Shown: one piece after another, positions 1 to 41,551 of the stretch
Numbering within the stretch: position 1 is the stretch's first letter
How the letters are laid out: each line of letters starts with the position of its first letter
Origin: Deltaproteobacteria bacterium RBG_16_64_85
Lineage (GTDB): Bacteria > Desulfobacterota > Deferrimicrobia > Deferrimicrobiales > Deferrimicrobiaceae
Length of the DNA stretch: 41,551 nt
Direction: 5' to 3'
Assembly (NCBI GenBank): GCA_001798885.1
Contig: MGQW01000013.1
Coordinates: 1-41,551 of the forward strand
Translations under genes and position numbers: made by a program
The notes under the pieces: model-generated
Seen by the model: only the letters and a program-made list of their open reading frames with translations
Database searches by the model: none
Told to the model about the DNA's origin: nothing

Positions 1-544
1 GGCCGACCTTGACCGCGAGCGGGTTGTCCAGCAAGGCGCTATCCGCCGGGCCGCCGTCGCCGGTGTCGCCCGAGGTGCCGGCGCCGGAAGCGGGAGCGGC
101 GCCGCAGACGCGGACGATCGTCCCCTTGTCGTACATGGCGACCGGGACCTCTTTGCGCTCGCCGGCGGAGAGCGTGATCCCATGGGTCCAGCCCCGCCCG
201 AGGAGGGTTGCCGCGGTGTTGTCGAACTCGTCCACCTCGACGGCGATCTTCGTTCCCGGCGGGATTCCCGTGATCTCTCCCCTGCCCGCCGACCGGTCGA
301 ACCAGGCCTCGATGGGCACCGCGATGTGCGGCGCGAGGACCCGGATCAGGATGCGATTGCCGGGTAACTTCGAGTAGCGGGGCAGCACCGTCCCGGCCGG
401 GGAATCGGCGGCGGGCGCCAACGCGGCGTTGTCCCCGGGAAAGGTCAGCCTGATCGAAAGGGTCCCGTCGCCGACGACCGAGCAGGCGGAAAGGAACAGG
501 GGGAAAAGAAGCGTAAGGAGGAGCCGCGGACCTCGGACGGGCAA
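1..544 (-). CDS. NHL-repeat lipoprotein (3' end beyond window)
   Basis: About 181 residues are visible and the frame stays open to the window edge. A hydrophobic leader ends in a lipobox (LFLSAC), so the product is probably a lipoprotein. A domain of about 120 residues follows, likely a beta-sandwich and not recognised. The visible part ends in GDTGDGGPADSALLDNP, the typical opening of an NHL beta-propeller blade. The start is TTG at 544: an in-frame TGA lies just upstream and no ATG or GTG is available. It begins 4 nt after the upstream TolC-type gene stops, so the two are probably co-transcribed. Such secreted NHL proteins usually act in binding or surface scaffolding; the ligand cannot be told. 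A second NHL lipoprotein lies at 31527-33605. Confidence 0.75.
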   Translation of the reverse strand, partial: MPVRGPRLLLTLLFPLFLSACSVVGDGTLSIRLTFPGDNAALAPAADSPAGTVLPRYSKLPGNRILIRVLAPHIAVPIEAWFDRSAGRGEITGIPPGTKIAVEVDEFDNTAATLLGRGWTHGITLSAGERKEVPVAMYDKGTIVRVCGAAPASGAGTSGDTGDGGPADSALLDNPLAVKVG

Positions 545-548
545 GGTC

Positions 549-1904
549 TTACCGCCCGGCGACGATCAGCGGAGCGAGGAAATCCAGCAGCTCGCCCCGG
601 GCCGCCAGCAGCCGATAGCGTGCCTCGTGCAGGTCGTAGGCGGCGTTCTGCCGGTCGACCTTCGCGCGCGTCAGGAGCGTCTGCGCGTCCAGCACCTCGG
701 TGGAGATCGCCAGCCCTTCCTTGTACCGGTCGTTCTGGATGCGCAGGTTCTCCTCGGCGCGGGCGACGGCCACCTCGGCCACCGCCTTTCTCTTTTCGGC
801 TTCAGTAACGAACAGGTGGGATGCCTTGACCTCCAGGGCGATCTCGTCCTGCAGCTTGCCGAGCGTCTCTTTTCGCCGGTCGACGGTCAGCCGCGCCTGG
901 CGGAGCGACGCCTCGTCGGCGAAGCCGGAGAAGAGGTTCACCTTCCCGCCGAGGAGGATCGAAAAGACGCTTTTATGCGGATTCAGCTCGTTCGTCTCGT
1001 AGGAATAGCCGCCCTGCCCGAAGAAGGTGGGGGCGAACTCCGTCCGGGCGGCGCTGACGGCGGCCTCCCCCTCCCGGATCACGGCGCCTTGCGCATGCAG
1101 CTCGTTGCGCTTCTCGAGGGCCGCGCGAAGGCTCTCGGAAAGCGGCGGCGCCCCTTCCGGCGGGACCGGGAAAGGGCCGGGGGCGGGCGTCAGGGACCGG
1201 TCGCCCGGATAGCCCATCCGCAGTGCCAGCCGGGAGCGGGAAAGCTCCACCTGGTTCTCGGCGATGATGAGGGCGGATTCGGCGTTGGCGACCTGGACGT
1301 CGGCGGCGAGCACGTCGTTCTTGGCCACGACCCCGAATTCGTACTGGTCCCCCGCCACCCGCCGGTGGTCCTTGGCCGTGGCGAGTGACTCCTCGGCGAC
1401 CTGCCGGAGCTCATCGGCGCGCTTGGCGGAAAGAAAAGCCGAAATCACGTCGAGCGCCTGCCGCTCCCTTGCGAGCCCTTCCTGCCGCACCGCGTTGTCG
1501 GTCCGCGCTTCGGCCTGGTCCACGCGGGACCGGATCCTTCCGAAGTCGTAGATCGTCTGCTCGGCGGTGAGCCTCGCGCGCCAGATATTCTTGTCCGCGG
1601 TCTGTATCGCACTCCCCAGGATGAAAGCCGACGGAGGTTCCGACAGGGCGGTGTAATCGCCGCTCGCGTCCAGCCGGGGAAGCCGCCTCGCGGCGGCGAC
1701 GGTCCTGCCCTCCGTCGTGATGCGGACGTCCTGCGCCGCCAGCCGCACTTCCCGCGCGTTCGAAAGCGCTGTCCGGACCGCCTCCTCGAAGGAAACCATC
1801 GGCGACGCGGCGGCGTTGTCCTGCCCCTGCGCGCCGGACAACGCAGGGAAAGAGAACACCAGAAGCATGACAACGCCAAACAGGGAAACAGGTCGGGAAT
1901 ACAT
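549..1904 (-). CDS. TolC family outer-membrane efflux protein
   Basis: A 451-residue outer-membrane channel subunit of the TolC family, which forms trimers spanning the outer membrane and periplasm for tripartite efflux. A signal peptide covers about residues 1-25 (hydrophobic run then ALSGAQG). Two long helical OEP repeats follow, rich in Ala, Arg and Glu, with the typical segments AARRLPRLDASGDY near residue 70 and YDLHEARYRLLAARGELL near the C-terminus. Length is normal for the family. No RND pump or adaptor gene is adjacent; the only neighbour on the same strand is the NHL lipoprotein 4 nt downstream, so its pump is encoded elsewhere. The Shine-Dalgarno site before the ATG is weak. It is a paralogue of the TolC protein at 23828-25285, not a close duplicate. 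Confidence 0.9.
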   Translation of the reverse strand: MYSRPVSLFGVVMLLVFSFPALSGAQGQDNAAASPMVSFEEAVRTALSNAREVRLAAQDVRITTEGRTVAAARRLPRLDASGDYTALSEPPSAFILGSAIQTADKNIWRARLTAEQTIYDFGRIRSRVDQAEARTDNAVRQEGLARERQALDVISAFLSAKRADELRQVAEESLATAKDHRRVAGDQYEFGVVAKNDVLAADVQVANAESALIIAENQVELSRSRLALRMGYPGDRSLTPAPGPFPVPPEGAPPLSESLRAALEKRNELHAQGAVIREGEAAVSAARTEFAPTFFGQGGYSYETNELNPHKSVFSILLGGKVNLFSGFADEASLRQARLTVDRRKETLGKLQDEIALEVKASHLFVTEAEKRKAVAEVAVARAEENLRIQNDRYKEGLAISTEVLDAQTLLTRAKVDRQNAAYDLHEARYRLLAARGELLDFLAPLIVAGR

Positions 1905-1955
1905 GCGGAATAGGATATTCAGAACAGACAGAGAAGGAAAGGGGGAATGCTGGGC

Positions 1956-2001
1956 GGGGACACTCCTCGCGATATCAGGCGCAAAGATCAGGAATGTCCC
2001 C
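1956..2001. repeat. REP-like inverted repeat
   Basis: GGGGACACTCCT (1956-1967) and AGGAATGTCCCC (1990-2001) are inverted 12-mers that match at 11 of 12 positions, separated by 22 bp. GGGGAC...GTCCCC ends are typical of intergenic REP-type palindromes mobilised by Y1 (RAYT) transposases. That family assignment is inference. It lies between glnA and the tolC-like gene. Confidence 0.45.
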
Positions 2002-2006
2002 GGTGG

Positions 2007-2026
2007 GGGGCCCCAAAAGGGGCCCC
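2007..2026 (-). terminator. Possible GC-rich hairpin after glnA
   Basis: An 8-bp perfect stem, GGGGCCCC, with an AAAA (plus-strand) loop lies 35 bp past the glnA stop. No clear U-tract follows on the minus strand, so it may be a transcription barrier, an RNA 3'-end stabiliser or part of the neighbouring REP-like repeat instead of a classical terminator. Confidence 0.4.
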
Positions 2027-2061
2027 GGCCGTTTCGTCCGCTGAGGAGGGAGGGGTGGAAC

Positions 2062-3474
2062 TCAGCAGTCGAAGTAGAGGAAGAACTCGTGCGGCGTCGG
2101 CCGCATCTTGACGGGGTTGACCTCGGCGTCGATCTTGTACTCGATCCACTTCTCGATGACGTCCGACGTGAAGACGTCGCCCTTGAGCAGGAAGTCGTGA
2201 TCGTTCTCCAGGGCCTTCAGCGACTCCTCCAGCGAGCCCGGCGTGGTCGGGACGTTGGCCAGCTCCTCGGGGGAGAGGGCGTAGATGTCCTTGTCGAGCG
2301 GCTCGCCCGGGTGGATCTTTTTCTGGATGCCGTCCAATCCCGCCATCAGCATCGCCGCGAATGCGATGTAGCCGTTGCAGGACGGGTCGGGGGTCCGGAA
2401 CTCCGCCCGCTTCGCCTTCGGCGACGGCGAGTACATCGGGATCCGGATCGCCGCGGAGCGGTTCCGGCTCGAGTACGCCAGGTTCACCGGGGCCTCGAAG
2501 CCGGGGACCAGCCGCTTGTAGGAGTTCATCGTGGGATTGGAGAAGGCGCAGATCGCCGAGGCGTGCTTGAGGAGCCCGCCGATGTAGAAGAGCGCCATCT
2601 TGGAGAGCCCGCCGTACTCCTCGCCCGCGAAGAGCGGCTTGCCGCCCTTCCACAGCGACTGGTGAGTGTGCATCCCGCTTCCGTTGTCCGCGTAGAGCGG
2701 CTTCGGCATGAAGGTGACGGTCTTCCCGAACTTCCGGGCGACGTTCTTGCAGATGTACTTGTACCACTGCAGCGCGTCGGCGATCTTGACCAGCGTGTCG
2801 AACCGCAGGTCGATCTCCGCCTGCCCCGCCGTGGCGACTTCATGGTGCTGCGCCTCGATCTTCAGGCCTACCGACTCCATCACGCGGACCATCTCGTCGC
2901 GCAGGTCGTGCAGGGAGTCGGTGGGGGGAACGGGGAAATACCCTTCCTTGTGGCGCGGCTTGTAGCCGAGGTTCGGGTCCTCTTCCCGGCCCGAGTTCCA
3001 GATGCCCTCCTCGGAGTCGATGTAGAAGTAGCCGTAGTTGGACGCGGTGGCGTACCGGATGTCGTCGAAGATGAAGAACTCGGCCTCGGGCCCGAAGAAC
3101 GCCTGGTCGGCGATGCCGGTGGACTTGAGATACGCCTCGGCCTTCCGGGCGATGTTCCGCGGGTCGCGGGTGTAGTTTTCCTTGGTGATCGGGTCGACGA
3201 TATTGCAGATGAGGGACAGGGTCGGCCGCGTGATGAAGGGGTCGATCACGGCGGTTCCCGCCTCGGGGATGACCAGCATGTCCGACGCGTGGATCGGCTG
3301 CCAGCCGCGGATGCTCGAGCCGTCGAAACCGAACCCCTCCTCGAAGCTGTCGTCCTTCAGCTCGTAGATCGGCACGGCGAAGTGCTGCCAGGTGCCGATG
3401 AAGTCCATGAACTTCAGGTCGACCATCTCGATCTTCTTGCTCTTGATGAACTCCAGCACTTCCTTCGGGGTCAT
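2062..3474 (-). CDS. glnA: Type I glutamine synthetase
   Basis: Glutamine synthetase makes glutamine from glutamate, ammonia and ATP; type I enzymes are cytoplasmic dodecamers. The 470-residue length is typical. Visible family segments include [13 protein letters not shown] (beta-grasp N-terminus), [11 protein letters not shown], the ATP/metal site region [18 protein letters not shown] and the NRSAAIRIP loop. [11 protein letters not shown] near residue 398 places a tyrosine at the GS-I-beta adenylylation site, so control by an adenylyltransferase (GlnE) is likely. It starts at an ATG behind AAGGAGGGA. The PII gene ends 40 nt upstream on the same strand, and the pair is expected to share the sigma-54 promoter at 3881-3897. 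Confidence 0.98.
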
Positions 3475-3514
3475 GTCTCCCTCCTTGGGGTTGTTCAGGG
3501 TGTTGCGAACCGGT

Positions 3515-3856
<342 letters not shown>

Positions 3857-3880
3857 TCACCTCCTCGGTCGATGGATAGG

Positions 3881-3897
3881 AGCAACGGCCGTACCAA
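3881..3897 (-). promoter_or_regulatory. Sigma-54 promoter of glnB-glnA
   Basis: On the minus strand TTGGTACGGCCGTTGCT matches the -24/-12 consensus YTGGCACGrNNNTTGCW at every fixed position except one (T for C in GGCAC). The GG and GC dinucleotides are correctly spaced. Transcription would start near 3872, giving a leader of about 19 nt that contains the glnB ribosome-binding site. No clear NtrC site was found further upstream. Confidence 0.85.
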
Positions 3898-4005
3898 ATC
3901 GGCCGCCACGTCGCATTTCTCCCGCCTGCGGCGGAAAACCCTCGTCGTTTCCGGATGATTCCCCGGAACGTCGCGGAGCAAGCGATGGCGTCCGGCCCGA
4001 GCCGG

Positions 4006-4014
4006 TGGTAGAAT
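4006..4014 (+). promoter_or_regulatory. Extended -10 element before the 4069 operon
   Basis: TGGTAGAAT fits an extended -10 (TGn-TANAAT) with no recognisable -35. It lies 54 bp before the GTG at 4069 and would give a leader of about 48 nt carrying AAAGGAGGA. It is the best promoter candidate for the 4069-6153 plus-strand genes. Confidence 0.4.
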
Positions 4015-4068
4015 GTCTGCTCAATCGGTAATCAGTAGGTGCCTCTTTTTTGGGCAAAGGAGGAGACC

Positions 4069-4788
4069 GTGGCCGCCGGCCTTCTGGAGGAGTTCCGGGC
4101 GGAAGTGGAGAAGATCTTCCGGGAGGAGCTCGTTTCCCTCACCGTCTACGGCAGTCATGCGGCGGACGAGCCGGAAGGCCGGGGCGGCGACGTCTCGGTC
4201 CTGATCGTCGTCCGCGCGCTCCGCAGGGAGGCGCTTTCGGCCTACCGGAGCATCGCGCACCGGTACGCCCGCCGGGGGATCCCCGCCCCTCCGATTTTCA
4301 CCGAAGCGTTCTTGAGGAATTCGTCCGACGTCTTCCCGCTGGAGTTCCTCGGGATGTCGGAGCGGCGCCGCGTGATCGCCGGGAAGGACATCGTGCCCGA
4401 ACTGGACATCACCAAGGAAAACCTGCGGCACCAGGTGGAGTTCGAGCTGAAGGGGAAACTGCTCTCGATCCGACGGATGTACCTGGGGTCGTTCGGGAAC
4501 AAGGAGCTGGTCGGCCTCCTGCGGGACACGGTGGGCCCGATCGTGTCCGTGGCGCGGGGGCTGCTCCTTCTTTCGGACCGGGAGGCGCCCCACGGAAAGA
4601 CGGAAATCCTCGACGCGATCGAGAAGCATTTCGGCCTTGCCCTGCCCTCCGTCCGGGAAGCGCTCGCAGCCAGGCGCGGGGAGAAGATCCCGCTCACGCG
4701 GGCCGAGGAGCTCTTCTTCGCGTACCAGGATGAGGTGGAGCGGCTCTGCTCCCTGGCGGACTGCTACCGCGCGGAAGCCGCAAGGTAG
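4069..4788 (+). CDS. Nucleotidyltransferase-domain protein, unknown role
   Basis: I choose the GTG at 4069 because AAAGGAGGA sits 5 nt before it; an in-frame GTG at 4039 has no such site. The 239-residue product opens with a helix and then LTVYGSHA...GGDVSVLIV, the GS-x(n)-D-x-S/D strand-turn of minimal nucleotidyltransferases. The second acidic position of the usual DxD is Ser (DVS), so catalysis is uncertain. The remaining ~140 residues are helical with no domain I recognise. The stop abuts the ATG of the TPM protein, so they are probably co-expressed with lemA. The substrate is unknown; a degenerate antitoxin-like fold or a regulator are alternatives. Confidence 0.7.
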   Translation: MAAGLLEEFRAEVEKIFREELVSLTVYGSHAADEPEGRGGDVSVLIVVRALRREALSAYRSIAHRYARRGIPAPPIFTEAFLRNSSDVFPLEFLGMSERRRVIAGKDIVPELDITKENLRHQVEFELKGKLLSIRRMYLGSFGNKELVGLLRDTVGPIVSVARGLLLLSDREAPHGKTEILDAIEKHFGLALPSVREALAARRGEKIPLTRAEELFFAYQDEVERLCSLADCYRAEAAR

Positions 4789-5541
4789 ATGTCCTCCCTC
4801 AAGTCACGCGCGGCATCGATCGCTCTCCTTCTGTTTCTTGCCGCGCCAGCAATCTGCGCCGCCCAGGAACCGGCGATCCCGAAGCCGGCCGGTTACGTCA
4901 GCGATACGGCCGGCATCATGGGCGAGTGGGCCGCGAAGACCGATAATCTGTGCCGGGAGATCGAGCGGCAGACGGCCTCCGAGGTGGCGGTGCTGACCGT
5001 GAAGAGCACGGCCCCGCTCGACGCGCAGCCGTACGCACAGCAGGTCTTCGACCGCTGGAAGATCGGGAAGAAGGGAAAGGACAACGGCATCCTGATCCTG
5101 GTGGCGGCCGACGACCGGAAGATGTGGATCACCACCGGGTACGGCGTGGAAAGCGTTCTGCCCGACGGCAAGGTCGGGGAGATCCGCGACCGGATCCTGC
5201 GTCCCCTGTTCCGGCAGGGGCGCTACGGCGAGGGGATCTATCTGGGCGTCAACGCCGTCGGCAGCGTCCTCGCCGGCGGAAAAATGGAAACGCCGAAGGG
5301 AGTTGCGCGGAAGAACAGCGGCATCCCGCTTCCGATCCTGCTCCTCCTCCTGCTTGTGGCGGTTCCGTTTCTCATCCTCCGCTCGATCCTGGCGGGCCCG
5401 TTCGGGGCCTACCGCCGGGGCGGAGGAGGGGGATGGTACGTCGGAGGCGGAGGATTCGGGGGCGGCGGTTTCGGCGGAGGTGGGTTCGGCGGTTTCGGCG
5501 GAGGCTTCTCGGGCGGGGGCGGCGCCGGCGGGGGCTGGTAG
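4789..5541 (+). CDS. TPM-domain (YgcG family) membrane protein
   Basis: A 250-residue protein with signal peptide (residues about 1-25, cleaved after AICAAQ), a TPM domain (about 30-160, with GYVSDTAGIM and DNGILILVAADDRKMWITTGYG), one transmembrane helix (about 184-203, PLPILLLLLLVAVPFLIL) and a C-terminal tail made almost only of Gly with Phe/Trp (GGGGFGGGGFGG). TPM domains are found in photosystem II repair proteins and in bacterial envelope proteins. The domain should face the periplasm and the Gly-rich tail the cytoplasm. It starts directly after the previous stop codon. Together with lemA downstream it forms the common TPM-LemA pair, whose function is still poorly defined. Confidence 0.9.
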   Translation: MSSLKSRAASIALLLFLAAPAICAAQEPAIPKPAGYVSDTAGIMGEWAAKTDNLCREIERQTASEVAVLTVKSTAPLDAQPYAQQVFDRWKIGKKGKDNGILILVAADDRKMWITTGYGVESVLPDGKVGEIRDRILRPLFRQGRYGEGIYLGVNAVGSVLAGGKMETPKGVARKNSGIPLPILLLLLLVAVPFLILRSILAGPFGAYRRGGGGGWYVGGGGFGGGGFGGGGFGGFGGGFSGGGGAGGGW

Positions 5542-5589
5542 ACTTCGGAAAATCAAGCGACGCGGAACGAATACGAACGGAGGGAAACG

Positions 5590-6153
5590 ATGAGCAAGAA
5601 GATCTGGATCGTGGTGGCGGTCGTGGCCGCCCTCCTGGTGTTCCAGGGGGTCGGCGCCTACAACGGCATCGTCCGGAAGGACGTGGCGGTGAACGAGAAG
5701 TGGGGACAGGTCCAGAACGTGCTCCAGCGCCGGGGCGACCTCATTCCCAACCTCGTACAATCGGTGAAGGGGTACGCCGCGCACGAAAAGGAGGTTTTCG
5801 AGTACGTGGCGGCCGCCCGCGCGAAGCTGGCGGGGGCCAGGACCCCGGAGGACGTGATGAAGGCCAACGCGGAGGTCTCCTCCGCCCTCTCCCGCCTTCT
5901 GGTCGTGGTGGAAAACTACCCGCTGCTCAAGGCGGATCAGACGTTCATCCGCCTGATGGACGAGCTCGCGGGCACGGAGAACCGGATCTCCGTGGAGAGG
6001 ATGCGGTACAACACGGCGGTCGGGGATTTCAATACCGACATCCGGGTCTTCCCGAACAGCGTGGTCGCCGGGGTGGCCGGGTTCCGGACGAAGCCGTTCT
6101 TCGAGGCGGAAGGCAAGGCGAAGGAAGTCCCGAAGGTCGATTTCGGCAAATAA
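5590..6153 (+). CDS. lemA: LemA family protein
   Basis: A 187-residue LemA family protein. An N-terminal transmembrane helix (about 4-24) is followed by the family signature around residues 35-60 (NEKWGQVQNVLQRRGDLIPN). A long helical region follows with NRISVERMRYNTAVGDFN and the C-terminal PFFEAEGKAKEVPKVDF typical of the family. ATG is preceded by GGAGGG at good spacing. It lies 48 bp after the TPM gene and is probably in the same operon. LemA proteins are coiled, membrane-anchored proteins of unclear biochemical role, repeatedly linked to TPM proteins. Confidence 0.95.
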   Translation: MSKKIWIVVAVVAALLVFQGVGAYNGIVRKDVAVNEKWGQVQNVLQRRGDLIPNLVQSVKGYAAHEKEVFEYVAAARAKLAGARTPEDVMKANAEVSSALSRLLVVVENYPLLKADQTFIRLMDELAGTENRISVERMRYNTAVGDFNTDIRVFPNSVVAGVAGFRTKPFFEAEGKAKEVPKVDFGK

Positions 6154-6208
6154 CTTACCTCGGGGACGTTCTTAAACTTTTTAATATTCCCGGCGGGGTT
6201 ACTTCTCG

Positions 6209-6721
6209 ATGGGGCACCTGATCGTGGACGGGTACAATCTCGTACGCTCCGGGGCACTTCCCTTGGAGGGGGAACCCGGAAGCGCCGAAGAGCGGGGCGC
6301 GCTCTGCTCGCTCCTCTCGGCGTACGCAAGGAAGAAAGGGCTCCGCCTGACGGTCGTCTTCGACGGGCGCGGATCCGGGAGCCCGAAACGGACCCGCCAG
6401 GCGTTCAAGGGAGGAACCGCCGTCTACTCCTCCCGCGACGAGACCGCGGACGAAGTCATCCGCGACCTTGCCCGGGGCGCCCCCGCGGGAACGATCGCAA
6501 TCACTTCCGACCGCGGGCTTGCGGGGACCCTTCCTTCCCGGAACATCGTCGTCATCTCCTGCGAGGAATTCGCTGCACGCCTCTTCGACAATTGGGTGGC
6601 GGAGATCAAGGGAGACCCCGAGGACGAGCCCCCCTCCGAAGGCGCGGACCGAAAGAAGGGCGAGGGGCACCGGCCGAAAAAGCGGGAACGAAAGAGGGAC
6701 CGCCTCCTGCGGAAGCTTTAA
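6209..6721 (+). CDS. NYN-domain protein (YacP/Rae1-like ribonuclease)
   Basis: A 170-residue protein whose first ~140 residues form a YacP-type NYN (PIN-like) domain. It shows LIVDGYNLVR at the N-terminus, VVFDGRG near residue 50, a DETADEVIRDL acidic helix, and TIAITSDRGLAG. These supply the conserved Asp residues of PIN nucleases, so metal-dependent RNA cleavage is likely. Bacillus Rae1 of this family cuts mRNA inside the ribosome. The C-terminal 35 residues are Lys/Arg-rich and may bind RNA. The start ATG follows a modest GGCGGGG. It lies 55 bp after lemA; that gap carries a GGGGACGTTCTT sequence resembling half of the REP-like repeat at 1956. Confidence 0.85.
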   Translation: MGHLIVDGYNLVRSGALPLEGEPGSAEERGALCSLLSAYARKKGLRLTVVFDGRGSGSPKRTRQAFKGGTAVYSSRDETADEVIRDLARGAPAGTIAITSDRGLAGTLPSRNIVVISCEEFAARLFDNWVAEIKGDPEDEPPSEGADRKKGEGHRPKKRERKRDRLLRKL

Positions 6722-6757
6722 ACAGGCGGAAGGCGCACCGCCTTCCAAGGGGGCAGG

Positions 6758-7384
6758 TTACGAGGCGGGCGGTTTCGGCTCGCCGAGCTTGTTCTCCTGA
6801 CCGGCCAGCAGGCGGTGGATGTTCTCCCGGTGGTTGTAGATCACCAGAAAAGCGATCAGAAGGGAAAGGGTGACGCAGGAGCGGGAGGGAGGCCCCAGCA
6901 GCGCCATCAGGATCGGCAGCGCCACCGCCGCGCAGAGGGACCCCAGGGAGACGTAACGCGTGAAGTAGACGACCAGAGCGAACAGGACGACGAGGATGAA
7001 CGTGGTGACGGAGGACAGGGACAGGATGACGCCCAGCGCCGTCGCCACTCCCTTCCCTCCCTTGAAGTGGAGGTAGATCGAGAAGACGTGCCCCAGGAAT
7101 GCGGCCCCGCCGACGAGCGAGAGCCAGAAGTAATCCTCGCCGATGAGCATATACGTCAGCACCATCGGGAAGGCTCCCTTCCCCGCGTCCAGCGCAAGCG
7201 TGAGGATCCCGGCCGCCTTCCCCGCGGTGCGCGCCACGTTGGTCGCGCCGATGTTCCCGGAGCCGGTTTCCCGGAGGTCCACGTTCCGGTCGAAAAGCTG
7301 CGCCACCAGGACCCCGAAGGGAACGGATCCCAGGAAGTAGCCGAACAGGACGAGCGACCCGCCTCGAATCCAGGAACCGTCCAT
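6758..7384 (-). CDS. plsY: Glycerol-3-phosphate acyltransferase PlsY
   Basis: PlsY acylates sn-glycerol-3-phosphate at position 1 from acyl-phosphate, the first step of phospholipid synthesis, in the inner membrane. The 208-residue protein has the expected multi-helix pattern and the conserved motifs SVPFGVLVAQ, LRETGSGNIGATNVART (motif 1), HFKGGKGVATALG (motif 2) and a third near IYNHRENIHRLLAG. The ATG is preceded by GGAGG. The malic enzyme gene lies upstream on the same strand, but the MITE-like element at 7413-7600 now separates them, ending 29 bp before this start codon. Transcription may therefore depend on read-through across the element or on a promoter within it. Confidence 0.97.
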   Translation of the reverse strand: MDGSWIRGGSLVLFGYFLGSVPFGVLVAQLFDRNVDLRETGSGNIGATNVARTAGKAAGILTLALDAGKGAFPMVLTYMLIGEDYFWLSLVGGAAFLGHVFSIYLHFKGGKGVATALGVILSLSSVTTFILVVLFALVVYFTRYVSLGSLCAAVALPILMALLGPPSRSCVTLSLLIAFLVIYNHRENIHRLLAGQENKLGEPKPPAS

Positions 7385-7412
7385 CCATCCTCCAAGGTGG
7401 CTGGAAGGGAAG

Positions 7413-7600
7413 CTAAGTGCTGCGCTTCATAATTACGGCGACGTATAGGATTTCGATACCGCACCGAGAGCGTCGATGCGCCGGCCCGGCAAGGCGCGCG
7501 ACTGAGGCGTACTGTTCAGTACGGCGCAAGGAGCGCAACGCAGCCGGGGCGGATGCAGCGGCGCTCGAATGCAGGCGTAATTGTGAAACGCAGCACTAAG
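7413..7600. mobile_element. MITE-like element with 5-bp target duplication
   Basis: The ends are TGCTGCGCTTCATAATTACG (7418-7437) and its inverted partner CGTAATTGTGAAACGCAGCA (7576-7595), 18 of 20 matching. Direct repeats CTAAG (7413-7417 and 7596-7600) flank them, as a transposase-made target duplication would. The 178-bp element has no coding potential; it holds a hairpin (CGTACTG-TT-CAGTACG, 7508-7523) and a G+C-rich core. This is a non-autonomous, MITE-type element; the helper transposase family is unknown. The right copy of the duplication contains the stop codon of the malic enzyme gene. Confidence 0.85.
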
Positions 7601-8954
7601 TTTCCTCGATCTCCTCGGACCGGGTACGCGCGACGCCCGACTCGAACGCCGCCCGCTCCACCGCCTCGGCCACCTTCGCGTGCATTTCCAGGTTGAGAAT
7701 GGAGGGGACCAGCTCGCCCGTATCGGCAAACGAGCTGATGGCCTTGGCCGCGGCGATCTTCATCCGGTTGTTGATCTTGCGCGCCCTTGCGTTCAGCGCC
7801 CCCCGGAAAACGCCGGGGAACGCGAGGGCGTTGTTGGCGCCCCGGCCGTCGGCGGCGAACGAGGCCCCTGCGGCCCGCGCCTCTTCGGGGAAGATCTCGG
7901 GCCTGGGATTGGACAGCGCCAGGATCACCTGCCCCTTGCGGATCATCTCCTTCTTGATCAGCCCGGGGACCCCCGTGGTGGCGATGACGATGTCGGACGA
8001 CTCCATGATCTCCGGCAGGGTCACCGGCTTCCCGCCGATCTTCGAGAAGATCTCCTTCGCCGTGGGATTGATGTCGGTCCCCAGCATCTTGCGGACGCCG
8101 AAGGCCATCAGCAGCTTGGAGATCCCCATCCCGGCGGCGCCCAGGCCGACCATCCCCACGGTGTCGTTCTTCACCTGCATGCCGACGTACTTGCTGGCGT
8201 TCAGAAGCGCGGCGAGCACGACCACGGCGGTCCCGTGCTGGTCGTCGTGCAGAACCGGGATGTCGAGCATGGCGTCCAGCCGGTCCTCGATCTCGAAGCA
8301 CTCGGGCGCCTTGATGTCCTCCAGCTTGATGGCGCCGAACGTCGGTGCGATGGATGCGACCGTTCGGATGATCTCCTCGGTATCCTTCGACTGGATGAGG
8401 ATCGGAATGCCGTTGATCCCCACGAGCACGTCGAACAGGACCGCCTTCCCCTCCATCACCGGCATGCCGGGCACGGCCCCGATGTCCCCCAGCCCCAGGA
8501 TCGCCGTGCCGTTGGTCACGATCGCCACGGTGTTGCCGATGACGGTGTAATCGTAGGCGAGATCCGGCTTGCGGTGGATCAATTTGCAGACCTTGGCCAC
8601 GCCGGGCGTGTAGATCTTCCGCATCACGGAGATGCTGTCGACCGCCATGCGGGCCTTTACGGAGATCTTGCCGCCCTTGTGGAGCTCCAGGACGGGATCG
8701 ATGATGTCGGAGATGATAACGCCTTCGACCTTCCCCACCTCCTCCAGCACCGCCTGGAGGTGGGCGTCGTCGTCCACGAAGACCGTGAGGTCGCGGGTGT
8801 TGTACTCGAGCCCGTAGCCGACCAGCCGGATGTCGCCGATGTTCCCGCCGGCGGTGCCGATGGCGGAGGCGACCTTCCCGAGGAATCCGGGCTGGTCGAG
8901 GATCATCATCCGGATCGTCTTGACGCTCTTGTCGACGCCTTTTTCGATCTGCAT
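7596..8954 (-). CDS. NAD(P)-dependent malic enzyme with N-terminal ACT domain
   Basis: Malic enzyme converts malate to pyruvate and CO2 with reduction of NAD(P). The 452-residue protein has an ACT domain (about residues 10-85, beginning TIRMMILDQPGFLGKVASAIG), which suggests allosteric control by an amino acid or similar ligand. The malic domain follows (TPGVAKVCKLI, NGTAILGLGDIG, FEIEDRLD, HDDQHGTAVV), then the NAD-binding domain with GLGAAGMGISKLL. The NAD/NADP preference cannot be decided here. There is no Shine-Dalgarno site. A -10 hexamer lies only 6 nt before the ATG, so the mRNA is probably leaderless. The TAG stop sits in the target duplication of the MITE, which left the reading frame intact. 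Confidence 0.96.
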   Translation of the reverse strand: MQIEKGVDKSVKTIRMMILDQPGFLGKVASAIGTAGGNIGDIRLVGYGLEYNTRDLTVFVDDDAHLQAVLEEVGKVEGVIISDIIDPVLELHKGGKISVKARMAVDSISVMRKIYTPGVAKVCKLIHRKPDLAYDYTVIGNTVAIVTNGTAILGLGDIGAVPGMPVMEGKAVLFDVLVGINGIPILIQSKDTEEIIRTVASIAPTFGAIKLEDIKAPECFEIEDRLDAMLDIPVLHDDQHGTAVVVLAALLNASKYVGMQVKNDTVGMVGLGAAGMGISKLLMAFGVRKMLGTDINPTAKEIFSKIGGKPVTLPEIMESSDIVIATTGVPGLIKKEMIRKGQVILALSNPRPEIFPEEARAAGASFAADGRGANNALAFPGVFRGALNARARKINNRMKIAAAKAISSFADTGELVPSILNLEMHAKVAEAVERAAFESGVARTRSEEIEET

Positions 8955-8960
8955 CGCCCC

Positions 8961-8990
8961 ATCTTATCTTCCGGGATTCTTCTTTGTCAA
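8961..8990 (-). promoter_or_regulatory. Sigma-70 promoter of malic enzyme gene
   Basis: On the minus strand a perfect TTGACA (8990-8985) is followed by an 18-bp spacer and TAAGAT (8966-8961). Only 6 nt separate the -10 from the ATG at 8954, which puts the expected start of transcription on the A of the start codon. Confidence 0.7.
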
Positions 8991-9013
8991 ACCGGCGCGG
9001 GAAAAGGTAAAAT
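8984..9013 (+). promoter_or_regulatory. Sigma-70 promoter of zinc-ribbon/ino1 operon
   Basis: TTGTCA (8984-8989), an 18-bp spacer and TAAAAT (9008-9013), each one base from consensus. The -35 overlaps the malic enzyme -35 almost completely (TTTGTCAAA read both ways). The ATG at 9021 is 7 nt past the -10, again predicting a leaderless mRNA. Confidence 0.65.
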
Positions 9014-9020
9014 GGCTCCG

Positions 9021-9215
9021 ATGATTCTCACTTGCACCGCCTGTTCCGCGCAGAATTTCGTCTCCGACGAACGGAAGGCCGTGGCGGAGATACCCGCCTG
9101 CTGCTGGAAGTGCGGGGAGCCGCTGCCGCGGGCGGATGAAACCGGATCCGGGACGGTTGAATCCAACAAGGGCGCTCGTAAATCCAACTCATCGGGGAGC
9201 ATGGAGAATGCCTAA
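9021..9215 (+). CDS. Small zinc-ribbon protein (MJ0042-like)
   Basis: A 64-residue protein. MILTCTACSAQNF supplies one Cys-x2-Cys knuckle (C5, C8) and CCWKCGEPLP the second (C28, C31). This resembles the MJ0042/zinc-ribbon domain that in longer proteins sits at the extreme N-terminus. The C-terminal half is polar and probably disordered. An ATG at 9012 is in frame but lies inside the -10 hexamer, so 9021 is the better start. The stop overlaps the ino1 start (ATGCCTAA), giving translational coupling. The function is unknown; a metal- or redox-sensing partner of the inositol gene is only a guess. Confidence 0.6.
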   Translation: MILTCTACSAQNFVSDERKAVAEIPACCWKCGEPLPRADETGSGTVESNKGARKSNSSGSMENA

Positions 9216-10362
9216 GATACGCATCGCTGTGGCCGGCGTGGGAAACTGCGCCAGCGCCCTGCTGCAGGGGATCGAATATTACCGGAACATCGCCAGGATG
9301 GCCGCAGGCGCGTTCATCCCGGGCCTGATGAATCCCGATATCGGGGGATACCTTCCGGGGGACATCGAGGTCGTGGCGGCGTTCGACATCGACCGAAGGA
9401 AGGTGGGGCGTCCTGTCGGGGAGGCGATCTTCGCCCCCCCCAACTGCACCAAGAAGTTCGTCCCCGACATGCCCGGCGGCGGGCCGGTCGTCCGGATGGC
9501 CCCCGTGCTCGACGGCGTGGCGCCGCACATGCGCGACTACCCGGAGGACCAGACGTTTCTCCCCGCGGACGAGCCGCCGTGCGACGTGGAAAGCCTGCTG
9601 CGCGAATCCGGCGCGGAGATCCTCGTCAGCTATCTGCCGGTGGGCTCCGAGGAGGCCACCCGTTTCTACGCCGAGGCCTGCCTCGCCGCCGGCGTCTCCC
9701 TCGTGAACTGCATCCCCGTGTTCATCGCCTCCGACCCGGCGTGGTCGGAGCGGTTCCGGCAACGGGGGATCCCCATCATCGGGGACGACATCAAGTCGCA
9801 GCTGGGGGCCACGATCGTGCACCGGGCGCTCGCCCGCCTGTTCTCCGAACGGGGGATCCGGGTGCAGCGGACGTATCAGCTGAACACCGGGGGGAACACC
9901 GACTTCCTCAACATGCTGTCCCGCCAGCGGCTCCAGTCGAAGAAGATCTCGAAGACGGAGGCCGTGACCTCGGTGCTCACGCACAATATCGCGGACGAGG
10001 ACATCCACATCGGGCCGTCGGACTACGTCCCCTGGCAAAAGGACAACAAGCTCTGCTTCCTGAGGATCGAGGGGGAGGGGTTCGGGGGGCTGCCGGTCGA
10101 GGTCGAGTTGCGCCTGTCGGTGACCGACTCGCCGAACAGCGCCGGGGTGGGGATCGACGCGATCCGGCTCTGCCGGCTCGGAAGGGACATGGGGCTTTCC
10201 GGTCCGATGCTCGCCCCCTCGGCCTACTTCATGAAGCACCCGCCCGTCCAGCTGCCGGACGACGAGGCGCGGCGGGAACTCGAGGAGTTCATCGCGGACT
10301 ACCGGGCCTGGCGGCGCTCGACAGCAGCCTCGCCCACAACGAAGTGCACCTCTCCCACGTAA
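9208..10362 (+). CDS. ino1: Inositol-3-phosphate synthase
   Basis: This enzyme isomerises glucose-6-phosphate to inositol-3-phosphate using tightly bound NAD. The 384-residue product has an N-terminal Rossmann motif (IRIAVAGVGNCASALLQG), IGDDIKSQLGAT near residue 193, the family hallmark QLNTGGNTDFLNM near residue 228, and the SDYVPWQKDNK segment. Length and order match the bacterial/archaeal-type synthases of about 360-390 residues. I choose ATG 9208 over an in-frame ATG at 9136 because the protein then begins at the Rossmann strand and the zinc-ribbon reading frame is kept. It points to inositol-based lipids or solutes, uncommon in proteobacteria. Its 3' end overlaps the convergent glycosyltransferase gene by 74 bp. 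Confidence 0.95.
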   Translation: MPKIRIAVAGVGNCASALLQGIEYYRNIARMAAGAFIPGLMNPDIGGYLPGDIEVVAAFDIDRRKVGRPVGEAIFAPPNCTKKFVPDMPGGGPVVRMAPVLDGVAPHMRDYPEDQTFLPADEPPCDVESLLRESGAEILVSYLPVGSEEATRFYAEACLAAGVSLVNCIPVFIASDPAWSERFRQRGIPIIGDDIKSQLGATIVHRALARLFSERGIRVQRTYQLNTGGNTDFLNMLSRQRLQSKKISKTEAVTSVLTHNIADEDIHIGPSDYVPWQKDNKLCFLRIEGEGFGGLPVEVELRLSVTDSPNSAGVGIDAIRLCRLGRDMGLSGPMLAPSAYFMKHPPVQLPDDEARRELEEFIADYRAWRRSTAASPTTKCTSPT

Positions 10363-11464
10363 ACCGCGCGGCGATCCGCTTCCCTTCCTCCGCAAGACGC
10401 GCCCGCAGGGTTTCCTCGAGACAAACGGCCCGCATCGCCCCGGCCAGCCCTGTTTTCGCCTTGGGTGCATAGGTCACGCCGCCGCCTTCCGAACGGATCG
10501 TCTCTCCCCAGAATCCCGCACGGGGGACGATCACCGGTTTCCCCGCGGCCATCGCTTCCAGGGGAACGAGCCCGAACGATTCGTAAGAGGACGGACAAAG
10601 AACCGCGTCCGCGGCGGAAAAGAGCGCGGGCATTTCCGCGTGGGGAACCGGCCCGGCGCAGGCGGCTCCTTCGGGCAACAGGGCTGCAGGAAGCTTCTGC
10701 CCCGCGACGAGGAGGCGCAGCCGGTTTCCTTCCTCCGCCCGGAGAGCCCGGAACGCCTCGATGGCGGAGACGACGTTTTTCCCCGGATCCTCGCGGGCGG
10801 CGAGCAGGAACAGGAAGGCGCCGGCGGGGATGCCGCGCTTTTGCCGCGCTCCCGCCCGCGGGGGAGGGTTCCGGAAGGCGTCGTCGACGCCCGGCGGGAT
10901 GACCGTCCCCTTCCCCGCCACGGCGGGAAAGATCTCCCTCGTGCCTGCAAGGTCGTCTTCGGAGAAGCAGACCACGCGGGAAACCTCGCGGGCCAACCGT
11001 TTCTCGGCTTCCCTCCGGATGGCGGGGAGGGCCTGAGGGGGCGTGCCGGCGGAGCCTGCCTTGCGCGCTTCGATCGTGTGATACGCGAACGCCGCCGGGC
11101 GCAGCCCCGATTCGAGGGACGCGATTCCCGACATCCAGTAGTGGGCGGAGACGACGTCATAGGCCGTCCGGCCGGCGGCCAGAAGTTCCCTCGCCTTTCG
11201 GACGAATCGCGGGAGGGCATCCCACGCCGACTCGCGGGAAACCGGAACCCGCCAGCCGCATGGAAGGTGGACGATCCTGACGCCGGGAAACGGGCGGGTG
11301 ATTTCGACCCCCGTCCCCTTCCCCCGCGTGAGCACGTCCGTCCGGAACCCGTGGGCCGCAAGCCCCGGAAGGAGGCTCCTCAGGAAGACGTTCATTCCGC
11401 CCGACAGGCCGACGCCGGGCTCCTCCATCGGGCACGTGTGGTAGGAGAAAAGAAGGTGGTTCAC
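10289..11464 (-). CDS. Family 4 glycosyltransferase (GT-B)
   Basis: A 391-residue GT4-type retaining glycosyltransferase. The N-terminal acceptor domain has the Gly-rich turn GVGLSGGMNVFLRSLLPGLA. The C-terminal donor domain shows FLLAAREDPGKNVVSAIEAF and the nucleotide-sugar signature CPSSYESFGLVPLEAMAAGKPVI, whose EX7E pair binds the donor. GTG start codon overlaps the stop of the upstream acyltransferase (GTGA), so they are translated together. Members include MshA and PimA, which use inositol phosphates as acceptors. Because ino1 is the convergent neighbour, an inositol-linked acceptor is an attractive but unproven idea. Confidence 0.9.
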   Translation of the reverse strand: MNHLLFSYHTCPMEEPGVGLSGGMNVFLRSLLPGLAAHGFRTDVLTRGKGTGVEITRPFPGVRIVHLPCGWRVPVSRESAWDALPRFVRKARELLAAGRTAYDVVSAHYWMSGIASLESGLRPAAFAYHTIEARKAGSAGTPPQALPAIRREAEKRLAREVSRVVCFSEDDLAGTREIFPAVAGKGTVIPPGVDDAFRNPPPRAGARQKRGIPAGAFLFLLAAREDPGKNVVSAIEAFRALRAEEGNRLRLLVAGQKLPAALLPEGAACAGPVPHAEMPALFSAADAVLCPSSYESFGLVPLEAMAAGKPVIVPRAGFWGETIRSEGGGVTYAPKAKTGLAGAMRAVCLEETLRARLAEEGKRIAARFTWERCTSLWARLLSSAARPGSPR

Positions 11465-12456
11465 GGGAAAGAAAGGGTCGCGCGGTACACGATCCGGTCC
11501 TGGCCCCCCAGGTCGTACTTGTATCTCTCCCGTCCTCGGAGAAAATCGTACTCCTTGAGTCCCCTCCCGATCGCGTCCTCTACGCAGCGCGCCAGCAGGA
11601 CCATGCCCGGGCTCATGCGGCCGCCGGCCTCGGGGTCGAACCCCGAATTGTAGAGGAGAAGGGCCCTGTCGGTCTCGATCTGGAACGCCGATGCGATGTC
11701 TCCCCCCGCGCCGCTCAGGAACGCCAGTCGCAGCCAGCCTGCGGAGAAGAACCCTTGCGCCACCTCGCGGAAGAACTCCGCCATCCGGTCGTCCATGAAC
11801 CGCCGTTTCTCGGGATGGCTCCTGCGGTGCAGTTCCAGGAAGGATGGGAAGTCCCGCGAGAGCTCCTCCGCCGTCCCGGTCACGCGGAACGATAGCCGCG
11901 GCTCCGCCTCCCCGGCACGGCGGAGCTTGCGCCGCAGTTCGTGCCGCTCCTTCTTGTCAAGCTGCCCGAGGTAATCGTCGAAGCTCTCCGGGAGACGGAG
12001 GAAGGGGGAACGGTCCGCCTCCTCCGCGAAAAAAGCGATCCCCCGCTCGCCGCAGATCCCGGGGAGGAGGGAGAGGGAAGGCGACCCCTCGACCACGCTC
12101 GGCAGATGAAGCGGACCCTCCGCCAGCATTTCCGGCGGGGACCGCAGGAGTTCCGCCCAGAACTCCCCTTCCATCCCCGCAGCCACCACCGCGTCCAGGG
12201 AATCGGACACCCGATCGCTGCCGAGAAGCTCCCACCCTTCCGACTCCGCGCGCCGGCACAGGAACAGGAAGCCCTCGGCTCTCCCCCCCCGCTCCCACCT
12301 CGCGATGCGCAGGGGACGGCCGGCCGCGAACGTTTTTACCCAGGGAACCAGGAAGCGGCGGGAAAGAAAGGGGGAGGGGCGGACGGAGCGCGCAAGGACG
12401 TCGTCCCACTCTTCGAAGGAGATGTCCTCGATCCGATCCTTGACGAGAAGACCCAT
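11461..12456 (-). CDS. CelD/FemAB-like GNAT acyltransferase
   Basis: A 331-residue protein of the double-GNAT (Acetyltransf_6, CelD/BcsL) type, related to FemAB aminoacyl transferases. The C-terminal GNAT half is the clearest: LDKKERHELRRKLRRA near residue 160, then SFLELHRRSHPEKRRFM, GGDIASAFQIETDRALLLYNSGFDP and GLKEYDFLRGRERYKYDLG. Such enzymes acylate or aminoacylate exopolysaccharide, cell-wall or lipid precursors and are cytoplasmic. Upstream by 9 bp is a lipoprotein gene; downstream a GT4 gene overlaps by 4 bp. The trio looks like a small glycoconjugate-modification operon. The donor and acceptor cannot be read from the sequence. Confidence 0.75.
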   Translation of the reverse strand: MGLLVKDRIEDISFEEWDDVLARSVRPSPFLSRRFLVPWVKTFAAGRPLRIARWERGGRAEGFLFLCRRAESEGWELLGSDRVSDSLDAVVAAGMEGEFWAELLRSPPEMLAEGPLHLPSVVEGSPSLSLLPGICGERGIAFFAEEADRSPFLRLPESFDDYLGQLDKKERHELRRKLRRAGEAEPRLSFRVTGTAEELSRDFPSFLELHRRSHPEKRRFMDDRMAEFFREVAQGFFSAGWLRLAFLSGAGGDIASAFQIETDRALLLYNSGFDPEAGGRMSPGMVLLARCVEDAIGRGLKEYDFLRGRERYKYDLGGQDRIVYRATLSFP

Positions 12457-12465
12457 CCGTATTCT

Positions 12466-13086
12466 TTATTTCGGAGCGGAGACCACCCCCGCCTCCAGCA
12501 GGCGGCGCGCCGCTTCATCGGCGGCGGCGTTGGCCGCGCCGATGAGCGCCTGTCGGGCGCCCTCCGGGGTGGTGAAGAGATCCGTGAACCCGTAGGTGGA
12601 GGAGACCGTGCTGGCCCATCCCGCCGGTGCGGCCGGACCGGCCCCGTGGATCTTCAGGGTCGTGCCCGCCTCCGCCTCCACCTTGAGCGTGCCGACGCGC
12701 TTGAAGTTGACGCGAAATTCCTCCACGCTGCCCCACACCCTTGCGGGAACGCCGGAGGGGATTTCCGCCTCCCCGGCTACGCGGACCGCGGCGATCCCCT
12801 TTTCCGCAAGGGCGCCCGCGATCAGGTCGGCCATCGCCTTGCCGGGATTCCCCTTCCACACGATCGACCGGACATGGTCGAAATCACGCCCGATCTCATA
12901 CGAGGGATCCCCCGACCAGGAAAAATCGGACACGGCGACCGCCGGGGCCCCCGCCGCGCCGGGGGGAGCCTGTGACGCCTTGCGCGAAAGTTCTCCCGGA
13001 ACGGTTAGCACACTCCCCGTGACGCACCCGGACAGGGTCCCCCACAGGATCAGCGGAAAAATCCACGAGCGATGAATGCGTTTCAC
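12466..13086 (-). CDS. Putative lipoprotein of unknown function
   Basis: A 206-residue protein with a short basic start, a hydrophobic stretch and a lipobox TLSGC (Cys21), so probably lipid-anchored. The mature part has VAVSDFSWSG and a helix GKAMADLIAGALAEKGI. A beta-rich middle (VPARVWGSVEEFRVNFKR) and a C-terminal Ala-rich helix follow. The overall pattern resembles YajG-type or transporter-auxiliary lipoproteins that give paired strands around a helix, but I cannot assign a family firmly. It starts at GTG behind GGGAG, and is the first gene of the minus-strand group with the acyltransferase and GT4 genes. Confidence 0.7.
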   Translation of the reverse strand: MKRIHRSWIFPLILWGTLSGCVTGSVLTVPGELSRKASQAPPGAAGAPAVAVSDFSWSGDPSYEIGRDFDHVRSIVWKGNPGKAMADLIAGALAEKGIAAVRVAGEAEIPSGVPARVWGSVEEFRVNFKRVGTLKVEAEAGTTLKIHGAGPAAPAGWASTVSSTYGFTDLFTTPEGARQALIGAANAAADEAARRLLEAGVVSAPK

Positions 13087-13139
13087 GTTTTCTCCCGTTC
13101 GAACAAGATTTGCCGGCAGGAACGCGGTGAACCTTCCCT

Positions 13140-13168
13140 AATTTATGCCATGCGCCGCGAGGTTTCAA
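13140..13168 (-). promoter_or_regulatory. Sigma-70-like promoter of the lipoprotein operon
   Basis: On the minus strand TTGAAA (13168-13163), a 17-bp spacer and TAAATT (13145-13140). The -35 misses consensus by one base and the -10 by two. Transcription would begin near 13133, about 47 nt before the GTG at 13086. Confidence 0.45.
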
Positions 13169-13243
13169 CGGAAACTCCGGCCCTTTCGCCTTGAAATCCG
13201 GTCTTCCGTTGACGTATCGTGAAGGGCACCGAAAGGAGGTTCG

Positions 13244-14446
13244 ATGCCCGTATCCCCGGAAATCCGGGAGGCGATCCGTCAAGGGTCCTGGATCCGGAAG
13301 ATGTTCGAGGAAGGCGCCTTTCTGAAGGCGAAAAAGGGGCTGGAAAACGTCTTCGATTTCTCCCTCGGGAACCCGTACGGCGATCCTCCGCCCCTGCTGG
13401 CGCTGGAACTTGCCCGGCTTGCCGCGAACCCGCCGCCGGACCTTCACAAGTACATGCCGAACGCCGGGTTCCCGGATGTCCGCCAGCGCGTGGCGGAAGA
13501 CCTTCTGAAAACCACCGGGCTCGCCTACGCCCCGGGGCTGGTCGTGATGACCGTCGGGGCCGCGGGGGCGCTCAACGTGGCGCTGCGGGCGATCCTGTCT
13601 CCCGGCGACGAGGTGATCGTCATCGCCCCCTATTTCGTCGAATACCTTTTCTACGTCCGCAACGCGGGCGGGGTCCCGGTCGTTGCGCAATCCGCCGACG
13701 ATTTCCAGCTCGACCTCGAGGCGATCCGCGCGGCGATCACCGGACGGACGAAAGCCCTCCTCCTCAACACCCCCAACAACCCGACCGGGGCGGTCTACCC
13801 GGCCGATTCGCTCCGGGGGCTCTCCCGCGTCCTCTCGGAGGGAGAGGTGCGCACGGGAGGGCCGATCTACGTCCTCTCCGACGAGCCGTACCGGAAAATC
13901 GTCTATCCCGAGGCGGTCTTTTCTCCGCCGGCCGCCTCGCTGCGCAATACGCTCGTGGCCTATTCCCACTCCAAGGACCTGAACCTCCCGGGGGAGAGGA
14001 TCGGATACCTCGCCGTCAGCCCGCGCGCGGCGGACGCCGCCGAGCTGGCCGACGCCTGCGTGTTCTGCAACCGCGTGCTCGGGTTCGTCAACGCCCCTTC
14101 CCTCATGCAGCGGGTGGTTGCCGGGTTCCAGGGGATCGAGGCCGACCTGTCGGTCTATCGCCGGAACCGGGAAATGCTCCTCACGACCCTTCTGGGGTCG
14201 GGATTCTCCGTCGTTCCGCCCGGCGGCGCGTTCTACCTCTTTCCGCGGTCGCCCGTCGAGGACGAGATGAGGTTCCTCGCGGCGGCGCGGGAGGAAAACG
14301 TCCTGGCGGTGCCGGGGAGCGGCTTCGGCCGCAAGGGATATTTCCGGATCGCCTACTGCGTGGACCCGGAGACGGTCGAGCGTTCGCTGCCTGCGTGGAA
14401 AAGGCTGGGGAGCCGCTTCTTCGGGAGGAAGGGAGGGCGGGGTTGA
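13244..14446 (+). CDS. PLP-dependent class I/II aminotransferase
   Basis: A 400-residue fold-type I aminotransferase. Recognisable parts are FSLGNPYGDPP near the N-terminus, VMTVGAAGALNVALRAIL (cofactor phosphate region), LLLNTPNNPTGAVYP with the Asn that contacts PLP, SDEPYRKIVY with the Asp-x-x-Tyr pair, and SHSKDLNLPGERIGYLA carrying the Schiff-base Lys. The substrate is probably aspartate or another 2-oxoacid/amino acid pair; sequence does not decide. ATG follows AAAGGAGG at ideal spacing. hisC starts within its stop codon (TTGA), so the two aminotransferases are translated in tandem. Confidence 0.93.
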   Translation: MPVSPEIREAIRQGSWIRKMFEEGAFLKAKKGLENVFDFSLGNPYGDPPPLLALELARLAANPPPDLHKYMPNAGFPDVRQRVAEDLLKTTGLAYAPGLVVMTVGAAGALNVALRAILSPGDEVIVIAPYFVEYLFYVRNAGGVPVVAQSADDFQLDLEAIRAAITGRTKALLLNTPNNPTGAVYPADSLRGLSRVLSEGEVRTGGPIYVLSDEPYRKIVYPEAVFSPPAASLRNTLVAYSHSKDLNLPGERIGYLAVSPRAADAAELADACVFCNRVLGFVNAPSLMQRVVAGFQGIEADLSVYRRNREMLLTTLLGSGFSVVPPGGAFYLFPRSPVEDEMRFLAAAREENVLAVPGSGFGRKGYFRIAYCVDPETVERSLPAWKRLGSRFFGRKGGRG

Positions 14447-15537
14447 CCGCTGCGTTCCGGAAAAACATCGATCGCATGAAAGGATACCAGCCCGGCGAGC
14501 AGCCGCAGGAGGGCGGGTTCATCAAGCTCAACACGAACGAGAACCCCTATCCGCCCTCCCCGCGGGTCCGGCGGGCCATCCTGTCCGAGGCGAAGGACTC
14601 CCTTCGCCTGTATCCCGACCCCGGCGCGACGACGCTCCGCCGGAAGGCCGCGCTCGTTTACGGGTTCGACCTGTCGCAGGTGATCGCGGGAAACGGGTCG
14701 GACGACCTCCTGGCCATGATCGCCCGCGCCTTCATCGGGGAAAAGGACGCGCTCTGCTGCCCCGTCCCGACGTACACGCTCTACGACACCCTCGTGCGGA
14801 TCCAGGGGGGGAAGATTCTCGGCATCCCCTATCCGGACGATTATTCCCTCCCGCGGGGCATCTTCCGCGCCCGGGCGAACGTCGCGATGGTGGCCAGCCC
14901 CAACTCCCCCTCGGGGACCACGGTCCCGCTCTCGGTTCTCTCCCGCCTCGCCGACTGCGTCCCCGGCGTGCTCGTCGTCGACGAAGCATACGCCGACTTC
15001 GCGGAGGAAAACGCCCTCTCGCTGGCCCGGGAACGGGAGAACGTGATCGTGCTGCGGACCTTTTCCAAGTCGTTTTCCCTGGCCGGGATGCGGATCGGAC
15101 TGGGGTTTGCGCACCCCCGGATCATCGAGGGGCTTTTCAAGGTGAAGGACTCCTACAACCTGAACCGCCTGAGCATCGCCGCCGGAGAGGCGGCGCTTTC
15201 GGACATCGCCTGGATGGAGCGGAATGCGGCGAGGGTCCGGAAGACCAGGGAGCGGCTGGTTGCCGGCCTGCCGGCGGTCGGATTCGCGCCGTTCCCCTCG
15301 CAATCCAACTTCGTGCTTGCCCGAAGGGAGGGGGGGAAACCCGCGGGGCCGGTCTACGAGGCGCTAAAGGAGCGGAAGATCCTGGTGCGCCATTTCGACA
15401 CTCCGCGGCTGGCCGACTGCCTGCGCATCACGGTCGGCACCGATGGCGAGATCGATGCGCTGCTGACGGCGTTGGCGGGCGGCTCTACAGCGTCACAATC
15501 CAGTTGCCGCCCTCGCGGTTCCGCCATGCGGCGGTGA
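14443..15537 (+). CDS. hisC: Histidinol-phosphate aminotransferase
   Basis: HisC transfers an amino group from glutamate to imidazole-acetol phosphate in histidine synthesis and can also act on aromatic 2-oxoacids. I choose the TTG at 14443, overlapping the upstream TGA, because it gives the family N-terminus FRKNIDRMKGYQPGEQ and is preceded by GGAGGG-like purines; ATG 14476 would cut this off. The 364-residue protein shows KLNTNENPYPPSP, NGSDDLLAMIARAF, SPNSPSGTT, VVDEAYADF and the PLP lysine in RTFSKSFSLAGMRIG. No other his genes are nearby, so it may be a second HisC or serve tyrosine/phenylalanine synthesis. Its last 53 bp overlap the convergent gene. Confidence 0.93.
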   Translation: MTAAFRKNIDRMKGYQPGEQPQEGGFIKLNTNENPYPPSPRVRRAILSEAKDSLRLYPDPGATTLRRKAALVYGFDLSQVIAGNGSDDLLAMIARAFIGEKDALCCPVPTYTLYDTLVRIQGGKILGIPYPDDYSLPRGIFRARANVAMVASPNSPSGTTVPLSVLSRLADCVPGVLVVDEAYADFAEENALSLARERENVIVLRTFSKSFSLAGMRIGLGFAHPRIIEGLFKVKDSYNLNRLSIAAGEAALSDIAWMERNAARVRKTRERLVAGLPAVGFAPFPSQSNFVLARREGGKPAGPVYEALKERKILVRHFDTPRLADCLRITVGTDGEIDALLTALAGGSTASQSSCRPRGSAMRR

Positions 15538-16429
15538 CGGATCCATCGGGACGACGCAGGATCACCTGGAAGCAGTACTCGACGATACTCCCCTCGGGTC
15601 CATAGACGAACGTCTCGAACGTCCGGGGAAGCGGATGCCGGCCGAACGCGTTCAATCGCGCACGAAGGAACGCCTCCCGGTCTCCCGCAAAAAAGTAGTC
15701 CGATGCCTTCCCCTCCCCCGAGGCGAACTTCTTGACCTCCATCACGGACAGGTTCTGGGCGTTCCAGGTGGAATCCCCCCAGAAGAGGCGCGCGAAGACC
15801 ACCTCGCCATCGTTATCCTGGAGGGTGAGCCGGGCACAATTGATCTTGTCGGCGACCAGCTTGCCCTTCTCTCCGGCGACGTGGTACAGGAAAAAGGGCA
15901 TCGGCCGGCTCTTGAGCACCGACAGCGCTTCCGGAACTTCGACAACGGGGACGCTTTCGCCCATGGCGAATCTCGCGCGGCAAAGGTCCGGGGACGGTTT
16001 TTTCCGCATCGCCCCGAAGCCGTATCGAACGGGTCCCGTCCGCGGTTCTCCGCTCCGCAGCGGAAGCCGGAGCCGAAACATGCCGAGCCCTGCGGCGGGA
16101 GCCAGGTTTCCCCCTCCTTCTTCCTCGACCGGGGCCAGGTCCCCCGAGACGTCCTCCCCGGGCACCGCCACTTCGTAGACGGGGGAGAACCATTCGGCGC
16201 CCCCTCCGACGGTGGAGAAGAAATAGCGCAACCGGAGGCGGCGGCCCGTCGGCGGAGAAGGAAGGAAGAGGCGCGTTTCCCTTCTTCCCGGTTCCGCGGA
16301 CGGGGGCATGACCAGGGAGGCCCGGGCGATTTCCCGGTCCGGGGCGCTTTCCAGGGCAGCGGTGTAGTGGAGCAGAACCAATTCGGGGCGGTCGGCTCCG
16401 TCGATGAACACGCGGCGCAGTGCAAGCAT
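15485..16429 (-). CDS. Hypothetical protein, 314 residues
   Basis: I do not recognise a family. The ATG at 16429 has AAAGGGGATGGGGG before it; an in-frame GTG at 16453 would add eight residues but lacks a site. No signal peptide or membrane helix is evident. The protein is beta-rich with an N-terminal module (VFIDGADRPELVLLHYT, RRLRLRYFFSTVGGGAEWFSP), which might be an immunoglobulin-like or carbohydrate-binding fold. A C-terminal half follows with CARLTLQDNDGEVVFARLFWGD and FETFVYGPEGSIVEYCFQVIL. Codon use resembles the neighbours. It stands alone, convergent with hisC and well separated from the mini-zincin gene upstream. Confidence 0.65.
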   Translation of the reverse strand: MLALRRVFIDGADRPELVLLHYTAALESAPDREIARASLVMPPSAEPGRRETRLFLPSPPTGRRLRLRYFFSTVGGGAEWFSPVYEVAVPGEDVSGDLAPVEEEGGGNLAPAAGLGMFRLRLPLRSGEPRTGPVRYGFGAMRKKPSPDLCRARFAMGESVPVVEVPEALSVLKSRPMPFFLYHVAGEKGKLVADKINCARLTLQDNDGEVVFARLFWGDSTWNAQNLSVMEVKKFASGEGKASDYFFAGDREAFLRARLNAFGRHPLPRTFETFVYGPEGSIVEYCFQVILRRPDGSVTAAWRNREGGNWIVTL

Positions 16430-16557
16430 CCCCCATCCCCTTTCTTCAGACACGGACGCAAGTTAGGCGCCGGACAACCGTGGGGCTTGCCGGTTTTGTA
16501 TACTGTAAACCTAAAAAGGGAACGGGGGATGGAAAATCGTCGGGGAGCGCGTTTTTT

Positions 16558-16926
16558 TTACTCGTACCCGATCCGGCCGAGATCCTCTTCGTCCATCCCG
16601 AAATAGTGTCCGATCTCGTGGAGAAGGGTCACCCGGATCTGGCGGCGGAGTTCCACGGGATCGGGGAAATCCTCCACCAGGGGTCCCCGGTAGATCGAGA
16701 TCTTGTCCGGGAGGTTGCCGGTAAGGGAGACCGAGCGCTCGGGCAGGGGGACTCCGTGGTAGAACCCGTACAGGGTTTCATCGGGGGGGATCTCGAGCTC
16801 GTCCAGCAGCCAGTCGGGGGGCCAATCCTCCACCACGACCGCCACGTTTTCCAGCGCCTGCCGGAAGAGTTCGGGCAGATCGTCCAGCGCCTGCCGCAGG
16901 ATTTCCTGGAAGTCGGCCCGTGCCAC
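16558..16926 (-). CDS. Mini-zincin metallopeptidase family protein
   Basis: A 122-residue protein of the small zincin-like family (formerly DUF1025). The zinc signature HEIGHYFGMDEED lies at the C-terminus (His103, Glu104, His107, with the downstream acidic residues as likely third ligand). Upstream are the conserved PDKISIYRGPLVEDF and LYGFYHGVPLP. No signal peptide is seen, so it should be cytoplasmic. Substrates of this family are not established. It starts 3 bp after the flgM stop codon and is almost certainly co-transcribed with it, which makes FlgM or another regulator of the sigma-28 circuit a possible substrate. That link is inference. Confidence 0.85.
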   Translation of the reverse strand: MARADFQEILRQALDDLPELFRQALENVAVVVEDWPPDWLLDELEIPPDETLYGFYHGVPLPERSVSLTGNLPDKISIYRGPLVEDFPDPVELRRQIRVTLLHEIGHYFGMDEEDLGRIGYE

Positions 16927-16929
16927 GTC

Positions 16930-17157
16930 TTACCGGAGCCGGTTCCGGATTTCCCGCACGGCGTCCCTGACGATCTTTTCGGCGACTTTCTTCGATTCCA
17001 CGCGGTACGTCCCGTTGTCCACAGCGGTCCGGAGATCTGCCACTTTTTTGACAGGGCAGGCTTCCCTCATGCCGTCGGGGGAGGAACCGGGCATTCTTTT
17101 CGCCCCTTTGACAGGTGTTTTCCCGACTCCTTTTCCCTTACGGTCCGAGGGTTTCAC
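16930..17157 (-). CDS. flgM: Anti-sigma-28 factor FlgM
   Basis: The C-terminal 40 residues, VKKVADLRTAVDNGTYRVES then KKVAEKIVRDAV, match the sigma-28-binding part of FlgM. The N-terminus is short, basic and low in complexity, as FlgM proteins are largely unfolded. An ATG at 17202 is in frame but overlaps the -10 of a sigma-28-like promoter. GTG 17157, behind GGAGG at 17168-17172, is therefore the preferred start and gives 75 residues. FlgM binds FliA and is normally exported by the flagellar apparatus to free it. fliA lies 1.6 kb away on the other strand, past the regulator gene. Confidence 0.8.
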   Translation of the reverse strand: MKPSDRKGKGVGKTPVKGAKRMPGSSPDGMREACPVKKVADLRTAVDNGTYRVESKKVAEKIVRDAVREIRNRLR

Positions 17158-17200
17158 TCGATGCATGCCTCCAGACAATGGTGTCCCGCCTGTAAGGTGC

Positions 17201-17228
17201 ATATCGACCGATTCCAGGCGAAACTTTA
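17201..17228 (-). promoter_or_regulatory. Sigma-28 (FliA-type) promoter of flgM
   Basis: On the minus strand TAAAGTTT (17228-17221) equals the FliA -35 consensus at all eight positions. After 12 bp comes GTCGATAT (17208-17201), six of eight matches to GCCGATAA. The spacer is one longer than the usual 11. Transcription would start near 17195, ahead of the GTG at 17157. Confidence 0.6.
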
Positions 17229-17240
17229 TCCAAACAAGGG

Positions 17241-17246
17241 TAAAAT
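17241..17246 (+). promoter_or_regulatory. -10 element of the NtrC-type regulator gene
   Basis: TAAAAT lies 6 nt before the ATG at 17253 and no Shine-Dalgarno site is present, so a leaderless transcript is likely. No good -35 is visible at 16-18 bp; the upstream DNA is taken by the divergent flgM promoter. Confidence 0.45.
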
Positions 17247-17252
17247 GAGCCC

Positions 17253-18644
17253 ATGGCGAAAACGCTGCTGATCGCAGACGACGAGGAGCTCACGATTTCC
17301 CTTCTGAGGGAGGTGTTCACCTCGCCGGACATCCGCCTCCATCTTGCGAGATCGGGCAGCGAGGCGATATCGATCATCGACCGGACCGACATCGACGTGG
17401 TGCTGACCGATTTCATGATGCCCGGCGTCGACGGTCTCGCGGTCCTCGCCCACGCGAAGAAAATCCTCCCGAAGTGCGAGGTCATCCTGATGACGGCGTT
17501 CGCGACGGTGGAAAACGCGGTACAGGCCATGAAGCTCGGCGCCTTCCACTATCTCACGAAGCCGTTCAAGGTGGTAGAGGTTTCCAACCTGGTCGGCCGG
17601 GCGCTGGAGCTTACCGCCATCCGGAAGGAGAACCTCCACCTCAAGACCCAGGCCATCCGGCATTACACGTTCGAGAACGTCATCGGGCTGAGCGAGCCGA
17701 TCCGCCAGGTGCTGGACCTCGTCCGGAAGGTCGCCGCCACCGACTCCACCATCCTGATCCTCGGCGAGAGCGGGACCGGCAAGGAGCTGATCGCCCGGGC
17801 CGTCCACTACAACAGCAAGCGGGCCGACCGGGTCCTGGTGCCCGTCAACTGCTCCGCCATCCCGGCCGGCCTGCTGGAGAGCGAACTCTTCGGGCACGTC
17901 AAAGGGGCCTATACCGGCGCGCACGTCGAGCGAAGCGGCTGGTTCGAAACGGCCAACCGGGGGACGATCTTTCTCGACGAGATCGGCGAGATGAGCCCTC
18001 CTCTCCAGACCAAACTGCTGCGCGTCCTGCAGGACCAGTCGTTCATCCCGGTGGGCGGAACGAAGACCGTGAACGTGGACGTCCGTGTCATCGCCGCCAC
18101 CAACAAGGACCTGGAGGTGGAGATCGCCGCGGGGCGATTCCGGCAGGATCTCTTTTTCCGGCTCAACGTGATCCCGATCCACCTCCCCTCCCTGCGCGAG
18201 CGCATCGACGACGTGCCGGTTCTCGCCGGGCATTTCCTTCGCAAGTGGGACCGCAAGACGGGGCGCCACCACCCCGGATTCCGGCCGGAAGCGATGGAAG
18301 CGCTCATGCGCTACTCCTGGCCGGGCAACGTCAGGGAGCTGGAAAACCTCGTGGAGCGGCTGGTCGTTTTGAAGAGCGAGGGGTGGTTCGAGAAGAGCGA
18401 CCTCCCGCCGGCGATGCAGGAAGGGGGGGCGATCCGGATCACCGCCGGGGTCGATTTCGGCAGCGACGGAATCGATTTCCGGAAAGCGACGGGGGCGTTC
18501 CAGCTTCACCTCATCGCGCACGCGATGGCCCTGACCAAGGGGAACAAGAACAAGGCCGCCGCCCTGTTGGGACTCAAGCGGACGACTCTTCTGGAGATGC
18601 TGAAACGAGAGCCCCTGGACCGCCGAGAATTGTCAGAGGCCTGA
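17253..18644 (+). CDS. NtrC-type sigma-54-dependent response regulator
   Basis: A 463-residue enhancer-binding protein with three domains. The receiver (1-120) has acidic D9/D10, phosphoacceptor D53 in LTDFMMPG and conserved K103. The AAA+ domain (about 140-375) has Walker A GESGTGKE (171-178), GAYTGA (218-223), the Phe-to-Tyr version of the sigma-54-contacting loop, and Walker B GTIFLDEIGEM. A Fis-type helix-turn-helix closes the protein (GNKNKAAALLGLKRTTLLEML). It should remodel sigma-54 RNA polymerase when phosphorylated; no kinase gene is adjacent. A perfect palindrome begins at the base after its stop codon, and a sigma-54 promoter for fliA follows, so fliA is its likely target. Confidence 0.95.
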   Translation: MAKTLLIADDEELTISLLREVFTSPDIRLHLARSGSEAISIIDRTDIDVVLTDFMMPGVDGLAVLAHAKKILPKCEVILMTAFATVENAVQAMKLGAFHYLTKPFKVVEVSNLVGRALELTAIRKENLHLKTQAIRHYTFENVIGLSEPIRQVLDLVRKVAATDSTILILGESGTGKELIARAVHYNSKRADRVLVPVNCSAIPAGLLESELFGHVKGAYTGAHVERSGWFETANRGTIFLDEIGEMSPPLQTKLLRVLQDQSFIPVGGTKTVNVDVRVIAATNKDLEVEIAAGRFRQDLFFRLNVIPIHLPSLRERIDDVPVLAGHFLRKWDRKTGRHHPGFRPEAMEALMRYSWPGNVRELENLVERLVVLKSEGWFEKSDLPPAMQEGGAIRITAGVDFGSDGIDFRKATGAFQLHLIAHAMALTKGNKNKAAALLGLKRTTLLEMLKREPLDRRELSEA

Positions 18645-18670
18645 GGAAGTGTCAATATATTGACACTTCC
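18645..18670. promoter_or_regulatory. Perfect 26-bp palindrome, candidate activator site
   Basis: Two 13-bp arms, GGAAGTGTCAATA and its exact complement, meet with no spacer. The site abuts the regulator stop codon and its centre is about 110 bp before the expected fliA transcription start, the usual place for a bacterial enhancer. There is no T-tract after it, which argues against a simple terminator. Confidence 0.6.
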
Positions 18671-18740
18671 CGGAAGACCGCCACGGTCCCCCATTAGCAT
18701 AACCCCATAATATTTCAATTAGATACAACCTGTTTCCCTC

Positions 18741-18757
18741 TTGGCATGCCTGTTGCT
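18741..18757 (+). promoter_or_regulatory. Sigma-54 promoter of fliA
   Basis: TTGGCATGCCTGTTGCT matches YTGGCACGrNNNTTGCW with correct GG/GC spacing and two differences in the ACGr part. Transcription would start near 18769, leaving about 42 nt before the fliA ATG, with GAGAGGAAG as ribosome-binding site. Confidence 0.8.
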
Positions 18758-18810
18758 GCCTTTTCTCTCATCATGAACCCCTAAGTTCCTGTTTCAAGAG
18801 AGGAAGCGAT

Positions 18811-19572
18811 ATGGCCCCGAGAGAAGCCGTGACGGCCCGCGGACATTATGAAGCCCCTCCCCCTCTGGCGATCGACCGGAACGCGCTGGTGGATGAATTC
18901 ATCCCCACGATCAAATACCACGCGTCCCGCATCAAGATGCGCGTCCCCCCCAACATCGAGATGGACGACCTCGTCAGCTCGGGCATCGTCGGCCTGCTCG
19001 ATGCCATCGATCGATTCGACCCTTCGCGCGGGATCAAATTCAAGACCTACGCGGAGTTCCGTATCCGCGGAACGATGCTCGACTATCTCCGCGAGATGGA
19101 CTGGTTCCCCCGATCCATCCGGCAGTCCTCCACGCGTCTGCAGAACGCATATTCGCGGCTCGAAGGACTGCTGGGCCGCCCCCCCGAGGAGGAAGAGGTC
19201 GCCGCCGACCTGGGGATCACCGTGGACGAGCTCCATAAAAAGCTGGCGATGCTCTCGGGGCTTACCGTCCTCTCCCACGACGAGTCCCAGGAGGACGGGG
19301 ACGGCTCCGGCATCCAGTATTACCTGTCGGAGGTCGCGAAGGACGAAGCGCGGGAAGAGGAGCTGCTGCGGGATCTCAAGGAAGTGCTCGCGAAGGCGAT
19401 CGACACGCTTCCGGAAAGGGAAAAACAGCTGATCGCCCTCTACTATTACGAGGACCTGACGATGCGGGAGATCAGCGAGATCTTCCGCCTGGGAGAGCCG
19501 CGGATCTGCCAGCTGCACGCCCAGGCGACCCTCCGTCTGCGGGGCAAGTTGCACACACAGCTCGACCGGTGA
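18811..19572 (+). CDS. fliA: RNA polymerase sigma-28 factor (FliA/WhiG family)
   Basis: A 253-residue group 3 sigma factor. Region 2 reads EMDDLVSSGIVGLLDAIDRF and KTYAEFRIRGTMLDYLREMDW, region 3 PRSIRQSSTRLQNAYSRL, and region 4 ends with TMREISEIFRLGEPRICQLH. There is no region 1.1, as usual for FliA. FliA normally transcribes late flagellar, motor and chemotaxis genes and is held inactive by FlgM. Here the gene follows an NtrC-type regulator and a sigma-54 promoter, copying the class II to class III flagellar order. No flagellar gene lies within the 22 kb downstream, so its regulon is elsewhere or not flagellar. Confidence 0.93.
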   Translation: MAPREAVTARGHYEAPPPLAIDRNALVDEFIPTIKYHASRIKMRVPPNIEMDDLVSSGIVGLLDAIDRFDPSRGIKFKTYAEFRIRGTMLDYLREMDWFPRSIRQSSTRLQNAYSRLEGLLGRPPEEEEVAADLGITVDELHKKLAMLSGLTVLSHDESQEDGDGSGIQYYLSEVAKDEAREEELLRDLKEVLAKAIDTLPEREKQLIALYYYEDLTMREISEIFRLGEPRICQLHAQATLRLRGKLHTQLDR

Positions 19573-19593
19573 CCCGGGGGGAAGGGCCGCCCC

Positions 19594-20691
19594 TCATCCC
19601 TCCGTCAGCTCCCCCTCCCCGCTTCTGAGCGAGCCGATCCGCGCCCGGAACCGCTCGACGTCCCTCACCGACTCCATGTACTTGGCCTGGGCGTTGTCCA
19701 GGTGCCTCCCGAAGAGCCGGAAGTTCTCCGCGAACCGCTCGAAATCCTTCCCCACGCGCTCCAGGAGGACCTGGATCTCTCTCGTCTTCTGCTCGATCTT
19801 GAACCCCCGGAAGGCGAACGCCAGCGCCTGCAGGTAGGCGTAGAAGCTGTTGGGGGACGTGGGGACCACCTGCAGCTTCAGGAGCTGTTCATGGAGGGCC
19901 CGGTTGCGCAGGACGAGGTAGTAGACGGACTCGGCAGGGACGAAGAGAAAGGCGAAATCCAGCGTCTTGGGAGGCCGGATGTATTTCGAGCGGATCGATT
20001 CGGCCTGGGTCAGCACGTCCCGGGCGAACGCTTTTTCGTACTCCCTCCGAGCCGCCTCGTCGATCTCCCCTTCCATCAGCGGCTGGGCGTTGGCCAACGG
20101 GAATTTCGCATCCACGCAGACAAACTGGCCCCGGTCCGGCCGGACGAAGATCGCGGCATCGGCCCGCTCCCCCCATTCCATCTGGTATTGGAGCTCGAAC
20201 ATCTCGGTGTGATCCCCGAAAAGGTCGGAGAGCATCTGGGAAAGGGTGAGCTCCCCGAAGGCCCCGCGCGCCTTGGGCTGGGTGAGAAGGACGTTCAGCT
20301 GGTTGATGTCCCGGGACAGGAGAACCACCTGCCCCGTAGCGGCGCTCAGCTCCTTGAGATGCCCCGCGACCTGGTCGAACCCTTTCAGATTGCGGTCGGC
20401 CGTCTCCGCGAGCTCGCGCGCGACCTCGCCGCGGATCTCCGTGAGCCGCTCCTCGATCCGGCGGGAAATGTCGTCGATCCCCTTGAGAAGATTCTCCGAC
20501 ACCTCCTGGCGGATCCGCGCAGAGGAGTCGGCCTGCGCGCGGGCCAGGTCGGATGCACTCGCCCGGAGCGCGTCGGTGAAATTCTTTTCCAGGAGATCCA
20601 GCCGGTCCCGGAGCGGCGGGGGGCGGCGCAACAGCAGGGTGAGGAACGTCGCAGCGGCGACGACCAGCGTCAGGATCGAAAGAATTTCCAT
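19594..20691 (-). CDS. rmuC: DNA recombination protein RmuC
   Basis: A 365-residue RmuC family protein. It has an N-terminal membrane helix (about 1-20), a coiled-coil region to about residue 130 and the RmuC domain with its PD-(D/E)xK-like nuclease core, including GAFGELTLSQMLSDLF, the acidic DAAIFVRPDRGQFVCVDAKFPLANAQPL and the downstream YIRPPKTLDFAFLFVPAESVYY. RmuC limits inversions at short inverted repeats. The start has no Shine-Dalgarno site and an extended -10 sits 9 nt upstream, so the mRNA is nearly leaderless. It is convergent with fliA, with 21 bp between the genes. Confidence 0.95.
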   Translation of the reverse strand: MEILSILTLVVAAATFLTLLLRRPPPLRDRLDLLEKNFTDALRASASDLARAQADSSARIRQEVSENLLKGIDDISRRIEERLTEIRGEVARELAETADRNLKGFDQVAGHLKELSAATGQVVLLSRDINQLNVLLTQPKARGAFGELTLSQMLSDLFGDHTEMFELQYQMEWGERADAAIFVRPDRGQFVCVDAKFPLANAQPLMEGEIDEAARREYEKAFARDVLTQAESIRSKYIRPPKTLDFAFLFVPAESVYYLVLRNRALHEQLLKLQVVPTSPNSFYAYLQALAFAFRGFKIEQKTREIQVLLERVGKDFERFAENFRLFGRHLDNAQAKYMESVRDVERFRARIGSLRSGEGELTEG

Positions 20692-20700
20692 GGTAGGATA

Positions 20701-20709
20701 ACTATACCA
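20701..20709 (-). promoter_or_regulatory. Extended -10 element of rmuC
   Basis: The minus strand reads TGGTATAGT, an extended -10 one base from TATAAT. Nine bases separate it from the rmuC ATG. No -35 is visible, as is common for extended -10 promoters. Confidence 0.5.
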
Positions 20710-20732
20710 AGAAACCCCGGAAAGGGGGATGC

Positions 20733-21002
20733 ATGCAGGTTTCCAAGCAGCTGGCCATTTTCGGATTTCACTTCTGCACGACGATCTTCATCGGGCTTTC
20801 GCTCTATGGAGTCCTCCGGTACCTGAACGAAGGGCTCCAGCAGTCCGATTCTTTCGTCGCCGCCGGCTCTTACGCGGCGCTCATTCTCGCTTCCATCGCC
20901 GGGATCGCATTTTTCGGGAGAGAGGCGGACCGGCGCAGGGCGGAGGAAGTCCAAAAAAAGGATGCCGCCGCGGTGATCCCCGCGAAAAAACGGAAACGCT
21001 GA
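20733..21002 (+). CDS. Small two-helix membrane protein, hypothetical
   Basis: An 89-residue protein with two predicted membrane helices, about residues 8-28 (IFGFHFCTTIFIGLSLYGVL) and 43-60 (AAGSYAALILASIAGIAFF), and a Lys/Arg-rich C-terminal tail ending KKRKR that should stay in the cytoplasm. GGGGG precedes the ATG. It is divergent from rmuC across about 40 bp. I cannot name a family. The short loop and basic tail suggest a small integral-membrane accessory protein. Confidence 0.6.
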   Translation: MQVSKQLAIFGFHFCTTIFIGLSLYGVLRYLNEGLQQSDSFVAAGSYAALILASIAGIAFFGREADRRRAEEVQKKDAAAVIPAKKRKR

Positions 21003-21068
21003 ATCCTTGTTCGATCCCCCCGCCTCTTACCTGCATCAACGGGATCGACACCGGAAAGAGGCATCGGC

Positions 21069-21179
21069 ATGGCAACCCTTACGGCGTTCGGGGCAGCGTC
21101 CCTTATGCTGATCCGGGGAATCTGGTACTTCGGCGAGATGCGGGACAGGCTCGCCGCACAGGAAGCGGCAGGCGGTTAA
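21069..21179 (+). CDS. Possible 36-residue single-helix protein
   Basis: An open frame of 36 codons starts at an ATG with GGAAAGAGG 6 nt before it. The product has one hydrophobic stretch (AFGAASLMLIRGIWYF) and a charged C-terminus (FGEMRDRLAAQEAA). It follows the two-helix protein by 66 bp on the same strand and overlaps the end of korB by 4 bp. It is too short to judge coding by codon use; it may be chance. Confidence 0.3.
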   Translation: MATLTAFGAASLMLIRGIWYFGEMRDRLAAQEAAGG

Positions 21180-22036
21180 CCCGGCGTTAAAGTCCGTTTC
21201 CGCAACATCTCCTGCACGGTCGCGGGAAGTGTTTCCCGGGCGTGAAGCGGAGGGCCCGGGATGGCCGGGTGCATCTCCTCGAACGTCGACCGAACCGAAC
21301 GGTAGAGTACACCCAACGGGATCCTCTCCTCCCACTCCAGCGCCAGCGCGAATGCCTTCATCCGGTCCGTCGCGTCGTGCTCCGGCAAGATTTTGTACGC
21401 CATCCTCCCGTACCACTGGTAGGTGTTCTTCTTGTTGTAGGTGATGCACGGCTGGAGGATGTCGACCAGGGCAAACCCCTTGAATCGGATCGCCTGAAGC
21501 ATCAGGTCCGCCGTGAATTCCACGTCGGCGGCGTACCCCCTCGCCACGAACCCGCAACCCAGGGCGATGGCGACCGCCAGCGGCGGGAACGGTCCGGAGA
21601 TGACGCCCGTCCGGTTGAGCGAGCCGGCCCATCCCGCATCGCTGGTGGGGGACGGCTGCCCCTTGGTCAGGCCGTAGACCTGGTTGTCGTGGACGAACAG
21701 CGCGATGTCGACGTTGCGCCGGATGTTGTGGAGAAAGTGGTTCCCGCCTTCCCCGTAGATGTCGCCGTCCCCGCTCGTCACCACGACGGTCATCGCGGGG
21801 TTGGACATCTTGATCGCCGCGGCCGCCGGCAGCGCCCTGCCGTGCAGGCCGTCGAACACGTTCACGTCCACGTAATGGGGAAGCTTCGCGGCCTGGCCGA
21901 TCCCGGAGACGAGCACGATCTCGTGCTTCTCCCTGCCGAGCTTCTCCATCGCCTTCTTTACCGCGTTCAGGATCCCGAAGTTTCCGCACCCTTGGCACCA
22001 TGCGTTCTCGACATCCGTGTCGAAAGGGCTTCCCAT
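21176..22036 (-). CDS. korB: 2-oxoacid:ferredoxin oxidoreductase, beta subunit
   Basis: The beta subunit binds thiamine diphosphate and passes electrons from oxidative decarboxylation of 2-oxoacids to ferredoxin. The 286-residue protein begins MGSPFDTDVENAWCQGCGNF, with the WCQGCGN motif; TSGDGDIYGEGGNHFLHNIRRN is the TPP/Mg site, and VYGLTKGQPSPTS is characteristic of KorB-type enzymes. The start is set by the WCQGC motif and an AGGA-like site in front of ATG 22036. It overlaps the end of korA by 70 bp, an unusually long overlap for coupled subunits. The 2-oxoglutarate enzyme is most likely, but the substrate could be another 2-oxoacid. Confidence 0.93.
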   Translation of the reverse strand: MGSPFDTDVENAWCQGCGNFGILNAVKKAMEKLGREKHEIVLVSGIGQAAKLPHYVDVNVFDGLHGRALPAAAAIKMSNPAMTVVVTSGDGDIYGEGGNHFLHNIRRNVDIALFVHDNQVYGLTKGQPSPTSDAGWAGSLNRTGVISGPFPPLAVAIALGCGFVARGYAADVEFTADLMLQAIRFKGFALVDILQPCITYNKKNTYQWYGRMAYKILPEHDATDRMKAFALALEWEERIPLGVLYRSVRSTFEEMHPAIPGPPLHARETLPATVQEMLRKRTLTPG

Positions 22037-23724
22037 ATCCTTTTCCTCGCTTCCGGCGCCAGCGTTTCGGGAGTGAAGGGAAGGCCGTCGTAGCGGGAGA
22101 CCGTTCCCGCGATCTCCGCCCCCGACTCCCGCCGGATCAGCCGGGCCAGCTGGCCGCTGATGTTGTTTTCGACCGTGAGCGCCGCGTCGTAGCGGGGCGC
22201 GATCTCCGCCATTTCCTTCGCCGGGAAGGGCCAGACCTGCCGCAGGTGCACCGCCGCCACGGCGATTCCCTCCCGGGCCAGGATCTGGCGGGTTTCCTCG
22301 ATCACCTCTTTCGTCGAGCCGAATCCGATCAGCACGGCGTCCCCGTTGGGCGGCCCGGACACCAGCGGCGGGAGCGTCCGCTGCGCCAGCGCCTCCCCCT
22401 TCCGCCGCCGCTTCTCCACCATCCGGATCCGGGCGTCGTGATCCTCCGTGAGATGCCCGTCCTCGGTGTGCTCGTCGCTGCCGGCCACGACGGTGATCCC
22501 CGGCTCGCCCGGCACCGCCATCGGGGAGACGCCGTCCCCGGTGACCGCGTACCGGAGATACCTTCCGTTCGCCGCGCGGGGAACTTCCGTCCCCCGGACC
22601 AAATGCCGCCGCACGGGCCGGATGTCGAATTTCGCGGGGTCCATGTCGACGATCGTGTCCGCCAGGTACTGGTCGGTGAGAAGGAACGCCGGCACCTGGT
22701 ACGCCTCCGCCAGGTCCATCGCATGCTGGGCCAGGTCGAACGCCTCCTCCGGGGAGCCGGGGGAGAGAACCAGCCGGGGGAACTCCCCGTGCCCCGCGGA
22801 GAGGACGAAGTCGAGGTCTCCCTGCTCCGTCCGCGTGGGCATCCCCGTGGCGGGACCCGGACGCATCCCGAGCGCGATGACGACCGGGGTCTCCAGCATC
22901 CCGGCCAGGGAGAGTGCCTCGACCATCAGCGCGAACCCGCCGCCGGAGGTGGCCACCATCGCGCGCGCACCCGCGTAGGATGCGCCGATCGCCATGTTCA
23001 GCGCCGCGATCTCGTCTTCCGCCTGCTCGAAAACCAGGCCCACGGCGGGACCGTTGTCCGCCAGCACGGACAGGATCCCCGTGCCCGGCGTCATCGGGTA
23101 CCCTGCGGCGAACTTGCACCCTCCCGCGATCGCCCCCAGCGCGAGCGCCTCGTTGCCGGACATCACCACGCGGGGCGATGATGGCGCGCGGGAAAGGCGA
23201 AACGTATCCCCCAGGCGCCCCATTGCCCACTCCTCTCCCAGGGCAAGCGCCTTCCGGTTCTTTTCGAGAAAATCGCCCTTGAAGTCCGCGGCGAGCAGCG
23301 GGGCCAGGATATCGAGCGGAATCCCAAGGGCGCAGGCGAGGATGCCCGCTCCCGCCATGTTCGCCAGAATGGGACTGCCTGCGGAAACGGCCATCTGCTT
23401 GAGCGGCGACGACAGAACCTGCGGAGACGCGGAGGGGGTGTCCGCCAAAGCGAGCCCGCCCTTCGAAAGCCTCGGAAGAAAGTGCGGAAGATGACCGGGG
23501 GCAAGACAGAGCAGGATGTCCGCCTCGTCCCTTCCGGCGCGCACCGGGTCCGACCCGATGCGGACGGAATAGGAATTCCGCCCGCCCCGGATCCGGCTCA
23601 TGTAGTCCTGGGTCGCGTGGAAATGATAGCCCCACAGGACCGCCATCCGGGAGATGATCGCTCCGAGGGTGTGTACCCCTTGCCCTGCGCCGCCGGTAAT
23701 CCGGATATTGAGATCTGCCGCCAT
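21967..23724 (-). CDS. korA: 2-oxoacid:ferredoxin oxidoreductase, alpha subunit (gamma-alpha fusion)
   Basis: The 585-residue protein fuses the gamma domain (about 1-185, opening LNIRITGGAGQGVHTLGAII) to the alpha domain, which begins near GNEALALGAIAGGCKFAAGYP. Later parts are FEQAEDEIAALNMAIGASYAGARA, the TSGGGFALM loop and IGFGSTKEVIEETRQIL. This fusion is the usual two-gene KorAB layout. ATG 23724 is preferred because AGGGGG sits 7 nt upstream; a TTG at 23766 is in frame but poorly placed. The last ~23 codons overlap korB. No ferredoxin or delta-subunit gene is adjacent. Confidence 0.93.
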   Translation of the reverse strand: MAADLNIRITGGAGQGVHTLGAIISRMAVLWGYHFHATQDYMSRIRGGRNSYSVRIGSDPVRAGRDEADILLCLAPGHLPHFLPRLSKGGLALADTPSASPQVLSSPLKQMAVSAGSPILANMAGAGILACALGIPLDILAPLLAADFKGDFLEKNRKALALGEEWAMGRLGDTFRLSRAPSSPRVVMSGNEALALGAIAGGCKFAAGYPMTPGTGILSVLADNGPAVGLVFEQAEDEIAALNMAIGASYAGARAMVATSGGGFALMVEALSLAGMLETPVVIALGMRPGPATGMPTRTEQGDLDFVLSAGHGEFPRLVLSPGSPEEAFDLAQHAMDLAEAYQVPAFLLTDQYLADTIVDMDPAKFDIRPVRRHLVRGTEVPRAANGRYLRYAVTGDGVSPMAVPGEPGITVVAGSDEHTEDGHLTEDHDARIRMVEKRRRKGEALAQRTLPPLVSGPPNGDAVLIGFGSTKEVIEETRQILAREGIAVAAVHLRQVWPFPAKEMAEIAPRYDAALTVENNISGQLARLIRRESGAEIAGTVSRYDGLPFTPETLAPEARKRIWEALSTRMSRTHGAKGAETSGS

Positions 23725-23827
23725 CCCGGCACCCCCTGTCTTATGGATGACGGCGCCGATGCCCAAGTTCCGTTTTGCAAACCCCTTCGGACGGCTTCCT
23801 GCCTCCCCGGGGAAATCAAAAAATGTT

Positions 23828-25285
23828 CTATTCTATCGATCTGTTATGAGAGTCGTCGTCCCTGTCCAGGCGGGGCTGGAGCTGGAGGACTTCCTTGACC
23901 ATCCCCGGGATGCTTCCTGCCGGCTGCCACTTCTTTTCCCGGGTCCGCGCCGCTTCCCCGTCCTCTTCCAGCGTCCCCTTCACGAACTCCAGGTGGACGC
24001 GGGCCACGAGGTAGTCGCGCCGGGCCCGGGCCAGGTTCCCCTTCGCCTGCTTCAGGTTCAGCTCCGCATCCTCCGTATCGAGCCTCGTCTTGACCCCGTA
24101 CTCGAATCCCTTCTCCGACAGGTCGAGTAGCCGCGTAGCCTGGGAAACCGTTCCCCCGAGCGCCATGACGATCTCCCCGGCTTCCCGAACGGCGTTGACC
24201 GCATCGCGCGTCTCCAGGGCGATGGAGTCCATGAGCTTCGCCTCGTCAATCCGCAGCGAGGCGACTTCGCTCCTGGCCTGGGCCACCTTCCCCCGGGTGC
24301 GCAGGCCGTCGAAGATCGGATAACTGAAAAACAGCCCGGCCGACCAGGTCTTTCCGTTCGCTTCGGCATCGCCCAGGTCGAGATCCCGCCAGCCGTACCC
24401 CGCCCTGAGGTCCAGGCGCGGCTTGTCGCCGGCATCGGCGACGGTCACCAGCTCCTTCGAGATCCCGATCCGGTGGCGCAGCTCGGAGAGCTCCGGCCGG
24501 TTTTTCCAGGCGCTCGCAAGCGCCTCCTCGTACCGCGGATACGGTTCGACGGCGGACACGAGGGTTCCGCTGACGTCCACCTCCCCCCCTTCCATGGCAA
24601 GCAGGAACGAAAGCCTCTCCCGTGCGCTCCGGATGAGATTCTCCGTCCGGATGACGTCGGGCCTGGCATTCTCCACCGCCACCCCGGCCGCCAGGACATC
24701 GTAATCGGTGGCCGTGCCGATGGCCTGCTTCCTGCGCGCCTCGTCCAGGTGGCGCAGTTTCTGCTCCAGGTTCTGCGCGGCGATGGCGTGGAGCTCCCGG
24801 GCGAGCAGGATGTCGTAAAAAGCGGCCGTCACGTTCCGCGTCGCCGTCTGCCGGAAGAAGCGCAGCTGGTCGTCGGCGGTCGCGAACCCGATCCTCGCCG
24901 CGCGGATCCCTGCCCCGATCTGCCCCCACGTGTAGAGCGGCTGGGAAAGGCTCGCCTCGGCCGAGCGGGTCTCCTGCTGGGGAGGGATGAAATCCCCGCC
25001 GAACGCTTTCTGGCTGTCGTCCCGGTTGCGGGAGATGCCCGAGGTGATCGTGACCTGGGGGAGTGCCGCCGCCCGCTCCTCCACGTAGCGCCCCTCCACC
25101 TGTCTCCGGAACTCGCTCGCCTTCCGGATATCCCGGTTCCTCTCGGACGCGATCCGGAGCGCCTCGTCCAGGGTCAGGAGCTTCACGGCGTTGTCCGCCC
25201 CGAAGGAGGCCGCCGGGATAAGGAAAACCGCAAAGAGAATGACAACGCACCGCCTGAATGGCGCGGCGACGGCCGTCCCGTTCAT
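23828..25285 (-). CDS. TolC family outer-membrane channel of the RND operon
   Basis: A 485-residue TolC-type protein that should form the outer-membrane exit duct for the pump encoded upstream. A signal peptide ends near residue 30 (LIPAASFGAD). Two OEP repeats follow (LTLDEALRIASERNRDIRKA, PLYTWGQIGAG, WKNRPELSELRHRIGISKE, FFSYPIFDGLRTRGKVAQA). The long charged C-terminal tail is probably disordered. The ATG overlaps the RND stop codon (ATGA) and has GAGGAGG before it. It is the last gene of tetR-MFP-RND-tolC. Confidence 0.93.
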   Translation of the reverse strand: MNGTAVAAPFRRCVVILFAVFLIPAASFGADNAVKLLTLDEALRIASERNRDIRKASEFRRQVEGRYVEERAAALPQVTITSGISRNRDDSQKAFGGDFIPPQQETRSAEASLSQPLYTWGQIGAGIRAARIGFATADDQLRFFRQTATRNVTAAFYDILLARELHAIAAQNLEQKLRHLDEARRKQAIGTATDYDVLAAGVAVENARPDVIRTENLIRSARERLSFLLAMEGGEVDVSGTLVSAVEPYPRYEEALASAWKNRPELSELRHRIGISKELVTVADAGDKPRLDLRAGYGWRDLDLGDAEANGKTWSAGLFFSYPIFDGLRTRGKVAQARSEVASLRIDEAKLMDSIALETRDAVNAVREAGEIVMALGGTVSQATRLLDLSEKGFEYGVKTRLDTEDAELNLKQAKGNLARARRDYLVARVHLEFVKGTLEEDGEAARTREKKWQPAGSIPGMVKEVLQLQPRLDRDDDSHNRSIE

Positions 25286-28200
25286 GCGCGCACCTCCTCG
25301 CTCGTCTTCGCTTCTTCCTTCTTTCCTTCCCAGCGGCGGCGGATCCAGTCGCCGAAATCGTCGAGAAGGGTGTACACGACCGGCACGACAAGGAGCGTGA
25401 GAAACGTCGACGTGATCAATCCCCCGATGACCGCGCGCGCCATCGGCGCCCGCATCTCCGCCCCCGCCCCGAGGGCCAGCGCCAGCGGCAGCATCCCGAA
25501 GATCATGGCGAGCGTCGTCATCAGGATCGGCCGCAATCGGGTGCGCCCCGCCGTGATCACCGCCTCGGCCCGGCCCATCCCCCGGGCGCGAAGGACCTTC
25601 GCGTAGTCCACGAGGAGGATCGCGTTCTTCGTGACCAGCCCCATCAGCATGATGAGGCCGATCAGGGACATGATGTTGATCGTGTCCCCCGTGAGGAAGA
25701 GCATCCCCGCCATCCCCACGATGGAAAGCGGCAGCGAGAGCATGATGGCGAAGGGGTCGATGAACGACTCGAACTGGGCCGCCAGGATGAGGTACACGAA
25801 GATGACGGCCAGGAGGAGGGCTTCCGCCATGTACCCGAACGACTCCACCATGTCCTCGCCCTCGCCGGAGAAGACGACCCGGTATCCCGGCGCCAGCTTC
25901 ATGCGGGAGGCGATCGCCTTCACTTTGTTCATCGCCTCGCCAAGGGGCAACCCGTCGAGGTTGGCGGAGATCACCACTTGCCGCGTCAGGTCCTGCCGGT
26001 TGATCTCCGAGGGGGTGTTGCTCATGTTGGTGCTCACCATTTCGCTCAGCGGCACCAGGCTGACGCTCCCATCTCCCCGGTTGACCGCCAGCCGCAGCCG
26101 CTCCACCTGCGCCGGGTCCTGCCGGAGTTCGAGGGGGAGCCGGACCCGGACGTCCACCGCGTCGCCGTCCTCGTCCTCGTAGGTGGACACCGCCTGCCCT
26201 CCCACGAGCGATCCCAAGGTGCGGACGACGTCGTTCGTCGTCACTCCCAGGTCCGCAGCCCGCTCCCGGTCCATGGTGAGCCGGAACTCCGGGATGTCCT
26301 GCTCCAGGGTCACCTCCAGGTCGACGACGCCGGGGATCTTGTACATCTCCTTTTTCAGCTCCGCGCCGTACCGCTTGAGCCGGGCGATGTCCTCCCCTCG
26401 GATGTTGACAAGGAGCGGCTTTTCCCCGCTCATCCGCCCCACTTCCACGATGGACGGGACGATCCCCGGGATCTGCTGCATCCGCGCCCGAAGGGTCCGC
26501 TGGAGCTGGTCCTGGAGGCGCCTGCGCTCCTTCTTCTCGACCAGCTTGACGTACACCATCCCGTCCCGCACCGTCCCGGTGTCGCCGGCGCCGATGGTGG
26601 CGTAGGTGTGCTTCACCTCGGACATCTTCCGAAGTTCCGCCAGGAGGGCATCGACGCGGTTGCGCGTCTCGTCGATGGAGGCGTCCGGCGCGGTCTGGAA
26701 GTTCACCTGGAACTCGGCCCGGTCGTATTCGCTGAAGAACTCGGTCTTCAGGGAAAAGAAGGCCAGGAGCCCTCCGACGAATGCCGCCGCCGCCAGGGCC
26801 AGGACGGTCTTCCGGTGGGCGAGGGCCCACGCGATCACCCCGCGGTAGCGGTCGGCGGTCCGGTCGAACCCGTCGTTGAATCGGTCGAGGACGCGCGCGA
26901 CGAGGTGCCGCCTCCCCGTCCGGTCGATGTCGGGGTCATGCCACCGTGAGGAAAGCATCGGGTCCAGGGTGAAGGAGACGAAGAGGGAGACCAGGACTGC
27001 GAACGTGACGGTGATCCCGAACTGGAAGAAGAACCGGCCGACGATCCCTTTCATGAACGCCACCGGGACGAAGACCGCCACGATGGAGAAGGTCGTGGCC
27101 AGGACGGCCAGCCCGATCTCGCTCGTCCCGATACGGGCCGCCTCGAAGTGGTCCTTCCCGTGCTCGAGGTGCCGCACGATGTTTTCCCGCACGACGATCG
27201 CGTCGTCGATGAGCAGTCCGATGGCCAGCGAGAGCGCCATCAGGGTCATGACATTCAGGGTCATCCCCATGAAGTTCATCACGATGAAGGAGGAGATGAC
27301 CGAGATGGGCAGGGTGAGCCCCGTGATCACCGTGGATCGCCAGGAGTTCAGGAAGCAGAAGACGATGAAAATGGTGAGGATCCCGCCCAAGATCAGCGTT
27401 TCCTGCACGTCCTTGACCGACTCCTGGATCATGATGGAGGCGTCCCGCACCATCTCGATGGACGTGCCGGCGGGGAGCTCCGCCTGGAGGCGGGCGATCT
27501 CTTTCTTCACGGCCACGACCACGGCCACCGTGTTGGCCCCCGACTGTTTCTGGATGTCGATCGCCACGGCGGGAAGTCCGTTCACCAGCGCCAGTGAGCG
27601 CTGCTCCTCCGTGCCGTCCCGCACCTCCGCCACCTGGGAAAGCGTGACGGGCCGGCCGGTGCGCTGCGCGACCACCATCGTCTTGAACTTCTCCACGGCG
27701 TCCGGCTTACCCGACACGCGCAGCGGAAATTCGGAGCCGTTGCGGTTCAGCCGGCCCAGCGGCGTGTTGACGTTCTCCGACCGGATCCCGGCAATTACCT
27801 CGTCGATTCCCATCCCGAGGGCTTGCAGACGAAGCGGATCGATGTTGATGTTCACTTCGCGCTTTGCCGCGCCGACCAGGTCCACCTTCCCGACGCCCGA
27901 GAGGTTCTCGAACCGGCGCCGGATCCTCTTCTCAACGAGCGTGGTCAGGTCCCTCGGGGAGAGCGCATTGGACCGCACCGCCAGGGAGACGACCGGCATC
28001 GCGGAGAAATCGAGCTTCTGGATGATGGGGTCCTCGATCCCCTGCGGCAGCTCTCCGCGGATGGCGGCGATCTTGGCCCGCGCCTCCTGGGACGCCTCGT
28101 TGATCCGGATTTCCAGCTGGAACTGCACCACGACGGTGGAGACGCTTTCGCGGGATGTCGACATCACGTGCTTGACCCCGGCGATCGGATTGACGGCCTC

Positions 28201-28404
28201 CTCGATCCGCTTGCTCACCTCGCGCTCCACGCTCTCGGGCGAGGCCCCGGGAAACTTGGTGACGATGGTGATCACCGGGATTTCCACGTCGGGGAACATG
28301 TCGACCGCCAGCCGCTTGTAGGAAAAGGCGCCCAGCGTCACGAGCGCCAGCATCATCACCGACGCGAAGATCGGGCGCCGGATGGAGAGGTCGGAGAGAA
28401 ACAT
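25282..28404 (-). CDS. RND multidrug efflux permease (HAE1/AcrB type)
   Basis: A 1040-residue inner-membrane pump, typical length for the hydrophobe/amphiphile efflux class. Twelve membrane helices and two large periplasmic loops are evident. The proton relay is intact: the Asp pair in GLLIDDAIVVRENIVRHLE (TM4) and the Lys in GLVTKNAILLVDYAK (TM10). The N-terminus SDLSIRRPIFASVMMLALV and KFPGASPESVEREVSKRIE are standard. It starts directly after the adaptor stop codon and overlaps the tolC start by 4 bp, so all three parts are made together. Substrates are unknown; the TetR gene in the operon implies induction by a small ligand. Confidence 0.97.
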   Translation of the reverse strand: MFLSDLSIRRPIFASVMMLALVTLGAFSYKRLAVDMFPDVEIPVITIVTKFPGASPESVEREVSKRIEEAVNPIAGVKHVMSTSRESVSTVVVQFQLEIRINEASQEARAKIAAIRGELPQGIEDPIIQKLDFSAMPVVSLAVRSNALSPRDLTTLVEKRIRRRFENLSGVGKVDLVGAAKREVNINIDPLRLQALGMGIDEVIAGIRSENVNTPLGRLNRNGSEFPLRVSGKPDAVEKFKTMVVAQRTGRPVTLSQVAEVRDGTEEQRSLALVNGLPAVAIDIQKQSGANTVAVVVAVKKEIARLQAELPAGTSIEMVRDASIMIQESVKDVQETLILGGILTIFIVFCFLNSWRSTVITGLTLPISVISSFIVMNFMGMTLNVMTLMALSLAIGLLIDDAIVVRENIVRHLEHGKDHFEAARIGTSEIGLAVLATTFSIVAVFVPVAFMKGIVGRFFFQFGITVTFAVLVSLFVSFTLDPMLSSRWHDPDIDRTGRRHLVARVLDRFNDGFDRTADRYRGVIAWALAHRKTVLALAAAAFVGGLLAFFSLKTEFFSEYDRAEFQVNFQTAPDASIDETRNRVDALLAELRKMSEVKHTYATIGAGDTGTVRDGMVYVKLVEKKERRRLQDQLQRTLRARMQQIPGIVPSIVEVGRMSGEKPLLVNIRGEDIARLKRYGAELKKEMYKIPGVVDLEVTLEQDIPEFRLTMDRERAADLGVTTNDVVRTLGSLVGGQAVSTYEDEDGDAVDVRVRLPLELRQDPAQVERLRLAVNRGDGSVSLVPLSEMVSTNMSNTPSEINRQDLTRQVVISANLDGLPLGEAMNKVKAIASRMKLAPGYRVVFSGEGEDMVESFGYMAEALLLAVIFVYLILAAQFESFIDPFAIMLSLPLSIVGMAGMLFLTGDTINIMSLIGLIMLMGLVTKNAILLVDYAKVLRARGMGRAEAVITAGRTRLRPILMTTLAMIFGMLPLALALGAGAEMRAPMARAVIGGLITSTFLTLLVVPVVYTLLDDFGDWIRRRWEGKKEEAKTSEEVRA

Positions 28405-29568
28405 TTACTGGCCCCCGTCGATCCGGGTGATGTTCACCCGGTCGCCGTCCTTGACGTTGAAGCCGCCGCGCGTAATGACCGTTTCCCCCTTGGCCAGTCC
28501 CGATGCGATCTCCACCAGGTCCCCCGATACGCTCCCGGTGCGGACCGTGCGGCGGTGCGCGAGGTCCTTCTCGACGACCAGCAGGTCCCCTTTTTTCGCA
28601 GCGACGTCCCACGTGAGAAGGGCCGTCCGCGGCGCCAGGAGGACGCCCGGCCGCTGCCCGGTGACGATCCGGCCCTTGACGAACATCCCCCCTTTGAGCT
28701 CCTCCGGCACGTTCCGGACCTCTGCGACCACTTTCACCGACCGGTCCGCCTCGCTGACCACGGGGTTGATGAACCGGACCTTCCCCGCGAAGACCTTGCC
28801 CGGGATCGCGTCCGTGGAGAAGGTGAGCGCCTGCCCCACGCGCACCGCTCCCATCTCGCCCGAGGGGACGCTCACGGTCAGGTCGAGCAGGCGGGGGTCG
28901 ACGACCCGGAAGACGACCTTCTGCATCTCGCCGACGACCTCCCCCACGTTGACGAATCGTTCGGCCACGATGCCGTCGAAGGGGGCGCGGATGACGGCCT
29001 TCGAGATCCGGGTCTTCGCCTGCCGGACATCCTCGTCGGCGGCCGCGATCTGCGCCTTCGCCGCGGCGACCCGCGCGGCTGCGGCCTCGCGCTGCGTGAG
29101 GGCGTCGTCCAGGTTCTGCCGGGTGACGAGCCCCGCTTCCTTCAGTTTTTGCGCACGCTCGTACTCACGCTCGGCCCGGTTCGTGGCGGCCTGGGCCTCC
29201 AGCAGGCCGGCCTTCGCCATCTCCACGGAGGCCTCGGCCCTCTTCAGGATCGCCTCCGCCTCGCGGGTGTCCACCCTCGCAAGCGGATCGCCCTTTTTCA
29301 CGCGGACCCACTCGGTGACGTAGACCTCGACGATGCTCCCGCCGATCTCGGACTTGGCGTCCGACTGGAACTTGGCCGCAAGCGACCCCACGACGCTGAT
29401 CCCGTCGGTCAGGTCCGCCGTCGTCGCGCGGCTCGCTTCCACCGCCACGGGAGGCTTTCCGCCGTCCTTTTGGACCGGTTTGCCGTCGGCCGTCCCCTGC
29501 CCGGAGCATCCCGCCGATTGCCAAGCCAGAAGAAGAAACGCGGCCCCCCATGCCGATCCCCGTTTCAT
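28405..29568 (-). CDS. RND periplasmic adaptor (membrane fusion protein), lipoprotein
   Basis: A 387-residue adaptor linking the RND pump to TolC. The leader ends in the lipobox QSAGC (Cys21), so it is lipid-anchored in the inner membrane like AcrA. A beta-barrel and lipoyl half-motif appears near residues 75-105 (EIGGSIVEVYVTEWVRVKKG), a helical hairpin from about 110 to 180 (AEASVEMAKAGLLEAQAATN), and the second lipoyl half as IRAPFDGIVAERFVNVGE. ATG overlaps the tetR stop by 4 bp. Confidence 0.95.
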   Translation of the reverse strand: MKRGSAWGAAFLLLAWQSAGCSGQGTADGKPVQKDGGKPPVAVEASRATTADLTDGISVVGSLAAKFQSDAKSEIGGSIVEVYVTEWVRVKKGDPLARVDTREAEAILKRAEASVEMAKAGLLEAQAATNRAEREYERAQKLKEAGLVTRQNLDDALTQREAAAARVAAAKAQIAAADEDVRQAKTRISKAVIRAPFDGIVAERFVNVGEVVGEMQKVVFRVVDPRLLDLTVSVPSGEMGAVRVGQALTFSTDAIPGKVFAGKVRFINPVVSEADRSVKVVAEVRNVPEELKGGMFVKGRIVTGQRPGVLLAPRTALLTWDVAAKKGDLLVVEKDLAHRRTVRTGSVSGDLVEIASGLAKGETVITRGGFNVKDGDRVNITRIDGGQ

Positions 29569-30227
29569 CGCCGCCCCCCTTTCCGCGTCCCCTTGCGGCC
29601 CTCCGCGGCGATCCCGGCGAAGATGACCTCCAGGACGCGGTCGAGCCCCTCCTTCCCCAGCCCGACTTCCGGATGGCAGAGCTGGATCTCCATCGCGACG
29701 TTGACCGCACCGACGATGGCCCAGGTCATGTCCATCGCATCCCGTTTCCGGAATTCCCCGCCCCGGATCCCTTCCTCGACCAGCCGGCGGATGGCATCCT
29801 GGAACTTGAAGTGGTAGGCGTCGAAATCGAAAAACGGCGCCCCCTGGGGAGGGCCGTAATAGATGGAGTACATCACCCTGGCGACCCCGATGCGGTCCAG
29901 GAAGAGGTCGAAGGATCTGGCGCAGAAGCGAAGGATCTTCTCCGCGGCGCTCCCCGGCTCCTCGAGCGACGCGCCGACCAGGGAGTCGAACCGGGAAAAC
30001 CCTTCCCTCATCAGCTCGAGATAGATCCCTTCCTTGTTCCGGAAATAGTAGTAGAGGACCGGCTTGGTCACCCCCGCCGCGGCCACGATCTCCCGGACGG
30101 TGGTCCCCGCGTACCCCTTGCGGGTGAAGAGCTCCGTGGCGCTCTTGAGCAGCCGCTCCCGGACCGCAACGTCGGGCGTCCCGGCGCCCCTCCCCGAACG
30201 TGCCCCCGCCGCCTCCGTCTCGCCCAT
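29565..30227 (-). CDS. TetR/AcrR family repressor of the efflux operon
   Basis: I start at ATG 30227, preceded by GGGAGGTGG; an upstream in-frame codon at 30296 lies inside the promoter. The 220-residue protein has the TetR DNA-binding domain (ERLLKSATELFTRKGYAGTT then REIVAAAGVTKPVLYYYFRN) and a helical ligand-binding domain with FDLFLDRIGVARVMYSIYYG. It is the first gene of the efflux operon. Its promoter is bracketed by two near-identical palindromes, so autorepression relieved by a pump substrate is expected. Confidence 0.93.
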   Translation of the reverse strand: MGETEAAGARSGRGAGTPDVAVRERLLKSATELFTRKGYAGTTVREIVAAAGVTKPVLYYYFRNKEGIYLELMREGFSRFDSLVGASLEEPGSAAEKILRFCARSFDLFLDRIGVARVMYSIYYGPPQGAPFFDFDAYHFKFQDAIRRLVEEGIRGGEFRKRDAMDMTWAIVGAVNVAMEIQLCHPEVGLGKEGLDRVLEVIFAGIAAEGRKGTRKGGRR

Positions 30228-30256
30228 CCGCTCCACCTCCCGAACCGGAATGATCT

Positions 30257-30272
30257 TACCTACCGGTAAGTA
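30257..30272. promoter_or_regulatory. TetR-type operator O1
   Basis: TACCTACCGGTAAGTA differs from O2 in a single base, which breaks its symmetry at one position. It covers part of the -10 of the tetR promoter, where bound repressor would block transcription. Confidence 0.75.
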
Positions 30273-30296
30273 TAAATACCGAAAAACAGCTGTCAA
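30269..30296 (-). promoter_or_regulatory. Sigma-70 promoter of tetR-MFP-RND-tolC
   Basis: On the minus strand a perfect TTGACA (30296-30291), a 16-bp spacer and TATACT (30274-30269). Transcription would start near 30262, inside operator O1, about 35 nt before the ATG at 30227. Confidence 0.8.
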
Positions 30297-30305
30297 GGAA
30301 ATTAT

Positions 30306-30321
30306 TACTTACCGGTAAGTA
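30306..30321. promoter_or_regulatory. TetR-type operator O2
   Basis: TACTTACCGGTAAGTA is a perfect 16-bp palindrome. It lies 10 bp upstream of the -35 and 49 bp centre-to-centre from O1, close to five helical turns. Confidence 0.75.
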
Positions 30322-30395
30322 GGGATGCGTCCCGCGGAATGAAGGTTTCCGCGCCCGAGCGGCTCAGGGAGGGCCGAATCCTTGAATGGAAGGCC

Positions 30396-30815
30396 TTACG
30401 CTCCGCCGGCCTTCTTGGCGACGCGGGCGTTGAACTTGGCGAAGTCGACGGAGAACCGCTCGTGGGTTCCCTTGCCGATCCCCTCGACCTCGTCCTTCGC
30501 CTCGATCTCCCAGACGGTCCGTCGGCCGTCCACGCCGATGCACCGGACGTGCACGGTCACCTCCATGCCGGGGGGGGTGGCAGCCGTGTGGGTCACGTTG
30601 ACGAGCGTCCCGACGCTCCCCTCCCCCGCGTCCATGTGGGGGGCCATCGCCTCGATGCAGGCCCATTCCACCAAGCCGACCATGAAGCCGGTGGCGAACA
30701 CCTTCGGCATCTCCTGGAACGACTTCGCCTCCGGGTAGAGGTACGGCACGGTCTTGTTCTCCGGTACGCGGTACTTGTGCGTGTACGTCAGCCCGACCTT
30801 CAGCGTGTCTTTCAT
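30396..30815 (-). CDS. Hot-dog thioesterase, FlK (fluoroacetyl-CoA thioesterase)-like
   Basis: A 139-residue single-domain hot-dog protein. It resembles FlK and related short thioesterases: VFATGFMVGLVEWACIEAM holds the Thr/Glu of the active-site helix and VTHTAATPPGMEVTVHV the catalytic-type His. FlK removes fluoroacetyl-CoA, but most homologues have unknown acyl-CoA substrates, so this name indicates fold only. ATG follows AGGAGA. It is divergent from the DJ-1 gene and faces the start of the efflux operon, from which it is separate. Confidence 0.85.
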   Translation of the reverse strand: MKDTLKVGLTYTHKYRVPENKTVPYLYPEAKSFQEMPKVFATGFMVGLVEWACIEAMAPHMDAGEGSVGTLVNVTHTAATPPGMEVTVHVRCIGVDGRRTVWEIEAKDEVEGIGKGTHERFSVDFAKFNARVAKKAGGA

Positions 30816-30935
30816 TGCGCTCTCCTGTCTTCACAAGGGATTCGGCGGCCTTTTCAAAGAGAACGATAGTCGATTTTCCAACGGAGGTACAATGGAAGAA
30901 ACGGCAAAAAATCTCCCGGAAAGGAGGAGCCCGGC

Positions 30936-31472
30936 ATGAAGCCGCTGGAAGGGAAAAAGGTGCTGTTCGTCATCTGTCAGGAGAACTTCCGGGACGAGGA
31001 GTTGGCCCACCCCCGCGAGGAGGTGGCGAATGCCGGCGCCAGCGTCGCGGTCGCGGCCCGCGAAAAGGCGCCAGCAAAGGGGATGCTGGGGGCCGTGGAG
31101 AGTCCCGACGTGAGGATCAGGGACGCCAGGGCGTCCGACTACGACGCCGTGGTGGCCGTCGGGGGACGGGGCACCCCGGAACACCTCTGGAACGACGAGG
31201 ACCTCCATAAACTGCTTCGGGAAGCCAAGGCGGCGGGGAAAGTCGTCGGTGGAATCTGCCTCTCCGGTGCCACCCTTGCGATCGCGGGCGTGCTCAGGGG
31301 CGTGGAGGCCACCTGCTACGAGACCGAGGCCTCGAGGAAGGAGATGCAGAAGGGCGGGGCGGTGTTCGTCGGGAAGCCGGTGGTGGTTTCCGGGAAGATC
31401 GTGACCGCCAACGGTCCGCCCGCCGCGCGGGACTTCGGAAAAGCCCTCGTGTCGGCGCTCGTCAAGGGATAA
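30936..31472 (+). CDS. DJ-1/PfpI family protein
   Basis: A 178-residue DJ-1/PfpI superfamily protein. VLFVICQENFRDEEL at the N-terminus gives the conserved acidic residue, and the nucleophile elbow reads VGGICLSGATL with Cys108. Members act as chaperones, deglycases or cysteine proteases; the activity of this one is open. ATG has AAAGGAGGA at good spacing. A TACAAT -10-like hexamer lies at 30888-30893, which would give a leader of about 35 nt. The NHL lipoprotein follows on the same strand after 54 bp. Confidence 0.9.
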   Translation: MKPLEGKKVLFVICQENFRDEELAHPREEVANAGASVAVAAREKAPAKGMLGAVESPDVRIRDARASDYDAVVAVGGRGTPEHLWNDEDLHKLLREAKAAGKVVGGICLSGATLAIAGVLRGVEATCYETEASRKEMQKGGAVFVGKPVVVSGKIVTANGPPAARDFGKALVSALVKG

Positions 31473-31526
31473 GATAACGGCGGTCGTCCCGGTAGAATGC
31501 GCAGGCACCAGGAAGGGAGGAAGGCG

Positions 31527-33605
31527 TTGCCGCGTTCACCCTTTAGGCTATGCACGGTTTTATGCTCCGGCGCGGTTCTCCTTTTCTGCCTGGCGGTTCT
31601 ATCCGGCTGCGGAAGCATCGACGCCGGGAACGCGGAATCGGCCGCCGCGCTTGCCGGAGCGGAGGGGGGACGGGGATTTTTCGACGGGACGGGGGCGCTC
31701 GTTCGTTTCTCATCCCCGTCGGGAGTGGCCGCCATCGGCACGAATCTTTTCGTCGCCGACACCGCCAACCACGTCATCCGCAAGGTCGACGCCGCGACGG
31801 GGGCCGTCACCACCCTTGCAGGGAGTTTCGGCATCTCCGGCTCGGCGGACGGGACGGGGGGGGCGGCGCGGTTCCACTCGCCGGCCGGGATCGCGGCCAT
31901 CGGCATCACGCTCTACGTCTGCGACACCGGAAACCATACCCTCCGGAAAATCGTTTCCACGAGCGGCGTGGTCACCACGCTGGCAGGCTCGCCGGGAACG
32001 GCGGGTGCGGCCGATAACGTCGCCGGGCCGGGAAACGTCCTCTTCTCCTCGCCCAGGGGAATCGCCACGGACCTTCCCGGGACCACCCTCTTCGTAGCGG
32101 ACACGGGAAACCACAAGATCCGGAAGGTGGTGGCCTCCAACGGTGCAACCACGACCTACGCGGGATCGGGCGTTCCCGGAGCCGACAACGGGGTGGGAAC
32201 CGCTGCGAGCTTCTCTTCGCCCGAAGGGGTCGCCTCCCTCGGCTCCGACCTCTATGTCGCCGACACGGGGAACCACACCATCCGTAAAATCGCGCCGTCC
32301 GGCGCTGTCGGCGACGTGACCACGTTTGCCGGGGCGGCCGGCAACCCCGATTTCGTGGATAACACGACCGGATTGCTTGCCAGGTTCTTCTCCCCTTCCT
32401 CTCTCGCGGCCATCGGGACCGATCTCTACGTTGCCGACACCGGGAACCGGATACTTCGCAAGATCAACTCGACGGGATTCGTGACCACCTTGGCGGGGGG
32501 CGCGCGTGACGCCGGGTTTGCGGACGGCGCCGGGGCCGCAGCCCGGTTCAGCGATCCGAAAGGGATCGGGGCCGACGGCGCGTCGATTTTCGTCTCCGAC
32601 ACCCAGAACCACTCGATCCGAAAAACCACGATCGGTGGGGCGGTGACGACCGTGGCCGGCAACCCTCCGCAGGCGGGCACGATCGACGGGTCGGGATCGG
32701 CGGCCCGATTCCGCGCACCCAACGGCGCCGCGGTCATCGGGGACAACGTGTTCGTCGCCGACACGGGGAGCCACACGATCCGGAAGGTCACTTCCGCCGG
32801 TGCGGTCACGACTCTCGCGGGGAACCCCGGGGTTTCCGGAATCCAGGACGGATCGGGAACCGGCGCACGGTTTACGAATCCGCAGGGGATCGCTGCGGCG
32901 GGGACCAATCTTTACGTGGCGGACCCTGGGAATCACGCAATCCGCAAGGTAACCTCCGCCGGCGCAGTCACCACGTTCGCCGGGAGCACAACCGGGACGC
33001 GGGGCTTCGTCAACGGGACGGGGACGGCGGCGCAATTCAACACACCGAAGGGGATCGCCACCGACGGTTCCTCGCTTTTCGTCGCGGACGCGGGGAACCA
33101 TGCGATCCGGAAGATCGACATCGCGACGGGGTCGGTCACTACCCTGGCCGGGACCGGCACGGCCGGCTCCGCCAACAGTCCTGCCCAGTTCAACTCTCCG
33201 GAAGGGATCGCGGTCATCGGCACCAGCGTCTACGTCGCCGACACGGGAAACCACGCCGTCCGGAAAGTCGCGAATCCTTCCGGTGCGACCAGCACGTTCG
33301 CAGGGACTGCCGGGAGTTCCGGTTTCGCCGACGGCTCCGGGACGTCGGCGCTGTTCTCCTCTCCCGGGGGAATCGCCGCGGTCGGATCGGTCCTCTACCT
33401 GGCCGACACCGGCAATCACGCCGTTCGGAAGATCACCACCGCGGCGACCGTCACCGTGTTCGTCGGAACCTCCGCATCGGCGACGACCCGGGACGGCGAT
33501 GCTCTCCAGGCCCTGCTCAACGCGCCCGCAGGGATTACGGGAGTCCAGGGGACGATCTTTTTCACCGACGTCAACGAGAACATCGTGCGGAAGATTCTCT
33601 TCTGA
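31527..33605 (+). CDS. NHL-repeat lipoprotein with twelve repeats
   Basis: I choose TTG 31527, with GGGAGG 6 nt before it; ATG 31497 is in frame but overlaps a TAGAAT -10-like hexamer. The 692-residue protein has a lipobox LSGC near residue 29. From about residue 60 to the end it consists of twelve units ending in variants of LYVADTGNHTIRKV, each followed by a TTLAG strand. Twelve NHL repeats would fold as two six-bladed propellers. It is probably displayed in the periplasm or on the cell surface for protein or glycan binding. One unit has LYVCDTGNH with an extra Cys. The final repeat is degenerate (FFTDVNENIVRK). A related lipoprotein starts at 544 on the minus strand. Confidence 0.88.
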   Translation: MPRSPFRLCTVLCSGAVLLFCLAVLSGCGSIDAGNAESAAALAGAEGGRGFFDGTGALVRFSSPSGVAAIGTNLFVADTANHVIRKVDAATGAVTTLAGSFGISGSADGTGGAARFHSPAGIAAIGITLYVCDTGNHTLRKIVSTSGVVTTLAGSPGTAGAADNVAGPGNVLFSSPRGIATDLPGTTLFVADTGNHKIRKVVASNGATTTYAGSGVPGADNGVGTAASFSSPEGVASLGSDLYVADTGNHTIRKIAPSGAVGDVTTFAGAAGNPDFVDNTTGLLARFFSPSSLAAIGTDLYVADTGNRILRKINSTGFVTTLAGGARDAGFADGAGAAARFSDPKGIGADGASIFVSDTQNHSIRKTTIGGAVTTVAGNPPQAGTIDGSGSAARFRAPNGAAVIGDNVFVADTGSHTIRKVTSAGAVTTLAGNPGVSGIQDGSGTGARFTNPQGIAAAGTNLYVADPGNHAIRKVTSAGAVTTFAGSTTGTRGFVNGTGTAAQFNTPKGIATDGSSLFVADAGNHAIRKIDIATGSVTTLAGTGTAGSANSPAQFNSPEGIAVIGTSVYVADTGNHAVRKVANPSGATSTFAGTAGSSGFADGSGTSALFSSPGGIAAVGSVLYLADTGNHAVRKITTAATVTVFVGTSASATTRDGDALQALLNAPAGITGVQGTIFFTDVNENIVRKILF

Positions 33606-33656
33606 CAGGAGTCACTGCCGATTCCGGCGGGCCTGCCCGGCGGATCTCTACCGCCT

Positions 33657-34175
33657 TCACTCCTCCCTCACCCAATTCACCCGCAGCAGCTTGGAATCCT
33701 CGGACCACTTGTACTCGAGAGTTCCCCTGCAGGCCTTTCGCAGCTCGCGCCCGATCCGCTGGGCGAGTTTCTCGTCGGTCGTGGCGATCTCCATCTTCCC
33801 GCTCACTTCCGTGACGGAGATGATGCGCTCCATCGGGTTGACCCCCATGGCCCGCTTCTCCTCGTTCCGGACCAGCTTCAGGATCTCGTCCCGGTTCTCG
33901 CGGAGATAGCCGCCGCGCAGGAGGACCACCCCGGACGGGAAGCCGTCCGCGATCTTCCTGCACGCCGGGCAGCGCTCCAGGACGGCCGCGCCGCGCTTAA
34001 GCGCCAGTGCCGTGTACTCCTTCTCGTCCAGGTGCCACCGCTTGTTGCGTCGGATGGCGTGGCATTTCGGGCAGACGCCGACGGACGGCGCGCTCTTTCG
34101 GGGGATGTAGGAATCGGTCTCGCGATCGACGTTCTTCCTGCTGGCCGGGCTGAATCGGCTGAGAAGGGTTCTCAT
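33657..34175 (-). CDS. BCAM0308 family zinc-binding protein
   Basis: A 172-residue cytoplasmic protein with two Cys-x2-Cys pairs, VCPKCHAIRR and RCPACRKIADGFPSG, which probably bind one zinc. They are followed by VLLRGGYLRENRDEILKLVRNEE and a C-terminal module (RIISVTEVSGKMEIATTDEK, LAQRIGRELRKACRGTLEY). This matches what I know as the BCAM0308 family, of unknown function, somewhat like the zinc part of NMD3. ATG 34175 has GGGAGGTGG before it. It is convergent with the NHL lipoprotein. The terminator at 34296-34342 lies upstream on the same strand. Confidence 0.8.
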   Translation of the reverse strand: MRTLLSRFSPASRKNVDRETDSYIPRKSAPSVGVCPKCHAIRRNKRWHLDEKEYTALALKRGAAVLERCPACRKIADGFPSGVVLLRGGYLRENRDEILKLVRNEEKRAMGVNPMERIISVTEVSGKMEIATTDEKLAQRIGRELRKACRGTLEYKWSEDSKLLRVNWVREE

Positions 34176-34295
34176 CTTTCCCACCTCCCGTGTGGACGTA
34201 ACGGTTGGCTGCGGGAACCGCTCTACCTCTATGATACCCCTCGCGGGATAAAGGTTCCATGCCGGCGGCTACCGGGAACGGATCCGTGCCCGCCC

Positions 34296-34342
34296 AAAAA
34301 GAAAACGACGGCCCCGCGTGGAGGGTCGCGGGGTCGTCGTTT
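34296..34342 (-). terminator. Strong intrinsic terminator (minus strand)
   Basis: A 16-bp stem (34303-34318 with 34327-34342), all Watson-Crick but one G-T pair, and an 8-nt loop. On the minus strand it is followed by TTTTCTTTTT. It would end transcripts from pfkB or from a non-coding RNA in 34343-34530. Weaker A/T flanking on the other side makes plus-strand action possible too. Confidence 0.85.
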
Positions 34343-34530
34343 ATGCCCGGAGGGAGGGGTCGCCCCGGGGATTTCCGGCCTTTCGGCCATCTGGTTTCGA
34401 GATTACCAGCAAATATCGCGCCATCCGAACCGGGAGATTAAACCCTTATATTCCATGGATATTGTTATTCGGGGAATTCCGGAAAAACCGGTTTTGTAAT
34501 AAAGGTTACAAATATGTGATTTCTTTACGC
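34343..34530 (-). other. Non-coding, partly A+T-rich stretch with hairpins
   Basis: No convincing gene lies between the pfkB stop and the terminator. The DNA at about 34400-34530 is clearly richer in A+T than its surroundings. On the minus strand it can form TTTGTAA/TTACAAA just after pfkB, CCGG-TTTTT-CCGG, CTGGT/ACCAG with a 9-nt loop, and GGCC-GAAA-GGCC with a GNRA tetraloop, all before the terminator. It could be a long 3' UTR, a small RNA or a leader attenuator for the gene at 34175. No known riboswitch was recognised. Confidence 0.3.
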
Positions 34531-35442
34531 CTAGACGCGGAACTCGGTGAGCGCCCGGAAGGCGTCCACCCGCAAGGCGATGTCGTCGGGGGAAAGATTC
34601 TGCAACCGCTCCGTGCTGAACGCCTCGACGGTAAAGGAGGCGATCGCGCTCCCGTACATGGTCGCGATCCGATAGTCCATGTCCGTGAGGTCCGACCCGT
34701 CCCGGGACGCGAGGTACCCCATGAACCCGCCGGCGAAGCTGTCGCCCGCGCCGGTCGGGTCGAAGATCGTCTCGAGCGGATAGGCGGGCGCCGCGAACAT
34801 CGTCCCGTCCGACAGGTGAAGGACCCCGTATTCTCCCCGCTTGATCACGACGCGGCCCGGTCCCCAGCCCATCACGGTGCGCGCCGCCTTGACCAGGTTG
34901 TACTCCCCTGAGATCTCCCGGATCTCGCTCTCGTTGAAGATCACGATATCCGCCTTTCCGATCGCCTCGCGAAGCGGCTCCGGACGGTTCTCGATCCAGT
35001 AGTTCATGGTGTCCAGGGCGACCATCGCGGGCTTCCGCACCTGGGAGAGGATTTCCATCTGGAGGCGGGGATCGATGTTGCCGAGGAAAACGTACGTGCT
35101 GTCCCGGTACTCCTCCGGGAGGACGGGGGCGAAATCCCGGAACACGTTGAGCTCGGTCTTGACCGTATGGGCGGTGTTCAGGTCGTACTCGTAGTACCCC
35201 TTCCAGCGGAACGTCTCCCCGTCGGCGATCTTCAGGCCCTTCGTGTCGATGGATCGCGCGGAGAGCATGCGGATGATCTCCTGCGGGAAGTCCTTCCCCA
35301 CGACGGACACCAGTCGGACCGGCGCGAGGTAGCTGGCCGCCAGGGAGAAGTAGGTGGCGGAACCTCCGACGACTCCCTCCACCTCCCCGAAGGGGGACTT
35401 GATGCTGTCGAACGCGATCGAACCGACGACCAGAAGGCTCAT
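34531..35442 (-). CDS. PfkB family carbohydrate kinase
   Basis: A 303-residue ribokinase-like enzyme that phosphorylates a sugar or nucleoside using ATP. ATG 35442 follows AAGGAGAG and gives the normal N-terminus SLLVVGSIAFDSI; an in-frame codon at 35490 is less suited. Signature 1 is around GVVGGSATYFSLAAS and signature 2 is DPTGAGDSFAGGFMGY, containing the catalytic Asp and the anion-hole GAGD. The substrate cannot be told; ribose, fructose and adenosine kinases all share these motifs. It lies 96 bp after ctaB on the same strand and may be read through from the oxidase operon. Confidence 0.92.
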   Translation of the reverse strand: MSLLVVGSIAFDSIKSPFGEVEGVVGGSATYFSLAASYLAPVRLVSVVGKDFPQEIIRMLSARSIDTKGLKIADGETFRWKGYYEYDLNTAHTVKTELNVFRDFAPVLPEEYRDSTYVFLGNIDPRLQMEILSQVRKPAMVALDTMNYWIENRPEPLREAIGKADIVIFNESEIREISGEYNLVKAARTVMGWGPGRVVIKRGEYGVLHLSDGTMFAAPAYPLETIFDPTGAGDSFAGGFMGYLASRDGSDLTDMDYRIATMYGSAIASFTVEAFSTERLQNLSPDDIALRVDAFRALTEFRV

Positions 35443-35538
35443 TCCGGGACTCTCCTTGGTGCGCAAGGATGATGGCCCATGATAACGCAACCCGTCTCCC
35501 GGGGCGAGGGGGGACGGCAGCGGCTGGAGGATTCGCGT

Positions 35539-36348
35539 TTATCGGGCGGCGTGCGCGGAGACGTCGATGATGACGGCGAGCAGAAGGCCCAGGATGTAAA
35601 GGATGGAGGCGCCGAATGCCCGGCCGAACCTGCGCGATGTCACGATGTTCCGGTAGCAGGAAAACAGGAAGAAGCCCCCCAGGGAAAGCACGGCCAAGGC
35701 ATATCCCGTCGAGCAGTACCCGAGTCCCCACAGGCCCAGGGACAGCGGGAGCAGCGCCGCCGCATAGGCGAAGATGAGGATCTTGGTGTACGTCTCTCCC
35801 AGCGCGACGGGCATCACGGGGAAGCCGGCCGACCGGTAGTCCTCCTGGTATTTCAAGGCCAGTGCCCAGAAGTGGGGCGGCTGCCACAGAAGCATCAGAA
35901 GAAAAAGGAGAATGCCGTCCGCCCCGAGGCGCGGCTCGATGGCGGCGTATCCGATGAGGACGGGGAGCGCCCCGGGAATCCCCCCTGGGACCGTCCCGTA
36001 GGGGGAGCGCCGCTTCAGGTACAGCGTGTACAGAACCGTGTAGGAGGCAACCGCCCCGAGGAGAAGGAAGGTGGCCGTGGTGGAAAGGAAACGCCAGGAC
36101 AGCAGCAGGGAGCCCGCAATCAGGACGAAAGAGAGCGCCAGCGCCTCCTTCCGCCCCACCTTCTCGAGGGCAGAAACCCTCGCATCGAGCCGCTGCATGC
36201 GCACATCCCGCCCGGCGTCCAGGAGGCCGTTCACGACGGCCGAGCCTGCTGCAGCCATGAGGATGGACGAGAGGCAGAGAAGGGCCGCGCCGGGCGCCGG
36301 CAGCCCCTTCCCCGCCAGGACCATCCCCGACAGCCCCGACAGGGTCAC
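35539..36348 (-). CDS. ctaB: Protoheme IX farnesyltransferase (heme O synthase)
   Basis: CtaB adds a farnesyl group to heme B, giving heme O for the oxidase. The 269 residues from GTG 36348 are multi-spanning, with the prenyl-diphosphate Asp motif NGLLDAGRDVRMQR and YLKRRSPYGTVPGGIPGALP. The true protein probably starts upstream. The in-frame codons before this GTG encode LLSSALLISRPGIAAGV, which fits the first helix of the family, back to the ctaA stop, but contain no ATG, GTG or TTG. CTG 36450, overlapping the ctaA TGA, or ATC 36457-36459, 7 nt after GGGGGGAGG, are the candidates. Confidence 0.9.
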   Translation of the reverse strand: MTLSGLSGMVLAGKGLPAPGAALLCLSSILMAAAGSAVVNGLLDAGRDVRMQRLDARVSALEKVGRKEALALSFVLIAGSLLLSWRFLSTTATFLLLGAVASYTVLYTLYLKRRSPYGTVPGGIPGALPVLIGYAAIEPRLGADGILLFLLMLLWQPPHFWALALKYQEDYRSAGFPVMPVALGETYTKILIFAYAAALLPLSLGLWGLGYCSTGYALAVLSLGGFFLFSCYRNIVTSRRFGRAFGASILYILGLLLAVIIDVSAHAAR

Positions 36349-36446
36349 CCCCGCTGCGATTCCGGGCCTCGAAATCAGCAGGGCGGATGACAGAAGGCCG
36401 GCGGCGGAATTCGATTCCGCCTTCGGCCCGGTTTTTCCGGACAGGG

Positions 36447-37316
36447 TCAGGGGTTCGATAACTGCGCCTCCCCCCGCTTGACCTCCCGCGTCCAGAGATG
36501 GAAGAGGACGGTCAGCATCCCCAGCGCGACGGCAAGGTGCAGGCCCGTCGCAAGGAAGTACAGCTTCGACAGGACCACCGCTCCGCCGATCACGATCTGT
36601 CCCAATGCCAGAAACAGAAGGACCCGGGCAAGCCCCCTGCTTTCCTTGAGCCGCCGGTCGAGGGACATGGCCGCGTAAAGCGCCACGATGGTGAGGAACA
36701 CGAGGGCCGCAAAGACCCGGTGGGAGAAGTGGATCAGGACATGCCCGGTGAAGTTTTTCGGAAGGATCCCGCCGAAGCAGGTCGGCCAGTCCGTGCAGGC
36801 CAGGCCGGCGTCGGCATGCCGCACGTAGGCTCCCAGGGCCGCCAGCAGGAACACCAGCGCGCCGACCCCGAAGAACAGCGCGGACCGCCCGGAGAGGGAA
36901 AATGCGGGCGGATCCCAGATCCCGTCAAAGGAGGCCATGTAGACCGCCAGCAGGAAAACGACCAGGCCGATCATGAAATGGACCGTCGTCAGCTGCACCG
37001 GCAGGTGAAGGAGCACCACCGCGCCCCCGAGCGCGATCTCCCCCGCCAGAAGGCCCGTGGCCAGAACGGGAACGGCCCTCGCCGCGCCCCGGTAATCCCG
37101 GTACCGCCTCCAGGAGAGGGCGACCAGGAAACCCGACGCCACGGCGGCGATCACCCGGTGGAGGAACTCCATGTAGATGTCGAGCCGGAACGGCGGGAGG
37201 ACCTTCCCGTGGCACAGGGGCCAGTCCGGGCAGGCCAGACCGGCCTTCAGCCCCGCCACGAGGTTGCCCCAGACCAGGAGCAGGAAGAACAGGCCGACGG
37301 TCACTCTGCCCAGCAT
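36447..37316 (-). CDS. ctaA: Heme A synthase (COX15/CtaA)
   Basis: CtaA oxidises heme O to heme A in the inner membrane. The 289-residue protein has eight predicted helices in two four-helix halves. Cys pairs occur in both outer loops (ACPDWPLC near residue 29 and ACTDWPTC in the second half), and His ligands in EFLHRVIAA, TTVHFMIGL, IHFSHRVFA and TGLHLAVAL. The start ATG has GAGGAGGG. It lies 11 bp after the oxidase subunit IV gene and its stop overlaps the ctaB region, so heme A supply is coupled to oxidase synthesis. Confidence 0.95.
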   Translation of the reverse strand: MLGRVTVGLFFLLLVWGNLVAGLKAGLACPDWPLCHGKVLPPFRLDIYMEFLHRVIAAVASGFLVALSWRRYRDYRGAARAVPVLATGLLAGEIALGGAVVLLHLPVQLTTVHFMIGLVVFLLAVYMASFDGIWDPPAFSLSGRSALFFGVGALVFLLAALGAYVRHADAGLACTDWPTCFGGILPKNFTGHVLIHFSHRVFAALVFLTIVALYAAMSLDRRLKESRGLARVLLFLALGQIVIGGAVVLSKLYFLATGLHLAVALGMLTVLFHLWTREVKRGEAQLSNP

Positions 37317-37327
37317 GGTTCCCTCCT

Positions 37328-37606
37328 CTAGCGGAACAGGGTATCCGAAAGCGTCCCCCCGATGATGAGCACCAGGAAGAAGATCGGGACCAGCGCGAAC
37401 GTCCACACCAGCCTGTTCTCGAACTTGAGGTGCATGAAGAACAGCGCGACCAGCGACGCCTTCGCCGAGGCGATGAGGAGGGCCACCACGACGTTCATGA
37501 GCCCCAGGTCCAAGTAGGAAACGGCGACGGTCGCCGCCGTCAGGACCAGCAGGCCGGCCCAGACCGCCACGTAGATCCCGTAGCCCGTTCCGTGCGCCTT
37601 CTCCAT
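37328..37606 (-). CDS. Cytochrome c oxidase subunit IV (prokaryotic type)
   Basis: A 92-residue protein with three predicted membrane helices (YGIYVAVWAGLLVLTAATVA; VVVALLIASAKASLVALFFM; TFALVPIFFLVLIIGG). This is the layout of the small CtaF/CyoD-type subunit IV, and HLKFENR between helices two and three is typical. It probably helps assemble or stabilise subunit I. It sits 6 bp after the subunit III gene, with GGGAG before its ATG. Confidence 0.88.
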   Translation of the reverse strand: MEKAHGTGYGIYVAVWAGLLVLTAATVAVSYLDLGLMNVVVALLIASAKASLVALFFMHLKFENRLVWTFALVPIFFLVLIIGGTLSDTLFR

Positions 37607-37612
37607 GGCTCC

Positions 37613-38206
37613 CTACCCGATCAGGTAGAACAGCGGAAACAGGTAGATCCAGACCAGGTCCACGAAGTGCCAGTATAAACCGGAAATTTCCACCGGCGTG
37701 GAGTAATGCTCCGAGAATTTTCCCCTGCCCGCCAGCACCAGAACGCCTCCGAGGACCAGCATGCCCGCGAGGACGTGGAGTCCGTGCAGCCCCGTCATCA
37801 CGAAATACAGCGAGAAGAAGACGTCGGTGTCGGGGAACAGCCCGTGGGCGAACTTCTCCGTCCACTCGACGTACTTGATCCCGAGGAACACCGCCGCGAG
37901 GAGGATCGTCAGGGAAAGGTACACCTTGAGGAGGTGCTGCTTCCCCTTCCGTATGGCGGCGATGCCGAGCGCCACGGTCAGGCTGCTGCAGATGAGGACG
38001 ATCGTGTTGACCGCTCCCAGGATCCGGTTGAGGTGGAAATGATCCTCGTGGAACATCTGCGGAAACTTGAGGCGGAAGACGATGTACGCGGTGAACAGCC
38101 CCCCGAAGAGGAGAACCTCGGTGGCCAGGAAGGTCCAGATCCCCAGCTTGGCGGCTTCGTAGGCCTGCGCCGCGTCCATGTGGGCATGCGACGGATGGTC
38201 ACTCAT
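37613..38206 (-). CDS. coxC: Cytochrome c oxidase subunit III
   Basis: A 197-residue five-helix subunit III. Segments WTFLATEVLLFGGLFTAYIV, FSLYFVMTGLHGLHVLAGML and EISGLYWHFVDLVWIYLFPL are diagnostic. It carries no cofactor; it stabilises the catalytic core. It overlaps the end of coxA by 8 bp. The short form without the first two helices is usual in caa3 and quinol oxidases. Confidence 0.95.
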   Translation of the reverse strand: MSDHPSHAHMDAAQAYEAAKLGIWTFLATEVLLFGGLFTAYIVFRLKFPQMFHEDHFHLNRILGAVNTIVLICSSLTVALGIAAIRKGKQHLLKVYLSLTILLAAVFLGIKYVEWTEKFAHGLFPDTDVFFSLYFVMTGLHGLHVLAGMLVLGGVLVLAGRGKFSEHYSTPVEISGLYWHFVDLVWIYLFPLFYLIG

Positions 38207-39803
38207 TGCTTTCCGGTTTCCTCTTCGCGTAGCCGTACGGCCAGTCGGTGATCACGGGGATTGCCTCGAAGTTCTCCGTCGACGGGGGCGACGCCGCCTG
38301 CCACTCGAGCGTCAACCCCTTCCAGGGGTTCGCCGGCGCGGGCTTCCCGGCATAGAGCCCCCGGACGAAATTGACGAACATGATGAGGATCCCCAGGGCC
38401 AGGATCCACGACCCCACCGTGGAGACGATGTTCAGGCCCTGGAACTGCGGCGGGTACTCGGCCCACCGCCGTGGCATCCCCCGGAACCCCAAAAAAAACT
38501 GGGTGAGGAAAGTGACGTTGAAACCGATGAACGTCAGGAGCCACCCCGCCCTCGCCAGCTTTTCGCTCAGCATCCGGCCGGTCATCTTGGGGAACCAGTA
38601 GTGCAGCCCGGCCAGAAATCCCACCACGGTCCCGCCCATCATCGTGTAATGGAAGTGGGCCACGATGAAGTAGGTGTCGTGAAGGTGGACGTTGGTCGCG
38701 AGCGCGCCCAGGAACATGCCCGTCAGCCCCCCGAAGGTGAACAGGAAGATGAACGTCAGCGCGTACAGCATCGGCGACTCGAAGGTGATCGATCCCTTGT
38801 ACATCGTGGCGATCCAGTTGAAGACCTTGACCGCCGTGGGGACGGCAACGAAGAAGGTCAGAAAGGAAAAGATGATGTTTGCGGTCTTGGACATGCCGCT
38901 CACGAACATGTGGTGCCCCCAGACGAAGAACCCGATGAAGGCGATGGCCAGGGAGGAGTAGGCGATCGCCTTGTACCCGAAGATCGGTTTCCGGGAGAAA
39001 ACGGGGACCACCTCCGAGATGATCCCCATGGCGGGCAGGATCATGACGTAGACCACGGGATGGGAGTAGAACCAGAAGAAATGCTGGAACAGCAGGGGGT
39101 CCCCCCCTTTGGACGGATCGAAGAACCCGATCCCGAAGAGACGCTCCATCGCGAGAAGCAGGAAGGTGATCCCTACCACGGGTGTGGCCACTACCTGGAT
39201 GACGCTCGTGGAGTACATCCCCCAGATGAACAGCGGCAACCGGTGCCAGGTCATCCCCGGCGCGCGGAGCTTGTGGATCGTCACGAGGAAGTTCAGTCCG
39301 GTCAGGATCGACGACATGCCGACGAGAAAAATCCCGAAGGATAGGAGGGTGACATTGGCGGCCGTCTTTGCGGAGTACGGAGTGTAGAACGTCCACCCGG
39401 TGTCCATCGGGCGGACCAGCGACGCCACGATCACCCCGATCCCCGCCACGAAGATCCAGTAGCTCGCGAGGTTGATGCGAGGGAAGGCGACGTCCTTCGC
39501 CCCGATCAGCAGCGGAATGAAGAAGTTCCCCAGGCCGGACGGGATCGCCGGGATGATGAACAGGAAGATCATCACCGATCCGTGGAGGGTGAACAGGACG
39601 TTGTAGACGTGGTCGCTGAAGATCTGCTGCCCGGGAACCATCAGCTTGATCCGGATCAGGAGGCCGAAAACCCCTCCAACCAGAAAGAAAAGAAGCGTGG
39701 TAAGGAGGTACAGAACGCCGATCCGCTTGTGGTCCAGGGTCAAGGCCCAAGACAGGAAGCCTTTTTCTTCCAGGTACCCCAGGGATCGCCCGGCTTCCGT
39801 CAT
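38199..39803 (-). CDS. coxA: Cytochrome c oxidase subunit I
   Basis: The 534-residue catalytic subunit carries the low-spin heme and the heme/CuB site. Key residues are present: LFTLHGSVM (low-spin heme His), WGHHMFVSG (CuB His pair), HPVVY (CuB His and cross-linked Tyr) and HDTYFIVAHFHYTMMGG (heme ligands). The helix VI motif is YSHPVVY where A1 oxidases have GHPEVY. There is thus no D-channel Glu, which makes this an A2-type heme-copper oxidase. ATG is preceded by GGGAG. It should pump protons while reducing O2. Confidence 0.97.
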   Translation of the reverse strand: MTEAGRSLGYLEEKGFLSWALTLDHKRIGVLYLLTTLLFFLVGGVFGLLIRIKLMVPGQQIFSDHVYNVLFTLHGSVMIFLFIIPAIPSGLGNFFIPLLIGAKDVAFPRINLASYWIFVAGIGVIVASLVRPMDTGWTFYTPYSAKTAANVTLLSFGIFLVGMSSILTGLNFLVTIHKLRAPGMTWHRLPLFIWGMYSTSVIQVVATPVVGITFLLLAMERLFGIGFFDPSKGGDPLLFQHFFWFYSHPVVYVMILPAMGIISEVVPVFSRKPIFGYKAIAYSSLAIAFIGFFVWGHHMFVSGMSKTANIIFSFLTFFVAVPTAVKVFNWIATMYKGSITFESPMLYALTFIFLFTFGGLTGMFLGALATNVHLHDTYFIVAHFHYTMMGGTVVGFLAGLHYWFPKMTGRMLSEKLARAGWLLTFIGFNVTFLTQFFLGFRGMPRRWAEYPPQFQGLNIVSTVGSWILALGILIMFVNFVRGLYAGKPAPANPWKGLTLEWQAASPPSTENFEAIPVITDWPYGYAKRKPESNE

Positions 39804-39882
39804 TCTTTATCTCCCGCCATTATTGCGTTTTTCACCGTATGCGATGACGCCATCCGGGATAAGGTTGCGTACCGGCCCTCGG

Positions 39883-40824
39883 CTATTTCAACGTCTTGAT
39901 ATAAGCGATGATCGCGGTGACGTCGTCTCCGGAGAGGCGCCCCTTGAAGGTCGGCATGATGTTGGGGAACCCCTTCACGACCTTCGCCCCCGGGTCGTAG
40001 ATGGACTCCCGGATGTACTCCTCGTCCGCGGTAACCTTGCGGTCCCCTTCCAGGTGTACCTCCCTGCCGAAAATCCCCTTGAAGGAGGAACCCACCTTGA
40101 TGGTCCCGTCGGTGGAGTGGCACCCCAGGCAGCCGGACTTCGCAAGCAGGTCCTTCCCTTTCTCGGGAAGCGACAGGGCGGCCCCGGCGACCTTCCCGAC
40201 CGACGCCCATTTCGCGTATTCCTCGGCGGGCATCACGACCAGCTTCGCCCGCATCGTGGAATGTCCGACACCGCAGTATTGCGTGCAGAAGATGTCGTAG
40301 GTCCCTTCCTTGTCGGGCTGGAGGTACAGGTAGGTGTATCGCCCGGGAAGGATGTCCTGCTTGAGCCGGAAGTCCGGGAGGAAGAACCCGTGGATGACGT
40401 CCCGGGAGGTCATGATGAGCTTGACGGGCCTCCCCGCGGGCACCCGAAGTTCGTTGGCCTCCATCCGGCCGTCGGGGTACTTGAACTCGAAGAAGAACTG
40501 CTGGGCCGTGACGTTGATGTCGCTTGCGCCGGGTGCGGGCGTGTTGACGTCCCGGTAGACCACGTAGCCGTAGGCAAAAAAGGCGAGCACCACAAGGGAA
40601 GGGATCAGGACCCAGACGATCTCGAGAACGAGGTTGCTCGTCACGTCGGAGGTCGCCGCGTCCTCCGAGGCCTTCTTCCGGCGGTACCGGATGGCGAAAT
40701 AGATGAGAAGCCCTTCGACCAGGAAAAAGAAAAAGAGCGATACGACGGTGATGAAGAGGAAGACGGCGTCGATCTGGACCGCCGAACGGGAAGCCGCCTC
40801 TTGGACCGCGTACGCATTCGTCAT
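39883..40824 (-). CDS. coxB: Cytochrome c oxidase subunit II with fused cytochrome c
   Basis: A 313-residue subunit II. Two N-terminal membrane helices (about 18-42 and 68-90) precede the cupredoxin domain with the CuA ligands: His in DVIHGFFLPDF and the cluster CTQYCGVGHSTM. A C-terminal cytochrome c domain follows, with heme site CLGCHSTDG near residue 230 and a likely Met ligand in NIMPTFKG. The fusion defines a caa3-type oxidase that can take electrons from a membrane donor without a soluble cytochrome. ATG overlaps the sco stop (ATGA). 79 bp separate it from coxA. Confidence 0.96.
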   Translation of the reverse strand: MTNAYAVQEAASRSAVQIDAVFLFITVVSLFFFFLVEGLLIYFAIRYRRKKASEDAATSDVTSNLVLEIVWVLIPSLVVLAFFAYGYVVYRDVNTPAPGASDINVTAQQFFFEFKYPDGRMEANELRVPAGRPVKLIMTSRDVIHGFFLPDFRLKQDILPGRYTYLYLQPDKEGTYDIFCTQYCGVGHSTMRAKLVVMPAEEYAKWASVGKVAGAALSLPEKGKDLLAKSGCLGCHSTDGTIKVGSSFKGIFGREVHLEGDRKVTADEEYIRESIYDPGAKVVKGFPNIMPTFKGRLSGDDVTAIIAYIKTLK

Positions 40825-41551
40825 CGATCCACCGATTCACCGGGAGTGGCCGGCTTGCGCCGCTTCCATAAAGCTAAATACAAGACCCCCAGAAAGACAA
40901 GCGTCAAGATGCCGCCGCCCTTCATGATATTTCGCGCGTAGAGGGCGTACTTCCTCTCCACCGGGTCGTAGTGGAAGCAGAACAGGAGCACCCGGTTCAT
41001 GGCGGTGGATTCCCCGATCCGCCCGCCCGCCGCTTCGATGAGGGCCAGCCGGAGATCCCTCGGGTCCTGCTCGATCCCGTACAGGTACCGGGAAATCTTT
41101 CCTTCGGGGGTGAGGACGACGACGACGTCGGGATGAGCGAACTCGTTTCCCAGCTTCCGGTACCGGAACCCGACGGCAGCCGTCAGCCTTCCGATTTCCT
41201 CTCCGCCGCCCAGAAGGAAGGGCCACCGCGCCCCCGGCTCCCCGACCCCCTTCATCATCGCGTGCATCTCGGCCCCCCGCGCGCGCGCCATCTCGAGTTT
41301 CTCTTCCGGGTCGATGCTGACCGTGACGATCCGGAAGTCGCGGTCGAGGGAGATTCCTCCCAGCTGGTTCGTCGATGAAAAAAGGTTCCTCAGGGTGATC
41401 GGACAAAGCATGGGGCAGGTGTAATAGTTGAGGGTGAGGATGACCGGTCCCGTCCCGAGGGCATCGCCCAGCCGTACGGTTCTCCCCTCCGCGTCCTTGA
41501 AAAGAAGCTCGAGGGGAATCTGCTCCCCGAGCTTCTCGTCCACACCGATCT
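40821..41551 (-). CDS. SCO1/SenC family copper chaperone (5' end beyond window)
   Basis: The frame is open to the window edge, so the true start lies beyond it. A GTG at 41543 could in principle serve, but the preceding codons read ATC GGT, matching the usual family segment before VDEKLGEQIPLEL. The thioredoxin-like domain has the copper motif YYTCPMLCPITLRN and the third ligand in FAHPDVVVVL. A C-terminal membrane helix near residues 212-228 (GGILTLVFLGVLYLALW) anchors it. It delivers copper to CuA of CoxB, whose gene overlaps its stop codon. Confidence 0.93.
   Translation of the reverse strand, partial: IGVDEKLGEQIPLELLFKDAEGRTVRLGDALGTGPVILTLNYYTCPMLCPITLRNLFSSTNQLGGISLDRDFRIVTVSIDPEEKLEMARARGAEMHAMMKGVGEPGARWPFLLGGGEEIGRLTAAVGFRYRKLGNEFAHPDVVVVLTPEGKISRYLYGIEQDPRDLRLALIEAAGGRIGESTAMNRVLLFCFHYDPVERKYALYARNIMKGGGILTLVFLGVLYLALWKRRKPATPGESVDR

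Follow-up and report, generated by a model that had tools for sequence, protein, structure and literature searches.

How could a strongly folded, non-coding sequence have come to lie exactly at the stop codon of a bacterial gene and leave the encoded protein intact? The question is raised by a contig of Deltaproteobacteria bacterium RBG_16_64_85, which was analysed over its 41,551 nt (hereafter the window). Here, a 180-bp non-coding element with GTG...CAC ends (positions 7417-7596, plus strand, with boundaries set by comparison of copies) separates two genes of the minus strand, one encoding malic enzyme (7596-8954; Pfam PF00390/PF03949, malic/Malic_M) and the other the glycerol-3-phosphate acyltransferase PlsY (plsY, 6758-7384; PF02660, G3P_acyltransf). 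Read directly, positions 7408-7605 are GGAAG CTAAG TGCTGCGCTTCATAATTACG ... CGTAATTGTGAAACGCAGCA CTAAG TTTCC. The original prediction described a MITE-like element inserted between both genes and flanked by 5-bp CTAAG direct repeats. The gene order is borne out, with a spacing of 28 nt between the plsY ATG and CTAAG instead of the 29 bp then given; from this position the element may, as then suggested, alter plsY expression. The account that we favour, and hold with high confidence, is that a non-autonomous MITE entered a CTAAG/CTTAG stop site through a transposase acting in trans, and that it belongs to a modular family with a stop-rebuilding target, which has moved between phyla.

The mobility of the element is demonstrated by comparison with related genomes. 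From eight further genomes of the family, a 191-bp query retrieved full-length copies that are 89-96% identical, have these same ends and lie at unrelated sites. The junctions of most of these copies read CTAAG/CTAAG or CTTAG/CTTAG, and their flanks are unrelated. Among the copy-bearing genomes matched over the length of plsY, the DNA of this gene is 74-85% identical to that of the window, and 95% identical copies of the element occur in genera whose plsY DNA is only 74-75% identical. Empty orthologous sites also exist: in L054 the malic enzyme gene ends in ...GAAACCTGAG (TGA) and is followed, 12 bp later, by the plsY ATG, with no element and with CTGAG, itself a CTNAG, at the site. Malic enzyme likewise adjoins plsY without the element in L057, L059-L061, L063, L064 and L069, and L053 carries CCTAGG at the same malic enzyme stop. 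Relatives thus keep conserved ends and an empty site is found, the opposite of what had been named as grounds for abandoning the prediction. Within its own genome, the core of the element recurs about a dozen further times, in matches that cover the interior only, and the plasmids and phages searched gave no match. A short sequence with terminal inverted repeats, target duplications and empty sites, dispersed in copies with conserved ends, is confirmed at this level of comparison as a genuine MITE with a history of mobility, and a new MITE family is its best label. At the same locus, a multiheme-cytochrome-like gene apparently lies between malic enzyme and plsY in L052, L053, L055, L058 and L065; the relatives having it include members of the same genus, and the window is without it.

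The element is built of terminal repeats, a linker and a folded core. The left terminal inverted repeat, GTGCTGCGCTTCATAATTACG (7417-7437, plus strand), recurs in relatives and matches the right one, GTGCTGCGTTTCACAATTACG (7576-7596, minus strand), at 19 of 21 positions; the 20-bp arms with 18 matches seen originally hold as read, and comparison of copies extends them to 21 bp. A repeat finder carried the arms to 30 nt by including the flanks (7408-7437 and 7576-7605, 87% complementary). A longer palindrome, GGAAG-CTAAG-TTTCC, surrounds the target in the window; palindromes of this longer type are absent from the other copies checked by eye. The linker (7438-7460, plus strand) holds about 18 nt that are specific to the 180-bp subfamily and absent, in the alignment, from the 162-bp subfamilies. 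It is followed by the conserved core, GCACCGAGAGCG...CGCTCGAATGC (7461-7572, plus strand, about 112 bp), which is common to elements with other ends and to several phyla, and whose apical hairpin, GTACTG-TT-CAGTAC (7509-7522, plus strand), was placed by the fold and the consensus structure. Two copies, L019 and L147, carry a foreign hairpin or other sequence in place of this apical hairpin (GGGGGACACTC...GAGTGTCCCCC in L019).

What exactly was duplicated upon insertion differs from the first reading. An exact duplication beside GT...AC ends was found in 81 of 184 copies (39 with TNA, 42 with TA); the other 103 lack it, being decayed, partial or assigned wrong ends. Of the 39 TNA copies, 26 have C as the left and G as the right outer base; in the remaining ones one or both outer bases vary, and the element keeps its terminal G and C in the subset tabulated. 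No copy shares four bases. This behaviour rules out a 5-bp CTAAG duplication. Because the outer bases vary and G...C is constant, the CTAAG repeat is better described as a 3-bp duplication within a palindromic CTNAG target plus the end base of the element. In the window, the duplicated TAA thus occupies 7414-7416, within C-TAA-G, and 7597-7599, in agreement with the TNA-matched copies, and the C and G outside it are part of the preferred CTNAG target. The TAG stop of malic enzyme (7596-7598, minus strand) is preserved, as had been proposed, although only its TA comes from the duplication and its G is the complement of the last base of the element, a C.

The length of the duplication is predicted by the class of ends. 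Copies with TTCAT-type ends duplicate TNA in 32 cases and TA in 3, those with TCTC-type ends TA in 32 and TNA in 1, and this holds in both main clades. The end class of the window is therefore one that duplicates TNA in CTNAG, whereas the TA duplication expected of an IS630-derived MITE is seen in its sister class. A third, longer end type, CCGGYCTCCAGGG...CCCTGGAGGCCGG, surrounds the same core in seven copies of the same genome as the window (L011, L012 and L014-L018). The converse of end swapping is seen in L200-L202, L212, L218 and L219, in which an end nearly identical to that of the window element borders a different interior (GGTCTCGTATCGGGCCGAYGCC...).

The core follows another logic: its identity reaches 0.877 when end classes are compared inside one clade, but 0.835 when clades are compared inside one end class. 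Sequence comparison hence shows that, with the core following the host clade and the ends following the duplication, both parts behave as modules. The most economical reading has core and ends recombining or being converted independently of each other, with one core moved by different transposases; since at least two end classes (TNA and TA) with different duplications carry one folded core, different transposases would probably mobilise them. A pattern on the 3′ end of the core detected it, among the matches listed, in Actinomycetota, Deltaproteobacteria, Gemmatimonadota, Planctomycetota, Nitrospirota and a gammaproteobacterium; many copies were gathered with this pattern on the conserved 3′ part, which misses divergent members. 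One end pattern alone gave 240 and 125 matches in two Actinomycetota genomes. The distribution is best explained by movement of the family between phyla, at least five of them. In the Actinomycetota MAG KR13_S3 (G060), many contigs stop about 115-145 bp into a family copy, probably because the repeat interrupts the assembly, and a recent amplification of the family is likely.

Is the landing on a stop codon a coincidence of this locus? The insertion noted originally is real in the window, and it turns out to be a recurrent property of the family rather than a lone event. For each duplication-bearing copy, the element and one duplication were removed in silico and genes were called with a simple, crude ORF scorer; every remaining CTNAG or CTAG site of these stretches was taken as a control. 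Targets overlapped a gene stop in 35 of 74 duplication-bearing copies and in 24 of 379 control sites. By class, the 37 TNA copies comprise 16 on stops, 15 intergenic and 6 genic (controls: 13, 58 and 237 of 308), and the 37 TA copies 19, 9 and 9 (controls: 11, 18 and 42 of 71). The stop codons hit were TAG 23 times and TAA 14 times. A simple property of the target could account for this: as the element starts with G and ends with C and its target is CTNAG (CTAG in the sister end class), a TAA or TAG stop is regenerated whenever one is hit. Since the junction restores TAA or TAG, such insertions are silent at the protein level; they would therefore be near neutral and accumulate, and this neutrality may be the cause of the enrichment. 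A stop-rebuilding target would thus offer a simple entry into dense operons without harm to proteins. At one copy, a C-terminus seems to have been altered: in the own genome of the window (L009, C92:15336-15863), a ribD-like frame enters a family copy and ends inside it (..PQVPQFTNTVSTESVDAPLRQGARLRRT*).

How far the enrichment needs any preference of the transposase is a narrower matter. An AT-rich CTNAG/CTAG target in GC-rich genomes, combined with purifying selection against genic insertions, may suffice without an intrinsic preference for gene ends, a reading that we consider somewhat probable. The target itself holds TAA/TAG, 11 of the 71 control CTAG sites already coincide with a stop, and selection against other sites would enrich the silent insertions at stop codons; nevertheless, the enrichment persists against intergenic control sites alone (TNA, odds ratio 4.8, p = 0.0009; TA, odds ratio 3.5, p = 0.02), and the transposase may have a genuine preference for gene ends. 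The strong fold and the many copies at gene 3′ ends would also suit a host-adapted intergenic hairpin of the REP/BIME or ERIC kind, acting in mRNA stability or termination rather than as an active transposon. We consider this very improbable given the target duplications, the empty sites, the insertions in both orientations, the very similar copies in distant genera, the copies between divergent genes and the absence of a T run: at the element of the window, promoter-like and terminator-like sites and a T run were looked for and none was found.

The fold of the mobile element brings up a second question, that of its interior. The plus strand of the window element is the better-folding one (-100 kcal/mol, z = -7.7, against -85 kcal/mol, z = -4.6, for the other strand). 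Not one of 200 dinucleotide shuffles reached as good a fold, which, together with the recurrence of the full element at unrelated sites, rules out a chance palindrome. The strand with GCACCGAG...GAATGC folds better in all 114 copies compared (mean -95 versus -75 kcal/mol), and the consensus folds of the two strands reach -59 and -28 kcal/mol. When 36 divergent copies were aligned, changes on both sides appeared in 34 of the 55 consensus pairs, and invariant unpaired motifs are present. New single changes at paired positions yield G-T more often than C-A in the terminal repeats (55 versus 14) and in the core (41 versus 16; total 96:30), although the copies are related and the difference shrinks when distinct events are counted (21 versus 7 in the repeats, 15 versus 13 in the core). 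The host gene is oriented in either direction relative to the element without bias (20 versus 17), so that the strand bias is not attributable to host transcripts.

As palindromes acting at the DNA level give no reason for such a bias, it suggests selection on a single-stranded form of the plus strand, RNA or possibly ssDNA, which is the most uncertain part of our interpretation. A stronger version, that the core is a functional plus-strand RNA for which the terminal repeats are merely a vehicle, would explain both fold and strand bias by selection on the RNA. The consistent plus-strand fold, the G-T excess in repeats and core, the consensus energies with their unpaired motifs and the unbiased orientation fit this idea, which we nonetheless regard as unlikely in view of the relatedness of the copies, the fewer distinct events and the lack of both a promoter-like site and an Rfam match. 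No Rfam family scored above its gathering threshold for the element, and a match to mir-935 (E = 0.25) was discarded as chance. Slightly more doubtful still is a mobile structured RNA (or ssDNA) module that exchanges its ends and thereby enlists different transposases, has spread over at least five phyla and needs its folded plus strand for mobility or acts with it in trans. The interiors of MITEs are usually regarded as passive filler. In this family it is the interior that is conserved, showing compensatory changes and a strand bias, whereas ends and duplication length vary, and the role of a MITE interior becomes directly testable.

Under the favoured account of a trans-mobilised MITE, the element would have been cut and pasted into the CTAAG/CTTAG site that forms the malic enzyme stop by a DDE-type transposase encoded elsewhere, whose 3-bp staggered cut would duplicate TNA. 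The transposase gene with matching ends that the original prediction had proposed to look for was not found in the genomes searched. An autonomous partner with the ends of the window element was absent by end pattern from 24 genomes of the family and three Actinomycetota genomes, and none of the DDE_3 elements (24 and 13 genomes) or ISAzo13 elements (16 genomes) has these ends; DDE_Tnp_1 (PF01609) elements from 9 genomes have others. Pairs of inverted ends 0.7-3 kb apart included none autonomous with these ends. Taken together, these searches covered few transposase families in incomplete assemblies. An apparent 1.4-kb pair in L187 consists of two MITE copies. MITEs usually have ends in common with an autonomous insertion sequence; this is not required, and many have no known partner. 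For the TA class only, two elements support an IS630-like mobilisation: the IS630-type element of L241, from the Geobacter genome with one copy, has GTG..CAC ends, lies at CTAG and duplicates TA, and L236, in the family of the window, has GTGTAGTCCGTCA ends nearly similar to those of the TA class.

Among known insertion sequences, the IS630 family (DDE_3) resembles the TA end class in its GTG..CAC ends at CTAG and its TA duplication, although the IS630-type elements found have repeat sequences unlike those of the element, and the class of the window duplicates TNA. The IS427 and IS1031 groups of the IS5 family duplicate TNA at CTNAG targets, the same duplication type and target as in the class of the window, but none of the PF01609 elements of the 9 genomes is an IS5-type element with its ends. 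IS870 is autonomous, inserts at CTAG and gains its own stop codon there; its target likewise creates TAG at the junction, with the difference that the stop serves a gene of IS870 itself, whereas the element of the window preserves that of the host gene. Chunjie of Geobacter uraniireducens, compared by description only, is a MITE of 178-235 bp with about 38 copies, found in an operon (PMC10969869). The element of the window has a similar size and also lies in an operon; its core was detected, as a single copy, in 1 of 48 Geobacter-family genomes searched. Bacterial MITEs such as RUP of pneumococcus, Correia/NEMIS and ERIC are short, non-coding and strongly folded, with terminal repeats and duplications, and RUP has IS630 ends and TA targets (PMC2229807). 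Our element is alike in size, non-coding nature, repeats, duplications and fold. Unlike them, its class duplicates TNA, its family recurrently targets stop codons, and its core is common to end classes with different duplications in several phyla.
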